DNA of 64,000 nucleotides from Selenomonadaceae bacterium (GTDB lineage: Bacteria; Bacillota; Negativicutes; Selenomonadales; Selenomonadaceae). Location of the stretch: positions 1 through 64,000 of the forward strand of contig JAFVEM010000004.1 of assembly GCA_017476005.1 (NCBI GenBank), written 5' to 3'. Both the position numbers and the translations under genes were made by a program. Each line of letters begins with the position of its first letter. Position 1 is the stretch's first letter. Below are positions 1 through 64,000 of the stretch, one piece after another. The notes below the pieces were generated by a model. It saw only the letters and a list, made by a program, of their open reading frames with translations, was not told the origin of the DNA and did no database searches.

Positions 1-268
1 CTAGCTAATCAGACGCAGACCCATCTTTCGGCGATAGCTTATATATAGAGGCCATCTTTAGTGAATCCCCCATGTGAGAAACTCACTTCATTCGGTATTA
101 GCACAGCTTTCGCTCTGTTGTCCCCATCCCAAAGGTAGGTTATCTACGCGTTACTCACCCGTTTGCCACTAGGTAATCAAAAGCAAGCTTCTTCTTACCC
201 CGTTCGACTTGCAAGTGTTAAGCACGCCGCCAGCGTTCGTCCTGAGCCAGGATCAAACTCTCCAAAGT
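1..268 (-). rRNA. rrs: 16S ribosomal RNA, 5' end only
   Basis: The complement carries the universal 5' end of bacterial 16S rRNA: AGAGTTTGATCCTGGCTCAG reads from 261 down to 242, followed by the conserved GACGAACGCTGGCGGCGTGC stretch. The gene runs off the left edge, so only about the first sixth is present. The mature 5' end is placed at about 268 by analogy with other 16S genes. The window edge falls inside an rRNA operon, which is also where draft contigs often break. Confidence 0.97.
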
Positions 269-480
269 AGACGCTTGGCGCTTCAGCGCCTTAGCGGTCA
301 CTTTGCTGTTTGCCAATGCAAACAGCTTCCGAAGAGCTTCTCTAGCTCTTGAATTTTAAGAATTGCGATTGACCTTGCGGTTCAATCTTACTGGCTATCA
401 TGTTGCATGATCTTAGCATTGTTCAGTTTTCAAGGAACACGCTGTCGCTCTTCGGCCTTGCCTCACGAGCGAGCTTGCTT
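269..480 (-). other. 16S rRNA transcribed leader
   Basis: Untranslated leader between the rRNA promoter and the 16S gene. It holds short hairpins (GGCGC-TTCA-GCGCC near 277-290; GCTGTTTG/CAAACAGC near 304-327). At 420-439 the complement reads TGTTCCTTGAAAACTGAACA, an element typical of Firmicutes rRNA leaders and spacers. These parts are probably involved in antitermination and pre-16S processing (inference). I see no protein gene here; an 89-codon open frame beginning at 400 lies across the leader and promoter and is not credible. Confidence 0.7.
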
Positions 481-509
481 ATAATACCTCACCACTTTTA
501 TCCTGTCAA
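481..509 (-). promoter_or_regulatory. Vegetative promoter of the rRNA operon
   Basis: On the complement, TTGACA (509-504) and TATTAT (486-481) are separated by 17 bp. An A/T-rich block including TTTCGCGAAA (524-533) lies just upstream of the -35 and could act as an UP element. Position and strength fit an rRNA promoter. Confidence 0.85.
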
Positions 510-612
510 GACCTTTTTTTACTTTTCGCGAAAAAAATTTTTTAGGGGAGTTTTTCGGAAGGGTGGGGATCACGAGGCACATCTTGTTACAAACCAAAAT
601 TTTGTAAAAGCG

Positions 613-642
613 TTGACTTTAACCTTAAACTTTCGGTATTAT
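613..642 (+). promoter_or_regulatory. Probable promoter of dprA-topA-trmFO
   Basis: TTGACT (613-618) and TATTAT (637-642) with an 18-bp spacer, about 80 bp upstream of dprA. It is divergent from the rRNA promoter. A second TTGACG at 655-660 has no good -10 partner. Confidence 0.55.
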
Positions 643-724
643 ATAGCAACGCGCTTGACGCTAACCTAAATTTCTAGCCTATTTTAATGTAGGTTTATTT
701 AAATTTCAGGAAAGAGGCGAACTC

Positions 725-1828
725 TTGAACAAATTTTATTTGGCTGGTCTTAATCGAGTACGGGGACTGAAAGAAGAAGAGCTTCGCCGATTGCTCGCGG
801 TGTTTGGCGATTTGGCAACTGTGTGGCGCGCTTCGGTAGAGGATCTAGGAAGCGTGGGGAGACTTTCGCCTAAACTTGTTGCCGCTTTGGACAAAATTCG
901 CAACGAGGATCGGGATTTGCCGAAACGCCTGGCCGAGGAATGCACTCAAAAAAATATCAAAGTAAAGACCGTCTTGGATGGGGACTACCCCCTTTGGCTG
1001 AAGGAGATTGCCGCCCCTCCCTTGGCTTTTTTCTACCGCGGCCATTTGCATTTGGGGGAATTTCCCATCGCCATGGTCGGCTCTCGGCGTTGCAGTCAGT
1101 ACGGGCGCGGAGTAGCCAAAGAGCTTGCCAAGGAGCTTACCGCCGCCGGCTCGGTTATCGTCAGCGGCGCGGCTCGCGGTATTGATACTGCTTCCCATCA
1201 AGGAGCTTTGTCCAAAGGCGCTACCATTGCTGTGTTAGGTTGCGGCGTGGACGTGGTTTACCCTGCCGAAAACGAAAAGCTATTGGCGGAAATTGCCGCT
1301 TCCGGCGCTGTCATTTCGGAACAGTTGCCGGGGACTAAGCCCCTGCCGGTATATTTTCCGGCTCGCAATCGCATCATCAGTGGGCTGACCCGCGGCACGG
1401 TGGTGGTGGAAGCCGCCGCCAGAAGTGGTTCTCTCATTACGGCGGAAATGGCGTTAAACGAGGGACGAGACGTTTTTGCCGTCCCCGGCAGTATCTATTC
1501 CCCCACCAGCATTGGTTGTCATAAACTCCTGCAACAGGGAGCCAAACTCATTACCTCCGCCGCCGATATTTTAAGCGAGTACGGCGTGGAAATGCCCCAA
1601 CCTGCCACTACCGAGAAGGGCAAGTCTGATTTGGATTTAAACGAAGAGGAGGCCGCTCTATACAAGGTGCTGTCACACGACACGCCCCTAACCGCCGACG
1701 AAATTATATTGCGCTTAAAGAATAGTGAAGCCGCCGATGTAGCTTTTTTGCTGTTGCAAATGGAGCTGAAGGGATTAGTGGAAGAAACCGAGTCACACGC
1801 CTATATTCGCAAGGGAAGGATGAACTAG
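725..1828 (+). CDS. dprA: DNA-processing protein DprA (Smf)
   Basis: A 367-residue protein of normal DprA length. DprA binds incoming single-stranded DNA and loads RecA during transformation, and protects DNA during recombination. An N-terminal helix-hairpin/SAM-like part (about residues 1-70) is followed by the Rossmann-like DprA core. The core shows the family motifs MVGSRRCSQYG, VSGAARGIDTASHQGAL, GCGVDVVYPAEN and FPARNRIISGL, then GSLITAEMALNEGRDVFAVPG. A winged-helix-like C-terminus (about 300-360) follows. The start is TTG at 725, preceded by GGAAAGAGG. It is the first gene of dprA-topA-trmFO, a gene order common in Firmicutes. Only two bases separate its start of topA from its stop. 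Confidence 0.95.
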   Translation: MNKFYLAGLNRVRGLKEEELRRLLAVFGDLATVWRASVEDLGSVGRLSPKLVAALDKIRNEDRDLPKRLAEECTQKNIKVKTVLDGDYPLWLKEIAAPPLAFFYRGHLHLGEFPIAMVGSRRCSQYGRGVAKELAKELTAAGSVIVSGAARGIDTASHQGALSKGATIAVLGCGVDVVYPAENEKLLAEIAASGAVISEQLPGTKPLPVYFPARNRIISGLTRGTVVVEAAARSGSLITAEMALNEGRDVFAVPGSIYSPTSIGCHKLLQQGAKLITSAADILSEYGVEMPQPATTEKGKSDLDLNEEEAALYKVLSHDTPLTADEIILRLKNSEAADVAFLLLQMELKGLVEETESHAYIRKGRMN

Positions 1829-1829
1829 T

Positions 1830-4025
1830 TTGCCGGCTCAAGCAACTGCCAAGAAAAAAACTGTCTCCAAAGCTGCGGCTAAGGGGAAAACCCTAGTTAT
1901 CGTGGAATCACCGGCCAAGGCTAAGACCATCGAAAAATACTTGGGCAAAGGGTACATGGTACGCGCCTCCATGGGACACCTGCGAGATTTGCCCAAAAGC
2001 CAGTTCGGTATCGATGTGGAACACGATTTTGCGCCGAAATACATTAACATTCGCGGCAAAGGCGACATTATCAAGGCGCTGAAAAAAGACGGCAAAAACG
2101 CCGCCAAGATTTATCTTGCCAGCGACCCCGACCGCGAGGGAGAGGCTATCGCTTGGCACATGACTTACATTTTGGGACTGGATCCGGCCTCGGACTGCCG
2201 CATCGTCTTTAACGAAATCACCAAACCGGCCATTCAAGCGGCCATTAAGACTCCTCATCCCATCGATTTGCACCGAGTAGATGCCCAGCAAGCTAGGCGA
2301 CTTTTGGATCGCATTGTGGGCTATAAACTCAGCCCCCTGCTGTGGCGCAAGGTACGCAAAGGCCTGTCCGCCGGTCGCGTCCAATCCGTTACTTTGAAAC
2401 TTATCTGCGACCGCGAAAAGGAAATTCAGGCCTTTGTGTCCGAAGAATACTGGACAGTGGGGCTGAAACTTCGGCAAAACAAGACCAAAGCCCCCTTGTT
2501 CGCCGCCGAACTCACTCATCACAACGGGAAAAAAATAAACCTGAAGAGCGAGGCGCAAACAAACGCCGTCACCGCCGAACTGGCGCAAGCCAAAATTACC
2601 GTTCAAGAAGTAAAGGTGAGCCAACGGCGGCGCAAACCATCCCCCCCCTTCACCACCAGCAGTATGCAACAAGATGCGGCCAGAAAACTAGGCTTTACCT
2701 CTAGGCGCACCATGATGATCGCCCAGCAACTTTACGAGGGACTGAGCCTTGGGAAAAGCGGCCCTGTGGGGCTTATCACCTATATGCGTACCGACTCCAC
2801 TCGCATTGCCGAACAGGCGCAACAGGAGGCCAGAGATTTTCTGGCCGCTAAGTTCGGCAAAGAATATATTCCCACCAAGCCGAATAATTACGCCGCCGGC
2901 AAAAAAGCCCAAGATGCCCACGAGGCTATACGTCCCACCAACCTCCAAAATACGCCGGAGCAAGTCGCACCTTACCTCAATAAGGATCAATTAAAACTAT
3001 ATACCCTCATCTGGCAACGCTTTGCCGCCAGTCAAATGGCCGCCGCCGTCATGGACACCATGGGAGTAACTATCGCCTTGGGCGACGGTTATACGGCCAA
3101 AGCCAACGGCTCCCAAGTAAAATTTGCCGGGTTCACCGCCGTTTATGCCGGGTCAGAGAGCGGTAAACAGGACAAGGACGTAATCCTGCCGGAGCTTGCC
3201 GCCGGCGACGAGCTGAAACTGGGGAAAATTCTCCCCGAACAACATTTCACCGAGCCGCCGCCGCGCTACAACGACGCCTCCATCGTAAAAATATTGGAAG
3301 AAAAGGAAATAGGGCGCCCCAGCACCTACGCCCCCACTATTGAGACCCTGCTGAAACGGGGCTATGTGCAACGAGCGGAAAAATCATTTCATCCCACGGA
3401 ACTTGGCTTCTTGGTATTGGATATGCTGGAGGAATATTTTAAGAGCATTGTGGATGTGAAGTTTACCGCCCAAATGGAAAGCGAGCTGGACGAAATCGCC
3501 GAAGGGAAACAAACGGTAAACGAGCTTTTGACGGAGTTCTACGAGCCTTTTGCCCAAACTTTGGCCAAAGCCGACGAGGCCATCGGCCAAGTGGAACTCC
3601 CGGTGGAAGTTTCCGACGTGCCTTGCGAAAAATGCGGTCGCCTGATGGTGGTAAAAATGGGGCGCTACGGGAAATTTTTGGCCTGTCCCGGTTTCCCCGA
3701 ATGTCGCTCCACCAAGCCAATTCTGAAGGACACGGGCGCCAAATGTCCCAAGTGCGGCGGCAGTATTTTGGAGAGGCGCAGTCGCCGGGGACGGGTTTTC
3801 TACGGTTGCGAAAAATATCCTGATTGCGATTTTGTGACTTGGGATATGCCCCAAAAAGAGCCTTGCGAGAAATGCGGTTCCCTCGTCTTGGCGCACCGTT
3901 ACCGCAACGGACGAGTACTCAAGTATTGCTATAACGACGCCTGCGATACAAGAATCAATCATCCCATCAACAAGGACTTGGAAAAAATTCGCGCTCGCGC
4001 CGCCGCCAAAGAGGTGGAAGGTTAA
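1830..4025 (+). CDS. topA: DNA topoisomerase I (type IA)
   Basis: A 731-residue type IA topoisomerase that relaxes negative supercoils. The TOPRIM domain starts with LVIVESPAKAKTIEKYLG near residue 22 and has the acidic SDPDREGEAIAWH motif. The catalytic tyrosine is in GLITYMRTDSTR, near residue 317. Three C-terminal zinc ribbons are visible as CEKCGRL...CPGFPEC, CPKCGGS...CEKYPDC and CEKCGSL...CYNDAC. The start is TTG at 1830, just after the dprA stop, with the AAGGGAAGGA ribosome-binding site inside the dprA end. The short basic A/K-rich N-terminal extension (about 20 residues) is unusual but in frame. The next gene begins directly after its stop. Confidence 0.97.
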   Translation: MPAQATAKKKTVSKAAAKGKTLVIVESPAKAKTIEKYLGKGYMVRASMGHLRDLPKSQFGIDVEHDFAPKYINIRGKGDIIKALKKDGKNAAKIYLASDPDREGEAIAWHMTYILGLDPASDCRIVFNEITKPAIQAAIKTPHPIDLHRVDAQQARRLLDRIVGYKLSPLLWRKVRKGLSAGRVQSVTLKLICDREKEIQAFVSEEYWTVGLKLRQNKTKAPLFAAELTHHNGKKINLKSEAQTNAVTAELAQAKITVQEVKVSQRRRKPSPPFTTSSMQQDAARKLGFTSRRTMMIAQQLYEGLSLGKSGPVGLITYMRTDSTRIAEQAQQEARDFLAAKFGKEYIPTKPNNYAAGKKAQDAHEAIRPTNLQNTPEQVAPYLNKDQLKLYTLIWQRFAASQMAAAVMDTMGVTIALGDGYTAKANGSQVKFAGFTAVYAGSESGKQDKDVILPELAAGDELKLGKILPEQHFTEPPPRYNDASIVKILEEKEIGRPSTYAPTIETLLKRGYVQRAEKSFHPTELGFLVLDMLEEYFKSIVDVKFTAQMESELDEIAEGKQTVNELLTEFYEPFAQTLAKADEAIGQVELPVEVSDVPCEKCGRLMVVKMGRYGKFLACPGFPECRSTKPILKDTGAKCPKCGGSILERRSRRGRVFYGCEKYPDCDFVTWDMPQKEPCEKCGSLVLAHRYRNGRVLKYCYNDACDTRINHPINKDLEKIRARAAAKEVEG

Positions 4026-5339
4026 GTGAAAAAAGTAATCGTCATCGGCGCCGGTCTTGCCGGCAGCGAAGCCGCTTGGCAAGCCGCCGCGAGAGGCGTC
4101 GAGGTGGAACTCTACGAAATGCGCCCCTTCAAGGGTACGCCGGCGCATAAAACCGACGAGTTTGCGGAGTTGGTGTGCAGCAACTCCCTGCGCGGAGCGG
4201 ACATGACCAACGCGGTGGGGGTACTGAAAGAAGAAATGCGTCGCCTAGATTCACTCATCATGGCGGCGGCAGACGCGACGAAAATTCCGGCCGGCGGCGC
4301 TTTAGCCGTGGATCGCCGGGGGTTTAGCCGATTCGTCACAGAAAAAGTCACTGCCCACCCTCGCATTAAAGTGTTTTACGAGGAAGTTACTAAAATCCCT
4401 TTGCCTGCGGATGCCGTCACCATTGTGGCCACCGGCCCCTTGACGGAAGGGGCTGTGGCGGAGGACATCTTAAAACTTACGGGCGAGAAATCCTGCTATT
4501 TTTATGACGCGGCGGCTCCCATTGTCACCGCCGAATCTATCGATATGACCCGAGCTTACGCCGCTTCGCGTTACGGCAAAGGCGGCGACGATTACTTAAA
4601 CTGCCCCCTGACGGAGGCGGAGTATGAAGCGTTTTGGCAGGAACTGACACACGCCGACGTGGTTCCTCGCAAGGAATTTGAGCCGGAAAAATTTTTTGAG
4701 GGCTGTATGCCGGTGGAGGAAATGGCCAAGCGTGGCCGCGATACCTTGCTGTTTGGCCCCTTAAAGCCGGTGGGACTGGAGCATCCGGTGACGGGAGAGC
4801 GTCCTTACGCCGTGGTGCAACTGCGCCGGGACAACGGGGCAGGAACGCTTTACAACATCGTAGGCTTTCAGACCCATTTAAAATGGCCGGAGCAACGCCG
4901 GGTTTTCGGCCTGATACCGGGGCTGGAACGGGCGGAGTTTGTACGCTACGGGGTTATGCACCGCAATACCTTTTTAAATTCCCCTAAGCTGCTTCAGCCC
5001 ACCTTGCAGTATAAGACACAAGAAAATCTTCTTTTCGCCGGACAAATGACGGGCGTGGAGGGTTATGTGGAATCCGCCGCCGCCGGACTTATGGCCGGCC
5101 TCAACGGGGCAAGACTGGCGCGAGGCGAAAAGCCACTGGTTTTCCCACCGGAAACCTGTCACGGTGCTTTAGCGCGCTACATCACTACCCCGACGGAGAA
5201 TTTTCAACCCATGAACGTCAACTTTGGCTTGCTCCCATCACTAAACGAGAAAACTCGCGACAAGAAGCAAAAAAAAGAATCTCTTGCCAAAAGGGCTTTA
5301 GATACACTGGCAAATTTCGCTCGGCAAAATGAAATTTAA
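4026..5339 (+). CDS. trmFO: Methylenetetrahydrofolate-tRNA-(uracil-5-)-methyltransferase TrmFO
   Basis: A 437-residue flavoprotein that makes 5-methyluridine at position 54 of tRNA, using methylene-tetrahydrofolate as the carbon donor. The N-terminus has the FAD-binding [16 protein letters not shown] motif. Family stretches such as [33 protein letters not shown] and [19 protein letters not shown] are present. The start is GTG at 4026, immediately after the topA stop. This is the usual Firmicutes gene order. The next genes in many Firmicutes, xerC-hslVU-codY, are not present here; a hairpin and then the Mla operon follow. Confidence 0.96.
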
Positions 5340-5343
5340 AAGA

Positions 5344-5375
5344 GGTCAGAGTGCCACTTTGGTACTCTGACCCCT
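5344..5375 (+). terminator. Hairpin after trmFO, probable terminator
   Basis: A 13-bp arm (GGTCAGAGTGCCA, 5344-5356), a 3-nt loop and TGGTACTCTGACC (5360-5372), with one G-U pair. It is followed only by CCTTTAGTTT, so the U-tract is weak. Confidence 0.55.
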
Positions 5376-5408
5376 TTAGTTTGCAACGATCAGACAACCC
5401 GAATATAT

Positions 5409-5437
5409 TTGACTAAAAAAAAAAGAAAAAGTATAAT
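5409..5437 (+). promoter_or_regulatory. Strong vegetative promoter of the mla-tolC-tamB operon
   Basis: TTGACT (5409-5414), a 17-bp A-rich spacer and a perfect TATAAT (5432-5437). It lies about 45 bp upstream of mlaE, the only good promoter seen for the five-gene run. Confidence 0.8.
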
Positions 5438-5482
5438 CCTACATGGATTATTAGCTGGATTGTCTGTGAAGGGGGAATGCGG

Positions 5483-6247
5483 ATGGGTTTTTTGGAACGG
5501 TTGGGAAGCTTTGTTGTCGGGGGATTTGCCAATTTTGGCAGGGTGGTATTGCTTTACAGCGAAACCATGCGGCAACTGGGGCATAAACCGCGGCTCCGGC
5601 ACATTGTTGCCCAAATGTCTCATCTGGGGGTGGATTCCCTCGCTATTGTTTCCCTTACCTTGCTCTTTACCGGCATCGTTCTTACCTTGCAGGTGGGTCA
5701 CGAATTTGTCAGATTCGGCGCCCAATCCACCATCGGCGGCGTTATTGCCATCGCCATTGGCCGCGAACTGGGGCCGGTTCTCGTGGGTGTGGTTTGCGCC
5801 GGGCGCGTTGGCTCGGCTATTACCGCCGAGATCAGCACCATGAAGGTCACGGAACAGATTGACGCTTTGCGCGTTATGGCGGTGAACCCCGTGGACTATC
5901 TCATTGTCCCACGCATGATCGCTTGTATGTTGGTGGTGCCGCTTCTCACCGTCTTCGGAGATTTGGTGGGAGTGTTCGGCGGCTGGATAGTGGCGGTGTT
6001 TTATACCGGTATCAGCTCTTATCTTTATACTTCTTCCATTGACACCTTCGTGGATGCCTTCGACCTTACCGGCGGCATGCTGAAGGCTATGTTCTTCGGC
6101 AACGTCATCGCGGTGCTGGGCTGTTACTACGGGCTGAATTGCCCGGCAGGGGCTGAAGGCGTGGGCAAGGCCACTACTCGCACCGTGGTCTCTTCCATTA
6201 TCGCCATTTTTGCCTTAAACGCCCTACTGACTTTTATATTGTTCTGA
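5483..6247 (+). CDS. mlaE: MlaE-family lipid transport permease
   Basis: Inner-membrane permease of a MlaFEDB-type ABC system that moves phospholipids between inner and outer membranes. About 254 residues with several hydrophobic segments. The MlaE signature is clear: GRELGPVLVGVVCAGR followed by VGSAITAEISTMKVTEQIDAL. The ATG at 5477 lies only one base after the AAGGGGG ribosome-binding site, whereas the ATG at 5483 has seven bases of spacing, so 5483 is preferred. The stop overlaps the next frame (TGATG). It is the first gene of mlaE-mlaF-mlaD-tolC-tamB. Confidence 0.93.
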   Translation: MGFLERLGSFVVGGFANFGRVVLLYSETMRQLGHKPRLRHIVAQMSHLGVDSLAIVSLTLLFTGIVLTLQVGHEFVRFGAQSTIGGVIAIAIGRELGPVLVGVVCAGRVGSAITAEISTMKVTEQIDALRVMAVNPVDYLIVPRMIACMLVVPLLTVFGDLVGVFGGWIVAVFYTGISSYLYTSSIDTFVDAFDLTGGMLKAMFFGNVIAVLGCYYGLNCPAGAEGVGKATTRTVVSSIIAIFALNALLTFILF

Positions 6248-6264
6248 TGCGAGGCGTTTGTTGT

Positions 6265-6999
6265 ATGATAAAAATAATCGACGTATGTAAAGAGTTTCAG
6301 GGCAAAGCGGCTTTAAAACACATTAACATGACCATCGAGGACGGGGAGACCCTTGCCATTATCGGCGGCTCCGGCTCGGGGAAAAGCACTCTCCTGCGCC
6401 TCCTTATCGGTCTTATCCGCCCTACCAGTGGCGAAATTTGGCTGGATGACCAAGAAATTTCCGCCATGGACGAAAAGGAGTTGGATAAAGTTCGGTTACG
6501 CATGGGGATGGTATTCCAGTATTCGGCGCTCTTTGACTCCATGACGGTGGCAGAAAACGTGTCCTTCGGTCTCAGGGAACATCGGGATTACCCGGAGGAA
6601 AAAATACAGGCCATTGTGCGCGAAAAACTTAATTTGGTGGGGCTGAGCGGCGTGGAGCAAATGATGCCCGGAGAACTTTCCGGGGGCATGAAAAAACGGG
6701 TGAGCCTCGCTCGCGCCATTGCCATTGAGCCGGCTATAATTTTCTATGACGAACCCAGCTCCGGGCTAGACCCTCTAATGACCGCCAAAATTGACGAGCT
6801 GATTGTGGATACCCAAAAAGCGCTGAAGGTCACCTCGGTGGTGGTGACCCACGACATGGCCAGCGCTTGCCGCATCGCCGACCGTATTGCCATGATATAT
6901 GAAGGGGAACTTATCGCCATCGACAGCGCCTCGCATTTTCAGGAAAATCCCGACCCACGTATTCAGGCGTTTTTCCATACTTTAAGAACCACTAAATAA
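6265..6999 (+). CDS. mlaF: MlaF-family lipid transport ATPase
   Basis: ATPase partner of MlaE, about 244 residues. Walker A is GGSGSGKST, the ABC signature LSGGMKKRVSLARA, and Walker B IIFYDEPSSGLDP followed by a VVTHDMAS switch histidine. The frame is open from 6247, but MIKIIDV at 6265 fits the usual start of this family and has GAGG about ten bases upstream. The neighbouring permease and MCE protein fix its role in lipid transport. Confidence 0.93.
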   Translation: MIKIIDVCKEFQGKAALKHINMTIEDGETLAIIGGSGSGKSTLLRLLIGLIRPTSGEIWLDDQEISAMDEKELDKVRLRMGMVFQYSALFDSMTVAENVSFGLREHRDYPEEKIQAIVREKLNLVGLSGVEQMMPGELSGGMKKRVSLARAIAIEPAIIFYDEPSSGLDPLMTAKIDELIVDTQKALKVTSVVVTHDMASACRIADRIAMIYEGELIAIDSASHFQENPDPRIQAFFHTLRTTK

Positions 7000-7020
7000 T
7001 GACAAAGGAGGGATGAGAAT

Positions 7021-8295
7021 TTGAGTTTGGAAGCAAAAGTGGGAGCCTTTACCGCCGGGGGCTTGGGACTGCTCACGGCGGTGGTGCTGTACTTGAGCGG
7101 CTTTAGCCTAGGAGGCGATAAGGGCTACACCGTTTATATCGGCTATCCACAAGTCATCGGGCTGGTGCCTCAGTCCTCGGTGTGTCTGTCCGGCGTACCA
7201 ATTGGTTCGGTGCAGAGCGTTGAGGCCGAGGGTGGCGGCGTTACCGTGACGGTGACCATTCAACCACAGGTGAAAGTCCCCAGAGATTCCGTCTTTACCA
7301 TTGCCGCCTCCGGGGTTATGGGGGAAAAATTCGTGAATATCCTGCCGCGCAATACCAGTAGCGACCTCTTGCAAGACGGAGATTATGTTTACGGCACGGA
7401 AGAACAGGGCATGGACACCATGTTTGCCGGTATGAGCAAAGCCATTGTGCAGGTACAGGAACTCTTGGATTCATTAAATAGCATTGTAGGGGATCCCAGA
7501 TTAAAAGATTCGGTGGTGCAGATGAGCATCAACATGCGCGATGCCTCTGCCCATGTTAGCGGCATTATGGATGCCATGGAGCTTATGGTTAGGGAAAATC
7601 AGGGCAGCGTCAAGGAAATCACTCGCAATTTGGCCACCATGACCGCCGGTCTTTCCCATACAGCGGATACGGTGGATAAGATGCTAACCGATTTTTCCGG
7701 AGACGGCAAGACTGCCGCCAATTTAAAAGCCGCTGTTGATAACCTAGCATCCACCAGCGCTCGCATTGAAAAAATGGCTTCCACCTTGGAGGGAGTAGTC
7801 ACCGATCCCCAGACGGCGGCGGACTTAAAAGCCACCCTGCACAACGCGAGGGAACTGACCGACCGCGCCAACAAAATGGTGGGAAAGGTGAGTTCCATAC
7901 AGGTTACGCCCTCCGCCGAGCTGATGTACAACGGTAAACGAGATAATTATCGCGCCAATTTTAATGTTGACGTTACCACCGAAGATCAAGCCTCGCTGAT
8001 TTTGGGGATGGAGGACATTGGGGACGGCAACAAAGTGAACGCCCAAGTGGGAAAGCGGAAGGGGAGCTTAGGCGCCAGAGCCGGAGTCATTACGGGGAAA
8101 ATGGGCGTAGGGCTGGACGCTTACGCCGGGGACAAATGGAAATTTTCCCTTGACACTTACGATTTAAACAATGCCAAAGTGCGGCTCCGTTCTCAGTACG
8201 AAATGAAGGAAGATATGTACCTTTTGGGGGAAATTCAAGACATGGCCGACCGGGAAGACCGTCGGGCTTATGTGGGAGTTAAATACAGTTTTTAG
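7021..8295 (+). CDS. mlaD: MlaD-like MCE protein with C-terminal beta-barrel-like segment
   Basis: A 424-residue MCE-domain protein, far longer than the roughly 180-residue MlaD of Proteobacteria. One N-terminal membrane helix (about residues 8-30) is followed by a single MCE domain (about 38-115, with VIGLVPQSSVCLSGVPIGSV and ASGVMGEKFVNI). A helical stretch (about 130-295) contains repeated TAADLKA-type units. The last 125 residues alternate polar and hydrophobic positions and end in YVGVKYSF, a C-terminal phenylalanine signature of outer-membrane beta-barrels. This layout resembles the MlaD of Veillonella, reported to bridge the envelope with its own barrel. The start is TTG at 7021 with AAAGGAGGG upstream. 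The barrel is an inference from pattern only. Confidence 0.88.
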   Translation: MSLEAKVGAFTAGGLGLLTAVVLYLSGFSLGGDKGYTVYIGYPQVIGLVPQSSVCLSGVPIGSVQSVEAEGGGVTVTVTIQPQVKVPRDSVFTIAASGVMGEKFVNILPRNTSSDLLQDGDYVYGTEEQGMDTMFAGMSKAIVQVQELLDSLNSIVGDPRLKDSVVQMSINMRDASAHVSGIMDAMELMVRENQGSVKEITRNLATMTAGLSHTADTVDKMLTDFSGDGKTAANLKAAVDNLASTSARIEKMASTLEGVVTDPQTAADLKATLHNARELTDRANKMVGKVSSIQVTPSAELMYNGKRDNYRANFNVDVTTEDQASLILGMEDIGDGNKVNAQVGKRKGSLGARAGVITGKMGVGLDAYAGDKWKFSLDTYDLNNAKVRLRSQYEMKEDMYLLGEIQDMADREDRRAYVGVKYSF

Positions 8296-8306
8296 GGGGA
8301 AACATC

Positions 8307-9698
8307 GTGAAATACCAGCAATTAACCGCCCTCGTTTTAGGGGGTCTTATGACTTTTAGCATCTTTGGTACCGCCGGGGCAGCGGAAACGAAACAACTGA
8401 GCCTCGCCGACAGCGTGCGCCTCGCCTTAGAGAACAATCGCACCATCAAGCAATCGGCGGCGGACGTTACGGCGGCGGAGTGGTCGCTGTCCCAGGCTCG
8501 TCGCGCCGACGGCGTAACCTTAGGCTGGACGACCACCGCGCAACGCATTGGCGGCGAGGCTTACGAATCGGTGCGGCAACAAACGGGGATGGACTATCAA
8601 AGCAACTTCGCTAACAGCCTAACCGCCACTTATCCGCTCTACAACGGCGGTCGCAAGGAGGGCAACATTAACTCGGCGCGTTACGGCGTAAATGCCGCCG
8701 ACCTCTATCTGGAAGCCTCGAAGCAACAAATTCGCTACACCGCCACCGCCGATTATTATCAAATCTTGCAATGCCGCAATCTCATCAAGGTGAATCAAGA
8801 CTCCGTGAACACCTTGCAAGAACATCTGGATAACGTGAATGCCCAGTACCGGGTGGGAACCGTAGCCAAATCCGACGTTCTCTCCTCTCAAGTTTCCCTC
8901 GCCAATGCCCAGCAGTCTTTGGTGACGGCGCAAAATAATTACGACATCGCCGTGGCTACCCTGAACAACGTTATTGGCCTCCCCATGGACACGGTTTTAG
9001 ACATTCACGACGACCTCAAATATACGAAGTACGATTTGACTTTGGAGCATTGCACCGAGTACGCCTTGGCCAATCGCCCGGATGGCCTCGCCGCCGATTA
9101 TGCGGTGAAGCAGGCACAAGCCGCCGTGGATACGGCCAAAGCCGGCTATCGTCCCACGGTGAACGCTGTGGCGGCCAAAGCCATCGCCGGCGAAAAGCCC
9201 TTTAAGGACGACCACGAATCCAGCGATCAGTGGTACGCCGGTTTATCTGCCAACTGGGATTTCTTTGACAACGGCATTACGGCGGCCAACGTGAACGCCG
9301 CCAAGGCGCAACTCTTGAAAGCGGAGGAAGTGGCCGCCCAAACCAAAGAAAGCATTCAGCTGTCGGTTCGCACGCAATTTTTGAATCTCCAAGCGGCGGA
9401 AAAAAATATCGCCACCACTCAAGTAGCGGTACAGCAAGCCGAAGAGGATTATAAAATTGCCCAAGTTCGCTACAGCGCTGGCGTAGGGACTAATCTTGAC
9501 GTGATGGATGCGGAGGAAAAACTCACCACCGCCAAGACCAATTATTACACCGCCCTTTACAACTACAACACCAGCAAGGCGGCTCTCGACCAAGCCATGG
9601 GCATCCCCGTGGATCTTGATGCCGGTCGCTACTTAACCGCCGAACAGGCCGGGGAGGGCGTAAAGAAAACTCGCGAATATGCCGATGTGCATAAGTGA
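8307..9698 (+). CDS. tolC: TolC-family outer membrane channel protein
   Basis: A 463-residue outer-membrane efflux-type protein with a signal peptide (ALVLGGLMTFSIFGTAGAAE). It has two tandem OEP repeats: LSLADSVRLALENN...QARR and, in the second half, LTLEHCTEYALANRPDGLA. The long coiled-coil helices typical of the periplasmic tunnel are visible (for example VGTVAKSDVLSSQVSLANAQ and AGVGTNLDVMDAEEKLTTA). The start is GTG at 8307 after GGGGGAAA. No membrane-fusion protein or efflux pump lies nearby, so in this operon it may serve the Mla/TamB envelope pathway or be co-expressed for other pumps. Confidence 0.92.
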   Translation: MKYQQLTALVLGGLMTFSIFGTAGAAETKQLSLADSVRLALENNRTIKQSAADVTAAEWSLSQARRADGVTLGWTTTAQRIGGEAYESVRQQTGMDYQSNFANSLTATYPLYNGGRKEGNINSARYGVNAADLYLEASKQQIRYTATADYYQILQCRNLIKVNQDSVNTLQEHLDNVNAQYRVGTVAKSDVLSSQVSLANAQQSLVTAQNNYDIAVATLNNVIGLPMDTVLDIHDDLKYTKYDLTLEHCTEYALANRPDGLAADYAVKQAQAAVDTAKAGYRPTVNAVAAKAIAGEKPFKDDHESSDQWYAGLSANWDFFDNGITAANVNAAKAQLLKAEEVAAQTKESIQLSVRTQFLNLQAAEKNIATTQVAVQQAEEDYKIAQVRYSAGVGTNLDVMDAEEKLTTAKTNYYTALYNYNTSKAALDQAMGIPVDLDAGRYLTAEQAGEGVKKTREYADVHK

Positions 9699-9727
9699 TT
9701 TTTTGATACTTATAAAGGAGGCCGTTT

Positions 9728-12700
9728 ATGAAGGTCGCTTATCGCGTCGCAGCGAGCGTAGCTGGGCTGGTCATGGCGGCCACCGCCGGGATAAGTTATT
9801 ATGTGCAAACAGCCGCCTTTACGGAGAAAATTGCTAGTACGGCAGCCGGACTAGCCAAGGAGCAACTGGGCGTACAAGTAGATGTGGGTAGCATCAAAAT
9901 GGATTCTTGGCGATTCCTCACCATTGAAGATGTGGCTGTCTATGACAAGGAAAACGAATGCATTGCCAAAGCCGCTAAAACCCAAGTGGAATTAGGCTGG
10001 TTTTCGCCTTTAACGGATTCCCCCGTCGCCGCCATCAAAGAGGTTGCTGTCGATGGAGTGGAGGCTTATCTGACGGAAAGAGCCGACGGCAGTTGGAATG
10101 TCATGGACTTGACCTCGGAAGAAGAAACGGAGATGCCCTTTCGCGGCAAAGTCACGGTCAACGATGCCAAGGTCGTGGGCAAAGCCCAAGGGCAGGAAAT
10201 GACTTTAGAACAGGCTCGCGGCTCGGTTGACTTCGCGCAGTACCCCGTTATGGAGCTGGAGGTGGCCGCCCTTAATCAGGGGGCGAAGCTGGCTGCCAGC
10301 GGCTGGGTCAGCGCCGAACGACAGGTTATTCACGGCGAAACCGACGGTTTGCAAATCGAAAATTATTTGGCTTTTGTCCCGGAGGATTTGCTTCCCGAGG
10401 AAATTGAAGTACGCGGCGGCACCATTGACCGGGCGCAAGTTGATCTCATGCGGTATCATAATGATATAAGCCTGACAGGACGAGCCGAATATTCGGGTGG
10501 CCGGGTTCGGGTCATGGACACGGAAGTGGAGGACATACGAGGCTTTGCCGCCTTCACGGATGCGGATGCGGTGCTGTCGGTGGATGCTGCCGCCAATGGA
10601 CAAGCCGCCCACGCCGCCGGCAAAGTTTCTTGGGGTTCCGGCACCCCTTATTTAAATTTAACAGCTGCAACGGAGGATTTTGCCCCGGCGGCCCTCATGC
10701 CGGACATTCCCTTTCGGGGAACGGTGGATGCGGTGGCAGACATTATGGGAACGGTGGCAAATCCCACCGTTGACGGGGAAGTAACCGTCCATGACGCTAC
10801 CGTAGAGGGTGTGAATATCGGGGCTGTGAACGGCAAAGCTCATGTGCGTTACGCCGATAACGCCGTCAGCTGGAAAACCTTGAACGCCACCGCCCTTAAC
10901 GGGAAGGTGCAGGGCGAGGGCAAGTTCTACCCTCAAGACATGAGCTATACGGCGCATGTAAAGGCCGACGGCATTGATCTCGCGAGGCTTTCCGCCTATG
11001 CGCCGGAGGTTTACGGCCTAGCCTCGGCGGATATTGACATCGAAGGAGAGGGCTATGACCTGGGGGGACTTAAAGTATATGGTAGCGCCGCCGCTCGAAA
11101 TGTGCGGTATCAAAACTTTAATTTGGAAGAAGTAGATACCTCCTTTTTTGTTGACGGGGACGACGTGACCATTGATTATCTCAGCGTGCAGATGCCCAAT
11201 CGGAGCCATATCGGCCTCGAAGGGACGATTATGGACGGGAGAAAATTAGATCTCGCTTTCTATGGCGGCCATGTGGATTTATCCCTCATTACCGCCTTGG
11301 CGCCCAAGGTGGAATGTTCCGGCTGGGGAGATTTTAAAGGGGAAATCCACGGTGATTCCTCCAATCCCAACTTGAGTGTGAAATTTTCCGGCCTCCACGG
11401 TACTCTGCTCAAACAGCCCTTTGACACAGTAAAAGCCTCTTTAAGCGGCAGTTTAGACGGGGTGCAGGTAGATGAGTTCAGTCTGGAAAAAGACGGCAAG
11501 GAACGTTGGGTGGCGGACGGCAGTATCGGTTTCACCGGTACTAAAGCGATAAACCTCCGCGCCGATTGCATTGACGCTCGTATGGAGGATATTGCCGCCT
11601 TGGTGGCGCCGGATCAACCCATCACCGGCAACGTGTCCAACACCATTCGTTTTACGGGAACCCTCGATAATCCTCACGCCGTAGGCTACATTCACTTTAA
11701 TCGCGGCAGTTACCACGGCATGATTCTATCCGGCATGGACGGTGACTATACCTTGGAAAACGGCATTGTCACCTTGCAGGATTTCCACATATTTTCCCCT
11801 ATGGTTGACATGGTGGTAAACGGCACGGTGGATCAGCGCACCAATCTTTCCCTGACGGCGCGAGTCAAAGATATTGACATGAAGCGCTTCCAAAACAAAA
11901 TGCCTTACGAAGTGAGCGGTCACGGGGTCTTCTCTGGATATATTTTTGGCACCATCGCCAACCCCATTTTCGACGGCGAGTTAAAATCCCCGGAGATCGT
12001 CATGAACGGTCTCTCCATCACCGATGTCCATGGACAAATAACTTATCGAGGCAACGTCCTGCACCTGAAAGATTTCGGTTTTCGGCAGGAAGATGGGCTT
12101 TGTAACTTGGATGTATCCCTCAATACCGTTACGGAAATGCTCTTTGGCCGCGCCGAAATTGATAAAATCGAGCTGGCCTCCCTACTGACGCTCATGAACC
12201 GCAAGGGCTTGCCAGTAACCGGCGCTTTAAGCGCGCAAGTCGATGTGAGCGGCACCTTGAGCAATCCCACTTTGCGCCTAGACGGCAGTATTCCTCAAGG
12301 CACGGTCTATGGCTATGATGTCCATGACATAGAACTGGATATGGGGCTGGATGATAATGTGTTCCAAGTGGGGAGCATCACGGCCAAACAAGGCGAAACA
12401 GGGACGCTCAATTTCCAAGGGCAAGCCAATTTAACCAACGGCCTCATGCAATACAAATTGCAGGCGGATGATCTCGCTTTGGGCATGTTCACCAAGGCGG
12501 CCGGCCTTGATACCGCCATTGTCGGCACCACCGACATCGAGGCCGACATCGGCGGCTATTTAAACAATCCCACCGTCGTGGCCACCATTCAGGCCTTGGA
12601 TGGCGGTGTGAAAGGCACGACCTTCGACGCTTTAAACGGCGAGGTGGAGCTGAAAAACGGCATCTTTGACATCAAAAGCCTCGTGGCGCAAAAGCGAGTG

Positions 12701-14053
12701 GCGGATAAAGACTACCGCGCCAGCGCCAAGGGCATAGTCCCCCTCAGCGCCCTCAGCGAAACGGAGGAACTGGAGGGAGCCGCCGCTTTTGAGCAGATAC
12801 AGCTGACCCTATCCCTAGATGAGGCGGATTTAAGCCTCTTGCCGGTACTGTCTAAATATGTGGAGTGGGCAATAGGCCCAACCCAAGGAAGCATCACCGT
12901 CACCGGCACCGCTGCCCATCCCAAGATTAACGGCACCTTGGGTGTACCGGAAGGTTCCATAAAGATTAAACAGGTGGAAAAACCCATTACGGACATGCAA
13001 ATGTTGGTGGTTTTCAAAGATACCAACATGAAGGTGGAAACCTGCACCGGTAAAATGGGTTCCGGCGACTTCACCTTTGTGGGAGAAGCCAATTTAAACG
13101 GCCGCACGCCCACGGATTATGTCTTTGACTTGGCGCTGAACAAATTGGACGTGCAGAGCAGTTTCTATCGGGGGCCGGTATCGGCCAACCTCAGACTGGA
13201 TCAGGGCAAGGTCTTTGACCGGGTTCTGCCGCGAATTTCGGGGAGCATCGACTTTGACGATTGCTTGGTGTCCGTACCCACTTTGCCGGACAGCGAAGGG
13301 GAACTCCCTCATTTGCTCATGGACGTGACGGTGAATCTCGGCAAAAAAGTCCATTTCTACAGCCCCTATTTAGCGGATATGTATCTGGGCGGCAGCGTAC
13401 ATTTCGGACAATCCACCCGGCATCCCAAGACCTCCGGCACTATTGCGGTGAAACGAGGCGGCACCATCAACTATTTGAAAACCGTCTTCAAAATTCGGGA
13501 AGGGGAGGCCATCTTTAATCAAGTGGATTCCTTCATGCCCAGCTTGAATTTCTTCGCCGACACGAAACTCACTCAAGCCAAGGTGTTCTTAAGTGTCACC
13601 GGGCCTTTGGGCGCCGCGCAATTTAAATTAACTTCTTCGCCGGAAATGAGCGAGACGGAGATAATCCAGCTCCTGACCCTAAGAGACGCTTACCAAAAGG
13701 GACAGCGCGACTTAACGGTGGGGGACATTTTAAGCGTGGGACTCCAAATGACGGTACTGTCCGAGATAGAAAGCACCATGCGCGACCTGCTTTTCCTAGA
13801 CACCTTCACGGTGGCGAGAGGCAGCGGCTCGGCATTTGAATCTTCGGATATCGAAAACAGCCAACGCGATGTTTATCACATGGAAATGGGTAAATACCTA
13901 AGCGATAAGGTACTCTTAAAATTTGTCTATGGCGTGGGAGAAGATACTCGCCGCTACGGGCTGGAGTACGAGATGAACGATCGCTACAGCCTCACCTTAG
14001 ACCGGGAAAGCAATCGCTTTATCGTAGGTATCGAAGCCAGAATTAAATTCTGA
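9728..14053 (+). CDS. tamB: TamB-family (DUF490) inter-membrane translocation protein
   Basis: A 1441-residue AsmA/TamB-superfamily protein, thought to form a hydrophobic groove that carries phospholipids across the periplasm. One N-terminal anchor helix (about residues 6-27) is followed by a long series of beta repeats with recurring G-x-hydrophobic units and NPxxxG motifs. The C-terminal TamB domain (about the last 350 residues) has KVHFYSPYLADMYLGGSVHFG, SETEIIQLLTLRD and GLEYEMNDRYSLTLDRESNR, and ends in an aromatic IEARIKF. AAAGGAGG precedes the ATG. It closes the mlaEFD-tolC operon and is followed by a strong terminator. No BamA/TamA homologue is nearby. Confidence 0.92.
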   Translation: MKVAYRVAASVAGLVMAATAGISYYVQTAAFTEKIASTAAGLAKEQLGVQVDVGSIKMDSWRFLTIEDVAVYDKENECIAKAAKTQVELGWFSPLTDSPVAAIKEVAVDGVEAYLTERADGSWNVMDLTSEEETEMPFRGKVTVNDAKVVGKAQGQEMTLEQARGSVDFAQYPVMELEVAALNQGAKLAASGWVSAERQVIHGETDGLQIENYLAFVPEDLLPEEIEVRGGTIDRAQVDLMRYHNDISLTGRAEYSGGRVRVMDTEVEDIRGFAAFTDADAVLSVDAAANGQAAHAAGKVSWGSGTPYLNLTAATEDFAPAALMPDIPFRGTVDAVADIMGTVANPTVDGEVTVHDATVEGVNIGAVNGKAHVRYADNAVSWKTLNATALNGKVQGEGKFYPQDMSYTAHVKADGIDLARLSAYAPEVYGLASADIDIEGEGYDLGGLKVYGSAAARNVRYQNFNLEEVDTSFFVDGDDVTIDYLSVQMPNRSHIGLEGTIMDGRKLDLAFYGGHVDLSLITALAPKVECSGWGDFKGEIHGDSSNPNLSVKFSGLHGTLLKQPFDTVKASLSGSLDGVQVDEFSLEKDGKERWVADGSIGFTGTKAINLRADCIDARMEDIAALVAPDQPITGNVSNTIRFTGTLDNPHAVGYIHFNRGSYHGMILSGMDGDYTLENGIVTLQDFHIFSPMVDMVVNGTVDQRTNLSLTARVKDIDMKRFQNKMPYEVSGHGVFSGYIFGTIANPIFDGELKSPEIVMNGLSITDVHGQITYRGNVLHLKDFGFRQEDGLCNLDVSLNTVTEMLFGRAEIDKIELASLLTLMNRKGLPVTGALSAQVDVSGTLSNPTLRLDGSIPQGTVYGYDVHDIELDMGLDDNVFQVGSITAKQGETGTLNFQGQANLTNGLMQYKLQADDLALGMFTKAAGLDTAIVGTTDIEADIGGYLNNPTVVATIQALDGGVKGTTFDALNGEVELKNGIFDIKSLVAQKRVADKDYRASAKGIVPLSALSETEELEGAAAFEQIQLTLSLDEADLSLLPVLSKYVEWAIGPTQGSITVTGTAAHPKINGTLGVPEGSIKIKQVEKPITDMQMLVVFKDTNMKVETCTGKMGSGDFTFVGEANLNGRTPTDYVFDLALNKLDVQSSFYRGPVSANLRLDQGKVFDRVLPRISGSIDFDDCLVSVPTLPDSEGELPHLLMDVTVNLGKKVHFYSPYLADMYLGGSVHFGQSTRHPKTSGTIAVKRGGTINYLKTVFKIREGEAIFNQVDSFMPSLNFFADTKLTQAKVFLSVTGPLGAAQFKLTSSPEMSETEIIQLLTLRDAYQKGQRDLTVGDILSVGLQMTVLSEIESTMRDLLFLDTFTVARGSGSAFESSDIENSQRDVYHMEMGKYLSDKVLLKFVYGVGEDTRRYGLEYEMNDRYSLTLDRESNRFIVGIEARIKF

Positions 14054-14065
14054 GGCCGGTCGAGT

Positions 14066-14112
14066 AAAAAAAGGCATCAACCTCCGAAAAATCAGGAGTT
14101 GATGCCTTTTTT
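14066..14112. terminator. Bidirectional terminator between tamB and the Uma2 gene
   Basis: GGCATCAAC (14073-14081) pairs with GTTGATGCC (14098-14106), with an inner CTCC/GGAG stem. A T-run (14107-14112) follows on the plus strand and an A-run (14066-14072) precedes it, so it can end transcripts from both converging genes. Confidence 0.85.
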
Positions 14113-14121
14113 CTGTCACTC

Positions 14122-14703
14122 TTATTCCCACGTCTCAATCATATCCTCAAAAATCTCGGCCACATCAATCTCTAAATCATCATAAAGAGAAACCTTGAGC
14201 TTGAGTTTTTGGGCTGCCTTTTCCTTGTCGGTGAGCATATCCCACTCAACTTGGTTGTAATCGTGATAAACGTCATCCAACTCAAATTTCCCGTTTACCA
14301 GATGAAAAACATCCACGGATTTATCCTTAGGATTTACCAGCCAGTATTCGCGTACCCCAAATTTTTCATAGACCGCCTTTTTCTCGTAGCGGTCGGTTTT
14401 GGCCGTGGAGGGGGACAGAATCTCAATGACTAAATCCGGCGCGCCGTAGATGCCGTCGTATTTAATCTTGCTCTTGTCGCACACAACCAGCAAATCGGGA
14501 ATGTAATGATTGTTCTCATCGAAATAAACATCCACCTCGCCGAAGAGTTTGCATTTTTTCTTGCCACGCAGGTAGCTATGGATTATCCAGTTCAAGTTGG
14601 ACGATATACGGCTGTGGTTGGTGGCAGGTTGGGTCATCATTCGTTCCTCGCCGTTAATCAGCTCGTAGCGAGGGCATTCCAGACGTTCGTTAATTAGTGG
14701 CAT
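14122..14703 (-). CDS. Uma2-family (DUF820) putative nuclease
   Basis: A 193-residue protein with the Uma2/DUF820 fold of the PD-(D/E)xK nuclease superfamily. Visible motifs are GEVDVYFDENNHYIPDLLVV, DLVIEILSPSTAKTDRYEKK and YEKFGVREYWLVNP; the aspartate, the glutamate of EILSPST and the later lysine fit the active site. The ATG has AAGGGAG upstream. It lies 54 bp downstream of the glycosyltransferase gene on the same strand and shares its terminator. Cellular role is unknown; Uma2 proteins are often scattered through genomes, and nuclease activity is inferred only. Confidence 0.85.
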   Translation of the reverse strand: MPLINERLECPRYELINGEERMMTQPATNHSRISSNLNWIIHSYLRGKKKCKLFGEVDVYFDENNHYIPDLLVVCDKSKIKYDGIYGAPDLVIEILSPSTAKTDRYEKKAVYEKFGVREYWLVNPKDKSVDVFHLVNGKFELDDVYHDYNQVEWDMLTDKEKAAQKLKLKVSLYDDLEIDVAEIFEDMIETWE

Positions 14704-14757
14704 GATAATCGCTCCCTTGGTTTGCGCTTCACATAGCGGCTCCGTGATTGTTTAGGC

Positions 14758-16206
14758 TTAGCGGCGATAATAATACTTCACTCGCCGACCTTCTTTTACC
14801 AGTTCCCATTGCCCTTGGGCGAGGGCGAGGAAATTGGCCTCCCTGTCCGGGTCAACTATAGCCAGCGTCGGTTTGCCTTCGGGGATTTCTTCGATGGCCA
14901 TGAAGGGCATGACATTGGTGCTGGACCAGTCCATTTTTTGGGGTTTCAGGTTATCAAGTCCCGACTTTGACTCTAGGCGGTAAATGGTTTGCCCCGAATA
15001 GAAAACCAAGGAGGCGGAGTAGCCGCCGCGATAACTGACTACATTCATATTTTCCGATAGCAACGGCTGCAATTCTGCCGCCTCATTTTTTCCCGAAAAA
15101 TCTTGGCACAGCGGCGCGGCCACCGCAAAAAGCAATGCCATGAAAACTGCCGCCGTCCCCACCAGCATCCGCTGAAACAATTTTTCGCGGCTCGCATAGT
15201 ACCCGGCGAAAAGTATGGCCACCGGCATCATGTAGGGCAGGGTGTAGGTGACGTACTTGGTGGCAAAACATTGAAACAGCAGGGGAACGGTCAAAGCCCA
15301 AGTCAAGAGAAATTTCTCCCGAGTAGCGACAGTGGGAAGGTTGCGTTCCCTTATGTCTTGTCCGATTTTTCTCGCGAGTCCGTAAAGCCACGGAAATACC
15401 CAAGGGATAAAACCTGCCACAAAGATCATCAGGTAGTAGTACCACACATTTTGCGCCGGATGCTCCGAAACGGTGGCGCGGAGGACGTTGTGTACCCCGA
15501 AAAAGGTATCGATAAAATCCCAGCCGTGCAACAAAAACATGGGGAGATACCAAATAGAAGACACCGCCGCAAAAATAACCAGCCCCGGCAGGATTTTCAT
15601 TTTTAGCAGGTGCTTTAGATTCCGCTCCCAAGCAAGGAAAAGCAGGATGATCAGCCCCGGCAACACAAGACCAATAGGGCCTTTGGTGAGCATCCCCACT
15701 CCGGCGGCGGCGTAGGCTAGGTAATAATAATGGGGCTTACCGCGGCTGTAGCCCAGATAAAAAGCCGTCAGCGTCCCGGCAATGGCGCAAAACAAAGTCA
15801 TGTCCGTTATAATGGCATGCGCCACATACCAGTATTCCACGGTAGTCATCAGGAGCAGAGCGGACACCAGCCCACGCTTCCTGTCGTAGAGCTTTGTCCC
15901 TAAAAAATAGGTGATGAGTACTCCTAGGGAGGCAAACACTCCCGGGAAAAATCTGGCGGCAAATTCGTTCACCCCAAAAATCCCAAAACTCGCCACCAGT
16001 TCCCAGTAAAACATGATGGGTTTATCGTACCAGCTGTGGCCGTAAATGAGGGGGGACAGGTATTCCCCCTGCGCCAACATTTCCTTGGCAGTCTCGGCGT
16101 AGTTGGATTCCGTGGGGTCGGTGACGGGTATCAGAGAACTGCCTAAAAAGAACAGCAGGGCGCACAGGGCGAGCAGAATAGCGTAATCTTTTTTGGCCGT
16201 AGTCAA
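14758..16206 (-). CDS. ArnT-like membrane glycosyltransferase (GT83/PMT family)
   Basis: About 482 residues with a dozen or so hydrophobic segments. The N-terminal DPTESNYAETAKEM motif carries the acidic pair used by GT-C enzymes of the ArnT/PMT type, and SWYDKPIMFYW follows. Such enzymes move a sugar from a polyprenyl-phosphate carrier to lipid A or a protein at the outer face of the inner membrane. The start is TTG at 16206, with AAAGGAGGG (16223-16215) correctly spaced; upstream in-frame methionines run into the preceding gene. It follows the AsmA-like gene by 16 bp. Whether the acceptor is lipid A is not shown by the sequence. Confidence 0.85.
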   Translation of the reverse strand: MTTAKKDYAILLALCALLFFLGSSLIPVTDPTESNYAETAKEMLAQGEYLSPLIYGHSWYDKPIMFYWELVASFGIFGVNEFAARFFPGVFASLGVLITYFLGTKLYDRKRGLVSALLLMTTVEYWYVAHAIITDMTLFCAIAGTLTAFYLGYSRGKPHYYYLAYAAAGVGMLTKGPIGLVLPGLIILLFLAWERNLKHLLKMKILPGLVIFAAVSSIWYLPMFLLHGWDFIDTFFGVHNVLRATVSEHPAQNVWYYYLMIFVAGFIPWVFPWLYGLARKIGQDIRERNLPTVATREKFLLTWALTVPLLFQCFATKYVTYTLPYMMPVAILFAGYYASREKLFQRMLVGTAAVFMALLFAVAAPLCQDFSGKNEAAELQPLLSENMNVVSYRGGYSASLVFYSGQTIYRLESKSGLDNLKPQKMDWSSTNVMPFMAIEEIPEGKPTLAIVDPDREANFLALAQGQWELVKEGRRVKYYYRR

Positions 16207-16222
16207 GGGATAAGCCCTCCTT

Positions 16223-17713
16223 TCAATAAAGTTTAGCCTGGGGATGGTCATGGTCGCGAGCTTGATAAGACATGACGGTGTTGCCCCTCGCGTCCAGCAG
16301 ATGAATGGGATTGACCCTAAGTTCTTTGTTGACAATGCTGAAAGCGTCGGTGACTATGCGGTAGTCGCCGAAATCCACCGTCACGTCATAAAACCGCAGA
16401 TCACGGTAAGCGTTGGTGAAACTTCCGTGGAGACCGTCAAAGGGAACCCATTGGTAGTAGCCGGGGCCGGAGTTGAAATACCCCTCTAGCGTGGTGGTTT
16501 TGGGGGCACCCTTGGATTTAAGAAAAATATCGAGGGTTACATTGCAGGATAAATCGGCGCCGGGCAGCGCTTTAGAGGCTTGGAGACCTTCTCCGTGGCC
16601 GTCGATGGAGTAGTGACGCGTGTCAAGGTTGTATTTGCCCACGGCGTTCAAGGTGCCGCCATAGACCCTAGCCGTTACGTTCTTAAATTCCATTTCCCCA
16701 TCCTGATACTCAATCTCGCCCTCCACATCGTCGAAACGGATTCCCGGCAGGCGCAATCTGTCCATGTGTACCCGTCCCGTACCGTAGGGAGCGGAAAGGT
16801 AGCCGGTGAAATTGGTTTGCAGGGTCATTTTGTCGTTGACGTTCATGCTAAATCCCAAGGAATCAGGATCCACATCTTGCAGGAGAATGGCCAAATTACA
16901 CTCCGGCTCTATCTCATTGCGAAAATCCATGGTGCCGTGGATGCTCATGCCCTCTCCCACCATGGTGCCGCCAAATCTCCCCGTATGAGCGCGCAAGAAA
17001 AGTTCCTTGTCCGTGTCTATATGAGCCTCCAAATAGACAGCCCCCAAAAGATAATGGCGTTCCTTATAAAATATTTCCATACTGCACTGATTAAGCGCCA
17101 AATCCAACTTTATTTTGCGTCCCTCTTGGTTAAAATTCTGCCAATCCCGTTGCATTTGCTGCTGTTGTCTGCGGCGACGGCGTTCGGCTCTGGCTCGCAT
17201 TTCCTCCTCTGTTTTGGGCGTTAAATCCGCCTTGTCCTCCCAGCCTTCTTCGTGCTTCTCCAATACCTTGGTCACAGGCTTGGCATCGGGGGAAGGCCGC
17301 ACCACGTCCGGTTCCATGTTATCGTTTAGGCGAAAAGAAATCATGGCGTTGTTCAGCGTCAAATCTTGAATGGTTGTGGATTTAAAATTTAAGGTCACTA
17401 CGTCCCACAGACGCACGGCGAAACGACCGTCGGGAATAAGGAGCAAGGTATTTCCCTTGGGGTCTTTCCACTCCAAATTCTCAAAGACCACATGCCCCGT
17501 TAAATCGGCGTAAATTTCCTCCACGGTAATGGTACCCTTGAGCATTTCCTGCCGCTCCATGGCGTAATTAAACAGGTAGGCGGCGCTGTGACTCAAGATT
17601 TCCAAGACAATAACCGTTAGGACGAGTAGCGGCAGTACGCCGTAGCCGAAACTTTTGCCGTAATTTATGCGGCGATGTATTTTTTTGATGATGCCAGCCA
17701 AGGCCGAAAACAT
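16223..17713 (-). CDS. AsmA-like envelope protein
   Basis: About 496 residues, with an N-terminal membrane helix (GYGVLPLLVLTVIVLEILSH) and then beta-rich sequence resembling the AsmA/YhdP/TamB superfamily. It includes GTITVEEIYADLTGHVVFE near the N-terminus and GRVHMDRLRLPGIRFDDVEG in the C-terminal half. A basic, glutamine-rich linker (ERRRRRQQQQ) lies near the middle, and the chain ends at HPQAKLY. Related proteins help lipids cross to the outer membrane. The ATG at 17713 is preferred because AAAGGAGA lies just upstream. It heads a leftward operon with the ArnT-like and Uma2 genes. Confidence 0.75.
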   Translation of the reverse strand: MFSALAGIIKKIHRRINYGKSFGYGVLPLLVLTVIVLEILSHSAAYLFNYAMERQEMLKGTITVEEIYADLTGHVVFENLEWKDPKGNTLLLIPDGRFAVRLWDVVTLNFKSTTIQDLTLNNAMISFRLNDNMEPDVVRPSPDAKPVTKVLEKHEEGWEDKADLTPKTEEEMRARAERRRRRQQQQMQRDWQNFNQEGRKIKLDLALNQCSMEIFYKERHYLLGAVYLEAHIDTDKELFLRAHTGRFGGTMVGEGMSIHGTMDFRNEIEPECNLAILLQDVDPDSLGFSMNVNDKMTLQTNFTGYLSAPYGTGRVHMDRLRLPGIRFDDVEGEIEYQDGEMEFKNVTARVYGGTLNAVGKYNLDTRHYSIDGHGEGLQASKALPGADLSCNVTLDIFLKSKGAPKTTTLEGYFNSGPGYYQWVPFDGLHGSFTNAYRDLRFYDVTVDFGDYRIVTDAFSIVNKELRVNPIHLLDARGNTVMSYQARDHDHPQAKLY

Positions 17714-17864
17714 GACTTGTCTCCTTTCCATAAGGGTTCTCCTGAGAAAATTCGACAAAAAAGCCCTAAGACCTGCATTATTTTCGCCTCTTTGGTAGGA
17801 ATAAAAATTTTTTTCGCGAATAGACTAGAGAAGCGAAAATGTGTTTTATAAGGAGTGGTTGGCA
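17714..17864. promoter_or_regulatory. Divergent regulatory region, AsmA-like operon / HD-GYP gene
   Basis: This 151-bp space between divergent genes holds an imperfect inverted repeat, ATTTTCGCCTCT (about 17780-17791) against AGAAGCGAAAAT (about 17829-17840). A TTTCGCGAATAGA element (17812-17824) lies inside it and resembles the motif at 55509 and 44885. No convincing vegetative -35/-10 pair was found on either strand. Confidence 0.4.
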
Positions 17865-18929
17865 ATGCGCGCTGTTTCGGTGGAGGACATCAAGCCGGGC
17901 ATGATTCTCGCTCGTTCGCTGGTGAACGATGACATGGTGGTGGTGCTTTCGGAGGATACGGTGCTGACCAAGGCGCACCTCACGCGGCTTAACATGCTCA
18001 AGGTGCAAGTGGTATATATAAAGGACGAATTTGAACTCAGCCAGAACTACCAGACGGCGGCGGCGGTCTTCCATCGCAGCAACGCCTTCACGAAGGAATA
18101 CAAAGCCGTGGTGAAAACCGTCCAGAGCATTTTTGAGGAAGCCGCAGACAGCGACACCATTCCCCTTGACAAGACGGAAAGCGTGGTGGCGGAGTCGCTG
18201 GCTCCCATGGCGCAAAACAGCGGCGCCGTAGATTACCTCTACGAACTGAATCATCACGCCGAGGATGTCTATAATCATTCCCTCCGGGTTTCAATCATGT
18301 CCGGGGTCATTGCCAAATGGATGCATTTCGACCCGGAGCAAATCAGCGAAATTATCCTCGCCGGTTTCTTACACGACATCGGCAAGACCAAACTCCCCAC
18401 GCGCCTCGTCAACAAAACCGTGGAAAGTTTGCAGGGGGAGGATTTTGAAACCTACATCAAACACACCATGGACGGCCACAAGATTTTAAATACCTTAAAA
18501 GCCTTGCCGGAAGGGGTCAAGCTAACCACCATGCAACACCACGAACGGATGAACGGCACCGGTTTTCCCTTCGGTTGCCTTGGGGGAGAGATTCACGAGT
18601 ATGCGCGGATTGTGGCGGTGGCGGATGTTTATGACAATATCACCACGGAGCGAGTGGGGCAGGTGAAAAAGACGCCTTTCGATGCCATCACCTTTCTTAC
18701 GGAAAATCTCTACACCATCCTTGACCCCACGGTGTGCGTTCCCTTCCTCACCCACATCAAAGACGCTTTTTTAGGCTCCAGAGTCACCCTGTCCACCGGG
18801 GAGAGCGGCATTATCGCCTCCTTCCCCAACGATTTCGCCGCCCGTCCCATCGTCAGCACCCCCGGGGACAACCTTATCAACTTAAACGAGCGGCCGGATA
18901 TTCTGATTATGGAATATAATCCTAAGTAG
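17865..18929 (+). CDS. HD-GYP domain protein, probable cyclic-di-GMP phosphodiesterase
   Basis: About 354 residues. The N-terminal part starts SVEDIKPGMILARSLV, typical of HD-GYP proteins, and is followed by the HD-GYP domain. Metal and catalytic motifs are visible: HHAED near residue 129, HDIGK near 170, HHERMNGTGFPFG near 225 (GFP replacing GYP), and VADVYDNIT. It probably degrades cyclic-di-GMP and so affects motility or attachment. The ATG at 17865 has AAGGAG nine bases upstream and is preferred over the GTG at 17841. Its end overlaps the converging TtcA-like gene by 8 bp. Confidence 0.9.
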   Translation: MRAVSVEDIKPGMILARSLVNDDMVVVLSEDTVLTKAHLTRLNMLKVQVVYIKDEFELSQNYQTAAAVFHRSNAFTKEYKAVVKTVQSIFEEAADSDTIPLDKTESVVAESLAPMAQNSGAVDYLYELNHHAEDVYNHSLRVSIMSGVIAKWMHFDPEQISEIILAGFLHDIGKTKLPTRLVNKTVESLQGEDFETYIKHTMDGHKILNTLKALPEGVKLTTMQHHERMNGTGFPFGCLGGEIHEYARIVAVADVYDNITTERVGQVKKTPFDAITFLTENLYTILDPTVCVPFLTHIKDAFLGSRVTLSTGESGIIASFPNDFAARPIVSTPGDNLINLNERPDILIMEYNPK

Positions 18930-19707
18930 TTCCCATATAAGCATAATAGGTTTCTCGCATCTCGTCTCTAGTTTTGCTGCGCGGCCAAAGCTCCCCTAAA
19001 GCTCCTTCTCGCATGGCCGCGCTTAAATGGGCATAGAGTTTGGGGTTGTCCTCGCCGAGGGCGCGAATTATTTCTTTGGTGCGAGCGCGAAAAGTTTGAC
19101 CGTCGCGCGGACAGGGAGAGGCGACGGGGGTAAAGCCGTGAAAGGCTACGGCGGCGCGAGTTTCCTCCTCCCGAAAATAAACGAGGGGGCGAATCACGGT
19201 TAGGTTCGTGCGGTCAAGGTAAGTCACCGGGGTGAAGGTGGTAAGCTGGCCGGAGTACATCAGGCTCATAAAAAAAGTTTCCACCGCATCGTCGTGATGG
19301 TGGGCGTAGGCGATCTTGTTAAATCCATTTTCCGTGGCGTAGCGGTTGATGGCGCCCCGGCGAAAGTAAGCGCAAGTAAAGCAAGCCTTTTTGTCACCTT
19401 GGGCGCGGATAGCTCCGGCAATATCCACTTGACGGTCGGCGAAGGGAATATTTAGCGAGGCGCAGTAACCGGCGAGAGTTTCCATGGGAAAATCGGCGGT
19501 AAACATGGGGTCGATGGTAATGGCGCCAAAAGAGAATTTTTTACGCAACCTAGCCTTAAGCACCGCCATGGCGTACAGCAAAAAGAGGCTGTCTTTGCCG
19601 CCGGAGAGACCAACGAGAATTTTGTCCTCATTTTCTATCATCCGAAATTCCACCACGGCGCGCATGAGCTTACTGAAATAACTTTGGGGTAAATTGATCT
19701 TTATCAT
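18922..19707 (-). CDS. ttcA: TtcA-like tRNA thiolation PP-loop ATPase
   Basis: About 261 residues of the TtcA/TilS PP-loop family. The ATP-pyrophosphatase loop is VGLSGGKDSLFLLYA, and cysteines for an iron-sulfur cluster appear as CFTC and in ASPCPRDG. A YAHHHDDAVETFFMSLMYSG motif follows. By family it adds sulfur to cytidine 32 of some tRNAs; the precise substrate is not proven. The ATG at 19707 with AGGAG five bases upstream is chosen, although the frame stays open further upstream across the next gene. It is divergent from yaaR with only 37 bp between them. Confidence 0.85.
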   Translation of the reverse strand: MIKINLPQSYFSKLMRAVVEFRMIENEDKILVGLSGGKDSLFLLYAMAVLKARLRKKFSFGAITIDPMFTADFPMETLAGYCASLNIPFADRQVDIAGAIRAQGDKKACFTCAYFRRGAINRYATENGFNKIAYAHHHDDAVETFFMSLMYSGQLTTFTPVTYLDRTNLTVIRPLVYFREEETRAAVAFHGFTPVASPCPRDGQTFRARTKEIIRALGEDNPKLYAHLSAAMREGALGELWPRSKTRDEMRETYYAYMGTT

Positions 19708-19744
19708 AAGAACTCCTCTTAAAAAACAAAGCAGGTGAAAATAT

Positions 19745-20197
19745 ATGCCAATGAAAATAGAAGGTTTCTCGCCGCAAGGGCCGTCGGTGACCATGGTGCG
19801 AGACGGTCGGGAGAGAGTGCAAAGCGGCGACACGGAATTTTCCCTTGAGCTGGCCGACGAGGGGGAAGGGGTGACGGTGGAGCAACTGGAAAAGCTCTTG
19901 CAACAGATAGACGAGCAAGGAGCGAGGCTCTCCAAGACACCCACCTATGACGAACTCAAATCCTATCGTTCCCTGATTAAAAATTTCGTCGGGGGCGCCA
20001 TTTCCCGTATGTACGAAATGCACACCCAAGCCGGTTGGGATCGCATGGGGCGGCAGAAAGTCTATACCATGGTGCGCAAAATCGATCGGAAGCTGGAGGA
20101 CATGGCGGAGCAAATCCGTCTGGGGCAGGCCGACCAGCTGGATATTATCGCTAGTCACGACGCCATCAGGGGCATGTTGGTGGATTTATACATGTGA
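19745..20197 (+). CDS. yaaR: YaaR family protein (DUF327)
   Basis: A 150-residue, mostly helical protein matching the YaaR/DUF327 family, with PTYDELKSYRSLIKNFVG and KVYTMVRKIDRKLEDMAEQI as landmarks. Its function is unknown. It overlaps the start of holB, as in Bacillus where yaaR directly precedes holB. The start is ATG at 19745, with a short CAGGTG ribosome-binding site. Confidence 0.85.
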   Translation: MPMKIEGFSPQGPSVTMVRDGRERVQSGDTEFSLELADEGEGVTVEQLEKLLQQIDEQGARLSKTPTYDELKSYRSLIKNFVGGAISRMYEMHTQAGWDRMGRQKVYTMVRKIDRKLEDMAEQIRLGQADQLDIIASHDAIRGMLVDLYM

Positions 20198-21195
20198 TGA
20201 TGGATATTACTTGGCAAAAAATATTGGGGCATGAAGAGAACATAAGGGAACTTAGGCGTGGACTCAAACGAGGGACGCTCCCCCATGGACTGCTTTTTGA
20301 CGGCGCGTCGGGCGTGGGGAAGCGCAAAACGGCTATGACGCTGGCCGCCGCCCTTCTGTGCGGCAAGGGGGACGAGGCTTGTGGTCGATGTCCCTCTTGC
20401 TTAGCCTTCCAGAAGGAAAGTCACCCGGATTTTCTCACGGTGAAACCTGAGGCCAAAGGCAAAGCCACCCCCATTATTCGCATCGAAGACATCAGGGGAA
20501 TGCAAAGTCAAATCGCCACCTTCCCCGTTATGGAGCAGGGGCGCGTGGTGATTATCGACGACGCCCAGACCATGAACGCCGCAGCGGCCAACAGCCTCTT
20601 GAAAACGCTGGAAGAACCGGTGGGCAAAGTGACTTTCATTTTGCTGGCGGACAGCCGCGCCAGTCTCTTAGAAACCATTGTGTCCCGGTGCAACCCCATG
20701 CGGTTTGGGATTCTCACCGCCGAGCAGGTGGAAAAATTCTTGCTGGAGCAGGGAAAACCGCCGGAGGAAGCGCAGATTCTCGCTAATCTCTCCGGCGGCA
20801 GTATCGGCGAGGCGCTCTCTAGGCCGGGGGAGGAAGTCATTAAACTTCAAGGAGACGTGTTTTCCTATGTAAAGAGTCTGCGCCGCTTTTCCGCCAAAGA
20901 ACTTTGGCAACGCAGTCAAGCCTTGGGGGATAAAAAAGAATACATTCTGACTTGGCTCACCTATCTCTATATGATGCTACGAGATATACTGATTTTGCAA
21001 GTGGGTAAGAGCGAGGAACTTATATTTCATCGCAATCTCACGGCGCAGTTGCAAGGGCTTGATGCAGATTTTCCCCCGGCACGGCTGTTCGCTTGGCTAA
21101 AGCTGGTGGAGGAACATCACCGCCGGCTTGGTTCCAATCTAAATTTGCGACTGGCGGTGGAAAATTTTTTGGTGCGAATGGGTGAGGTGAAATAA
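20197..21195 (+). CDS. holB: DNA polymerase III delta' subunit
   Basis: About 332 residues of the clamp-loader AAA+ family; delta' helps load the sliding clamp onto DNA. The P-loop region is GASGVGKRKTA (delta' often has a degenerate site). The zinc-binding cysteines are in CGKGDEACGRCPSC, and LLKTLEEPVGKVTFILLAD with an SRC motif follows. Start codons GTG 20194, ATG 20197 and ATG 20200 are all in frame; 20197 overlaps the yaaR stop as TGATG. The usual downstream gene yaaT is absent; a type I toxin locus follows. Confidence 0.93.
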   Translation: MMDITWQKILGHEENIRELRRGLKRGTLPHGLLFDGASGVGKRKTAMTLAAALLCGKGDEACGRCPSCLAFQKESHPDFLTVKPEAKGKATPIIRIEDIRGMQSQIATFPVMEQGRVVIIDDAQTMNAAAANSLLKTLEEPVGKVTFILLADSRASLLETIVSRCNPMRFGILTAEQVEKFLLEQGKPPEEAQILANLSGGSIGEALSRPGEEVIKLQGDVFSYVKSLRRFSAKELWQRSQALGDKKEYILTWLTYLYMMLRDILILQVGKSEELIFHRNLTAQLQGLDADFPPARLFAWLKLVEEHHRRLGSNLNLRLAVENFLVRMGEVK

Positions 21196-21247
21196 AAATA
21201 TCCATAACGTGAATAGAGAAAATTCCCCTGTACTTGACAGAAAAAAC

Positions 21248-21276
21248 TTGCCTTTCGGCCGGTGTAGCTGTATAAT
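21248..21276 (+). promoter_or_regulatory. Promoter of the antitoxin RNA
   Basis: TTGCCT (21248-21253), 17-bp spacer, perfect TATAAT (21271-21276). No protein-coding gene follows before the hairpin at 21337, so it most likely drives the antisense RNA. Confidence 0.7.
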
Positions 21277-21282
21277 CATAAC

Positions 21283-21378
21283 ATAAAAGCGCACCGTTTC
21301 AGCGGTTCGCCCTTATTTCTGGATTTTTTTCAAAAACCCGCCATTCAGGGGTGCCTACTGAAGGCGGGCTACTTTTTT
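21283..21378 (+). ncRNA. Antisense antitoxin RNA of a type I toxin-antitoxin pair
   Basis: A predicted RNA of about 95 nt running from the promoter at 21248-21276 to the hairpin and T-run ending at 21378. It converges on the 23-residue toxin gene and overlaps the 3' end and terminator of its mRNA, as in txpA/ratA-type loci. No good open frame lies on it. Ends are estimated. Confidence 0.6.
21337..21378. terminator. Shared bidirectional terminator of the toxin and antitoxin RNAs
   Basis: CCCGCC-ATTCAG (21337-21348) pairs with CTGAA-GGCGGG (21358-21368), followed by TTTTTT (21373-21378) on the plus strand. On the complement the same stem lies right after the toxin stop and is followed by TTTTTG. 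Confidence 0.8.
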
Positions 21379-21448
21379 ACCTAAAATAAATGGTGGCGAT
21401 AAGCGTCAGGAAAGCCAGAAGTAAAGAAAGCTTCTCATACAACGACAT
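21377..21448 (-). CDS. Small hydrophobic type I toxin, holin-like toxin family
   Basis: A 23-residue peptide that begins MSLYEKLSLLLAFLTLIA and ends TIYFR. A charged N-terminus is followed by one membrane-spanning stretch and a positive end, matching the small 'putative holin-like toxin' family (start like M-S-x-Y-E-x-L) of Firmicutes. It would insert in the inner membrane when not silenced. AAGGGGTGG lies about eight bases before the ATG. It has its own promoter, and a convergent antisense RNA overlaps its 3' end. It is too short for usual gene calling. Toxicity is inferred from the family. Confidence 0.75.
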   Translation of the reverse strand: MSLYEKLSLLLAFLTLIATIYFR

Positions 21449-21502
21449 AGCGACCACCCCTTTCTTAGGGGCGAAGATAACCCGCTTTTACGGTGCGCAG
21501 TT

Positions 21503-21531
21503 ATTGTAACACAGTCGATAAATGCTGGCAA
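21503..21531 (-). promoter_or_regulatory. Promoter of the toxin mRNA
   Basis: On the complement, TTGCCA (21531-21526) and TACAAT (21508-21503) are spaced by 17 bp, about 55 bp upstream of the toxin start. Its -35 nearly matches that of the antitoxin promoter. Confidence 0.65.
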
Positions 21532-21648
21532 GAGTGGACGGCTGGTAAACAATTTCCCCTCTGGCGGCAAATTGGTGGTAAAATACAATTCAGAGGTTAC
21601 AAGTTACGACGAAAAAATATAAAATCGCGAGGCTGGGAGGTTTACATT

Positions 21649-22569
21649 ATGAAGGTACTTATCACCGGGGGAGCCGGGTTTATTGGCTCTCACTTGGCTT
21701 ACTTGCTAAAAAACGAGGGGCATGAACCGGTGGCTCTCGATAATTTAAGCACGGGACTGAGGGAAAATTTACCGGAGGGTGTACGGCTCGTGGAAATGGA
21801 TGTAACCAGCCCGGAGCTTTTGCCCCTGTTTAGAAGCGAGGATTTTGAGGCCGTGGTACACTTGGCCGGGCAGACCATGGTGAATGTGTCCATCGACAAA
21901 CCGGTTTTCGACGCGCAGGAAAATGTTCTGGGGTCTGTCAACGTCTTGGAAGCGGTGCGCAAAACCGGCGTAAAACGCATCGTCTTTTCCTCCACGGCGG
22001 CGGCTTACGGCAATGTGCGCGAGGAGGAACTGCCCGTTTTGGAATCTCGTCCCCTTACGCCCATGTCCTTCTACGGTCTCAGCAAGGTGACGGTGGAGCG
22101 ATATTTGGCTTTGTATCGGGAGATTTACGGCCTCGACTATGTGGTACTCCGCTTTGCCAACGTTTACGGCGAAAGGCAGGGCGACGGCGGCGAGGGCGGC
22201 GTCATCAGCATTTTCACCAAGGCCATCGCCGAAAATCGCGATATTACCATCTTTGGAGACGGCGAGCAAACTAGGGATTTCATTTATGCCGGGGACATAG
22301 CTCGGGGGATACTGGCGGCGCTTACCACCGCTAACGTCAATACCGCCTATAATCTCAGCACCCAGACGGAAACCAGTCTGCGTCAACTGGTGAGCCTTCT
22401 GGCTGATATTGCCGGTCATCCCATTATCCCGGGTTACGCGCCGGAACGCTCCGGGGATATATATAAATCCATGCTCTCCAATGCCCGAGCTGTTCGAGGG
22501 CTTAATTGGCGGCCGCAAACGGAACTGGCCGAGGGACTGCGGCGTACTTATGCCCATTTCGTGCGTTGA
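21649..22569 (+). CDS. galE: NAD-dependent nucleotide-sugar epimerase, UDP-glucose 4-epimerase-like
   Basis: About 306 residues of the extended short-chain dehydrogenase family. The NAD-binding motif is GGAGFIGSHLAYLL at the start, VVHLAGQTMVNVSIDKP follows, the catalytic YxxxK is in SFYGLSKVTVERY, and RFANVYGERQG and FGDGEQTRDFIYAGDIARG fit GalE-type enzymes. It would interconvert UDP-sugars for surface polysaccharide. ATG at 21649 has GGGAGG upstream. The symbol is a best guess, since substrate specificity cannot be read from sequence alone. UDP-galactose could feed the glf gene at 55632. Confidence 0.85.
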   Translation: MKVLITGGAGFIGSHLAYLLKNEGHEPVALDNLSTGLRENLPEGVRLVEMDVTSPELLPLFRSEDFEAVVHLAGQTMVNVSIDKPVFDAQENVLGSVNVLEAVRKTGVKRIVFSSTAAAYGNVREEELPVLESRPLTPMSFYGLSKVTVERYLALYREIYGLDYVVLRFANVYGERQGDGGEGGVISIFTKAIAENRDITIFGDGEQTRDFIYAGDIARGILAALTTANVNTAYNLSTQTETSLRQLVSLLADIAGHPIIPGYAPERSGDIYKSMLSNARAVRGLNWRPQTELAEGLRRTYAHFVR

Positions 22570-22594
22570 TTTACGTTGAGTCCCGTTCTTTTCT

Positions 22595-22623
22595 TTGCAT
22601 TTACGGCGGCAAAGTGCTATAAT
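22595..22623 (+). promoter_or_regulatory. Promoter of the gene at 22675
   Basis: TTGCAT (22595-22600), 17-bp spacer and TATAAT (22618-22623) preceded by TGC, an extended -10. It lies about 50 bp before the start of the small protein gene. Confidence 0.75.
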
Positions 22624-22674
22624 GCCTTGTTGTCCTTATAATTTTGCTTTTCTTTCTAAGGAGGAATTATCCAG

Positions 22675-22992
22675 ATGGCGCGTTTATTGCCACGGTTATC
22701 AGCTATCTCTAAGCCCAAACCGAAGTCCACTGCCAAAAAGGCTTATGTATTCTTTAACTGCGACGGCGAGAAAACTCCCGGTTCCATGAACATTGCTTAT
22801 AACAGCGACGTTTATCAGGACACCAAAAAAGCTCGCAAGGAGCTGTGGGAGAAGATTCTCAGCGAAAAGAATAATGTACAACTCAGCGATGCCAACATGG
22901 CGGCCGCCGAAAAAGAAGTGCTGGATGGGGATCCAATTCAAGCCAGCCAGTATTTGCCTTACGGCGCGATTGTAGCTGTGAACATACACTGA
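22675..22992 (+). CDS. Small conserved-looking protein of unknown function
   Basis: 105 residues with AAGGAGG upstream of ATG and a strong promoter of its own, so it is very likely expressed. It has a basic, proline-rich N-terminus (KPKPKSTAKK), then AYVFFNCDGEKTPGSMNIAY and a charged helical part, ending in YLPYGAIVAVNIH. No signal peptide or membrane helix is seen. I do not recognise a family. Confidence 0.75.
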   Translation: MARLLPRLSAISKPKPKSTAKKAYVFFNCDGEKTPGSMNIAYNSDVYQDTKKARKELWEKILSEKNNVQLSDANMAAAEKEVLDGDPIQASQYLPYGAIVAVNIH

Positions 22993-22996
22993 TTTT

Positions 22997-23058
22997 CCGG
23001 GGCTTTGCCCCCAGCCCGCGGCTGTCTGTGCGGTTTGGGGCTAAGCCCCAATATTTTT
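22997..23058. repeat. Modular GC hairpin repeat, copy 1
   Basis: Two palindromic modules: GGGGC-TTT-GCCCC (22999-23011) and TTGGGGC-TAA-GCCCCAA (23035-23051), joined by a CCCGCGGCTGTCTGTGCGG stem. The flank is A/T-rich (ATATTTTTATA). It belongs to the family seen at 26713, 37478, 49421, 51291 and 56805. It may also act as a terminator for the preceding gene. Confidence 0.7.
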
Positions 23059-23145
23059 ATACTCGCGAGCGATGAAATTTGCTAAAAGGTGAATGGTCGT
23101 CCGCAGTATATGACGTTTGCTGTACCACGAAAGGTTGAGAATAAC

Positions 23146-23601
23146 ATGGGATTTTTTTCCCGTTTTCTGCCCAAGCGCAAGCCGGCGGAATTTAAAAACA
23201 ACATCCCGAAGGAGAAGCAGAATATCAAAAAGACCTTCGGCATGTATTGCCACCGCCACCACGATACCAAGGGGGACAAGCTCTGCCCCAAATGCACGGC
23301 GCTGCTGGCCACCGTCATGACCAAGATGAACCGCTGTCCCTACGGCATTACCAAGCCTATCTGCGACCGTTGCGACCGTCCCTGTTTCGGCGCTACCCAA
23401 ACCAAAGAGTTTATGGAAATAATGAGCCAAAACCAAGGCCGGATGTTTTTCACTCACCCCATTATGACCATTAAACACAAACTGGCGGGCATGGGGGTGG
23501 ATTACGCCAAGTATCAGCAACAAAAGAAGATTGACGACAAGGCGAAGGCCAAGGAAAAAGCCGCTAAAGAGCGCGCCAAGGGGCGCAAAGGGAAGAAATA
23601 A
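23146..23601 (+). CDS. YgbA-like (nitrous oxide-stimulated promoter family) cysteine protein
   Basis: About 151 residues. The core matches the YgbA/NO-stimulated promoter family: YCHRHH, then CPKCTALL, NRCPYGITKPICDRCDRPC and FFTHPIMTIKHKL. Conserved cysteines and histidines suggest a metal or iron-sulfur site. YgbA is linked to recovery from nitrosative stress in enterobacteria; a role here is inferred. The C-terminus is a lysine-rich tail. ATG at 23146 with AAGGTTGAG upstream is preferred over an upstream GTG at 23089. It is followed after 17 bp by the next gene, so the two are probably co-transcribed. Confidence 0.8.
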   Translation: MGFFSRFLPKRKPAEFKNNIPKEKQNIKKTFGMYCHRHHDTKGDKLCPKCTALLATVMTKMNRCPYGITKPICDRCDRPCFGATQTKEFMEIMSQNQGRMFFTHPIMTIKHKLAGMGVDYAKYQQQKKIDDKAKAKEKAAKERAKGRKGKK

Positions 23602-23618
23602 AAAGGGAGGGCTTACTT

Positions 23619-24158
23619 ATGCCGAAAAAGGGAGAAAAGAAAGAGAAGGCGGAGACGGAAAATCAAGAGGTGACGCCGGAGGCCGCCGAACCTAAGGAAA
23701 AGAAGTCGAGCAAGAAAAAAGGGGTAGAGTCCAACGCCAAGGCGCTGAAATTCCAAGAGTTCCTCATGGATAACGACATCAGAGCCTTCAGCACAGAATC
23801 CATCGACGACGAATATCAAACGGTCATTTTCCGCTCGCGCCTAGAAGCCAAGGGGCAACAGCTTCCCATGGCTATTTACATCGACATGGGGATTTTCACC
23901 GTCATTCGCGTGCAGGTGGCCACGGGAATGGCCGGCGACCGCCTCGCCCGTATCGGCGAGTACCTTAATACCCTTAACGCTCGCTATAAAATATTTAAAT
24001 ACTACCTGCGCGAGAACGGCTCCGTCAATATCGATGTCTGTTTGCCTTTCACCGACGAAACCTTTGATGCGGAAATGATTCGTCTCATGCTGAATATCTT
24101 GGTAAGACACTTGGAGGAAAACTACGAAGAATTTATGGAGCATGTGTGGGCGAAGTAG
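23619..24158 (+). CDS. YbjN-like protein with charged N-terminal tail
   Basis: 179 residues. The first 45 residues are a low-complexity Lys/Glu tail (KKEKAETENQE and EKKSSKKKG). The rest looks like the YbjN/type III chaperone-like fold, with MAIYIDMGIFTVIRVQVATG and EMIRLMLNILVRHLEENYEEF. Function unknown. A good AAGGGAGG lies before the ATG. The gene follows the YgbA-like gene closely and ends before a new promoter at 24172. Confidence 0.65.
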   Translation: MPKKGEKKEKAETENQEVTPEAAEPKEKKSSKKKGVESNAKALKFQEFLMDNDIRAFSTESIDDEYQTVIFRSRLEAKGQQLPMAIYIDMGIFTVIRVQVATGMAGDRLARIGEYLNTLNARYKIFKYYLRENGSVNIDVCLPFTDETFDAEMIRLMLNILVRHLEENYEEFMEHVWAK

Positions 24159-24171
24159 GTTTGGGGAACGT

Positions 24172-24200
24172 TTGACTTTAGATACAAGATTGCTTACAAT
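24172..24200 (+). promoter_or_regulatory. Orphan vegetative promoter
   Basis: TTGACT (24172-24177), 17-bp spacer and TACAAT (24195-24200). No well-spaced start codon follows the AAGGAG at 24202-24207, and the next gene lies on the opposite strand, so it probably drives a short RNA. Confidence 0.6.
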
Positions 24201-24206
24201 GAAGGA

Positions 24207-24264
24207 GTAAAATCTATCAGGCTGATGGTGTGGGCTGCAGGGAGTGGTTACCCTGCGGCTTTTC
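24207..24264 (+). ncRNA. Candidate small RNA
   Basis: Predicted from a good promoter at 24172-24200 and a hairpin GCTGCAGGG/CCCTGCGGC (24234-24242 with 24251-24259) followed by TTTTCACTTTT. A read-through product could extend to the large hairpin at 24292-24333 and would then touch the 3' end of the opposite radical SAM gene. The hairpin could instead just terminate the upstream gene. Confidence 0.35.
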
Positions 24265-24286
24265 ACTTTTCTGCGCTTTTCAATAT

Positions 24287-24333
24287 AAAAAGCTGTGCCG
24301 AAAGGGTCGTGTATGCGAACCTTTCGGCACAGC
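24287..24333 (-). terminator. Terminator of the deoR/sulfatase/radical SAM operon
   Basis: A perfect 14-bp stem, GCTGTGCCGAAAGG (24292-24305) with CCTTTCGGCACAGC (24320-24333). On the complement it is followed by TTTTTATATTG. It lies 5 bp beyond the stop at 24338. Confidence 0.85.
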
Positions 24334-24337
24334 CGTT

Positions 24338-25252
24338 TTACATATTAAGCACTACCCCTCGCCCGTCGAACAGCGGCACATATTCTGCCGAGGCCGCAGA
24401 TGGCTCCTGCACATAACATTGGGTGAATCCAAGGGCGGCGGCGTGATCCACTACGGATTCGTACTCGAAAGTAGTGAGCCGTCTATGTAGCGGGGGATGT
24501 TCCTTGGCTCGGTACAGCGGTGTGTATTGTCGCATAAGGCTCAGATAAATGCTACCCTCAAATTCGCTCCATAGCCAATCCAACAGCCGCATACTTTCAT
24601 GACGATGCCCCGGCAATACCAGATGTCGCACCAGAACCCCTTTTTGCATTATCCCCGTGGGGGATATTTCTACCTCGCCCGTTATTGCCACCATACGCCT
24701 AAGCGCGGCGGCGGCCACCGCAAAATAGTCCGCCGCACCCGAATATTCTGCGGCGCTGGCCTCCTCCCGGTATTTTAAATCCGGCAGGAAAATATCGATT
24801 TTCCCTCGTAGCATATCCAGCGAGGCAAGTTCCTCGTAACCGCCGGAATTATACACCACCGGCAAGGACAAGCCGTCCTTTTTGGCCATGTCCAGCGCCG
24901 TGAGTAGCTGGGGCAGATAGTGGGTGGGACTGACCAGATCCAAGGTGGCGGCGCCTTCCCTTTCGGCGGCCAGAAAAATTTGCGCCAGCCTCTCCACGGA
25001 AACCGGTACGCCATCTCGCTCTTGGCTGATTTCGTGATTTTGACAATAAACGCATCTGAGGGAGCAATGGGCGAAAAACACCGCCCAAGCTCCTTTTTCG
25101 CCCACCAAGCAAGGTTCCTCCCAAGGGTGCAACGTTGCCAAAGCCACCTCCGCCAGCGCGTCGGCGCCGCAGAAACCTCGCCTTTTGTAACGGTTCACGC
25201 CGCAACGTCTGGGACACAGGCGGCAAGCGGCCAAAATTTTTTCCTCGCTCAT
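24338..25252 (-). CDS. Radical SAM protein, PflX-like (COG1313)
   Basis: About 304 residues. An N-terminal cysteine motif CRLCPRRCGVNR and FCGAD are typical of PflX-like activating-enzyme relatives. The radical SAM cluster motif C-x3-C-x2-C is in CSLRCVYCQNHEIS. Later landmarks are SPTHYLPQLLTAL, FLPDLKY and RHLVLPGHRHESMRLLDWL. It is probably a [4Fe-4S]/SAM enzyme; its target is unknown and no glycyl radical enzyme is adjacent. The ATG at 25252 overlaps the sulfatase stop as ATGA, showing translational coupling. Confidence 0.88.
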   Translation of the reverse strand: MSEEKILAACRLCPRRCGVNRYKRRGFCGADALAEVALATLHPWEEPCLVGEKGAWAVFFAHCSLRCVYCQNHEISQERDGVPVSVERLAQIFLAAEREGAATLDLVSPTHYLPQLLTALDMAKKDGLSLPVVYNSGGYEELASLDMLRGKIDIFLPDLKYREEASAAEYSGAADYFAVAAAALRRMVAITGEVEISPTGIMQKGVLVRHLVLPGHRHESMRLLDWLWSEFEGSIYLSLMRQYTPLYRAKEHPPLHRRLTTFEYESVVDHAAALGFTQCYVQEPSAASAEYVPLFDGRGVVLNM

Positions 25253-27354
25253 CTGCCCACTCGCTCCAAAATAGCTTCGTCCAAATGACTGCCGTACTTG
25301 GGACGCCACCAAGAAATAGCGCGAATGGCGTTGATGTAATCCTGCATGGCTTGGTCGTCGATAATCGGCGGCGATAAGCTGCCGTCTAAACTTTGGGGTT
25401 CGAGGGGAACTCTGTCGGCCTCCCCAAAGGCATCTCGCCGTATCCAAAAACCGTAGTTGACGCCCTGCCGATTATCGCGCGTAAGGCTGGCTCCTAAGGC
25501 GCGATAGGGATGGCCTTTAGGCGCAATCAGCTCAATGATTGTAGGGATAAGGTCGATATGGCTGCCGGCGCTGTCTTTTAAGAGGGTGCCGTGATGAATG
25601 CCCCGGCCGGTGACGATGAAGGGAATGGCGTAACGCTCGTAAGCCAGCGGCACTTTTTTCAGGTGATAGCGGTCGGCGTGATCCCCCACGATAAGGATTA
25701 AACTGTCCGGAAAACGCGACTTGACGGTAGCCACAAACCGCGCCATTTCCCTGTCGGCGTACCAATAATGCCCCAGCTCCTTTATGAGCCAATCGTCCCC
25801 TTGATTCTCCGGCGGCAGTTTCCGTCGGAGTTTTTCGGCCTCAAATCCCTTGGCCGGTAAATCGAGATCGTAGGGCGAGTGGTTGGAGGCGGTCAATATG
25901 ACGTGAAATCCCGGAGTTTCCGCCTTGTTCGCTACGGCCTCCGTAACCTTGGCAAAGAGAATTTCATCTTCGCACCCCCAAACGCTTCCCGGCGCATCTC
26001 CATAGTCGCCGCGACTGTGAAAAAAGTCGTAGCCCTGCGCCTTGACGAAAGCGCCGATTCGCTCCCAGCTGGCCGGCCCGGCGTACCAAAAATGGGTTTC
26101 GTAGCCTAAAGCGGCCAGTTGCGGCCCACTGGCGGTAGGATAAGGAGCGGCAAAAGCCTCCTGCATGGTGGTCAGGTACAAATTGGCATCGGCAAAACCA
26201 GTGACGGTGCCGGTAACTGCCGAAACGGTACTGGCGCCGTTGGGCAGGAAGGTGGGCGAATAATCGCTGTCCGGGGCGGCGATAATATTTTTTACGCCGT
26301 CCGCTATGCCCAAATACTCGTACTGGGGCAGCAGCGGCCAGTTAGCGAAACTCTCCGCCAAAATCACAAAAATGTGCCGGGGCTTTTCGATTTGCGCGCC
26401 TTGAGCGTGGCGCAAAAGATAATCGTCCAGCTCGTCGGAATCCGGGGCGCGTTTGGCCAGATGCGCCGCCAACAAACGAATATCATCCACCGTAAAATTT
26501 AGACCATTACAAGACAGCAAGCGACTATTCAGTTCGTAACTGCGGTACAGGGCTTGGCAATTGTCCAAAATGGCCTCGTTCAAAAAATCGTCCTTGGTAA
26601 CCCCGGCGTTTTCCCAATCCACCGCCGTTTCCCAACCAAAACTGCCGCCAAAGATGCTAAACACTGCTACGGCGTAGCAAGCCGCCGCTAAGGCTAGGCG
26701 TTTTAGCCACTTATATATGTTGGGGCTTTGCCCCAAACCCCACAAGGGGCTAGCAGCCCCTTGACCCGGCAATAAATTTTTATTTGCTTTGTCGTTTATT
26801 GTACAGGGTAGCGAAAATAACGGCCTTGCACCACTACTCGCCTTTAGCCACGCCTCCAGCAGTCGCCACAGGCAGTAAGTCAAGCCAAAAACCACCAAAA
26901 GGCGCAGGGGCAAATAATACTCCTGCACCATGGTAACGCCCAAAGCATAAAAATCCTCGTGTAGCCCCGTAAAGACCATTTGATTAAAATTGGCGTGAAA
27001 CTGGCGATAAAAGGGGAAACTGGCCACATAGAGCAAAGATAGAGCGCCCAAGACGAAGCCGCGCCAAAGAGAAGCAACCGTCCTCTCAGCCATAGGCCAA
27101 AGAAAATGGATTACCGCGCCGGGAAGAAGAGTAACCAGCGTCAAGACCCCAGCGGTTTGAGCGCTGAGTCTTTCGCCGCGCACGAGCGCCGTCAAGACAT
27201 CCGGCCAGCCCGTATTTTCGCCCCAATAATCCCCCAGCCACAATACAAAAAAGAGGCGAAAAAGACCCAGCAACCCCCAATAAAAAGCAAAGAGTTTTAA
27301 GGCGTTTAGCGCTGTTTGGGCGAGGTAATCCCCTAAGACTGTGTACCCCCTCAC
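25249..27354 (-). CDS. LtaS-like sulfatase family phosphoglycerol/phosphoethanolamine transferase
   Basis: About 701 residues: roughly five N-terminal membrane helices and then an extracytoplasmic sulfatase domain. Landmarks are ILAESFANWPL (metal-binding Glu), NGASTVSAVTGTVTG (nucleophile region), ILTASNHSPYD, VGDHADRYH and DLIPTIIELIAP. Such enzymes transfer phosphoglycerol or phosphoethanolamine to lipids or glycans outside the inner membrane. Since the organism seems diderm, the acceptor need not be lipoteichoic acid. The start is GTG at 27354, overlapping the DeoR stop as GTGA. A hairpin repeat of about 70 bp (26713-26785) is inserted in frame in the loop before the last membrane helix. 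Confidence 0.87.
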   Translation of the reverse strand: MRGYTVLGDYLAQTALNALKLFAFYWGLLGLFRLFFVLWLGDYWGENTGWPDVLTALVRGERLSAQTAGVLTLVTLLPGAVIHFLWPMAERTVASLWRGFVLGALSLLYVASFPFYRQFHANFNQMVFTGLHEDFYALGVTMVQEYYLPLRLLVVFGLTYCLWRLLEAWLKASSGARPLFSLPCTINDKANKNLLPGQGAASPLWGLGQSPNIYKWLKRLALAAACYAVAVFSIFGGSFGWETAVDWENAGVTKDDFLNEAILDNCQALYRSYELNSRLLSCNGLNFTVDDIRLLAAHLAKRAPDSDELDDYLLRHAQGAQIEKPRHIFVILAESFANWPLLPQYEYLGIADGVKNIIAAPDSDYSPTFLPNGASTVSAVTGTVTGFADANLYLTTMQEAFAAPYPTASGPQLAALGYETHFWYAGPASWERIGAFVKAQGYDFFHSRGDYGDAPGSVWGCEDEILFAKVTEAVANKAETPGFHVILTASNHSPYDLDLPAKGFEAEKLRRKLPPENQGDDWLIKELGHYWYADREMARFVATVKSRFPDSLILIVGDHADRYHLKKVPLAYERYAIPFIVTGRGIHHGTLLKDSAGSHIDLIPTIIELIAPKGHPYRALGASLTRDNRQGVNYGFWIRRDAFGEADRVPLEPQSLDGSLSPPIIDDQAMQDYINAIRAISWWRPKYGSHLDEAILERVGR
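26713..26785. repeat. Modular GC hairpin repeat, copy 2, inside the sulfatase gene
   Basis: Modules TTGGGGC-TTT-GCCCCAA (26720-26736) and AAGGGGC-TAGCA-GCCCCTT (26744-26762), with an A/T-rich end (AATAAATTTTTATT, 26771-26784). Read on the complement it stays in frame and encodes about 24 residues (NLLPGQGAASPLWGLGQSPN in the centre) in a loop between two membrane helices. It matches the family at 37478 and 56805. Confidence 0.75.
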
Positions 27355-28127
27355 GGCAGGATTATCTCCACGCCGTAATCGGCGGCAGCGCGGCAAATTT
27401 CGGGAGCCGGCTTGGAATCGGTAATAAGCCCCGATAGGGTATCCAGCGTAGTGTAATTATAGTTGCCGTCGGTGCTGAGTTTCCGCGCCTCCGCCACCAC
27501 ATAAGCCCGTTTGCTCAAGCGAATAATGGCGGCCTTGTTAATACCGTCGTCAATATCGTAGGTGGAGACGCTGTTTTCTTTCACATCTACCCCCACGGCT
27601 CCTAAGAAGGCCACATCGGGTTTCAGGTGGGAGATAAAATCGAGGGTTAAGCCTCCCCAGAAGCCGTCCCGACTTTTATTGAGCCGCCCGCCGGCAAAGA
27701 CCACCCTGAGATCGGGATTTCGCGCCAAGATGTTCAGAATATCTATCATATTGGTGACGATGGTAACGTCTCGCGGCTCCTTGACCAAGAGTTCCGCCAA
27801 GGCTAGGTTACTGGTGGAAATATCCAAAAAGACCATTTCCTTGTCGTGAATAAGGCGAAAGGCGGCTCCGGCAATGCGCCGTTTCGCATCTACGTCGGTG
27901 TCCCGATGTTTGCTGACTTCCAGCATATGGCGATTTTCTCGCTGAGCTACGGCGCCGCCGTAAGTGCGCTTGAGTTTTCCCTGCTTCTCTAGCGCCCCCA
28001 AGTCCTTGCGGATACAGTCCTCCGTCACCTTAAATATTTCGCTCAGTTCCTTGACCAAGACCTTACCGTCTCTAGCAAGCATTTCCAAAATGCCCGCTTG
28101 GCGTTCCTCTAAAAATAGTTGCGCCAT
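27351..28127 (-). CDS. DeoR/GlpR-family transcriptional regulator
   Basis: 258 residues. The N-terminal winged helix-turn-helix is typical (RQAGILEMLARDGKVLVKEL and DCIRKDLGALEKQGKLKRTY). The C-terminal sugar-phosphate-sensing domain has VFLDISTSNLALAELL, VVFAGGRLNKSRDGFWG and AFLGAVGVD. It probably senses a phosphorylated sugar and represses its own operon, which includes the sulfatase and radical SAM genes by 4-bp overlaps. GGAAG lies upstream of the ATG. Confidence 0.9.
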   Translation of the reverse strand: MAQLFLEERQAGILEMLARDGKVLVKELSEIFKVTEDCIRKDLGALEKQGKLKRTYGGAVAQRENRHMLEVSKHRDTDVDAKRRIAGAAFRLIHDKEMVFLDISTSNLALAELLVKEPRDVTIVTNMIDILNILARNPDLRVVFAGGRLNKSRDGFWGGLTLDFISHLKPDVAFLGAVGVDVKENSVSTYDIDDGINKAAIIRLSKRAYVVAEARKLSTDGNYNYTTLDTLSGLITDSKPAPEICRAAADYGVEIILP

Positions 28128-28311
28128 ATAATTTTTCTTCCTTTCTGCGCCGATATACCCGTATTTTCATTATAACGTATTTTGCGGCCGTTGCCTAGAG
28201 AGAAAGTTAGTGTTGGCACGTTCGTCTCATAAATACTTCAGAATTTTTTCAGAGTATAGCCGTAAATATGGTCGCAACAAGCGAGACGTGGGCTTCTTAT
28301 TCACAAAATAA
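28128..28311. other. Divergent intergenic region, deoR / defence island
   Basis: Holds a possible deoR promoter on the complement: TATAAT (28174-28169) with a weak TAGGCA (28197-28192) at 17 bp. The rest includes partial inverted repeats CACGTTCGTCTC and GCGAGACGTG (near 28216 and 28280). I see no gene here. Confidence 0.4.
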
Positions 28312-28340
28312 TTGCATGTGTAAGCGCGGTGTGTTATTAT
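28312..28340 (+). promoter_or_regulatory. Promoter of the restriction-modification genes
   Basis: TTGCAT (28312-28317), 17-bp spacer and TATTAT (28335-28340). Just downstream a near-palindromic ACAATTGTTCAGATTATATTGT stretch (about 28341-28362, split around GATTATA) could be an operator, which would suit controlled methylase expression. Confidence 0.6.
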
Positions 28341-28428
28341 ACAATTGTTCAGATTATATTGTACAATGCGTGATAGTGATGAGGTTTAAGCCGCAGTAAC
28401 GTGACATACACTAAAGGATGTGCCTAAA

Positions 28429-30405
28429 TTGACATTAGACGACATAATAAAAAATTCCAAATACGACATGGAGCGGTTTTCCGATGACGGCAAGGATGCT
28501 TTACTCTCTCGGACGATGGTTAAAACAGTCAAGGATAAAGAAGCCCTCTACGTTCTCTGTCCCGTGCGGCAAAAGGAAATCAAACTTACGCCGGAGGAAG
28601 TGGTGCGTCAGCTCTATATTGACGAATTGCAAAAGACTTATGCTTATCCTTTGTCGCGTATGCAGGTGGAGTATGTGGTAAATATAGGCCGCGAAAAAAA
28701 ACGCGCCGATATTGCCATCATGGACAAAGACCGCACCAATACCCCTTACATCATCATTGAATGTAAAGAACCAACCCTCAAAGACGGCAAAGAACAACTA
28801 AAATCCTACTGCAACGCCACCGGCGCTCCCATCGGCGTTTGGACTAACGGCAACTCCATTTCCTACTACAACCGCAAAGACCCAAATTTTTTCGAGGATA
28901 TTCCCAATATTCCTAGCGTCACCGAGTCTTTGGCCGACATTTTGGAAGAGCGGTGGACGATTGACACCCTCATAGAAAAAGACAAATTGGTCACGGAGCG
29001 CAAATCTCTCAAAGACTTGATTTTGGAAATGGAGGACGAAGTTCTCGCCAATGCCGGGGTAGATGTTTTTGAAGAGGTTTTCAAGCTGATTTTCACCAAG
29101 CTGTACGACGAACTCCAAAGCGGCCGCGACAAGCAACGCGTCCTGCAATTCCGCAACTATGGCTACACGGAAACGGAACTAAAGAAAAAAATTCAGTCTC
29201 TGTTCGACGATGCGAAAGATACTTGGGAGGGGGTATTCGACAACAGCGCTAAAATCGACCTGAACGGCTCCCATCTCTCAGTTTGCGTGGCCAGTTTGCA
29301 AGACGTGAAACTTTTTAATTCCAATCTTGACGTGGTGGATGACGCTTTTGAATATCTCATGAGCAAGAGCCAAAAAGGGGAAAAGGGACAGTATTTCACC
29401 CCTCGCTATGTCATTGATATGTGCGTGCGGATGCTGAATCCTACCGCCAAGGAATACATGATTGACACTGCTGCCGGCAGTTGCGGCTTTCCCATTCATA
29501 CCATTTTCTATGTGTGGAAGAAAATTCTCCAAGAAAAGGGCCTACCCCAAAGCCACCTATTCACCTCGGAAACAAAGCCGCCGGAATGTTTGGATTACGT
29601 CAACAAGTATGTATTCGCCATTGATTTTGACCGAAATTGCGTTCGCGTGTCTCGGATGCTTAATCTCATTGCCGGAGATGGCAAGACCAACGTCCTACGC
29701 CTTAACAGCATAGATTTTGACCGTTGGAAAGACAGCGCCGCCGATCAAAACTGGACAGACACTTACAACGAAGGCTGGAAAAAGCTCCGTAAACTGCGCC
29801 GGGAGAAGGACAGCGACCAGTTTTATAATTTCGACGTTCTCATGGCCAATCCACCCTTCGCCGGGGACATCAAGGAAAGCAACATCGTTGCCCGGTATGA
29901 ACTGGGCAAGAACGCCAAGGGCAAACAGCAGTCAAAAGTCGGACGAGATATTCTCTTCATCGAACGCAATCTCAATATGCTGAAACCCGGCGGGCGCATG
30001 GCCATCGTCCTGCCCCAAGGCCGTTTTAACAACAGCAGCGACAAATACATCCGAGATTTTATTGCCAAGGAATGCCGGATTTTGGCGGTGGTGGGTCTGC
30101 ATGGAAATGTATTCAAGCCCCACACCGGCACCAAGACTTCTGTTCTCTTCGTGCAAAAATGGGACAACGACTTATGCCCCCCCCGAATGGACTATCCGAT
30201 TTTCTTTGCCACCATGCAAGAGCCAAGCAAGGACAACAGCGGCGACAAGATTTACGAAGCCAAAGACGGCAAGCCTGTGCTTGATACCCATGGACACTTA
30301 ATCGTTAAACACGACCTCTACAATCACGACGGCCTGACGCAAGACGGCATCGCGGAAGCCTTTGCCGAATTTGCCAAAAAGGAAAAGCTAAGTTTTTTCG
30401 CCTAA
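28429..30405 (+). CDS. Fused nuclease-adenine methyltransferase (HSDR_N plus N6-methylase)
   Basis: About 658 residues joining two functions. The N-terminal part resembles the HsdR N-terminal nuclease domain (PD-(D/E)xK): RADIAI with Asp near 94 and IIECKEP with Glu111 and Lys113. A helical linker follows, then a type I-like N6-adenine methylase with the SAM-binding motif DTAAGSCGF (about 346-354) and catalytic NPPF (about 474-477). The first motif has Thr/Ala where DPAxG is usual. The start is probably TTG at 28429, because AAAGGA lies ten bases before it; GTG at 28420 is too close. No HsdR helicase is present, so with the next gene it resembles BcgI-like type IIB systems. Confidence 0.82.
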   Translation: MTLDDIIKNSKYDMERFSDDGKDALLSRTMVKTVKDKEALYVLCPVRQKEIKLTPEEVVRQLYIDELQKTYAYPLSRMQVEYVVNIGREKKRADIAIMDKDRTNTPYIIIECKEPTLKDGKEQLKSYCNATGAPIGVWTNGNSISYYNRKDPNFFEDIPNIPSVTESLADILEERWTIDTLIEKDKLVTERKSLKDLILEMEDEVLANAGVDVFEEVFKLIFTKLYDELQSGRDKQRVLQFRNYGYTETELKKKIQSLFDDAKDTWEGVFDNSAKIDLNGSHLSVCVASLQDVKLFNSNLDVVDDAFEYLMSKSQKGEKGQYFTPRYVIDMCVRMLNPTAKEYMIDTAAGSCGFPIHTIFYVWKKILQEKGLPQSHLFTSETKPPECLDYVNKYVFAIDFDRNCVRVSRMLNLIAGDGKTNVLRLNSIDFDRWKDSAADQNWTDTYNEGWKKLRKLRREKDSDQFYNFDVLMANPPFAGDIKESNIVARYELGKNAKGKQQSKVGRDILFIERNLNMLKPGGRMAIVLPQGRFNNSSDKYIRDFIAKECRILAVVGLHGNVFKPHTGTKTSVLFVQKWDNDLCPPRMDYPIFFATMQEPSKDNSGDKIYEAKDGKPVLDTHGHLIVKHDLYNHDGLTQDGIAEAFAEFAKKEKLSFFA

Positions 30406-30443
30406 GCCCGGAACCGTTCGATGAGGGAAAATATCAGCGGTTA

Positions 30444-31877
30444 ATGGACGGGCTAGAATGTAGCGAGGTTTTATCAAACAAATTAGAACGTACCACGAGA
30501 ATTGATTCAGAGTTTTATTCAAAAATCAATCTTAAAATCTCAGGAGTACTTAATAAACTTTACACACAACCAATCACAAATAACTTTTATGTTTCTGACG
30601 GGAATCATATGTCAGTTTCAGATGACTTTTGTGATAAAGGTATTCCTTATTATCGTGGGCAAGATACAAATCATATATTCATTGAAAATGCGTCACCAGT
30701 CTATATTAGTGACTCCTATTACAATCAAGAAAATATGAAACGCTCACATCTACGAAAAAACGACATACTGCTATCCATTGTTGGCACCATTGGTAATACA
30801 TCTTTTGTCTATTCAAATAAAAAAGCGACTTGTAGCTGTAAACTTGCAATTATACGATACAAGAATAACAGGGTCAGTCCTTTTTTAGTCAATGCCTTTC
30901 TTAAATCTAAATATGGGCAAAGTCAAATCCAAAAATATAAACGTGGAACTGTTCAGACTGGTTTTTTGCTAGAAGATATGGAGCAAATCATAGTTCCTAA
31001 ATTTGGGGATTATTTCTCTCACAAATATAATGATTTAATGGAACTGTTACACGGGCTTATCCAAAAATCGAATCAAACCTACCGCCAAGCCGAAACCCTC
31101 CTCCTCTCCTCCCTCCACCTCGACAACTTCACACCCTCCACAGAAAACACCAGTATAAAAAATTTTTCTGATGTGACCGCGAGTGGGCGGTTGGATGCGG
31201 AGTTTTATCAGAGGAAGTATGACGAGATAGAGGAAAAATTATCCATCTTTCCCCAAGTAAAAATTAGAGAATTGATAAACTATCCTGTTTGTAGTGGTTC
31301 AACGCCAAAAGCAGGTAATCCTGATTTCTATACAGATAAGGCAAGTGGTATTCCGTTTGTCAGAGCTGTGGATCTGATACAAAGTCGTGTTGATACAAAT
31401 AATTTCATCTATATAAAATCTATAGTACATGAGAAATTATTAAAACGAACAAAGCTAGAGAAAAATGATGTTCTGTTTTCTATTGCTGGTACAGTTGGTA
31501 GATGTGCTATTTTCGATTATGACTTTGAAGCAAATATAAATCAGGCAATTGCAATATTGCGTTTTACAGAGGAAAATATAAAGCGGCTCTATCTAGTTCA
31601 ATTTTTTAATGCACCCATAGGGAAACTGCTTGTTGGAAAATATTCGCGACAAGGGTTACAAACTAACTTAAACCTTGATGAAGTGTCCGAGTTGTCTATA
31701 CCTATAATACAGTATGATATCCAAGAAAAAATCACCAATTTAGTCACCAAATCTTTCGCCCTGCGCGAACAAAGCAAAACCCTCCTCAAAGCGGCCACGA
31801 AAGCGGTGGAGATGGCTATTGAGGAGGGAGAAGAGGCGGCTATGGAGTTTTTGGGGAAGATCAATGGCATAGTTTGA
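30444..31877 (+). CDS. hsdS: Restriction-modification DNA specificity subunit
   Basis: 477 residues with two half-subunits, each a target-recognition domain and a helical spacer. Internal repeats are clear: DSEFYSK near residue 21 and DAEFYQRKYDE near 252, RKNDILLSIVGTIGNTSFVY and EKNDVLFSIAGTVGRCAIFD. The C-terminal helix reads LREQSKTLLKAATKAVEMAI. It would dictate the split DNA target of the preceding nuclease-methylase. The ATG at 30444 has only a distant GAGGGA, so the start is the least certain point. Recognition-domain DNA is visibly A/T-rich while the linker DNA near 31075-31200 is GC-rich, a sign of swapped domains. Confidence 0.88.
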   Translation: MDGLECSEVLSNKLERTTRIDSEFYSKINLKISGVLNKLYTQPITNNFYVSDGNHMSVSDDFCDKGIPYYRGQDTNHIFIENASPVYISDSYYNQENMKRSHLRKNDILLSIVGTIGNTSFVYSNKKATCSCKLAIIRYKNNRVSPFLVNAFLKSKYGQSQIQKYKRGTVQTGFLLEDMEQIIVPKFGDYFSHKYNDLMELLHGLIQKSNQTYRQAETLLLSSLHLDNFTPSTENTSIKNFSDVTASGRLDAEFYQRKYDEIEEKLSIFPQVKIRELINYPVCSGSTPKAGNPDFYTDKASGIPFVRAVDLIQSRVDTNNFIYIKSIVHEKLLKRTKLEKNDVLFSIAGTVGRCAIFDYDFEANINQAIAILRFTEENIKRLYLVQFFNAPIGKLLVGKYSRQGLQTNLNLDEVSELSIPIIQYDIQEKITNLVTKSFALREQSKTLLKAATKAVEMAIEEGEEAAMEFLGKINGIV

Positions 31878-31900
31878 GCGACAAAAGAGAGGTGAACATA

Positions 31901-32188
31901 ATGCTTTCTATTCCGTTTATCAGAGAAAAAGTGTACCCTGTCTGCAAAAAATATCCTATAAAAAGAGCATATCTTTTTGGCTCTTATGCTCGGAATGAGG
32001 CCAATGAAAATAGCGATGTAGACATAAGAATTGAGGGAGATATAAAAAGCTTTTTTATGCTAGGCGGAATATATGCAGATTTAGAGGATGCCTTAAAAAC
32101 CGATTTGGATTTAATAAGCACTCTGCCGACTTCGCCTCAATTCAGGGAAAACCTTAAACGTGACGAGGTGCTACTATATGAGCAATAA
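31901..32188 (+). CDS. mntA: MNT-domain nucleotidyltransferase antitoxin (MntA)
   Basis: 95 residues of the minimal nucleotidyltransferase family. The signature GSYARNEANENSDVDIRI has the G-S motif and the two catalytic aspartates; a third aspartate may be in LKTDLDLIS. In MntA/HepT pairs this protein modifies HepT on a tyrosine with AMP and so silences it. ATG at 31901 has GAGAGGTG six bases upstream; the frame is open from 31874. It overlaps hepT by 11 bp. Confidence 0.87.
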   Translation: MLSIPFIREKVYPVCKKYPIKRAYLFGSYARNEANENSDVDIRIEGDIKSFFMLGGIYADLEDALKTDLDLISTLPTSPQFRENLKRDEVLLYEQ

Positions 32189-32534
32189 AGACCGACAAAT
32201 TTTGTTGCACATTCTAAGACATTGCAACGAAGTAGCGGAAACCGTTCAAAGATTTTTCGCTTCCAAGGAAAATTTTCTATGCGACCATGTGTTCTATAAC
32301 GCTTGTTGCATGGCAATTTTTCAGATTGGAGAACTATCCAAAAGATTTTCGGACGAATTTAAAAAGGCTCATCCAACTTTACCTTGGAACGAAATGCGCG
32401 GCATGAGAAACCTTTTTGCCCACGAATATGAAACAATCAATAAAGAATTGCTATGGGAAACAGTAAAATCCGATGTACCTAGTTTGCATGACGAGCTAAA
32501 ACTTATTTTATCAGCTACGGAACAAAAAAATTGA
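32178..32534 (+). CDS. hepT: HEPN-domain toxin (HepT)
   Basis: 118 residues, helical. The HEPN ribonuclease motif R-x4-H-x-Y is present as MRNLFAHEYE near residue 75, with the tyrosine that MntA modifies. It probably cleaves RNA when active. It begins inside mntA with GAGGTG as the ribosome-binding site, which couples their translation. The pair sits between hsdS and a duplicated hsdS tail. Confidence 0.87.
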   Translation: MSNKDRQILLHILRHCNEVAETVQRFFASKENFLCDHVFYNACCMAIFQIGELSKRFSDEFKKAHPTLPWNEMRGMRNLFAHEYETINKELLWETVKSDVPSLHDELKLILSATEQKN

Positions 32535-32542
32535 TTCCTCGC

Positions 32543-32641
32543 TCCTTGCTTCTGCGCGAGGAAAGCAAACCCATCTTCAAAGCGGCCACGAAAGCGGTGG
32601 AGATGGCCATTGAGGAGGGGGAAGAGGATATATCGCTTTAA
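32543..32641 (+). pseudogene. Remnant of an hsdS 3' end
   Basis: This stretch encodes SLLLREESKPIFKAATKAVE and MAIEEGEEDISL before a stop at 32639-32641. It matches the last residues of the specificity subunit at about 31758-31840 (LREQSKTLLKAATKAVEMAI), with about seven mismatches over 74 bp and a perfect 31-bp core. It has no start codon or ribosome-binding site. It is either a relic of a second hsdS gene or a duplication made when mntA-hepT arrived. Confidence 0.8.
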
Positions 32642-32700
32642 GCTACCTAGAAAAGTTTAATTTTGGTTCTGATTTGCACGAACACACCCAATAAAAGACC

Positions 32701-32741
32701 AAGCCCACGCTTTTTGTAGGCGCAAAGAGCGTGGGCTTTTA
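32701..32741 (+). terminator. Terminator after hepT/hsdS remnant
   Basis: AAGCCCACGCT (32701-32711) pairs with AGCGTGGGCTT (32728-32738), followed by a short T-run (TTTTATT). Confidence 0.75.
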
Positions 32742-32748
32742 TTCATTC

Positions 32749-32777
32749 TTGACATATTGAGATGCCTTGTATATAAT
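32749..32777 (+). promoter_or_regulatory. Consensus promoter of the Fic toxin-antitoxin operon
   Basis: A perfect TTGACA (32749-32754), 17-bp spacer and perfect TATAAT (32772-32777), 37 bp upstream of the antitoxin start. Confidence 0.88.
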
Positions 32778-32813
32778 AGGAGTGTCCGTTACAGATAGAG
32801 AGGAGTGTATCTT

Positions 32814-32981
32814 ATGGGAGATAGATTACAAAATATGTATTCAGCGATAAAATCGCAGGAGTTGGAAGGGTTAAGCATATCTCCTTATGGTAAACGCATT
32901 TTAATGATGTTTGCAACCAACAAAATCTCTCTTGCTGAAGCTAAACATATGTTACTAGCCCCTGATTCCTTGAGCAAGTAG
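32814..32981 (+). CDS. Fic antitoxin, VbhA-like (class I)
   Basis: 55 residues, too short for usual gene calling. It begins MGDRLQNMYSAIKSQELEGL and holds SQELEG, matching the inhibitory [S/T]xxxE[G/N] motif of Fic antitoxins, whose glutamate blocks ATP binding in the Fic active site. The C-terminal part (KISLAEAKHMLL) resembles the second helix of small VbhA-like antitoxins. GAGGAG lies upstream of the ATG, a consensus promoter lies before it, and the toxin starts one base after its stop. Confidence 0.8.
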   Translation: MGDRLQNMYSAIKSQELEGLSISPYGKRILMMFATNKISLAEAKHMLLAPDSLSK

Positions 32982-32982
32982 C

Positions 32983-33582
32983 ATGAAGATAGATATTTAC
33001 AGTGATAACAATGGCGTGTTAATAAATAAATTGGGCATCAGTGATGGAAAGCTACTAAAAGAGGCAGAGGCTAGAATAGCTGCCGTTAAAATTATAACAT
33101 TGAGAAGTCGTTCTTTTGCAGAGTTTAATTTTAATACACTGCGTACTATACACAGAGAAATTTTTGAGGACATTTACGACTGGGCTGGTGAGTTGCGTAC
33201 CGTTGATATTGCTAAATCCATGTTGTTTTGCCGTGCTATGTTTCTGCCAGATCAGGCCGACGATATATTTTCACGCTTAGCAAAGAACAACTATTTAAAG
33301 AATATAAAACGACTTGACTTTTGCGAGGGAGCAGGGAATCTTTTCTGCGATCTCAATATGCTGCATCCATTTCGCGATGGCAACGGCAGAAGCCTGAGAG
33401 AGTTTATGTTCCATCTGGCTCGTAGTGCCGGTTATGTCTGTGACTTGAACACGGTAAGACGTGACATATATCTTGAGGCATCAATAAAGGGTCATACGGA
33501 TTCATCAGCGATGATAAGAATTATGAACGCTATTGTACGCGAAGACAAAGTGCATGAGCAACAAGTACAGCTAGGTCGCTAA
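32983..33582 (+). CDS. Fic-domain AMP transferase toxin
   Basis: 199 residues. The Fic motif HPFRDGNGRS (near residue 127) has the catalytic histidine and the ATP-binding residues. Upstream YDWAGELRTVDIAKS and FRAMFLP-like residues (CRAMFLPDQ) are typical of class I bacterial Fic toxins. It would attach AMP to a target protein; DNA gyrase and topoisomerase IV are known targets of FicT relatives, but the target here is unknown. It lacks the inhibitory motif, which sits in the adjacent antitoxin. Confidence 0.9.
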   Translation: MKIDIYSDNNGVLINKLGISDGKLLKEAEARIAAVKIITLRSRSFAEFNFNTLRTIHREIFEDIYDWAGELRTVDIAKSMLFCRAMFLPDQADDIFSRLAKNNYLKNIKRLDFCEGAGNLFCDLNMLHPFRDGNGRSLREFMFHLARSAGYVCDLNTVRRDIYLEASIKGHTDSSAMIRIMNAIVREDKVHEQQVQLGR

Positions 33583-33607
33583 ATTGTGAGTAAAAATTGA
33601 TTGAACA

Positions 33608-33649
33608 AAAAACTCCCTTAATAGGCGCAAGTCCTACAAGGGAGTTTTT
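33608..33649. terminator. Terminator after fic
   Basis: AAAAACTCCCTT (33608-33619) pairs with AAGGGAGTTTTT (33638-33649). The A and T runs make it usable in both directions. The remaining bases to 33752 hold no feature I can name. Confidence 0.8.
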
Positions 33650-33752
33650 ATCATTTGACTAAATTGAGGAATTTCTATGCTCTTGGCCGCAAAAAATCCG
33701 CCGTTGACGTAAGGAAAAACCGTACACTAAGCGGACGAAAAACGGGCTACGT

Positions 33753-34658
33753 TTAGGGTATCAAAAAATCCAAAAAGCGACGGGCGGCGCGCGACAGCGG
33801 TTGTTGTTTGCCATAGGCGGCTACCAGACAGCGCTCTTCCGTCGGCTCCGCTATCTCAAAGAAGAACGGCTGACCGCATGCCAGACCGTGTTTCACCACC
33901 ATGTCCGTTACCAAGGTTGCCCCCATGCCTTCGGCGCAAAGTTCCGCCGCGCTTAAAATGCTGTCGGCCTCAAAGACCACCTGCGGCGTAGTTTGGGTGT
34001 TTTGGCATAAAGCGGTGTAGATGGAAAACATACGCCTGTTTGCTTTCAGGGCGATAAAAGGCTCGTGGTGAAGTCTCGCGAAGGAAATGGTGGGAAAAGG
34101 CGGCGTCTGCGGCGCAATGTATTTTTGCCCCCAAGGATGTTGCGGCGGCACCGCCAGCAAAACTCGCTCTTTCATTATCGGTATAGACGCGAAAAAATTA
34201 GGGGGGAGCGGCTCGTAGAGCAGAGCAAAATCCACATGCCCTTGCCGCACATGCTCGCGCAATCTTTCCGTAGAGCCTTCCACCACTGAGAGCTTAATGC
34301 CGGGGTAGCGTCGGTGAAACGCCACCAACGCCCCGGTTAAAAGACACACCGACCGCGTTCGCGAGCTACCGATACGCACCTCCCCCGTGCGGAGTTCCGA
34401 TAAGTCATCCACCTGTTGCCTTAGTGTGCGGCTAATCTGCTGCATGGCTTGCGCCGCTTTCACATAAGCCTCTCCCGCCTCCGTGAGTTTTAACGGATTT
34501 TGACTGCGGTCAAAGAGCGGCGTTTCTAGTTCGCTTTCGATTTTTTTGATGCACTGGGAAAGTGAGGGCTGGGAAACAAAAAGATGTTTCGCCGCTTGCG
34601 ACAGGGTGCCGTCCGCCACCACCTGCAACACACTGCGCCATTCGTGTTCGTCTATCAT
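33753..34658 (-). CDS. LysR-family transcriptional regulator
   Basis: About 301 residues. The N-terminal helix-turn-helix is typical (LSQAAKHLFVSQPSLSQCIK and KIESELETPLFDRSQNPLKL), and the C-terminal domain has the LysR substrate fold (GEVRIGSSRTRSVCL, VDFALLYEPL). The start is ATG at 34658 with GAGGTAGG upstream; the frame continues further upstream but that part is not typical of the family. It is divergent from the sugar-binding lipoprotein and may control it. Its effector is unknown. Confidence 0.88.
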   Translation of the reverse strand: MIDEHEWRSVLQVVADGTLSQAAKHLFVSQPSLSQCIKKIESELETPLFDRSQNPLKLTEAGEAYVKAAQAMQQISRTLRQQVDDLSELRTGEVRIGSSRTRSVCLLTGALVAFHRRYPGIKLSVVEGSTERLREHVRQGHVDFALLYEPLPPNFFASIPIMKERVLLAVPPQHPWGQKYIAPQTPPFPTISFARLHHEPFIALKANRRMFSIYTALCQNTQTTPQVVFEADSILSAAELCAEGMGATLVTDMVVKHGLACGQPFFFEIAEPTEERCLVAAYGKQQPLSRAARRFLDFLIP

Positions 34659-34705
34659 TTGCCTACCTCGTCGGATATTCTCGCGATATTTCTTTTCGAT
34701 AACCA

Positions 34706-34731
34706 TAAATTTACAGCAAGCGCGCCGAAAA
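34706..34731 (+). promoter_or_regulatory. Sigma-28-like promoter of the lipoprotein/chemoreceptor operon
   Basis: TAAA (34706-34709), 14 bp, then GCCGAAAA (34724-34731), which matches the flagellar sigma consensus TAAA-N15-GCCGATAA with one mismatch and one base shorter spacing. No good vegetative promoter was found in the 169-bp space. It lies about 96 bp before the lipoprotein start. Confidence 0.4.
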
Positions 34732-34827
34732 AAAAAGAGGAAATTTCCCTTTGTGAACGAAATAGAGAAATAGAAAAGCGTGAAAACGAACTTAGGGGAA
34801 ATATAAATCTTTCGGGGAGTGAGGACT

Positions 34828-35751
34828 ATGAAATACCAGAAAACGGCTGTGGCGGCGCTCATGGCTCTCGGACTGTTTATGACCGGGTGCGGCGGCGACA
34901 GCGATAGCGGCGGCGTGGCCTACATGAACCACAACGATGAGGATGTCTTCGGGCAGACTATCAAAAGCTCTTTCGACCAAGCGGCTAAAAGTAGCGGCCT
35001 CAAAGTAACTTACTACGACGCCAAGGGAGACGGCAACTTCCAAGCCGACCAATTCAAAGAAGTGGTGGAGGGCGGCGCCAAGGAAATTGTTCTCTTGGCG
35101 GTGAACGGCGAACTTATGGCGCCCTTGGTGGATGACGCGATAGATAAGGGCGTGACCATTGTGGCCATGAATCGGGACGTGGCCACCGATAAAGCCATTG
35201 CCGTGCGTTCCAACGAGATAGAGGCCGGCATTATGCAGGCGGATTACATGGTTAAAAACCTGCCGCAAGGCGCGAAAGTGGCATATCTTGCCGGAACCAT
35301 GAATCAAATGAGTTCTCGCGCCCGTTGGGAAGGCTTTAAGACCCATTGTCTTGACAAGAGGCCGGACGTGGAACTCTTGAGTATGCAGGACGGCAGTTAC
35401 AGCCGCGCCGAAGCCCTGAAGATAACCACCATGTGGCTGAGTCTGTTCCCGAAAATCGATGCCATTGTCTGCGGCAACGACGAAATGGCCTTGGGAGCAA
35501 TCGCAGCGCTGAAAGCGGCGAACAGACTGGAAGGGTGCATGGTATCCGGGGTAGATGCGACGGATGCGGCGCTCAAGGCTATCGCTGTGGGAGAAATGGT
35601 GCAGACCGTTAAGCAGGATGCAGTGGGGCAAGCCAAAGGCGCCATCACCGTCATTGAGGAAATCGGAAAGGGCAATCCGCCGCCAAAGGATATTATCATC
35701 CCCTTCGCTTCCATAACGAAAGATAACTTGAACGAATTTGTCGGCAAGTAG
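34828..35751 (+). CDS. Periplasmic sugar-binding lipoprotein (type 1 binding protein)
   Basis: About 307 residues. A lipoprotein signal ends in GLFMTGCGG, so the mature protein is probably tethered to a membrane. The body is a type 1 periplasmic binding fold of the ribose/galactose-binding type: VYYDA-like strand ([20 protein letters not shown]), [28 protein letters not shown] and [20 protein letters not shown]. No ABC permease or ATPase is nearby. The next gene, 13 bp downstream, is a chemoreceptor, so this protein may present a sugar for taxis. ATG at 34828 is chosen over GTG at 34819 because of GAGG spacing. Confidence 0.85.
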
Positions 35752-35764
35752 GGAGGCGAGGCGT

Positions 35765-37471
35765 ATGTTAAAGAATTTAGCGGTACGAACGAAGATTTTG
35801 GTGCTGTCGGCGGTGATGCTCTGCATTACCTGTTTGGTGGCCGCCGTGGGCTTTTATTACATCGGCGCCTCCAAGGATTCCTTGGACGAAATGTACAGTA
35901 GCAACCTCATGGCCACCCAGTACCTTAACGACGCCAACAATCAGTATCGGGTCATCGACGAGAACGTGGTTTTCCTGATGCTGGGAGGGCAAGGAACGGA
36001 TAGGAGTATTTTGCGCGGCGACATCCTCTCTAGGCTTACGGCCATACGCGGCGATTCGGACAAGCTCAAGGAAACCTTGCCTAACCCCAAGGCGCAAGAG
36101 CTGTTAAAAGAATTGGACGGCCATGTGGAGCAAGCCATTGCCGCCGTCAAGGCCACGGAAAATCTGACCGAAAGCCCGGCGGATAGGGTGAAAAGTTACG
36201 AAAACCTCATGCGCGTCAAAAGCCTCGCCATGGATTTGGATGCCATTACCCCGGAAAACGTCATGGAAGGCAAGGTACTCTTTGATGTAACCAATAGGGA
36301 TTACGCCGTGGCGGTGAAGATTTTCTTGGGGATAATCTTCCTCGGTTTAATCTTTGCCGTGGTGGCGGCGACCATCGTGGCGCGGAATATTTCGGAGCCA
36401 CTCTCCCGTTCCATCGAGGAATTTAACGCCATGGCCGAGGGCGACCTCACCAAGGATTTGCCGGAGGAACTCAAAGCGCGTCGGGACGAAATTGGCGCCA
36501 TGGTAACGGCTCTGGCCAAAATGCAACACGGTCTTCGAGACATTCTGCAAAGCGTCCGCGCCGAGGCGCAAAAGAACGTGGCCATTGTGGAGCAGGTGCA
36601 GGGGAATCTCGCCACCCTAAACGACCATACTCAAGATATGTCGGCTACCTCGGAGGAAATGGCCGCCGGTACCGAGGAAACAGCCGCCTCCACCGCCAAT
36701 ATTCAAAACCTCAGCGACCATGTGAACGCCGAAATTCATCACACCGCCGAGGAAGCCCAAAAGAGCGTGGCCTACGCCGAAGAAATTAACGAGCGAGTGA
36801 ACACCATCAAGGAAAACACGGACAAAGCCGCTCACGCCGCCAAAGATCTATATGACAATACCAGAGAATCCTTGGAGAGCGCCATTGAGTCCGCCAAGGT
36901 GGTCACCAGCATCGCCGAACTCACGGAGGAAATCGCCGCCATCGCCGAACAGACCAACCTCCTCGCCCTGAACGCCGCCATTGAAGCCGCCAGAGCCGGA
37001 GAGGCCGGGCGCGGTTTCTCGGTGGTGGCCGACGAAGTACGGAAACTGGCGGAGCAATCCAACGGCACCGCCGACAACATCAAACAGCTCACCGGCAAAG
37101 TTACCGGCGCGGTGGATGAACTCTCGAAGAACGCCTTTGCCATTCTGCAATTCATCGACAACTCGGTATCAAAAGACTACGGCACCATGCAAACCACCGC
37201 CGACCAATATCTGAAAGACACCGCCTATTTCCAAGAATTTGCGCGGCAAAGCAGTGCCAGCGCCCTGAGTTTAAGCGATTCCGTCCAAAACATGAGTCAA
37301 GCCATGGACGAAATAGCCAAAGCCACTCACGAAGGCGCCGTCGGCAACACCAACATCGCCGAAAAAGTAGCCTCTATGGCGGACAACGCCCACGAGATAC
37401 TGGATCGCATGAAAGAATCCGAGGACGGGGCGCACCGTCTCATGGAACAGGTGGATCGGTTTAAGTTGTAA
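35765..37471 (+). CDS. Methyl-accepting chemotaxis protein
   Basis: About 568 residues. A first membrane helix (about 9-31) and a second (about 185-207) flank a helical periplasmic sensor domain. HAMP follows (about 208-260), then the signalling domain. The conserved hairpin tip is [20 protein letters not shown] followed by [18 protein letters not shown]. It would relay ligand or binding-protein state to CheA/CheW, which are not in this window. ATG at 35765 has GGGAGGCGAGG upstream. It ends just before a modular hairpin repeat whose last stem is followed by seven Ts and may terminate it. Confidence 0.93.
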
Positions 37472-37477
37472 ATTCTT

Positions 37478-37628
37478 TTGGGGTTTCACCCCAAACCCTA
37501 GCAGGGGGAATGATTCCCCCTGCACCCCTCAATAGAATTTTTATTATGGGGTGCAGGGGCGAAGTCCCTGCTGGGAGTCCAGAGGGCAAAGCCCTTTGGT
37601 GAGGTATGGGGCAAAGCCCCATTTTTTT
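37478..37628. repeat. Modular GC hairpin repeat, copy 3 (head-to-head double)
   Basis: The largest copy. TTGGGGT-TTC-ACCCCAA (37478-37494), a perfect GCAGGGGGAAT-G-ATTCCCCCTGC palindrome (37501-37523), an A/T-rich centre (AATAGAATTTTTATTATGG), then in the reverse orientation GGGGTGCAGGGGC...CCTGCTGGG, CCAGAGGGC-AAA-GCCCTTTGG (37579-37599) and TGGGGC-AAA-GCCCCA (37607-37621) with TTTTTTT. It looks like two inverted copies sharing the A/T centre. The last stem plus T-run is a good Rho-independent terminator for the chemoreceptor gene. A frame running from 37551 into sbcD is caused by this repeat. Confidence 0.8.
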
Positions 37629-37649
37629 GTTAGAAGGAGTGTAGCTCTC

Positions 37650-38804
37650 TTGAAATTTTTTCATCTTTCAGACCTACATCTCGGTCTGAAACTCATGCAA
37701 CGTGACCTCAGGGAGGAGCAGGAATACATTTTAGGACAGGTGGCGGCGGCGGTTAAAGCCGAAAAGCCCGATGCCTTGATTATCGCCGGGGATATTTACG
37801 ACAAGGCCATTCCCTCCGCCGAGGCAGTGACCCTCTTTGATTGGTTCATCGGGGAGCTGATGGCGGCGAAAGCCGATTTATGTATTATGGCCATCAGCGG
37901 CAACCACGACAGCGCCCCCAGAGTAAATGTCTTTCGGCATATCCTCGCGCGGCAGCATTTTCATTTGGTAGGCTTGCCGCCCCAAAGCGCGGCGGAATCC
38001 ATCGCCCAAGTCACCTTGGAGGACGATTTCGGCAAGGTGCATTTCTATCTCCTGCCCTTTGTGCGTCCCTCCATGATGCGTCGGGTCTTGGAGGTGCCGG
38101 AGGGGGAAGACCTTTCCTACGACGAAACGGTGCGCCGTCTGCTGGCTAGGGAAAAAATTTTGGCCAAAGACAGGAATGTACTGGTAAGTCATCAGTTTTA
38201 TTTGCCCTTGGGCGCTGAGGCGGCGGACATTCCCCGGGAAGATTCGGAGATTATCACCGTGGGCAATATTGATACCGTTCGCGCCGACGTGCTGTCCCCC
38301 TTTGATTACGCGGCTTTGGGACATATTCACCGCCCTATGAAGGTAGGAGCGGAGAAAATCCGCTACTCAGGCACGCCCCTAGCCTATTCCGTCAGCGAAG
38401 CCGGACAAGCCAAAGGAATCGTGACGGTGGAACTAAAGGAAAAGGGGAAAATGAACATCGACACCATTCCCCTAAAGCCGCGGCGAGCGGTACGCACCCT
38501 GCGCGGCACCTTAGAGGAGCTACTGCGAGCGGCCTCCGAAGATTATGTGACCCTCGTGGTGACCGACCCGGAAGATATAGATGTCATTGACATGCAGGAT
38601 CGGCTGAAAAAAGCCTTTCCCTTTCATTTGGACATACGCCGGGAAACGGCTCGCGCCGTTAATTACGAAGCGGCCGCCGAGGGGCAGAGCGTCAAGCTGT
38701 CTCCCATGGAGCTAATGGATGCCTTTTTGCCGGATTTAACGGCGGAGGAACGGCAGGTATTACAAGATGTGGTCAACGCGGTGCAGGGAGGCGAGGAGAA
38801 TTGA
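37650..38804 (+). CDS. sbcD: Exonuclease subunit SbcD (Mre11-like)
   Basis: About 384 residues. Metallophosphoesterase motifs are all visible: HLSDLHLGLKL, IIAGDIYDKAIPS, ISGNHDSAPR, NVLVSHQFY and LGHIHRPMKVG. With SbcC it cuts hairpins and protein-blocked DNA ends. TTG at 37650 with AAGGAG upstream is chosen; a longer frame would include the repeat sequence. It overlaps sbcC by 4 bp. A hairpin nuclease next to a hairpin-repeat family is notable but the pairing may be chance. Confidence 0.93.
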   Translation: MKFFHLSDLHLGLKLMQRDLREEQEYILGQVAAAVKAEKPDALIIAGDIYDKAIPSAEAVTLFDWFIGELMAAKADLCIMAISGNHDSAPRVNVFRHILARQHFHLVGLPPQSAAESIAQVTLEDDFGKVHFYLLPFVRPSMMRRVLEVPEGEDLSYDETVRRLLAREKILAKDRNVLVSHQFYLPLGAEAADIPREDSEIITVGNIDTVRADVLSPFDYAALGHIHRPMKVGAEKIRYSGTPLAYSVSEAGQAKGIVTVELKEKGKMNIDTIPLKPRRAVRTLRGTLEELLRAASEDYVTLVVTDPEDIDVIDMQDRLKKAFPFHLDIRRETARAVNYEAAAEGQSVKLSPMELMDAFLPDLTAEERQVLQDVVNAVQGGEEN

Positions 38805-41800
38805 AACCTCTAAAACTTACGCTGGAAGCCTTCGGCTCCTACAACGAAAAAACGGTGATTGATTTTCGGAAAAACCGACAAAATCTCTTTCTCGTGGCCG
38901 GGAACACCGGCGCCGGCAAGACCACCATCTTTGACGCTTTGGTTTTTGCCCTCTACGGCGAGGCCAGCTCCGGCCGGAATCGCAAAAGCGGCGCGGAACT
39001 CCAAAGTCAATTCGGGGATTACACCGTTTCTCCCATGGTGGAGCTGGAATTTCTGAAAATCCAAGGCACAGAAGAACTCCGCTATGTGGTGCGGCGCAGT
39101 CCCAAACACCGAAAACTGGTGGTCAAGGGAAAAAACAAGGGGGGCTACACCGATAAAGCCGAAACCGTGTCCCTCATTCTCCCCGATGGTAGCGAGTTCT
39201 CCCAAAACAATCGGGAAACCGACGCTCGCCTTACGGAAATCATCGGCCTCACCAAGGATCAATTCATGCAGGTGGGCATGATAGCGCAAGGGGAGTTTAT
39301 GGAGGTATTACGGGCTAAATCCGACGATAAAAAGCAGATTTTTCGCCGCCTGTTTAATACCGGCTTATATCAGGAAATATTGGAGGCGCTCACCGAACGC
39401 CGCCGGGAAGCGGAAGGAGAGACGGCTAAGCTCGAGGCCGCCATTCGCGCCGAGCTTAGCCATTTGGTGATTCCTTCCGGGACTCCGGAATTTGCGGAGC
39501 TGGCGGCGGCGCAAAAAAATATCCTGACGGCGGATTTTAGCGTCAGCGAATTTGAAAATTTGCTGACGGGCTTGCAGGAACTGGTGAAGACCCTGACGGA
39601 AAAACTAACCGCCGCCAAAACCGATGCCAAAACAGCCCAAGAAAATAGCGATAAGAAAAGAGATGCTTACACCGCCGCCCTAGAGCTGATGAAATCCTTT
39701 GAGAGGCTAAAGGCCGCCGAGGGCGAGCTTAGCACCTACGCCGCCCAAGCCGCAAAAATGCAGGGGGCGCCTAAGCTGATAGAAAATTTGCGCGCCGCCT
39801 ATGAAATCAAGGGACTCCACGCTAATTATCAAGACGCCGCCAACAAGGCTAAAGACACCGCTAAGCGTTTACGGCAGCAGCAAGAGGCTTTGCCGAAACT
39901 GCAAACAATCGCCGCCACCGCAGCGACTGACGCCAAAACCACTGCCACCGCCCAAGAAAAAGCCGCCACCGCACTGGCTACCGTCACCGAAGCTGTCACC
40001 AAAGAACTTAGCTTGCGCGCGAAAATCAAGCAGGACGAGCAGGAGATTAAGAAGGGGAAAGAAAAATTAGCGGTAGCGGAAAAGGAGTTAGCAGCGAGTA
40101 AAAAATCCTTGCAGGACTTGCAGACGGAAGAAGAAAGATACCGTAAGGAGCGCGAGGAGCTGAAAGACTTGCCCACCACCGAGATGGAACATAAGCACAC
40201 CCTTGAGGCGTTGCAAAAACTGGCGGCGGATGTAGCGGAGATAAGCGCCCAGCAGACGACGCTGAAAAAGCAGAAGGCGCAAGTCCAAACGACGGCGGCT
40301 GATTACAAAAACTCACGGCGACAGGCGGCCAGCAAAGGAGAATTTTATCAGCGTTTGCAGGAGCAATTTTTTGACGAGCAAGCCGGATATTTGGCGCAAG
40401 AAAAATTACATGATGGCGAGCCTTGCCCCGTGTGCGGTTCCTTAGACCACCCCTCGCCCTGCGCCGTAACGGCGGATAAAGCCGTTACTCGCGAGGCGAT
40501 AGATAAGGCGCGCGCGGAACACGATAAGGCCAGAAGCGAGCAAGAAAAGGCGGCGGCCAACATGGCCAAGGCCGAAACCGATTATACGAAGGGTCTGGAG
40601 GATTTTAAGGAACGCGGCAGGAAATTACGGGCAGAGCTGAAAAAAGTCGCCGCAGAGGTGCCTGATTCACTCACCCCCAGAGAGGCCGCCCAAATATTGA
40701 GCGACCTTCAAGAAGCCCTAGCGGCCACTGCCCAAGAATTGCAGAAAAAAAAGGCGCGACTGCAAGCAGCGGAGAAATTTTTGGCGAAAGTAACCGAGAA
40801 GCGCGCCGCACTGCAAGACAAATTGGAGGCGGCGCAGGAAGCAGTAAAAACCGCTCAGACAGAACTCGCCGCCAGCGAGTCTCAAGCGCAAAGTCGCCGC
40901 GCCGAGCAAAAATTCCCCGACGAGGCCACGGCCAAACTGCGGCAAAGGACGGCGGAAGAGCAAAAAAAGACCGCCGATGCCAAGGCGCAACAGGCGGCTA
41001 CCGCAAAAGAAAAGGCCCAAGCCGCCCTGGGAGAGGCGTGGGTCCTAATCAAACGCTGTCAAACGGATTTGCCGGAGGAAGAAGGCGCTGCCGCTAAGCG
41101 TCATACTCTCTACCAAGAACGCATGGCCGCCCGGGATTTGGCGGAAACGGAATGGCAGGAGCTAATCGCCAAATACGACGCCGACTACCCGGACAAATTG
41201 CAAGCAGAACTTACCCTATACTTGCAAAAACGGGATTTGGCAGAGGGACGTAAGGCCGCCGCGCTGGAGGCCATAGGAGGCAGAGACAGGCCGGAGGTGG
41301 AGGCTCTGGCGCAAGCCAAAGACAAGGCCGCCGAGGAACTTACGGAAAGACAAAAAGCGGTAAACGAACTCAAGGAGGCCGCGCAGAGCGACCGACGGGT
41401 TTTAGCGGCGCTTAAAGAAAAAGAGGCGGCGAGAAACCTAGCCAAAGGGCGACAAATCATTCTCAACGGTCTGTACAACCGTTTGGCCGGAAAGGTCAGC
41501 GGCGCTCGGATGGATATTGAAACCTTTGTGCAACGTTATTACCTGAAGCAAATTTTGGCCGCCGCCAACCGCCGTTTTCAAAGCATGTCTTTGGGGCAGT
41601 ACGAGCTGAGGATGGTGCCGGATGCGGAGGCCGGAGCCGGCAAAAATCGGGGACTTGATCTCATGGTATATTCCACCGTCACCCAAAAAGAGCGCGAAAT
41701 CCGCACCCTCTCCGGCGGCGAATCATTCATGGCGGCGCTGTCCATGGCTTTAGGCATGGCCGATGAAATCGAGTCTGCGGCCATCAGCCTAGACATTATG

Positions 41801-41992
41801 TTCATCGACGAAGGTTTTGGCTCCCTAGACGACTACGCTCGCAACCAAGCGGTAAAAGTCCTGCAAAATGTGAGCGCCTCGCGACTAATCGGCATTATCT
41901 CCCATGTGGAAGAGCTGAAACAGGCCATCGAAAGCAAACTCATGGTCACCAAGGACGAGCGCGGCAGCCACGCGCGGTGGGAGATAAGTTAG
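38801..41992 (+). CDS. sbcC: Exonuclease subunit SbcC (Rad50-like)
   Basis: 1063 residues. Walker A is GNTGAGKTT near residue 33. Two long coiled-coil arms flank the zinc hook CPVC in GEPCPVCGSLDHP (near residue 546). The C-terminal half-ATPase has TLSGGESFMAALSMALG and LDIMFIDEGFGSLD. The start is TTG at 38801, overlapping the sbcD stop, with GGAGGCGAGG upstream. The arms are very rich in Ala, Lys and Glu. Confidence 0.95.
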   Translation: MKPLKLTLEAFGSYNEKTVIDFRKNRQNLFLVAGNTGAGKTTIFDALVFALYGEASSGRNRKSGAELQSQFGDYTVSPMVELEFLKIQGTEELRYVVRRSPKHRKLVVKGKNKGGYTDKAETVSLILPDGSEFSQNNRETDARLTEIIGLTKDQFMQVGMIAQGEFMEVLRAKSDDKKQIFRRLFNTGLYQEILEALTERRREAEGETAKLEAAIRAELSHLVIPSGTPEFAELAAAQKNILTADFSVSEFENLLTGLQELVKTLTEKLTAAKTDAKTAQENSDKKRDAYTAALELMKSFERLKAAEGELSTYAAQAAKMQGAPKLIENLRAAYEIKGLHANYQDAANKAKDTAKRLRQQQEALPKLQTIAATAATDAKTTATAQEKAATALATVTEAVTKELSLRAKIKQDEQEIKKGKEKLAVAEKELAASKKSLQDLQTEEERYRKEREELKDLPTTEMEHKHTLEALQKLAADVAEISAQQTTLKKQKAQVQTTAADYKNSRRQAASKGEFYQRLQEQFFDEQAGYLAQEKLHDGEPCPVCGSLDHPSPCAVTADKAVTREAIDKARAEHDKARSEQEKAAANMAKAETDYTKGLEDFKERGRKLRAELKKVAAEVPDSLTPREAAQILSDLQEALAATAQELQKKKARLQAAEKFLAKVTEKRAALQDKLEAAQEAVKTAQTELAASESQAQSRRAEQKFPDEATAKLRQRTAEEQKKTADAKAQQAATAKEKAQAALGEAWVLIKRCQTDLPEEEGAAAKRHTLYQERMAARDLAETEWQELIAKYDADYPDKLQAELTLYLQKRDLAEGRKAAALEAIGGRDRPEVEALAQAKDKAAEELTERQKAVNELKEAAQSDRRVLAALKEKEAARNLAKGRQIILNGLYNRLAGKVSGARMDIETFVQRYYLKQILAAANRRFQSMSLGQYELRMVPDAEAGAGKNRGLDLMVYSTVTQKEREIRTLSGGESFMAALSMALGMADEIESAAISLDIMFIDEGFGSLDDYARNQAVKVLQNVSASRLIGIISHVEELKQAIESKLMVTKDERGSHARWEIS

Positions 41993-41993
41993 C

Positions 41994-43394
41994 CTACTTC
42001 CCGATGCAGAACCTCGCAAAAATCTCGTCGATTATGTCCTCGGTAGCGGTGTCCCCGGTAATTTCTCCCAGTTTTTCCCAGGCGCTTTTTAGGTCAATGG
42101 TGACAAAATCGGCGGAAAGACCGCCCTCGATGGTAGTCAGCGCTCCTCGGAGATGAGAAGCCGCCTCCCGGAGCAGGTTTAGTTGCTCCTCTTTGGTCAC
42201 CAAAACTTCACGGTCGGTTTCGCCGGCGGTGTAAGTGAGACCTGCAATGGCCGCCTTTAACTCCGTCAGCCCTTGTTCCCGTTTGGCGGAAATCGAACAG
42301 AATTTGTAGCTACTAAAGCGACTTTGTAGCGGCGATAAGTCAAAAGCCGGGGCAAGGTCGCTTTTGTTTAGCAAAATGAAGGCGGTTTTTCCTTTAAGCA
42401 ACGCAAAAATGGCTTCATCCTCCGCCGTAAGCGGCTTGGAATGGTCAAACACCGCCAAAACCAAATCCGCCGCCGTCGCCCAGCGCCGCGCCCTTTCGAT
42501 GCCCAATTTTTCCGCTCCGTCTTCGGCCTCGCGGATGCCAGCCGTGTCAATCAAAAGCAGGGGTACTCCCTCCACCTCCGCGTATTCTTCGATAGTGTCT
42601 CTGGTGGTGCCGGGAATGTCGGTGACGATGGCGCGTTCTTCGGCAAGCAGAGCATTTAAGAGACTGGATTTACCCACGTTGGGCTTGCCGATGATGGCGG
42701 TTTTCAGCCCTTCGCGCAGGATACGTCCCGTGCTGGCGCCGGTGATCAGTTCTTGGATGACGGCGAGGGATTTGTTGATTTTCTCGGCCACCGCTTCTAA
42801 AGTAGCCGCCTCAATATCGTCCTCGGGAAAATCAATGGTGGCCTCTAGGTGCGCCAGCATGGCCAAAAGTTCGTCTCGCAGGGGTTCTATTTTGCGTCGC
42901 AGACCGCCGGTCAGTTGTTTTACGGCCACTTGGCGAGCGGCCTCGGTTTTGGCGGAGATTAAATCCATCACCGCCTCCGCCGCCGACAAATCCAAGCGCC
43001 CGTTTAAAAAAGCTCGCTTGGTAAATTCGCCTCGCTGGGCGGGTCTGGCGCCCAGCTCGTAAGTAAGCGCCAAAATACGCCCCATCACTACCCGGCCGCC
43101 GTGGCTTTGAATTTCCACCACGTCCTCCCGGGTATAAGAATGGGGCGCGCGCATTGAGATAACGAGGCACTCGTCGATAATACTCCCCGTTAAATCCTTA
43201 ATGTGGCCGTAGAGAGCGCGATGACTGGGCGTCTCCGCGAGCCTCAGACCGCTCGCGGCCACAAAAATTTTATCCGCTATAGCGACGGCTAGAGCGCCGG
43301 AGAGGCGGACGATGCCGATGCCCGCCTCTCCCACCGCCGTGGCGATGGCGCTGATGGTGTCTCCCTCGCCGCCAAAATTATCTGCGGTCGTCAT
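41994..43394 (-). CDS. mnmE: tRNA modification GTPase MnmE
   Basis: 466 residues. The N-terminal folate-binding part begins DTISAIATAVGEAGIGIVRL. The G domain is inserted in a helical domain and has GKPNVGKSS (near 228), DIPGTTRDT and NKSD. The C-terminus ends RFCIGK, the conserved C-x-G-K. With MnmG it makes the 5-carboxymethylaminomethyl group on wobble uridines. Its start overlaps the jag end by 17 bp. It converges on sbcC with only one base between them and no terminator. Confidence 0.96.
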   Translation of the reverse strand: MTTADNFGGEGDTISAIATAVGEAGIGIVRLSGALAVAIADKIFVAASGLRLAETPSHRALYGHIKDLTGSIIDECLVISMRAPHSYTREDVVEIQSHGGRVVMGRILALTYELGARPAQRGEFTKRAFLNGRLDLSAAEAVMDLISAKTEAARQVAVKQLTGGLRRKIEPLRDELLAMLAHLEATIDFPEDDIEAATLEAVAEKINKSLAVIQELITGASTGRILREGLKTAIIGKPNVGKSSLLNALLAEERAIVTDIPGTTRDTIEEYAEVEGVPLLLIDTAGIREAEDGAEKLGIERARRWATAADLVLAVFDHSKPLTAEDEAIFALLKGKTAFILLNKSDLAPAFDLSPLQSRFSSYKFCSISAKREQGLTELKAAIAGLTYTAGETDREVLVTKEEQLNLLREAASHLRGALTTIEGGLSADFVTIDLKSAWEKLGEITGDTATEDIIDEIFARFCIGK

Positions 43395-44184
43395 GATCTC
43401 GCCTGTTTCCTTTGTAATTTCTGCGGGCGGTGATTACCACATAGCGATAAGGCTCATCCCCATCGCTGTAGGTGGTGACACCGCGCATATCCTGCAAACT
43501 GGCGTGGATTATCTTGCGTTCGTGGCGATTCATGGGCTCTAAGCGCACTTCCTCGCGAGTACGCCGCACCTTGTCGCCGATATTTATCGCCAGTCGCCGC
43601 AAAGTTTCCTCCCGGCGCTGACGATAATCCCCAATCTCCACCATGAGTCGCACCCTCTCGCCTCGGTGGGTCTTGTTAGCCGCCAGATTCAGCAGATACT
43701 GCAAGGCATCTAAAGTTTGCCCATGCTTGCCGATTAAAATGCCTAAATCGTCCCCCTGCAAGTGATACACAAACCCCGAGGCATCCTGCCGCCGTTCAAA
43801 GTCAGCCGTAAGCCCCATGGCGGCTATGATTTTCGTCAGGAGATCCTCGGCGCGCTTTAAGGCTTCGGCGGTAGCGGCGGCAGATGCAGACTCGTCCGTC
43901 GCTCCTGACTCAGGTTTAGTCTCGGCTTCTGCCTCCGCCTCTATCGTCTTGTCCTCCGCTTCAGCCGTATCCACCGGGGGCGCCGCCAATTGTTCTTCCG
44001 GCGGCGCTGGGGCAACTTTCAGGCTAACCCGGATTTTGGCCGGTTTGGCGCCGATAAGCCCCAAAAATCCCCGGCTGGGCGCCTCTAAGACCTCGTATTC
44101 CACCTGTTCTGCCGTGGCATTCAGCTCTTGCAAGGCGGCTTTCAGCGCCGCCTCCACGGTTTTTGCCGCTTTAATAAGGGCCAT
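43378..44184 (-). CDS. jag: RNA-binding protein Jag/KhpB
   Basis: 268 residues. The N-terminal Jag domain has KTVEAALKAALQELNATAEQ and EAPSRGFLGLIGAKPAKIRV. A variable acidic Ala/Glu linker (about 75-125) follows, then a KH domain (LIGKHGQTLDALQYLLNLAA) and an R3H domain (MNRHERKIIHASLQD). KhpB binds RNA and affects division and envelope growth in Firmicutes. It lies one base after the yidC stop. Confidence 0.94.
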   Translation of the reverse strand: MALIKAAKTVEAALKAALQELNATAEQVEYEVLEAPSRGFLGLIGAKPAKIRVSLKVAPAPPEEQLAAPPVDTAEAEDKTIEAEAEAETKPESGATDESASAAATAEALKRAEDLLTKIIAAMGLTADFERRQDASGFVYHLQGDDLGILIGKHGQTLDALQYLLNLAANKTHRGERVRLMVEIGDYRQRREETLRRLAINIGDKVRRTREEVRLEPMNRHERKIIHASLQDMRGVTTYSDGDEPYRYVVITARRNYKGNRRDHDDRR

Positions 44185-44185
44185 G

Positions 44186-44872
44186 TCAGGCCTCTCCCTT
44201 CTTAGGTTTCAAGGAATTATCCCGGTACATCCACCACTGTTGGGCGATTTGTACCACGTTCATGGTCACCCAGTATAAGACCAGCCCCGAGGGGAAATTC
44301 AGACTGATCCAGCCGATAAAGAGCGGCATGACGAACATCATAATGCGCATCTGGGGATTATCGGCGCCGGTAGCCGAGGTCTGCTTGGTCTGCAAAAAGG
44401 TCGTAAGCGCCGACAGCACCGGCAAAATGTATAAGGGGTCAGGCTCCGACAGATTAGGGAGCCAAAAGAAAATCTGGGTAGATTCGGCGTAATGCAAATT
44501 GTACAGGGCGTAATACATCCCCATGAGGATGGGCATCTGCACCAAGAGGGGCAAACACCCGGCCAAAGGATTCACTCCGGCGTCTTTATATATATTGGCC
44601 ATTTTTTGCTGGAGTACCTGAGGATTATCCTTGTACTTTTCCTGCATTTTTTTCAGCTTAGGAGCCAGCTCCTGCATGGCGCGCATGGATTTTATCTGCT
44701 TCACCGTCAGAGGGTAGAGGAGCATTTTGATGATGATGGTGAGGAGAATAATCGACCAACCGTAACTGTGCAGATTCGCCAGCAAAGTTACGGAGTGCAG
44801 TCCTTCCAATACGAAACTTAAGAGTCCCTCTATCGGCGAGAGCAGACTGCCAAAGAAACCTACTTCTTCCAA
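44186..44872 (-). CDS. yidC: Membrane protein insertase YidC/Oxa1
   Basis: 228 residues with five hydrophobic segments. Landmarks are YGWSIILLTIIIKMLLYPLT, the charged cytoplasmic helical stretch QELAPKLKKMQEKYKDNP, and GVNPLAGCLPLLVQMPILMG. It inserts proteins into the inner membrane with or without Sec. There is no lipoprotein signal, unlike Bacillus SpoIIIJ. The start is TTG at 44872, preceded by a weak AGGA; a TTTTCTTTCGCGAGTATAG element (44903-44885) lies just before it. Confidence 0.93.
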   Translation of the reverse strand: MEEVGFFGSLLSPIEGLLSFVLEGLHSVTLLANLHSYGWSIILLTIIIKMLLYPLTVKQIKSMRAMQELAPKLKKMQEKYKDNPQVLQQKMANIYKDAGVNPLAGCLPLLVQMPILMGMYYALYNLHYAESTQIFFWLPNLSEPDPLYILPVLSALTTFLQTKQTSATGADNPQMRIMMFVMPLFIGWISLNFPSGLVLYWVTMNVVQIAQQWWMYRDNSLKPKKGEA

Positions 44873-44884
44873 AGAATCACGTCC

Positions 44885-44903
44885 TATACTCGCGAAAGAA
44901 AAA
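44885..44903 (-). promoter_or_regulatory. TCGCGAGTATA element before yidC
   Basis: On the complement it reads TTTTCTTTCGCGAGTATAG, identical over 19 nt to a site at 55509-55527 before glf. It occupies most of the 54-bp yidD-yidC space. Function unknown; possibly an operator or an internal promoter part. Confidence 0.35.
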
Positions 44904-44926
44904 CCATTCCCTTTTTCAGCATAATT

Positions 44927-45136
44927 TTAGGGTACCGGGTCATAGCCCCCCGGACAAAAGGGGTGACAGCGCCCAAGGCGCCTCAGCGCGAGCCACACGC
45001 CGCGCCCAGCCCCGTACTTTTCCACCGCCTCCAGCGCGTACTCCGAGCAGGTGGGGTAAAAGCGGCAAGTGGGGGGCTTTAGCGATGACAAAAACCGCCG
45101 GTAAAACCTGATAAGGCCGCAGATTATTTTTTTCAC
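44927..45136 (-). CDS. yidD: Membrane protein insertion efficiency factor YidD
   Basis: About 69 residues. The family signature is complete: [35 protein letters not shown] and [15 protein letters not shown]. YidD helps YidC-dependent membrane insertion. The GTG at 45136 overlaps the rnpA stop as GTGA, and is preferred over an upstream in-frame start at 45202. Confidence 0.93.
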
Positions 45137-45507
45137 TTGTCCGCCGCAAAAATCCCACCGCGCCGAGCCAGTTCCAAGAAAGCCGCCTCCACTGTGGCGC
45201 ATTTTTCCTTGGCGGCGGCGGCTCTGGCCACCAAGATGAGTTGCACTCCCGGTTTCAACCGATGGCGATTCTTGCGGTAACTTTCCCTGAGGAGCCGTTT
45301 CAGTCGATTTCTGAGGACGGCGCCCCCCAGTTTTTTTCCGGCGGCAAACCCCACCTTGCCGCCATTTTCCTTGTCCGGGAGGATGTACAGCACCAGATAG
45401 CGATTGGCGATGGATTTTCCTAAGCGATAAACCCGTTGAAACTCGCTATGCCGACGCAAAATTAACTTTTTCGGCAGGGTGAAGCCCACGGCCAAAACCT
45501 CCGTCAT
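45133..45507 (-). CDS. rnpA: Ribonuclease P protein component
   Basis: About 124 residues of the basic RNase P protein that matures tRNA 5' ends. Landmarks are [36 protein letters not shown] and [12 protein letters not shown]. The start is most likely ATG at 45507, though the frame is open to 45546 and the ribosome-binding site is weak. It follows rpmH by 56 bp, the standard order. Confidence 0.94.
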
Positions 45508-45563
45508 ACATGGAAAAAGGCCACCGCGCCAGTGACCCATTTTCAAATCCGTGTTTGTTTGTA

Positions 45564-45698
45564 TTAGGCCGTAAGTCTCTTGCGACCCCGTTGACGTCTG
45601 CGCTTAATCACGAGGCGGCCGCCCTTAGTCTTCATGCGCTCCCTAAACCCATGAGTAACCTTGCGCCAATGAGTGTTGGGCTGATACGTCTGCTTCAA
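45564..45698 (-). CDS. rpmH: 50S ribosomal protein L34
   Basis: 44 residues, below usual size limits. It begins [18 protein letters not shown], continues [20 protein letters not shown] and ends RKRLTA, the L34 pattern with a few unusual residues (THW where LRR-type residues are common). The start is TTG at 45698 with GGAGGTGGG upstream. It is the first gene of rpmH-rnpA-yidD-yidC-jag-mnmE. In many Firmicutes dnaA and oriC lie upstream; here pfkA does. Confidence 0.95.
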
Positions 45699-45807
45699 TT
45701 TATCCCACCTCCGTTAATGAAGATTTATTCACCGCCGCTCAAACCATAGGCAAAACTTTTCTAGGTTTTTACGGACAGGCATTTTCTGCCACAAAAATAC
45801 AACCCAG

Positions 45808-45837
45808 ATTATAGCCCAGTACTCCCCGGGGTGTCAA
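45808..45837 (-). promoter_or_regulatory. Consensus promoter of the rpmH operon
   Basis: On the complement, a perfect TTGACA (45837-45832), 18-bp spacer and a perfect TATAAT (45813-45808), about 110 bp upstream of rpmH. Confidence 0.9.
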
Positions 45838-45901
45838 GGAATTTTGCCGCCCACGAACTCTCCGCTAAAATTAAAAAATACTGTTATATCTATAATTTTT
45901 G

Positions 45902-45910
45902 TGCTATTAT
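45902..45910 (+). promoter_or_regulatory. Extended -10 promoter of pfkA
   Basis: TGC followed by TATTAT (45905-45910), an extended -10 with a weak TGTTAT (45882-45887) 17 bp upstream. It lies about 54 bp before pfkA. Confidence 0.45.
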
Positions 45911-45963
45911 AGGAGAAGTATTCTGGTTAGCGATTTCACCGGCTAAGGCGAGGGGGAAAAAAT

Positions 45964-46926
45964 ATGTTAAAGAGCATAGCGGTAATGACCAGTGGCGGCG
46001 ACAGCCCGGGGATGAATGCGGCGGCCAGAGCCGTGGTGCGTACCGCTCTTTATGAAGGCGTAACTGTATGGGGCATTAACAACGGCTATCACGGACTCTT
46101 GGAAGAAGATATGTTCGAGATGCAATCCAAAGACGTGGGAGATATTATCCAGCGCGGCGGCACTTTCCTCGGTACCGCCCGTTGCAAGCGCTGGACCACG
46201 CCGGAAGGTCGTATGCAAGGCTACAAGAATTTGGTGGATCGAGGCATTCAAGGGCTGGTAGTTATCGGCGGCGACGGCAGTCTGCGTGGAGCCCAGCTCC
46301 TCTCTCAAGAAACGGGCATCCCCATCGTAGGACTGCCCGGTACCATTGATAACGACGTGTGGGGTTCCGATTATACCATCGGTTGCAACACGGCGGCCAA
46401 CACCATCATCGACGCCATTAACAAACTCAGAGACACGGCCTCGGCGCATCGCCGAGTAGTGGTGCTGGAGGTCATGGGACGCAACAGCGGCTGGCTGGCC
46501 ATGGTGTCGGGCATCTCCGGCGGCGCGGAATATATTTTGGTGCCGGAGGAAGAATTTGATTTGGATGCCATTTGCGCCGAAATGAAAGAATCCTATGAGA
46601 AGGGCAAGCGCTACATTTTGGTAGTGGTAGCCGAAGGCGCCGGTAGCGGCAAGGAAATCGGCGACCAGATTGCCCAAAAGACGGGGATTGATACCAGAGT
46701 ATCGGTGTTGGGACACATCCAGCGCGGCGGCTCTCCCTCGGTTATCGATCGGGTGAAAGCCTCCCAGCTTGGCGAGCAGGCGGCGCTCGCCATCATTTCC
46801 GGCCTCTCCGATATTGTTTTCGGTTTCCATCGGAACAACGTGGTGGCCATCAATCTGCACGATGCCGTGACCAATAAAAAAGTTTTGAATCCGGAGTACA
46901 TACATCTGGCCAAGGTTTTGGCTTAA
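45964..46926 (+). CDS. pfkA: ATP-dependent 6-phosphofructokinase
   Basis: 320 residues. It phosphorylates fructose 6-phosphate in glycolysis. The N-terminal MTSGGDSPGMNAAARAVVR, VVIGGDGSLRGA, GLPGTIDNDVWGSDYTIG and LEVMGRNSGWLAM are present. Gly in GGDGS and Gly in PGTIDND fit ATP rather than pyrophosphate as donor. The C-terminus has VLGHIQRGGSPSVIDRV. ATG at 45964 has GAGGGGG upstream. It is a single-gene unit between divergent rpmH and convergent ftsZ. Confidence 0.95.
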   Translation: MLKSIAVMTSGGDSPGMNAAARAVVRTALYEGVTVWGINNGYHGLLEEDMFEMQSKDVGDIIQRGGTFLGTARCKRWTTPEGRMQGYKNLVDRGIQGLVVIGGDGSLRGAQLLSQETGIPIVGLPGTIDNDVWGSDYTIGCNTAANTIIDAINKLRDTASAHRRVVVLEVMGRNSGWLAMVSGISGGAEYILVPEEEFDLDAICAEMKESYEKGKRYILVVVAEGAGSGKEIGDQIAQKTGIDTRVSVLGHIQRGGSPSVIDRVKASQLGEQAALAIISGLSDIVFGFHRNNVVAINLHDAVTNKKVLNPEYIHLAKVLA

Positions 46927-46942
46927 ATATTGGGTGTACAAT

Positions 46943-46981
46943 AAAAAGACGTTTCATCATTTCGGTGAAACGTCTTTTTTA
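46943..46981. terminator. Bidirectional terminator between pfkA and ftsZ
   Basis: AGACGTTTCA (46947-46956) pairs with TGAAACGTCT (46966-46975), with an A-run before and TTTTTT after. Confidence 0.85.
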
Positions 46982-46992
46982 TCTTCATTTTT

Positions 46993-48150
46993 TCATTTTT
47001 TCCGCATCCAGATAGGAATATCGATAATGTCACCCACGTCATCCTTTTTGGGGGCGGCAGTCCCCGGTTGGTTATTGTTGTCAGAGGGCGGCGTGGTGGA
47101 AAATCCCGGCATGGTAGGCATAGAGGGCATGGTGGGAATGCTAAAATTGCTGATGGGCGACGCGCTGTCAGATCTGCCGGCAGACCGCTGTTCATCCTCG
47201 AACTTCGTCGCTACCACCGTGACGCTGACCGTATCTCCCATGGCATCGTCTTCCGTAACGCCCCAAATAATTTCCGCCTCGGGGTGCGCCAGTTCTTGAA
47301 TGGCCACCGAGGCCTCGTTGACCTCCAACATTCCCAAGGAATCTCTGGCGCCGGCAATATTCATGAGGATGGCTCTGGCTCCCTGAATCCCCGTCTCAAG
47401 CAAGGGCGACTCCACGGCGGCCTTGGCGGCGTTGGTAGGCGCGTTGTCGCCGGAGGCTTCGCCTATACCCATAAGCGCCGAGCCGGAATCGGTCATAATA
47501 GATTTCACGTCGGCAAAATCCAAATTCACGATACCCGGACGCTGAATCAAATCGGAGATGCCCTTCACGCCCTGCCGCAGCACGTCGTCGGCAATGCGGA
47601 AGGCTTCCGTCATGGGAGTCTTTTTGTCAATGACCTGCAATAGTCTGTCGTTGGGAATGGTAATAATGGTATCAACGTGTTGTTTCAGCTCGTTAATACC
47701 CACCTCGGCGTTCTTCCGACGCTTCGGCCCCTCGAAGGTGAAGGGTTTAGTGACAACCGCCACCGTAAGCGCCCCCAGTTCGCGAGCGCAGGAGGCCACC
47801 ACCGGCGCTGCTCCCGTACCGGTACCGCCTCCCATACCGGCGGTAATGAACACCATATCGGAGCCGCGGAGCGCCTCCAGAATATCCTCCCGGCTCTCCA
47901 TGGCGGCTTTGGCACCGATTTCCGGTCTGGCGCCGGCGCCAAGACCGCGAGTGAGTTTTTCGCCTATCTGCATTCTTTTGGGCGCCATGGCGGTAAGGAG
48001 TGCCTGCGCATCGGTGTTCACCGAGATGAACTCCACGCCCTCCAGCCCCAAAGCTATCATGCGGTTCACGGCGTTACTGCCGCCGCCGCCTACGCCAATT
48101 ACCTTTATTTTGGCGAATTCATCCAAGCCGATATCATCTAATTCAAACAC
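46993..48150 (-). CDS. ftsZ: Cell division protein FtsZ
   Basis: About 385 residues of the tubulin-like GTPase forming the division ring. Landmarks are [34 protein letters not shown] (GTP-binding), NNDR-like [10 protein letters not shown] and [11 protein letters not shown]. The C-terminus has a Ser/Pro/Met-rich linker and ends [16 protein letters not shown], the tail that binds partners. GTG at 48150 with GGAGG nine bases upstream is chosen over an upstream in-frame ATG. No ftsA precedes it. Confidence 0.96.
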
Positions 48151-48368
48151 TATCGTTAACCTCCAAGACATCCAGTATCGTCTGCTCAGTGTTTTTCTTA
48201 ACCGTCAATGTATCACAAATCCGCATAAAGCGCAAGCCACTCCCGAGGGGGAAGGCCACATCTTTCTTTTCCAACAAGGTTAAACCTACTTTCCCATACT
48301 AAACCTTACCTATTCTACCACGGAATTTTAGCTAATTCCATAGTATGAGAAAAAAAGATGAAAAAAAT
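48151..48368 (-). promoter_or_regulatory. ftsZ upstream region with possible promoter
   Basis: 218 bp without a gene between sbp and ftsZ. On the complement TGG-TAGAAT (48320-48312) looks like an extended -10 next to a GGAATT/AATTCC palindrome (48322-48339). Several A/T runs just after sbp give no clear hairpin terminator. Confidence 0.35.
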
Positions 48369-48698
48369 TTATTTATGAAGATAATAACGGCGTAGGATGG
48401 CCAAATTTTTAAAACTACGAAAGCCGAAGGCCAGCAGCGCTACATAGTAGAGGTCAAGCCCCAGACGATCGCCGATATAGACAAGGAACGCCGCGAGGAG
48501 CGCGTTCAAAAAAAAGCCGCTGACGAATACCGTGTTGTCAAACTGTTCCCGGTGAGCGGCCTTCAGCCCTCCGAAAACCGTATCCAACGAGGCAAGAAGC
48601 GCCACGGAAAAAAATTTGGCGTAGGCCACGGGTATCACCACGGGGCTGAAGGCGCCCAAGATTAGTCCCAAGAAGAGTCCCAGTAAGGGAAGTATCAC
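48369..48698 (-). CDS. sbp: Small basic protein Sbp (DUF1290)
   Basis: 109 residues with three hydrophobic segments. The pattern LGLFLGLILGAFSPVVIPVA, FFSVALLASLDTVFGGLKA and NALLAAFLVYIGDRLGLDLY matches the Sbp/DUF1290 family found next to division genes in Firmicutes. Function unknown. GTG at 48698 overlaps the DUF881 stop as GTGA. Confidence 0.92.
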   Translation of the reverse strand: MILPLLGLFLGLILGAFSPVVIPVAYAKFFSVALLASLDTVFGGLKAAHREQFDNTVFVSGFFLNALLAAFLVYIGDRLGLDLYYVALLAFGFRSFKNLAILRRYYLHK

Positions 48699-49393
48699 GC
48701 GCCTCCCTCCTTTTCCTCGGTGGCCACGGCGTAGGTGAATTTGCCGCTACCTTTGTAGGGCGGAATGTAAATCTCCTCGGCGGAATCTATGGAAAGTTCT
48801 ATCCCCCAGATTTTCAGACTGTCCGCCACGCCGCCTCGCATCTTTAGCGCCCCCTCCAAGGTTTGCCTATTGCCGATGGCCTTTATCTCGAAGGGCGCCG
48901 CCGAACGCACATTGTTCACCGAAAGAGTGGGGCCGGCGCACCGGATTTCCGAAGTAGCGGTAAGTCGCTCATTGTTGACGGCAATGGCTTCAGCACCGGC
49001 GGCGCGCAATTCGTTGATAACTTTTAAGAGGTCGTCGTCATGTATAACGTATAAGTTCGGATTCTCCCCCACTTTTACTTTTTGATTGCTGTCATCGAGG
49101 CGAATGGTGACGCCGGGGCCAATGAGAGCCGTCCTACCGGCGAGAATTTTTAATTGCTCGTCCCGAGGCGAGGCATTTCCCTCTTCGCCGGCCACTCGCA
49201 ACGCCTCTTTCAAGCTATCCCGTTCTTCCTCCAAGGCGCGCAATCTGTCCGTCAATTCCTCCATGCGTTGCCACGAAATATCACCGTCCGGCAGACGCAT
49301 CTCTTCGGTGGTGCGAAACTGCACCGCCAGCATGAACCCCAGCACCACGCACACCCCGGCAATAGACCAGCTGCCTTTCTTAAGCGATGGCAA
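48695..49393 (-). CDS. DUF881 family division-cluster protein
   Basis: About 232 residues. One N-terminal membrane helix (SIAGVCVVLGFMLAVQF) is followed by a coiled coil (ELTDRLRALEEERDSLKEAL) and the DUF881 domain (GPGVTIRLDD, LLKVINELRAAGAEAIAVNN, GPTLSVNN). Function unknown, but it is regularly paired with sbp near ftsZ. The start is probably TTG at 49393 with GGAGGGAGG upstream; ATG at 49411 is the alternative. Confidence 0.88.
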   Translation of the reverse strand: MPSLKKGSWSIAGVCVVLGFMLAVQFRTTEEMRLPDGDISWQRMEELTDRLRALEEERDSLKEALRVAGEEGNASPRDEQLKILAGRTALIGPGVTIRLDDSNQKVKVGENPNLYVIHDDDLLKVINELRAAGAEAIAVNNERLTATSEIRCAGPTLSVNNVRSAAPFEIKAIGNRQTLEGALKMRGGVADSLKIWGIELSIDSAEEIYIPPYKGSGKFTYAVATEEKEGGA

Positions 49394-49420
49394 ATTCCTC
49401 CCTCCCCCCATTTAATTATA

Positions 49421-49531
49421 TGGGGCTTTGCCCCAGACCCCAGCAGGGGAAATAATTTGCACAGCATAAGCGACCTCTACAGGGCTAAAGCCCATAGAGT
49501 CTGCTTATCCCCTGCACCCCTTAATAGATTT
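49421..49531. repeat. Modular GC hairpin repeat, copy 4, with nested palindrome
   Basis: On the complement it runs from TTAAGGGGTGCAGGGG to TGGGGC-AAA-GCCCCA (49421-49435 on the plus strand). A 43-bp palindrome (49466-49508, ATAAGCAGACTCT...AGAGGTCGCTTAT on the complement) splits its first hairpin. It fills the space between ftsQ and the DUF881 gene, and could reduce read-through into DUF881-sbp. Confidence 0.8.
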
Positions 49532-49538
49532 AAAAACA

Positions 49539-50306
49539 TTACCTAGCAAATTTAATAAAGGGCGCGGTGTAACTAAAATCCACGAACTCCACGGGACGTG
49601 GGTCGCGAGCTAAATTTCCCAAAAACTCTTGGGTAAGTTTCGCCTTATCCTCCAAACGCTCCAAGGCTCCCAAGCGTATTTGCACGGCGGTGGTAGTATA
49701 GGCCACGATGTAATCCGCCCTGATAATGGCAACTTCCGATATTTGATTGAGAGATACCTCGTCAAGTTGCTCTAAAAAATAAATGATTCCTTTAACCGTG
49801 GGGTCGGTGTTGTCATCGCCGATATAGACATCGTGGAGAGTGATGCCGGTAATCATGGGGATGGGCATATTTTTCAGGGTCTTATAGCCGTCGATAATTT
49901 TGCCCTGCCTGTCGAGGTCTAAATAACCGTAGTCACAAGCCACGGTGGCCACCGGCGTTCGCTCCTTGATGTTAAACTCCAAGGCATCCGGCAGCACCCG
50001 GTGTACCGTGGCGGACTCAATGCGTAAATCTCGCAACAGCCGCCTGGTGACTTCGATGGTATCCAGCTGAAACAGCGGTTCCCCCTTGCTGACACCGGCA
50101 ATTTCCATCAGTTCTCTCTCGGTAAGATAGGTTTGCCCCGTTACCTTCAAGCCCTGCAAGGTAAAAAGCGGCGAATACACCAACACTCCCACCAAGGCTG
50201 TCCCGATAACTAAGAATAACAGCCCCTTCAGCAAACGATGGGGACTGCGGCGCTTACCGTTTTGCTTAAGTTTTTTTTCGCTACCTTTCTTCTTGGCTTT
50301 GGCCAA
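49539..50306 (-). CDS. ftsQ: Cell division protein FtsQ/DivIB
   Basis: 255 residues. A basic cytoplasmic tail (KAKKKGSEKKLKQNGKRRS), one membrane helix (GLLFLVIGTALVGVLVYSPL), a POTRA domain (FTLQGLKVTGQTYLTERELM) and the FtsQ/DivIB beta domain follow. It links FtsL/FtsB-type partners at the septum. The start is TTG at 50306 with AGGTG upstream. It lies 27 bp after ddl. Confidence 0.9.
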   Translation of the reverse strand: MAKAKKKGSEKKLKQNGKRRSPHRLLKGLLFLVIGTALVGVLVYSPLFTLQGLKVTGQTYLTERELMEIAGVSKGEPLFQLDTIEVTRRLLRDLRIESATVHRVLPDALEFNIKERTPVATVACDYGYLDLDRQGKIIDGYKTLKNMPIPMITGITLHDVYIGDDNTDPTVKGIIYFLEQLDEVSLNQISEVAIIRADYIVAYTTTAVQIRLGALERLEDKAKLTQEFLGNLARDPRPVEFVDFSYTAPFIKFAR

Positions 50307-50332
50307 CGGGTTTCACCTACCTTATATATTAT

Positions 50333-51271
50333 TTACTTCCCGTAACCGGCCAAGTTCAAAATACGCTCGCACAGCTCCGGAAATTCCATACCCATAGCGC
50401 GAGCGGCATCCGGCACCAAAGAGGTTTCCGTCATGCCGGGGACGGAGTTTACCTCGATAACGTAAGGCGCGCCGTCCGCCGAGAGCATCATATCCACTCT
50501 GGCCACGCCGCGACAGCCGCAAACTTGAAAGGTTTTTACCGCCAGCTCCTTTACCTTTTGCGCCACCTCCGGCGAGATTCTGGCCGGAATGATATGACTG
50601 GAGGCGCCTTTGGTGTATTTACTGGCGTAATCGTAACGCCCGGACAGGGTGGTTATTTCAATTATAGGGAAGGCTTCGGCTTTTGTGTCGTCTCCCCATA
50701 CCGCCACCGTCAGCTCCTGCCCCTTGATGAACTCCTCTGCCAGTACTTGGTCGCTGTAACCGAAGGCCTCGGCTACGGCTTTTTTTAGTTCCGTCGCATC
50801 ATTCACGATATAAACGCCGATGCTGGAACCTTGGGTGGCGGCTTTAATCACCACGGGGTAAGAAAATGCTTGGGCAATCCGGCGGCACAAATCTTCTTGC
50901 GCCTCGCCGCGACCTCCCACGATAGCTCGGGGAGTGCTGATACCCTCGGCCAGAAAAATTCGTTTGGAGGCCACCTTATCCATGGTGATAGCCGCCGCCA
51001 ACACTCCCGACCCGGTGTAGGGAATTTCCAGCATATCCAGCGTCCCCTGTAGCATTCCGTCCTCGCCGTATTTGCCGTGAAGGGCGTTAAACACCATGGC
51101 GCAACCGCTGTCTCGTATCTGTTGGGCGAAGGTGGTAGGCTCCAGCTCCATGCCTTCCGCCTCGTAACCTTTTGCTTGCAAAGCCGTAAGTATCGCCTTG
51201 CCCGTTCTGCGAGAAACCTCCGCTTCCGCCGAAGTTCCCCCCATCACTACTACTATCTTGCCTCGGCTCAT
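50333..51271 (-). CDS. ddl: D-alanine--D-alanine ligase
   Basis: 312 residues of the ATP-grasp family; makes the D-Ala-D-Ala dipeptide for peptidoglycan. Landmarks are VVVMGGTSAEAEVSRRTG, HGKYGEDGMLQG, PYTGSGVLAAAITMDK, YPVVIKAATQGSSIGV, VDMMLSADGAPYVIEVNSVP and GMTETSLVP. ATG at 51271 has GGAGCAGG upstream. Confidence 0.95.
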   Translation of the reverse strand: MSRGKIVVVMGGTSAEAEVSRRTGKAILTALQAKGYEAEGMELEPTTFAQQIRDSGCAMVFNALHGKYGEDGMLQGTLDMLEIPYTGSGVLAAAITMDKVASKRIFLAEGISTPRAIVGGRGEAQEDLCRRIAQAFSYPVVIKAATQGSSIGVYIVNDATELKKAVAEAFGYSDQVLAEEFIKGQELTVAVWGDDTKAEAFPIIEITTLSGRYDYASKYTKGASSHIIPARISPEVAQKVKELAVKTFQVCGCRGVARVDMMLSADGAPYVIEVNSVPGMTETSLVPDAARAMGMEFPELCERILNLAGYGK

Positions 51272-51290
51272 TTATCCTGCTCCTTTTTTG

Positions 51291-51364
51291 TTGGGGCGCT
51301 GCCCCAAACCCCGGCAGGGCGCCGCCCTGCACCTGCCAGAGGGCAATGCTCTCTGGACTCCCGG
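51291..51364. repeat. Modular GC hairpin repeat, copy 5
   Basis: Three palindromic modules: TTGGGGC-GCT-GCCCCAA (51291-51307), GCAGGGC-GCC-GCCCTGC (51314-51330) and CCAGAGGGC-AAT-GCTCTCTGG (51336-51356). It fills most of the ddl-murC gap. Module order differs from copy 3, showing that modules are shuffled. Confidence 0.75.
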
Positions 51365-51383
51365 TTGATTTTTTTCCGGTTAT

Positions 51384-52784
51384 TTATGCTTGGTATAACT
51401 TCACCAGCTCCTCGCCGGTTTTGTATATGTCCCCGGCTCCCATGGTGATTATTAAATCCCCCGGTTGGGCTATGGATTTCAGATAAGGAGCCAGGTCTTG
51501 ACGCTTGGCAATATAAATCGGGTCTTTGCCCGTCTGTTTTTTTACCTCCGCCGCAATGCTCTCGCCGGTAATGCCCGGAATTGGCGCTTCGCCGGCGCTG
51601 TAAATGTCGGTTAAAATCAGCAAATCCGCTGCTTGAAAAGCGCCGCCAAATTCCTGCCGTAAGAGTTTGGTGCGCGAGTACCGATGAGGCTGAAAAACGC
51701 AGATGAGGCGCGTGGGACTCGTTTGCCGCGCGGCTTTTAAGGTAGTGGCAATCTCCGTGGGGTGATGACCGTAGTCATCCACTATCCACACGCCCTTTTC
51801 CTTGCCTTTAGTTTCAAAGCGCCGTTTGGCGCCGTGAAAACTTTTAAGGCCGGCGGCAATTTCCGCTACGCTTTTGCCGATAATTAAGCCGGTGACGATG
51901 GTCGCCATGGCGTTTAACACGTTATGGCGGCCGGGAATGTTCAACTCCACATGACCTAGAATTTTTTCCGCGTGCAACACGTCAAAGGCAATCCCCACCT
52001 CATGTGGAGCGATGTTCACCGCCCGGTAGTCGGCCTCGAAGTCAATGGCGTAAGTGTGAACTGGGGAGGAAAGTTCGCCTTTCGCGGCGATTTCTCGCAG
52101 GATTTCATTCTCGGCGCACAAAACCGCCTGCCCTTCCGGCGTCACGTTGCCTAAGAACTCACGAAAGGCGGCGCGGATGTTCTCCAAGGTGCCGTAGTGG
52201 TCAAGATGGTCGTTCTCAATGTTGGTGACTACGGCGATATAGGGATGGAGTTTCACGAAAGACCCGTCGCTTTCGTCGGCCTCCGTGACCATGTACTCGC
52301 CGCTTCCCAATTTGCCGTTGGTGCCAAGGTCGGCCACCTCGCCACCGATAACGATGGTGGGCGAAAGTCCCATTTTCTCTAAGGTAACACCCAGCATGGA
52401 GGTGGTCGTGGTTTTTCCGTGGGAACCGGCTACGGCAATTCCCCTGTAGCGACCGTCATTCACCAGCGCCGCGTTAATATCGGAGCGATGGAGCTTAGGG
52501 ATTCCCAAGGCTTTGGCGGCTAAGACTTCGGGATTATCGTAGGGTATGGCAGTGGATACCACAATGGCATCCACCCCACGCACCTGCTCGCCGTCCTGTC
52601 CCAAATATATTTTTGCGCCGAGTTCGCGCAAATGCCGCAGTATCTCGGAGTCGGCGCGGTCGGAGCCGGAAATTTCGTAGCCCATTTCGGCCAGTACCTT
52701 GGCCAGAGGACTCATGCCGGCGCCGCCGATGCCCACAAAATGTATTTTTTTCATGCCCTTCAAGTCTTTAAGTTCCCTCAGCAA
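51384..52784 (-). CDS. murC: UDP-N-acetylmuramate--L-alanine ligase
   Basis: 466 residues of the Mur ligase family, adding L-Ala to UDP-MurNAc. Landmarks are KIHFVGIGGAGMSPLAKVL, the ATP-binding AVAGSHGKTTTTSML, TNIENDHLDHYG and DDYGHHPTEI. The start is TTG at 52784 with GGGAGG eight bases upstream; an internal ATG (MKKIHF) is possible. It follows murG by 24 bp. Confidence 0.95.
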   Translation of the reverse strand: MLRELKDLKGMKKIHFVGIGGAGMSPLAKVLAEMGYEISGSDRADSEILRHLRELGAKIYLGQDGEQVRGVDAIVVSTAIPYDNPEVLAAKALGIPKLHRSDINAALVNDGRYRGIAVAGSHGKTTTTSMLGVTLEKMGLSPTIVIGGEVADLGTNGKLGSGEYMVTEADESDGSFVKLHPYIAVVTNIENDHLDHYGTLENIRAAFREFLGNVTPEGQAVLCAENEILREIAAKGELSSPVHTYAIDFEADYRAVNIAPHEVGIAFDVLHAEKILGHVELNIPGRHNVLNAMATIVTGLIIGKSVAEIAAGLKSFHGAKRRFETKGKEKGVWIVDDYGHHPTEIATTLKAARQTSPTRLICVFQPHRYSRTKLLRQEFGGAFQAADLLILTDIYSAGEAPIPGITGESIAAEVKKQTGKDPIYIAKRQDLAPYLKSIAQPGDLIITMGAGDIYKTGEELVKLYQA

Positions 52785-52808
52785 TCATTATTCCTCCCAG
52801 CTGTATTC

Positions 52809-53924
52809 TCATTTTCTGGCTATCGACAAGGCCAGCTCGGCAATCGCTTTGGCCGCCTCGGGACGCCCTAAGGCGCGAGAGGCCGTGGCCATTTTTTGCA
52901 AGGCGTCCTCGCTGGGCAAAAGTTCTCCCAGTAACTCCCCCAAAGTTTTTCCCGTCAGCTCGCGATTCAAAATCACTCGCGCCGCCCCGGCTTTTTCCAG
53001 GGCGCGAGCGTTCAGTTCTTGATGATTTTCCGAGGCGTAGGGATAAGGCACGAGTATCGCCGGGATGCCTCGCGCCGTCAGTTCGGAAAGTCCCGTGGCT
53101 CCGGCGCGAAACACGGCCAAATCAGCCATGGCTAAGGCTAGCGGCATATCGTACAAATAAGGTTTTATCCTGATGTGGGGGAGGTTTTCCGGGTTCACGC
53201 CCTTGGCTTTTAATTGGGACATCACCCAGTCGTATTCGTTTTTCCCGGTGACATGAAGATATTGCGCTCCCAGATTGTTTTCTTTGGCCGCTGCCGCCAA
53301 GAAATCCACCATGGCTTGATTGATGGTGTGGGCGCCGCGACTGCCGCCGGAGACGAGAACAATTTTTTGGGCAGGGTCAAAACCGTATTCTTTCAAGCCG
53401 TCGCTTTTCTTAGCCGCCATAATGGCCGGGCGAATGGGGTTGCCGGTAAAAACAGTCTTTTGCGCCGGAAATTTGCCTACGGCACCTTCGGTACCCACGG
53501 CCACTTTGGTGACGAACCTAGCGAGAATCCGGTTGGTGATACCGGGAACCACATTTTGTTCTTGAATGAGGGTGGGGATTTGTCTAAGGCTCGCCGCTAG
53601 GAGTACCGGGCCGCAGACGTAGCCGCCGGTGCCGATTACTACGTCGGGTAAAAAGGCGTTGACTATCCCTGCGGCCTTGGCCACGCCTAACGCCGCTCGC
53701 CCCAGCCGGAAAAAATTTTTCAGGGTAAAGCGACGCTCCAGCCCCTGCAAATCGATGGTGGCAAAGGGAAGCCCCTCCTTAGGAACAATGTCGGCCTCCA
53801 GCCCCCGGGGCGTTCCCACATAAAGGAAACTAGCCTCCGGCGCCATTTCCCTTAAAGTATTGATGAGGGTAATGGCCGGGTAAATATGCCCTCCGGTGCC
53901 GCCTCCCGAGACAATGATTTTCAA
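52809..53924 (-). CDS. murG: Lipid II synthase MurG
   Basis: 371 residues. Transfers GlcNAc to lipid I at the inner face of the membrane. Landmarks are IIVSGGGTGGHIYPAITL, VIGTGGYVCGPVLLAA, LVSGGSRGAHTINQAM and AVFRAGATGLSELTARGIPA. TTG at 53924 overlaps the murD stop as TTGA. The ftsW gene often found between murD and murG is absent. Confidence 0.96.
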   Translation of the reverse strand: MKIIVSGGGTGGHIYPAITLINTLREMAPEASFLYVGTPRGLEADIVPKEGLPFATIDLQGLERRFTLKNFFRLGRAALGVAKAAGIVNAFLPDVVIGTGGYVCGPVLLAASLRQIPTLIQEQNVVPGITNRILARFVTKVAVGTEGAVGKFPAQKTVFTGNPIRPAIMAAKKSDGLKEYGFDPAQKIVLVSGGSRGAHTINQAMVDFLAAAAKENNLGAQYLHVTGKNEYDWVMSQLKAKGVNPENLPHIRIKPYLYDMPLALAMADLAVFRAGATGLSELTARGIPAILVPYPYASENHQELNARALEKAGAARVILNRELTGKTLGELLGELLPSEDALQKMATASRALGRPEAAKAIAELALSIARK

Positions 53925-55357
53925 ACTAAATTCCCCTTCGTTTCTGTCGCTACCGACACAAAACCCGGCAGCATCCCGGCAAGCCGTTTAAAATCCCGTC
54001 CCCGTTCCTCAAAACCGCCGTACATATCAAAACTGGCGCAAGCCGGGGAGAGCAACACTACCTGCGGCGCCTTGGCGAGTCCCGCGGCCAGCTCCACCGC
54101 TTTTTCCATGGAGTAACCTACCAAGTGAATGTGTTCCGCCGGGTAGCCTTGCTTTAGCGCCGCCTCCTTAAAACGCTGGGCGGCGTCGCCGATTAAAATC
54201 AGCTCCTCCACTCGCTCGACCGTAAGCTCCATGAAGGCGGTGAGATCCGTCATTTTGTCATCGCCACCGGCGAGGAGAATTATATGACCGGGAAAAGTGG
54301 CGAGCGCCTTAATGGCCGAATCGGTATTGGTGGCCTTGGAATCGTTATAAAAGGGTACGTCCCTAAGTTTCCCCACATACTCGATGCGATGCTCCACGCC
54401 GCGAAATTCCTTTAAGACCGGCGCCATTTTTTCCGGCTCGGCTCCGGCCAAAAAAGCCATGGCCGCCGCAGCCAAAGCGTTTTCTACGTTGTGGGCGCCT
54501 TTAATGCCCAGCTCCGCCACGGCGCAAAGCTCGTGCCGCTTCCCCTGCCATTTAAGCACCAACCGTTCGTTCTCGACGAAAGCCCCTTCGGGTAGCTCCT
54601 CTTTGCGGCTGAAGTAGCAAACTTGACATTTAGCTCGTTCTTTCATGGCGCGAGTGCGAGAATCATCGTAATTCAAGACGAGAAAATCAGCCGCCGTTTC
54701 CTCGGCAAAAATCCGCTCCTTCATGGCCTGATAAACTTCCATGGAACCATGTCTGAGGAGATGATCCGGCGTTACGTTGAGAATGGCGGACACATGAGGA
54801 TGAAACAGATGCGTGGCCTCCATTTGATAACTGGAAATCTCGGCGGCAATGCAGCCGCCTTCGCCTATCTCCAAAGCAACCTCGGAGAGCGGCACGCCGA
54901 TATTGCCCCCCACGCCCACTTTGGCATAACGAGTGGCGAGAAGTTTGCCCAAGAGGGTAGTGGTGGTGGTTTTTCCGTTAGTGCCGGTGACGGCGCAAAG
55001 GGGGGATTTAGCCAAGCGATAGGCCAATTCCACTTCGCTCAGAACCGGAATATTTTTTTCGAGAGCTTGCGCCACCAAGGGAATCCGTAGCGGCACCGCC
55101 GGCGAAAGGATAACGTGGGTCACGTCCGCGAGCAATTCTGCCGACTGTTTACCAAAAACAAGGCGCACGCCCATATCTTTTAATTCGGCCAAAGTAGGTA
55201 CGTCGCCCTTTAATTCGCTCTCTGCCTTAGCGTCGCTCAAAGTGACGGCAGCGCCCATTTGCCTCGCGATTTTCGCCGCCGCAAAACCGCTGATACCGGC
55301 GCCTATGACTAATACATTTTTTCCGTGAAAATTGAACGCTGGTAAGCTCACAGCCAT
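53921..55357 (-). CDS. murD: UDP-N-acetylmuramoylalanine--D-glutamate ligase
   Basis: 478 residues of the Mur ligase family, adding D-Glu. Landmarks are NVLVIGAGISGFAAAKIARQ, the ATP-binding AVTGTNGKTTTTTLLGKLL, LNVTPDHLLRHGS and YNDSKATNTDSAIKAL. ATG at 55357 has AAGGAGG upstream. It is the first visible gene of the cell-wall/division cluster; mraY and murF are not next to it here. Confidence 0.96.
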   Translation of the reverse strand: MAVSLPAFNFHGKNVLVIGAGISGFAAAKIARQMGAAVTLSDAKAESELKGDVPTLAELKDMGVRLVFGKQSAELLADVTHVILSPAVPLRIPLVAQALEKNIPVLSEVELAYRLAKSPLCAVTGTNGKTTTTTLLGKLLATRYAKVGVGGNIGVPLSEVALEIGEGGCIAAEISSYQMEATHLFHPHVSAILNVTPDHLLRHGSMEVYQAMKERIFAEETAADFLVLNYDDSRTRAMKERAKCQVCYFSRKEELPEGAFVENERLVLKWQGKRHELCAVAELGIKGAHNVENALAAAAMAFLAGAEPEKMAPVLKEFRGVEHRIEYVGKLRDVPFYNDSKATNTDSAIKALATFPGHIILLAGGDDKMTDLTAFMELTVERVEELILIGDAAQRFKEAALKQGYPAEHIHLVGYSMEKAVELAAGLAKAPQVVLLSPACASFDMYGGFEERGRDFKRLAGMLPGFVSVATETKGNLV

Positions 55358-55381
55358 ATTCTCAGCCTCCTTAGTTCGTAT

Positions 55382-55408
55382 AGCCTATACCAAAGCAGGG
55401 GGAAAGTC
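55382..55408 (-). promoter_or_regulatory. Possible murD promoter
   Basis: On the complement, TTGACT (about 55408-55403) with a TAGGCT about 17 bp downstream. The -10 is poor, but it is the best match before murD. Confidence 0.35.
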
Positions 55409-55422
55409 AAGCTACACCGTTT

Positions 55423-55475
55423 TATACTGGATAACGTTAGAGCTTTCCGCAGGAAAGTCTTACGTTATCCGTATA
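55423..55475. repeat. Long palindrome upstream of murD and glf
   Basis: GGATAACGTTAGAGCTTTCC (55429-55448) and GGAAAGTCTTACGTTATCC (55452-55470) pair around GCA with a one-base gap, and the flanks TATACT/GTATA extend it. No T-run follows, so it is more likely an operator, cruciform or small repeat than a terminator. Confidence 0.6.
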
Positions 55476-55508
55476 TACCGCGGACGAATTTTCCGAAAAA
55501 GGAATAGC

Positions 55509-55527
55509 TTTTCTTTCGCGAGTATAG
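55509..55527 (+). promoter_or_regulatory. TCGCGAGTATA element upstream of glf
   Basis: TTTTCTTTCGCGAGTATAG, identical over 19 nt to the complement at 44903-44885. A possible extended -10 for glf (TGT-TATAGT, 55560-55568) lies further downstream. Confidence 0.35.
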
Positions 55528-55631
55528 CGGCGGATTTTCTGGATTAGGTTGGCGACATGTGTTATAGTGAGCGCGGCAATGGCTTTACCTAGAAAATTCT
55601 TGGCCGGAAAGCCGGAAAGGATGATTTTAAT

Positions 55632-56735
55632 TTGTATGATTACTTGATAGTGGGCAGCGGCCTCTTTGGCGCCGTCGTGGCGCGAGAGCTGACGGATGCC
55701 GGGCGGAGGGTGCTGGTTTTAGAGCGGCGTGAACACACGGGGGGCAATGTTTATTGCGAGGAAAAAGAGGGCATAAATATCCATAAGTACGGCGCCCACA
55801 TTTTCCACACCTCTAATCGGGCTGTCTGGGATTACGTCAATCGCTTCGTGGAATTTAATAATTACGTCAATTCCCCGGTGGCGAATTTTAACGGCGAGCT
55901 TTACAACATGCCTTTTAACATGAACACCTTCAACAAACTCTGGGGGGTAACCACCCCGAAGGAGGCAGCCGCCAAAATTGACGAGCAGCGTAAGGTCATA
56001 GTGGGGGAGCCACGCAACCTAGAGGAACAGGCCATATCCTTGGTGGGGACGGATATTTATACCAAACTCATCAAAGGCTACACGGAAAAACAATGGGGCA
56101 GAAGTTGCGCCGAATTGCCGGCCTTTATCATTAAACGCTTGCCCGTGCGCTTTACCTTCGATAATAATTACTTTAGCGACCGTTACCAAGGCATCCCCAT
56201 CGGAGGATTTAATAAACTGGTAAATGGACTCCTAAGTGGTATCGAAGTCCGCGTCGGAATTGACTACAACAAAAGCCGTGAGGAATACGCCGAGGCGGCC
56301 GCAAAGGTGGTGTATAGCGGCGCCATTGACGAGTATTTTAATTATCGTTTAGGGGAGCTAACCTATCGCGGCCTCTGTTTTGAGACTGAGCGCTTCACCG
56401 AAGAAAATCATCAGGGAGTGGCGGTTATGAACTACACCGCCCGGGAAGTTCCTTACACGCGCAGTATCGAGCATAAACACTTTGAGTTCGGCACTCAGCC
56501 CGTTACCTACGTTACCAAAGAATATCCGGCCGATTGGCATCCGGGGGAGGAGGCCTATTACCCCCTAAACGACGCGAAAAATCAGGCGCTGTATCAAGAA
56601 TACGCCAAGCTGGCAAAGGGCGAAACCAATGTCATTTTCGGCGGCCGTTTGGCCGAGTATCGTTATTACGACATGGATGACGTGGTGGAACGAGGACTTA
56701 CTGTGAGCAAAGAACTTTTGGCCAAGACGATTTGA
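55632..56735 (+). CDS. glf: UDP-galactopyranose mutase
   Basis: 367 residues. Converts UDP-galactopyranose to UDP-galactofuranose for surface polysaccharide. Landmarks are the FAD-binding YLIVGSGLFGAVVARELTDA, NVYCEEKEGINIHKYGAHIF, YTEKQWGRS, LPVRFTFDNNYFSDRYQGIP and EHKHFEFG. The start is TTG at 55632 with AAGG upstream. It is a single-gene unit. Confidence 0.95.
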   Translation: MYDYLIVGSGLFGAVVARELTDAGRRVLVLERREHTGGNVYCEEKEGINIHKYGAHIFHTSNRAVWDYVNRFVEFNNYVNSPVANFNGELYNMPFNMNTFNKLWGVTTPKEAAAKIDEQRKVIVGEPRNLEEQAISLVGTDIYTKLIKGYTEKQWGRSCAELPAFIIKRLPVRFTFDNNYFSDRYQGIPIGGFNKLVNGLLSGIEVRVGIDYNKSREEYAEAAAKVVYSGAIDEYFNYRLGELTYRGLCFETERFTEENHQGVAVMNYTAREVPYTRSIEHKHFEFGTQPVTYVTKEYPADWHPGEEAYYPLNDAKNQALYQEYAKLAKGETNVIFGGRLAEYRYYDMDDVVERGLTVSKELLAKTI

Positions 56736-56742
56736 GTTAAAA

Positions 56743-56784
56743 AAAGCAGTAGATAAGCCGTTCCGGCTTGCCTACTGCTTTTAC
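56743..56784 (+). terminator. Terminator after glf
   Basis: AAAGCAGTAG (56743-56752) pairs with CTACTGCTTT (56772-56781), with an inner AAGCCG/CGGCTT stem, followed by TTAC. Confidence 0.75.
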
Positions 56785-56804
56785 ATTAAGCTCAGCAAAA
56801 AAAA

Positions 56805-56925
56805 TTTAAATCTCTTAATGGGTGCAGAGGAAATTATTTCCCCTGCTAGGGTTTGGGGCATAAGCAGACTCTTAGGGCACAAGCCCTTAGAGGTCGCTTA
56901 TACAAAGTAAAGCCCCAATATTTAT
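56805..56925. repeat. Modular GC hairpin repeat, copy 6, with nested palindrome
   Basis: Runs from AAATCTCTTAATGGGTGCAG through GAAATTATTTC and CCCTGCTAGGGTTTGGGGC to AAGCCCCAATATTTATTA. A 42-bp palindrome (56860-56901, ATAAGCAGACTCT...AGAGGTCGCTTAT) is placed in the loop of the final GGGGCA/AAGCCCC stem. Copy 4 has the same small palindrome in a different hairpin. Confidence 0.8.
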
Positions 56926-56932
56926 TACCATG

Positions 56933-57361
56933 CTATAAAGGCGTATCGCCATCCACCGCCGCCGCCAGCTCGGCCAACGTCACTGCTTTTAGCTCTGCCA
57001 GCATGGCCGCTTTGGCTTGCGCCAGCTTTGGCACCAAGACGCGCTGAATGCTGCGCCCCACCGGGCAGTTCGGATTAGGATGTTCCTGAAAATGGAACAA
57101 CTCCGCCTCATCCTCCACCGCCTGAAAAACGTCGCCCAGGGTAATATCCTTGGGATCTCTGGTTAAGGTCGCCCCACCGACGCCGGGAGTTACCGCTACC
57201 AATCCCGCGGCCTTGAGCCTGCCCAATATTTTGCGGATGATCACCGGATTGACATTGACGCTACCGGCCAGAAAAGTAGAGGTAGTCTTTTCCACCCCTT
57301 GAAATTTGTCAAGGCACAGCAAAACATGGGTGGCCACCGGCAAGCGAAAGGAAAATTGCAT
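56933..57361 (-). CDS. Rrf2-family transcriptional regulator
   Basis: 142 residues. The winged helix is typical (ATHVLLCLDKF, SVNVNPVIIRKILGRLKAAG, GVGGATLTRDPKDITLGDVF). Only one cysteine (NCPVG) is in the C-terminal region where iron-sulfur Rrf2 proteins have three, so it resembles the cluster-free YwnA-like group. It lies 7 bp after livF and is probably co-transcribed with the transporter it may control (inference). Confidence 0.88.
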   Translation of the reverse strand: MQFSFRLPVATHVLLCLDKFQGVEKTTSTFLAGSVNVNPVIIRKILGRLKAAGLVAVTPGVGGATLTRDPKDITLGDVFQAVEDEAELFHFQEHPNPNCPVGRSIQRVLVPKLAQAKAAMLAELKAVTLAELAAAVDGDTPL

Positions 57362-57368
57362 ATTTATC

Positions 57369-58085
57369 TCATCCCCCCAGATACGCTTTTCTCACTTCCT
57401 CGCTGGCGGCGAGGGTTTTAGCCGCGCCCTGCAAGGTAATGCGACCCGTTTCCAAAACGTAGGCGCGGTGGGCGATGGAAAGCGCCATGTTGGCGTTTTG
57501 CTCCACCAAAAGAATGGTAGTGCCGGCGCGGTTGATGTCTTGAATGATGGAGAAAATTTCTTTGATGAGGAGGGGAGCAAGCCCCATGGAAGGCTCGTCC
57601 AAAAGGAGTAGCTGGGGGCGGCTCATGAGAGCGCGTCCCATGGCCAGCATTTGTTGCTCGCCGCCGGAGAGAGTACCGGCCAGTTGCTTTTTCCGTTCCT
57701 CCAACCGGGGAAAACGGGTGAAGACCATATTGATGTCCTCGGCGATACCCTCTTTATCGTCGCGAATAAAGGCGCCCAGCTCCAAATTTTCCATGACCGT
57801 CATTTCCGCAAATATACGTCGCCCCTCCGGGACTTGAGAAATGCCCTTTTTGACGATTTCATGAGCGGCCAAATGGGCGATGTTTTCCCCTCGAAAACTT
57901 ATGGCGCCGGACTTAGACCGGAGAAGCCCGGATACCGTGCGGAGGGTGGTGGATTTGCCAGCGCCGTTGGCGCCAATCAGCGTTACAATTTCGCCTTTAT
58001 TTACCTCCAGACTTACCCCCTTGAGAGCGTGAATGGCGCCGTAGTAAACGTTAATGTCTTTGATGACCAGCAAACTTTCCGCCAT
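57369..58085 (-). CDS. livF: Branched-chain amino acid ABC transporter ATPase LivF
   Basis: About 238 residues. Walker A is GANGAGKST, signature LSGGEQQMLAMGRAL, Walker B LLLLDEPSMGLAP. The GLLRSKSGAISFRGE stretch is LivF-like. ATG at 58085 with AGAGGAG upstream is chosen over an upstream in-frame start. It follows livG by 4 bp. Confidence 0.93.
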   Translation of the reverse strand: MAESLLVIKDINVYYGAIHALKGVSLEVNKGEIVTLIGANGAGKSTTLRTVSGLLRSKSGAISFRGENIAHLAAHEIVKKGISQVPEGRRIFAEMTVMENLELGAFIRDDKEGIAEDINMVFTRFPRLEERKKQLAGTLSGGEQQMLAMGRALMSRPQLLLLDEPSMGLAPLLIKEIFSIIQDINRAGTTILLVEQNANMALSIAHRAYVLETGRITLQGAAKTLAASEEVRKAYLGG

Positions 58086-58089
58086 CTGC

Positions 58090-58863
58090 TCACTCCTCTC
58101 CGCCCAAATAGGCTTTGATAACATCGGGATTAGTCTGTATCTCCTGCGGCGTGCCGCTGGCGATTACCATGCCGTATTCCAAAACGTAAATGCGCTCGCA
58201 AATCCCCATGACAAGGCTCATATCATGCTCAATGAGCAGTACCGTCAACTTAAACTCGTCTCGCACCCAACGAATCATGTCCATCAGTTCCTTGGTCTCT
58301 TGAGGATTCATGCCGGCGGCCGGTTCGTCTAGGAGCAGGAGCTTGGGCTGGGTGGCGAGGGCGCGAGCTATCTCCAGTCGCCGTTGGGCGCCGTAGGGAA
58401 GTTCTCTGGCCAATTCGTAAGCGTGGGATTCCAGCTTGAAAATCGATAGCAACCTGAGACTTTCCTCCTCCACCGCCGTTTCTTCTGTTAGATAGCGGCC
58501 AACTCTGAGTACCGCCTCCCCCAAGCCGTATTTGATGCGGCTGTGGTGGGCGATTTTGACGTTGTCCAAAACACTTAGCTCGGAAAAGAGGCGGATGTTT
58601 TGAAAGGTGCGAGCAATGCCTTGTTGGGTAATCTCGTGGGGCTTTAGGCCAACGATGCTTTTTCCGGCAAAACTGATGGTGCCGGAGGTGGGTTTATAAA
58701 CCCCGGTGAAGAGGTTAAAGGCGGTGGTTTTCCCGGCGCCGTTAGGGCCGATAAGTCCCACCAGTTCCCCCTCGTTAATGTAAAAATTAAAATCAGACAC
58801 GGCCTTTAAGCCGCCAAAGACTTCGGAAACATTTTCCGCCCGGAGCAGTTCTTGTTTTTTCAT
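58090..58863 (-). CDS. livG: Branched-chain amino acid ABC transporter ATPase LivG
   Basis: 257 residues. Walker A is GPNGAGKTT, signature LPYGAQRRLEIARAL, Walker B LLLLDEPAAGMNP, with the long LivG-type linker (LRLLSIFKLESHAYELAREL). Its ATG overlaps the livM stop as ATGA. Confidence 0.93.
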   Translation of the reverse strand: MKKQELLRAENVSEVFGGLKAVSDFNFYINEGELVGLIGPNGAGKTTAFNLFTGVYKPTSGTISFAGKSIVGLKPHEITQQGIARTFQNIRLFSELSVLDNVKIAHHSRIKYGLGEAVLRVGRYLTEETAVEEESLRLLSIFKLESHAYELARELPYGAQRRLEIARALATQPKLLLLDEPAAGMNPQETKELMDMIRWVRDEFKLTVLLIEHDMSLVMGICERIYVLEYGMVIASGTPQEIQTNPDVIKAYLGGEE

Positions 58864-59816
58864 CTTTTAGCCCTCTCCTTGCGCAGAAAAAATTCTCGCC
58901 ACGGCCCAAGGTGGGTTATTTCCACATAGCCAAAGAGTCCCTGCGGTCGATAAAACATCAAGAGGATTAACAGGAGCGCGAAGATAATCATACGGAACTC
59001 CGGGACACTGGCCAGCGCCGCCGAAATGAAGGTGACGAAAAAAGCGCCGGCAATAGCTCCCGTAAGCGACCCTAAGCCGCCCAGCACCACCATGATGAGA
59101 TAATTAAAGGACTGCATGAAGGTAAAGGAGGCGGGGCTGATGATGTAAAACATATGGGCAAAGAGTCCCCCGGCGATACCGGCGAAGCCGGCTCCGATGG
59201 TAAAGGCCATGACCTTGTATTTCGTGGTGTTTATTCCCATAGCTTCGGCGGCGATTTCGTTTTCGCGAATGGCGATGCACGCCCGGCCATGGGTAGAGTT
59301 GACGAAATTTTTGATAAAGAACAAGGTAAGGAGCATGAAACCAAAGACCCAAGCAAAGGTAGTGTGATGAGGGATGCCCTTAAACCCGGCGGCGCCGCCT
59401 ACATAAGGAATATTCATGATGACGATGCGGATAATTTCTCCTAAGCCCAAAGTAGCTATAGCCAGATAATCCCCCTTGAGCCTCAAGGTGGGGAGGCCGA
59501 TGAGAAATCCCAGGAGACCGGCCATAACGCCGCCAACTAACAGCGCCGGCACAAAGGGTACCTGAAAATTCGTGGTTAAGACCACGCTGACATAGGCGCC
59601 CACCGCCATGAACCCGGCGTGTCCCAAGGAAAATTGCCCGGTGTAGCCGTTGATAAGGTTGAGGCTGGCGGCGAGGATTATGTTAATACCGATAATGGTA
59701 ATGTTTAATTGCCAAAAGGAACCGATGATTTTAGCCGCCATTAAACCTTGGAGCAGGGCAAAGACGATTAGCCCCAAGGCCAAAAACATTAAATCCTGTT
59801 TGCGTAAATTTTTCAC
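58860..59816 (-). CDS. livM: Branched-chain amino acid ABC transporter permease LivM
   Basis: 318 residues with about nine hydrophobic segments. Family motifs are ASLNLINGYTGQFSLGHAGF, GLPTLRLKGDYLAIATLGLG and EIAAEAMGINTTKYKVMAF. The start is GTG at 59816. It follows livH by 10 bp. Confidence 0.93.
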   Translation of the reverse strand: MKNLRKQDLMFLALGLIVFALLQGLMAAKIIGSFWQLNITIIGINIILAASLNLINGYTGQFSLGHAGFMAVGAYVSVVLTTNFQVPFVPALLVGGVMAGLLGFLIGLPTLRLKGDYLAIATLGLGEIIRIVIMNIPYVGGAAGFKGIPHHTTFAWVFGFMLLTLFFIKNFVNSTHGRACIAIRENEIAAEAMGINTTKYKVMAFTIGAGFAGIAGGLFAHMFYIISPASFTFMQSFNYLIMVVLGGLGSLTGAIAGAFFVTFISAALASVPEFRMIIFALLLILLMFYRPQGLFGYVEITHLGPWREFFLRKERAKR

Positions 59817-59826
59817 CGCGCCTCAC

Positions 59827-60714
59827 CTACACTTTCTCGCTGGTATTTTTCCCGAAGATGCCGGCAGGGCGAAAGAGCAACACCAAAATCAAAATGGCAA
59901 AGGCCGCCGCATCCCGGAAGGTGGAGGAAATAAAACCGGCCACCAAGGCCTCGATGACTCCTAAAATGAGGCCGCCCACCACCGCCCCGGGGAGAATCCC
60001 GATGCCTCCCAGCACCGCCGCCACAAAGGCCTTTAGCCCCGGCATGATGCCCATTAAGGGATCAATGGAATTATAATAAACTCCCACGAGTACGCCGGCC
60101 ACCGCCGCTAAGGCCGAGCCGATACAGAAAGTAATGGAGATAACCCGGTCGGCATCGACCCCCATCAGCTGCGCCGTTTCCGTGTCAAAGGAGGCGGCGC
60201 GCATGGCCTTGCCGATTTTCGTGCGGTGGACGATATAGGTGAGGATGACCATCAGCACCATGGTAATACCGAGAATCAGTAGCTGCTGGCCGTTAATGAT
60301 GAGATCCCCCACATGAATGGAAACGTCGCCCATAAGGGTGGGAAAAGTTCTGGGGGTGGGGGAAACAAAATACATGCTGGTGTATTCCAAAAAGAAGGAT
60401 ACCCCGATGGCGGTGATGAGGAGGGAAATCCGCGGAGCGTGCCGCAGGGGCTTATAGGCCAGACGCTCAATGACAATGCCCAAAATTCCCGTGACCAGCA
60501 TGGAAACCACGAGCGCCGGGAAAATGCCAAGGCCTCCTTGAGTAATGGCAAAAAAACCGATATAAGCTCCCACCATATACACGTCGCCGTGGGCGAAATT
60601 TATAAGTTTAATGATACCGTAAATCATGGTATAGCCCAAAGCGATGAGGGCATAAATACTCCCTAGGGACAGGCCGTTAATCAGCTGTTGTAAAAATTGT
60701 TCCGAGAAATCCAC
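59827..60714 (-). CDS. livH: Branched-chain amino acid ABC transporter permease LivH
   Basis: 295 residues with eight or so hydrophobic segments. The N-terminal LINGLSLGSIYALIALGYTM and YGIIKLINFAHGDVYMVGAY are diagnostic, as is AFVAAVLGGIGILPGAVVGG near the end. The start is GTG at 60714 with GGAGAGAG upstream. Confidence 0.94.
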   Translation of the reverse strand: MDFSEQFLQQLINGLSLGSIYALIALGYTMIYGIIKLINFAHGDVYMVGAYIGFFAITQGGLGIFPALVVSMLVTGILGIVIERLAYKPLRHAPRISLLITAIGVSFFLEYTSMYFVSPTPRTFPTLMGDVSIHVGDLIINGQQLLILGITMVLMVILTYIVHRTKIGKAMRAASFDTETAQLMGVDADRVISITFCIGSALAAVAGVLVGVYYNSIDPLMGIMPGLKAFVAAVLGGIGILPGAVVGGLILGVIEALVAGFISSTFRDAAAFAILILVLLFRPAGIFGKNTSEKV

Positions 60715-60729
60715 AAGCTCTCTCCTTCA

Positions 60730-60757
60730 AAAAAGAGCCGCATACTGCGGCTCTTTT
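60730..60757 (-). terminator. Attenuating hairpin between livJ and livH
   Basis: AAAAGAGCCGCA (60730-60741) and TGCGGCTCTTTT (60745-60756) form a 12-bp stem with a 3-nt loop; on the complement six Ts follow. It would let livJ be made in excess over the membrane parts. Confidence 0.8.
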
Positions 60758-60778
60758 GTCATAAATTCACTAAGATAT

Positions 60779-61954
60779 TTATTCGGCCTCGGGCATAATC
60801 TTGGCCACCATCACCCGGTCGCCGCCTTTGTTTTCTAGGATAACGGCCTGCTTGATGGGATTATGGTTTTTATCCATGGTGATGGTGCCGGTGCCAACCT
60901 GCAAATCCTTGGTAGTGGCCAGCGCATCTCTTATTTTTTCGGGGTCATCCGTACCCGCTCTCTTTAAGGCATCCACGATGAGCCGACCGGCATCGTAGCC
61001 CAAAGCGGCAAAGACATTGGGCGCATGACCGTACTCTTTTTGGTAAGCGTCGATAAAGCCCTTAACGCTCTCGTCTTTATCGGAGTAGTGGGTGCTGAAG
61101 AAAGTATTATTGAGCGCCTCGGCCCCTGCGATGTCCGCCACCTTCACATCGTCCCAACCGTCGGTACCCAAAATTGGGGAGGTAACGCCCAGTTCCCGAG
61201 CTTGCTTGACGATTTTGCCCACTTCTTCATAGTAAGCCGGGACAAAAATCACGTCGGCGTTGGCGGTTTTAATTTTCGTCAAAGTAGCCTTAAAATCCTG
61301 GTCTTTCTGGAGGAAAGCCTCTTCCATCACCACTTGCCCCCCGGCGGCGGTGAATTTTTCTTTAAAGACCTGCCCTAGGCTCTTGGAGTAATCGGAGCTG
61401 TTGTCCACATAGACAACGGCAGTCTTGGCCTTGAGGTTATCGGCGGCAAATTTCGCCATCACGTCGCCCTGTTGGGGGTCGATAAAGCAACTGCGGAAAA
61501 TGAAATCCTTTACTTTGCCGTCCTCGCCTACGGTAACCGCCGGGCTGGTAGCATCAGGCGCTAATACCGGCACTTTGTTGTCGGTGGCCACTTGGGACTC
61601 GGCAATGACGTTAGCGGTGACGGCAGGCCCTATGATAGCCTTCACCATGTCCTCGGAGATGAGCTTGGTCGCTGCGTTCACCGACTCCGAAGCCTCGGAC
61701 TTATTATCCACCTGAATGAGCTTCAAGGTTTTGCCGTTCACGCCGCCGGCCTCGTTAGCCTCCTTCAAGGCAAGTTTCAGCCCCTCCAAAGAGGCGTTAC
61801 CGTAGTTGGCCACATTCCCGGTCATTTCAAAGTTAGCGCCAATGCGTATCTCGTCACTCTTGGCTTCTTCGCCACCACAACCTGCGAGTAATGTACCCAG
61901 CAGGAGCGTACCGGAGAGAAGCGCCGCGACACGCTTCAGTTTTTTATTAAACAT
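60779..61954 (-). CDS. livJ: Branched-chain amino acid ABC transporter substrate-binding lipoprotein
   Basis: 391 residues. A lipoprotein signal (GTLLLGTLLAGCGG) precedes a type 1 periplasmic binding fold. Landmarks are IRIGANFEMTGNVANYGNAS, DDNKS-like IQVDNKSEASESVNAATKLI, VIAESQVATDNKVPVLAPDA and AALGYDAGRLIVDAL. It captures leucine-type amino acids or related ligands for LivHMGF. AAAGGGG lies before the ATG. Confidence 0.92.
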   Translation of the reverse strand: MFNKKLKRVAALLSGTLLLGTLLAGCGGEEAKSDEIRIGANFEMTGNVANYGNASLEGLKLALKEANEAGGVNGKTLKLIQVDNKSEASESVNAATKLISEDMVKAIIGPAVTANVIAESQVATDNKVPVLAPDATSPAVTVGEDGKVKDFIFRSCFIDPQQGDVMAKFAADNLKAKTAVVYVDNSSDYSKSLGQVFKEKFTAAGGQVVMEEAFLQKDQDFKATLTKIKTANADVIFVPAYYEEVGKIVKQARELGVTSPILGTDGWDDVKVADIAGAEALNNTFFSTHYSDKDESVKGFIDAYQKEYGHAPNVFAALGYDAGRLIVDALKRAGTDDPEKIRDALATTKDLQVGTGTITMDKNHNPIKQAVILENKGGDRVMVAKIMPEAE

Positions 61955-61986
61955 AAACGAATCCCCTTTCCCAAAACATAGCCCAC

Positions 61987-62015
61987 ATTATAGAGAGGAA
62001 GCGGCTTATCGTCAA
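61987..62015 (-). promoter_or_regulatory. Promoter of the liv operon
   Basis: On the complement, TTGACG (62015-62010), 17-bp spacer and TATAAT (61992-61987), about 33 bp upstream of livJ. Confidence 0.85.
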
Positions 62016-62028
62016 GGGAGTTTTTTAT

Positions 62029-64000
62029 TTACATGAACCGACGTTCGCCCACGGCGCCGATTTTAAAGTCATTGAGTTTCAGCTCGGAACTGTCCATGAA
62101 ATCCCGGAAGTCGCCTACATACTCTCGAAAATCTTCGGCCACCTCATGGCTGGAGAAAAAGAGGCGCATATCCAGCTCCGTGTTGTTATATACCCGGCAG
62201 GTTATTTCCACCGCGCCGATGTTATCGGTAAGTAGGCAGAGTCTCAGCCAAGTTTCCTTTTCCCACTGGCCGGTCTCGGGATCCATAGCGTCCTCGTCAT
62301 AGACATGAATGTAAGTGGGGTAGGCTTTCTCGTTTTCCCCCATGTAAATGGGGAGCATGAAGTTTAAGGAGCGTTGCCCCTGCACGGTAGAGGAGTTATC
62401 GCCGCCCATGGAGTGCCGCATGGTCACCACAAATTCCGCCAGTTGCTTGCCGGCGCTTTTCAGTTGCCGACCGTTTAAGCGTTTGGCCATGGCGAAATCG
62501 CACAGTTGCATAAAAGCCCACAGCCTAGTCAAATCGGGAATATCTTGCTGGGCAGCGGCTTGCTGAATGGTGGCCGGTACGTTTTGTTGGCACAGGCGCA
62601 GGAGGGATTGGAGTTGCCGCGCCTCTTTATCGCTAAGCATGGTTTCATTACCGTTCACAAAATCTTGCAAGAGGAGAGTATCGCCGGGAGTTAGGGTGGC
62701 GCGATTCAGGAGCAAGGCGGCGGCGCTGCGCATGGTGTCCATAGTTTGCGGCGTGTTTTGAATGGTATTGCGCATGAATTGGTTTTGAGCTTGCCGGACG
62801 GCGCCGGGTTCCCGTCCCACGTTGGCGCCGGGGGCGAACTCGCGCTGATGATTCGCGGCGCCGGAGCGACGCATCAGGTTGAAAATTTGCTGGGGCGCTT
62901 TGGCTTCGGTAGCCGGAGCCGTAGGCGTATTGGTATTCGTCGCTGTCCGGGAGGCAGCTTGCTCGCCGGAGGATTGCTCGGTGGCGGCTTGTTTGCTGGG
63001 CGAACCCGAGGTGGGTGGCGAAGATTGTTGCGAGGGAGGCTGGCCTTGAGCCGGTGTTGCCGCTGGCGCCGATGACTGGTTAGTCGACAAGGTGGTGGGG
63101 TTCGTTGTCGCCGACGCGTTGGGGGCAGGTGATTGGCCGGCACTAGGCGCAGTCTGGCCTTGAGGCGTTGTCGGCGTTCCGCCTTGCCCTTGGGGCGTGG
63201 CGGCATCTAAAGCGGCACCCTGCCCTCCCTGATTGCCTTGTGGGGCGGTCGGAATTTGTCCCGATTGAGCCGGTGTAGCTGATTCTGGCAAGGCAGCGTT
63301 TTGATTCGCACCTTGAGGCGGTACATTTGTGGGATTCGTCGGTTGCCCCTGAGAAGTTAGCGTCGTGTTTTGATTGGTTGCCCCGGAAGTCGTCGGCATT
63401 TGCCCGGGAGCCTCGCCGCTTGCTGGCGTCGCAACCTGCGTCAAATTTTGATTTGGCAGTTGTCCCGGGGCGGCTGTCTCGCTGAAATTAGCGCCAAAAC
63501 CGGCGCCGCTTGGCAGCGAGCCGCCTTGCGACTGGAAGGTTGCGCCGCCAAACTGCCCGGAGGGGATAAATTGATTTTGCCCGGAAAAAGCGCCTTGAGC
63601 TTGCGTCTGTCCCGGCGTGAAGAAATTCGCCCTGCCCGAGGCTGCCGGATTGCCAGTTGCTGTTTCGCCGCCGGGACGGGGCATAAAGTAGCGCACCAGC
63701 TGTTTCAAGAACGCCAGCGAATTTTCGTCCTGATTCCCCACCAGCGTTAAATTTTCTCCCAGATTCAGGGAAGAAAGCAAATACTGCACCGAAGAGGGCA
63801 TATCCTCCAGCGGCACTTCGTTTAAAAGCTCAAAGGCCATTTTGTTGATCAGCACCGGCTCCAAGGCGTTGCCGGCTGTTTGGGAGGTCAGGTAGGCTTT
63901 CAAATTGGTTAAAAGCGCCGTCAGGCCATCGCTAATCTCCAAGGAATAGCCCTTATCCACCAAATTGCCCATTTGGGTAAGCATCCGCGACAAGGCCGTC
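62029..64000 (-). CDS. FliK-like hook-length control protein, 5' end beyond window
   Basis: At least 656 residues; the frame is open to the right edge. An N-terminal helical part is followed by a long low-complexity region rich in Gln, Pro, Thr, Gly, Ser and Ala (about residues 110-370 of the visible part), and a C-terminal domain with ETWLRLCLLTDNIGAVEITC and MRLFFSSHEVAEDFREYVGD, like the FliK C-terminal domain. This resembles hook-length rulers, but no flagellar gene is visible here, so the call is tentative. Its stop lies 14 bp before the liv promoter. Confidence 0.6.
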   Translation of the reverse strand, partial: TALSRMLTQMGNLVDKGYSLEISDGLTALLTNLKAYLTSQTAGNALEPVLINKMAFELLNEVPLEDMPSSVQYLLSSLNLGENLTLVGNQDENSLAFLKQLVRYFMPRPGGETATGNPAASGRANFFTPGQTQAQGAFSGQNQFIPSGQFGGATFQSQGGSLPSGAGFGANFSETAAPGQLPNQNLTQVATPASGEAPGQMPTTSGATNQNTTLTSQGQPTNPTNVPPQGANQNAALPESATPAQSGQIPTAPQGNQGGQGAALDAATPQGQGGTPTTPQGQTAPSAGQSPAPNASATTNPTTLSTNQSSAPAATPAQGQPPSQQSSPPTSGSPSKQAATEQSSGEQAASRTATNTNTPTAPATEAKAPQQIFNLMRRSGAANHQREFAPGANVGREPGAVRQAQNQFMRNTIQNTPQTMDTMRSAAALLLNRATLTPGDTLLLQDFVNGNETMLSDKEARQLQSLLRLCQQNVPATIQQAAAQQDIPDLTRLWAFMQLCDFAMAKRLNGRQLKSAGKQLAEFVVTMRHSMGGDNSSTVQGQRSLNFMLPIYMGENEKAYPTYIHVYDEDAMDPETGQWEKETWLRLCLLTDNIGAVEITCRVYNNTELDMRLFFSSHEVAEDFREYVGDFRDFMDSSELKLNDFKIGAVGERRFM

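Follow-up and report, generated by a model that had tools for sequence, protein, structure and literature searches.

A two-hairpin, gene-less repeat unit inserted in host palindromes of a Selenomonadaceae genome is probably a non-autonomous mobile element

The window, a 64,000-nucleotide stretch of a Selenomonadaceae genome (GenBank assembly GCA_017476005.1, contig JAFVEM010000004.1, positions 1–64,000), contains three copies of a conserved hairpin, here termed P2, each continued by a short tail, P3. The first P2 (positions 56860–56901, plus strand; 42 nt), found by both the exact pattern and a covariance model, lies in a GGGGC/AAAGCCCC hairpin of a longer host repeat. The first hairpin of that repeat (GCAGAGGAAATTATTTCCCCTGC) was identified by sequence reading at 56824–56846 (plus strand). 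The 5′ arm of the split hairpin, GGGGC, occupies 56855–56859 and the remainder of its loop with the 3′ arm (AAAGCCCC) occupies 56909–56916, both on the plus strand. The second P2 (49466–49508, minus strand; 43 nt) lies in a GCAGGGG/CCCCTGC hairpin, with one arm and the loop (GCAGGGGAAATAATTT) at 49443–49458 and the other arm, CCCCTGC, at 49509–49515 (both plus strand), next to the empty second hairpin of the same host repeat (GGGGCTTTGCCCC; 49422–49434, plus strand). The original prediction described these two as palindromes with identical 13-nt arms and middles that are unlike in sequence but paired in both copies, a description that is accurate; the two are inverted relative to each other. 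It lacked the 7-nt self-complementary tails that belong to the element, ACAAAGT at 56902–56908 (plus strand) and GCTGTGC at 49459–49465 (minus strand), and it lacked the third copy, detected with the covariance model at 263–305 (plus strand) and followed by its P3 (CTGTTTGCCAATGCAAACAG) at 306–325 (plus strand). This third copy abuts the 5′ end of the 16S rRNA gene, which is on the minus strand. The window copies in host repeats are flanked on either side by an ftsQ-like (POTRA) and a DUF881 gene, with ddl nearby, and by genes for a UDP-galactopyranose mutase and an Rrf2 regulator.

The unit formed by P2 and P3, in this fixed order, is about 50 bases long, with P2 accounting for 42–43 nt. The P2 arms look mismatched (AGA/GTC), yet they fold completely if two one-base bulges are allowed, giving ATAAGC-(A)-GAC-TCT ... 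AGA-(G)-GTC-GCTTAT or, in general form, ATAAGC-A-GAC-NNN ... NNN-G-GTC-GCTTAT. Both the A and the G bulge are retained in 75 of the 82 distinct P2 sequences (134 loci), and also in the copy at the 16S gene, despite the alteration of its outer stem to CAAAGT/ACTTTG. The inner stem and tail vary with pairing mostly kept, whereas the bulges and outer stem are conserved, the arm conservation being overstated by a collecting model derived from exact copies; covariation with the pairing partners is seen at positions 11 and 13 as well as in the inner stem. The apex is mostly TTTA; directly to the left of P2, G predominates and A is rare (3/134). In one relative (G066, L218:1582–1643) an additional hairpin sits inside the apex of P2 itself. 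P3, a tail that is short, variable and able to pair with itself, ranges from GCNNTGC to GCCGACCGTAGGTCGGC and longer; it begins exactly where P2 ends in 78 of 92 distinct tails, compared with a mean of 18 and a maximum of 27 in shuffled controls. Stems of at least 4 bp were found in 34 of the distinct tails (shuffles: mean 2.3, maximum 7).

Searching the 2.7 Mb genome for the exact arms with a 10–25-nt spacer gave 15 matches, against none for the reversed pattern, and the covariance model located about 44 loci; the palindrome is therefore not a product of chance, nor is it confined to the two copies first noticed. The assembly is 93.6% complete, and reading covered the stretches around the matches. 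The copies are intergenic, the flags that place some of them in an open reading frame coming from a mechanical caller.

To compare filled with empty sites, the flanks of each copy in this genome were joined after removal of P2 and a tail of free length, and the product was compared with sequence from the same genome. The joined flanks of the copy at 49466 match an empty host repeat (L198) with 0 mismatches in 36 positions, those of the copy at 56860 differ from an empty repeat by 2 mismatches, and several other copies show none; for most host-repeat copies an empty site with 0–3 mismatches in 36 was found. The excised block consists of P2 and, usually, a self-complementary tail of 7–10 nt, which includes the P3 tails of both window copies in host repeats, and measures 49–53 bp. 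No duplicated target bases were present at the junctions of these own-genome pairs. The genome holds 41 fully empty host repeats. Some copies, among them those at 5S, at 16S, L085 and L009, have no empty partner, as expected of single sites. In host repeats of this genome the 49–53-bp unit thus forms a block, with no duplicated target, at nine types of junction, to which rRNA and tRNA sites are added; the form with the ACAAAGT tail alone is present in three distinct host hairpins (GGGGC/AAAGCCCC, GAGGGC/AAAGCCC and GAGGC/AGAGCCTC). These comparisons support the proposal that a tiny element has entered another repeat, and the copies do not share one place in all repeats. The further suggestion that it enters loops stands in part: folding with DNA parameters places the junction at a loop or next to one for four of the nine types (A, A2, A3 and C), and inside a predicted stem, not far from its end, for the other five (B, B2, D, E and E2), so that insertion into loops would be a tendency at best. 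We infer a target preference of the unit.

A single junction and a single orientation relative to the host repeat recur in many copies, and much of the copy number may therefore stem from copying of the host repeats. As the many single-junction copies probably reflect copying of already filled repeats, the number of independent insertions in this genome is closer to eleven, counting the nine junctions in host repeats and the sites at 16S and 5S, than to forty-four. Between species, no clean orthologous empty site was found: in the interval compared between L089 and L093, the positions of the filled repeats differ. Composite inverted repeats of 200–300 bp (L089:5640–6060 and L093:5620–6090), built from the host repeats of these relatives, themselves resemble mobile elements.

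The unit is patchily spread across genera. Matches at E ≤ 0.001, weak ones included, occur in 41 of 151 genomes of the family, with copy numbers reaching 42 or more, and matches at E ≤ 1e-8 occur in 38 of 381 genomes of the class; a few other families of the class carry the unit as well. In a public genome collection, all exact matches were to metagenome-assembled genomes of the RUG and SUG series titled Selenomonas, Veillonellaceae or Selenomonadales. A search of viral contigs, plasmids and phages gave no match, and a phage or plasmid vehicle was rejected on this ground. In other genera P2 lies in different host repeats (CCTCCCCC..GGGGGAGG; GGCGG|..|GCCGcttgCGGC), and in another family (G313–G317) it lies inside a longer conserved repeat. 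The element is present in rRNA operons of rumen Selenomonadales: a copy nearly identical to the third one of the window occupies the 5′ edge of 16S in a genome of another genus (G083), one copy lies upstream of 5S (L046) and one lies between tRNA-Ala and tRNA-Ile (L072). Such elements can thus reach right up to the boundary of a 16S gene. Most relatives have a small GAGCC..GGTTC-type hairpin in the 16S leader, without P2. A divergent copy in G152 (L124, approximately 1450–1560) appears to break a second, 5S-like sequence adjoining an intact 5S gene.

Among the 25 of 119 families listed for the 85 proteins that flank the copies, none accounts for more than 2, and these give no candidate for a linked gene. 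A Y1/HUH transposase (RAYT or IS200-like), anticipated by the original prediction, found no support: Y1_Tnp is absent from this 93.6% complete genome and from three others (G037, G106 and G107), and across the 151 family genomes it shows no association with high copy number. IS110 was rejected as the mover, being represented in this genome by two remnants with stops and unassociated with the element.

These observations are best explained by a miniature, non-coding bacterial element of two tandem hairpins, of which P2 has a doubly bulged base conserved in sequence. Such an element is probably non-autonomous, served by an enzyme in trans, with copying of filled host repeats adding further copies. 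That P2 and P3 together are mobile is likely; the step involving single-stranded DNA and a trans-acting enzyme is more tentative, its chances somewhat short of even. In this scheme the enzyme would recognize P2 by its bulged stem, probably in the form of folded single-stranded DNA, and would insert the unit seamlessly where palindromes are exposed, by analogy with IS200/IS605-type or attC-type systems. Filled host repeats could then be copied or recombined, multiplying the unit further.

Several findings bear on whether an insertion enzyme is needed at all. The host repeats are built of modules, several types of hairpin being freely combined, and P2 might be one such module, swapped between palindromes by template switching or gene conversion; the common junction and orientation among copies of one class fit this account. 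Template switching does occur, as seen at L220:1492–1533 and L073:1501–1542, where the left arm has been 'corrected' to a perfect palindrome (ATAAGCGACC). However, in 75 of 82 sequences the bulges have been retained rather than corrected, and the unit also occupies unrelated host repeats of other genera, the 16S leader, the site before 5S and the spacer between tRNA genes, which makes module swapping without an enzyme unlikely. The same rRNA and tRNA locations, in two genera in the case of the 16S edge, together with the covarying stems, would suit a processing or protein-binding signal in RNA (for example, an RNase III-type site) that arose in rRNA operons, spread later and was conserved for its role in RNA. 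Against this, orientation to the flanking genes in this genome is mixed (same/same 20 versus opposite/opposite 13), on which ground a gene-oriented cis-RNA was also rejected; most relatives' 16S leaders lack P2; and Rfam returned no family at the gathering score and otherwise only matches at chance level, so that a known RNA family was rejected too. An RNA signal is accordingly a decidedly improbable explanation.

The idea that a reverse transcriptase, of a group II intron or another kind, spreads the unit by way of RNA draws on the presence of a reverse transcriptase match in all six of the highest-copy genomes tested, the one in the source genome residing in a recognizable group II intron (L226:1–1860; G000:C49). 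Five of those six genomes belong to one genus, however, and their matches differ in strength and type; G107, with 20 copies, has no reverse transcriptase, and 7 of 19 comparison genomes have one without the element. The signal is weak and phylogenetically confounded, and a reverse transcriptase, rejected as the mover, is very improbable in that role. We give scarcely any credence to the derivation first proposed, a REP- or MITE-type descendant of an IS200/IS605 (RAYT) transposon: the unit's size, its palindromic form, its placement outside genes and the absence of a duplicated target agree with that class, but the transposase is missing from the four genomes named above and a GTAG tag lies within 6 nt of P2 in 0 of 134 copies.

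The non-autonomous double-hairpin element favoured here has close counterparts outside bacteria. Allomyces DHEs are mitochondrial double-hairpin elements. Two reports describe mitochondrial GC clusters and double-hairpin elements as gene-less palindromes of approximately 40–50 bp that are apparently mobile, intergenic and also found near or in rRNA genes, with constrained stems and a capacity to merge with other palindromes (PMC4478555, PMC2800124). P2 and P3 resemble them in size, in the lack of genes, in intergenic and rRNA-proximal placement and in constrained stems, as well as in forming one block of two adjacent hairpins that is inserted into, or merged with, palindromes at the nine junction types. 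The unit differs from them in its bacterial chromosomal location, its fixed P2-then-P3 order and its conserved A and G bulges. Yeast GC clusters (GC42) are reported to have flanking AG/ACT repeats (PMC4478555), whereas the present unit has neither these nor a junction duplication.

Among bacterial repeats, REPINs reportedly enter other REPINs or the DNA next to them (PMC2817692, PMC3116915). P2 is likewise a short, extragenic, imperfect palindrome with compensatory changes in some 44 copies, but it lacks the GTAG tag, a Y1 transposase and the doublet of inverted REPs. CGTC-tagged REPs are short palindromic repeats with no known dedicated transposase (PMC3733652), features shared by P2, which differs in having no constant CGTC tag (CGTC or GACG lies within 6 nt in 17 of 134 copies). 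Without a target site duplication, the unit is also unlike a MITE of a DDE transposon. The small dispersed repeats of cyanobacteria (SDRs, such as SDR5) are very small, gene-less and thought to be mobile; the unit shares this description and differs in host group and probably in sequence. Integron attC sites are recognized as a folded single strand with extrahelical bases. P2 too has extrahelical bases, but it carries them on both arms and, on direct reading, lacks the GTTRRRY and RYYYAAC core sites (R′ and R″).

Orphan mobile hairpins are already known, and as far as could be found the two-hairpin form with fixed bulges, nested in bacterial palindromes, is apparently undescribed; a literature search with the arm strings yielded no relevant paper among the matches listed. 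The movement of gene-less hairpins, among them GC clusters, double-hairpin elements and orphan REPs, is a long-standing question. It becomes testable here because a single bacterial family provides copies by the dozen, empty sites that match exactly, conserved bulges that hint at a recognition step and a high-copy genome without an HUH transposase. A broader reading, possible but on present evidence doubtful, is that a double hairpin of approximately 50 bp bears two bulges as the mark for a non-HUH bacterial enzyme, which would place it seamlessly in palindromes, in rRNA leaders and in spacers between tRNA genes, a previously undescribed form of DNA movement that has spread between genera of one class.

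A looser family of hairpins with the core CTCTAA..TAAGAG was encountered in G001 (L109 and L123), G007 (L111 and L125) and G060 (L115); weak model matches to such hairpins in G007, G001 and G002 were left out of the element counts. These hairpins form arrays in G001 and lie in the 16S leader in G060, and they may be a distant cousin of P2.
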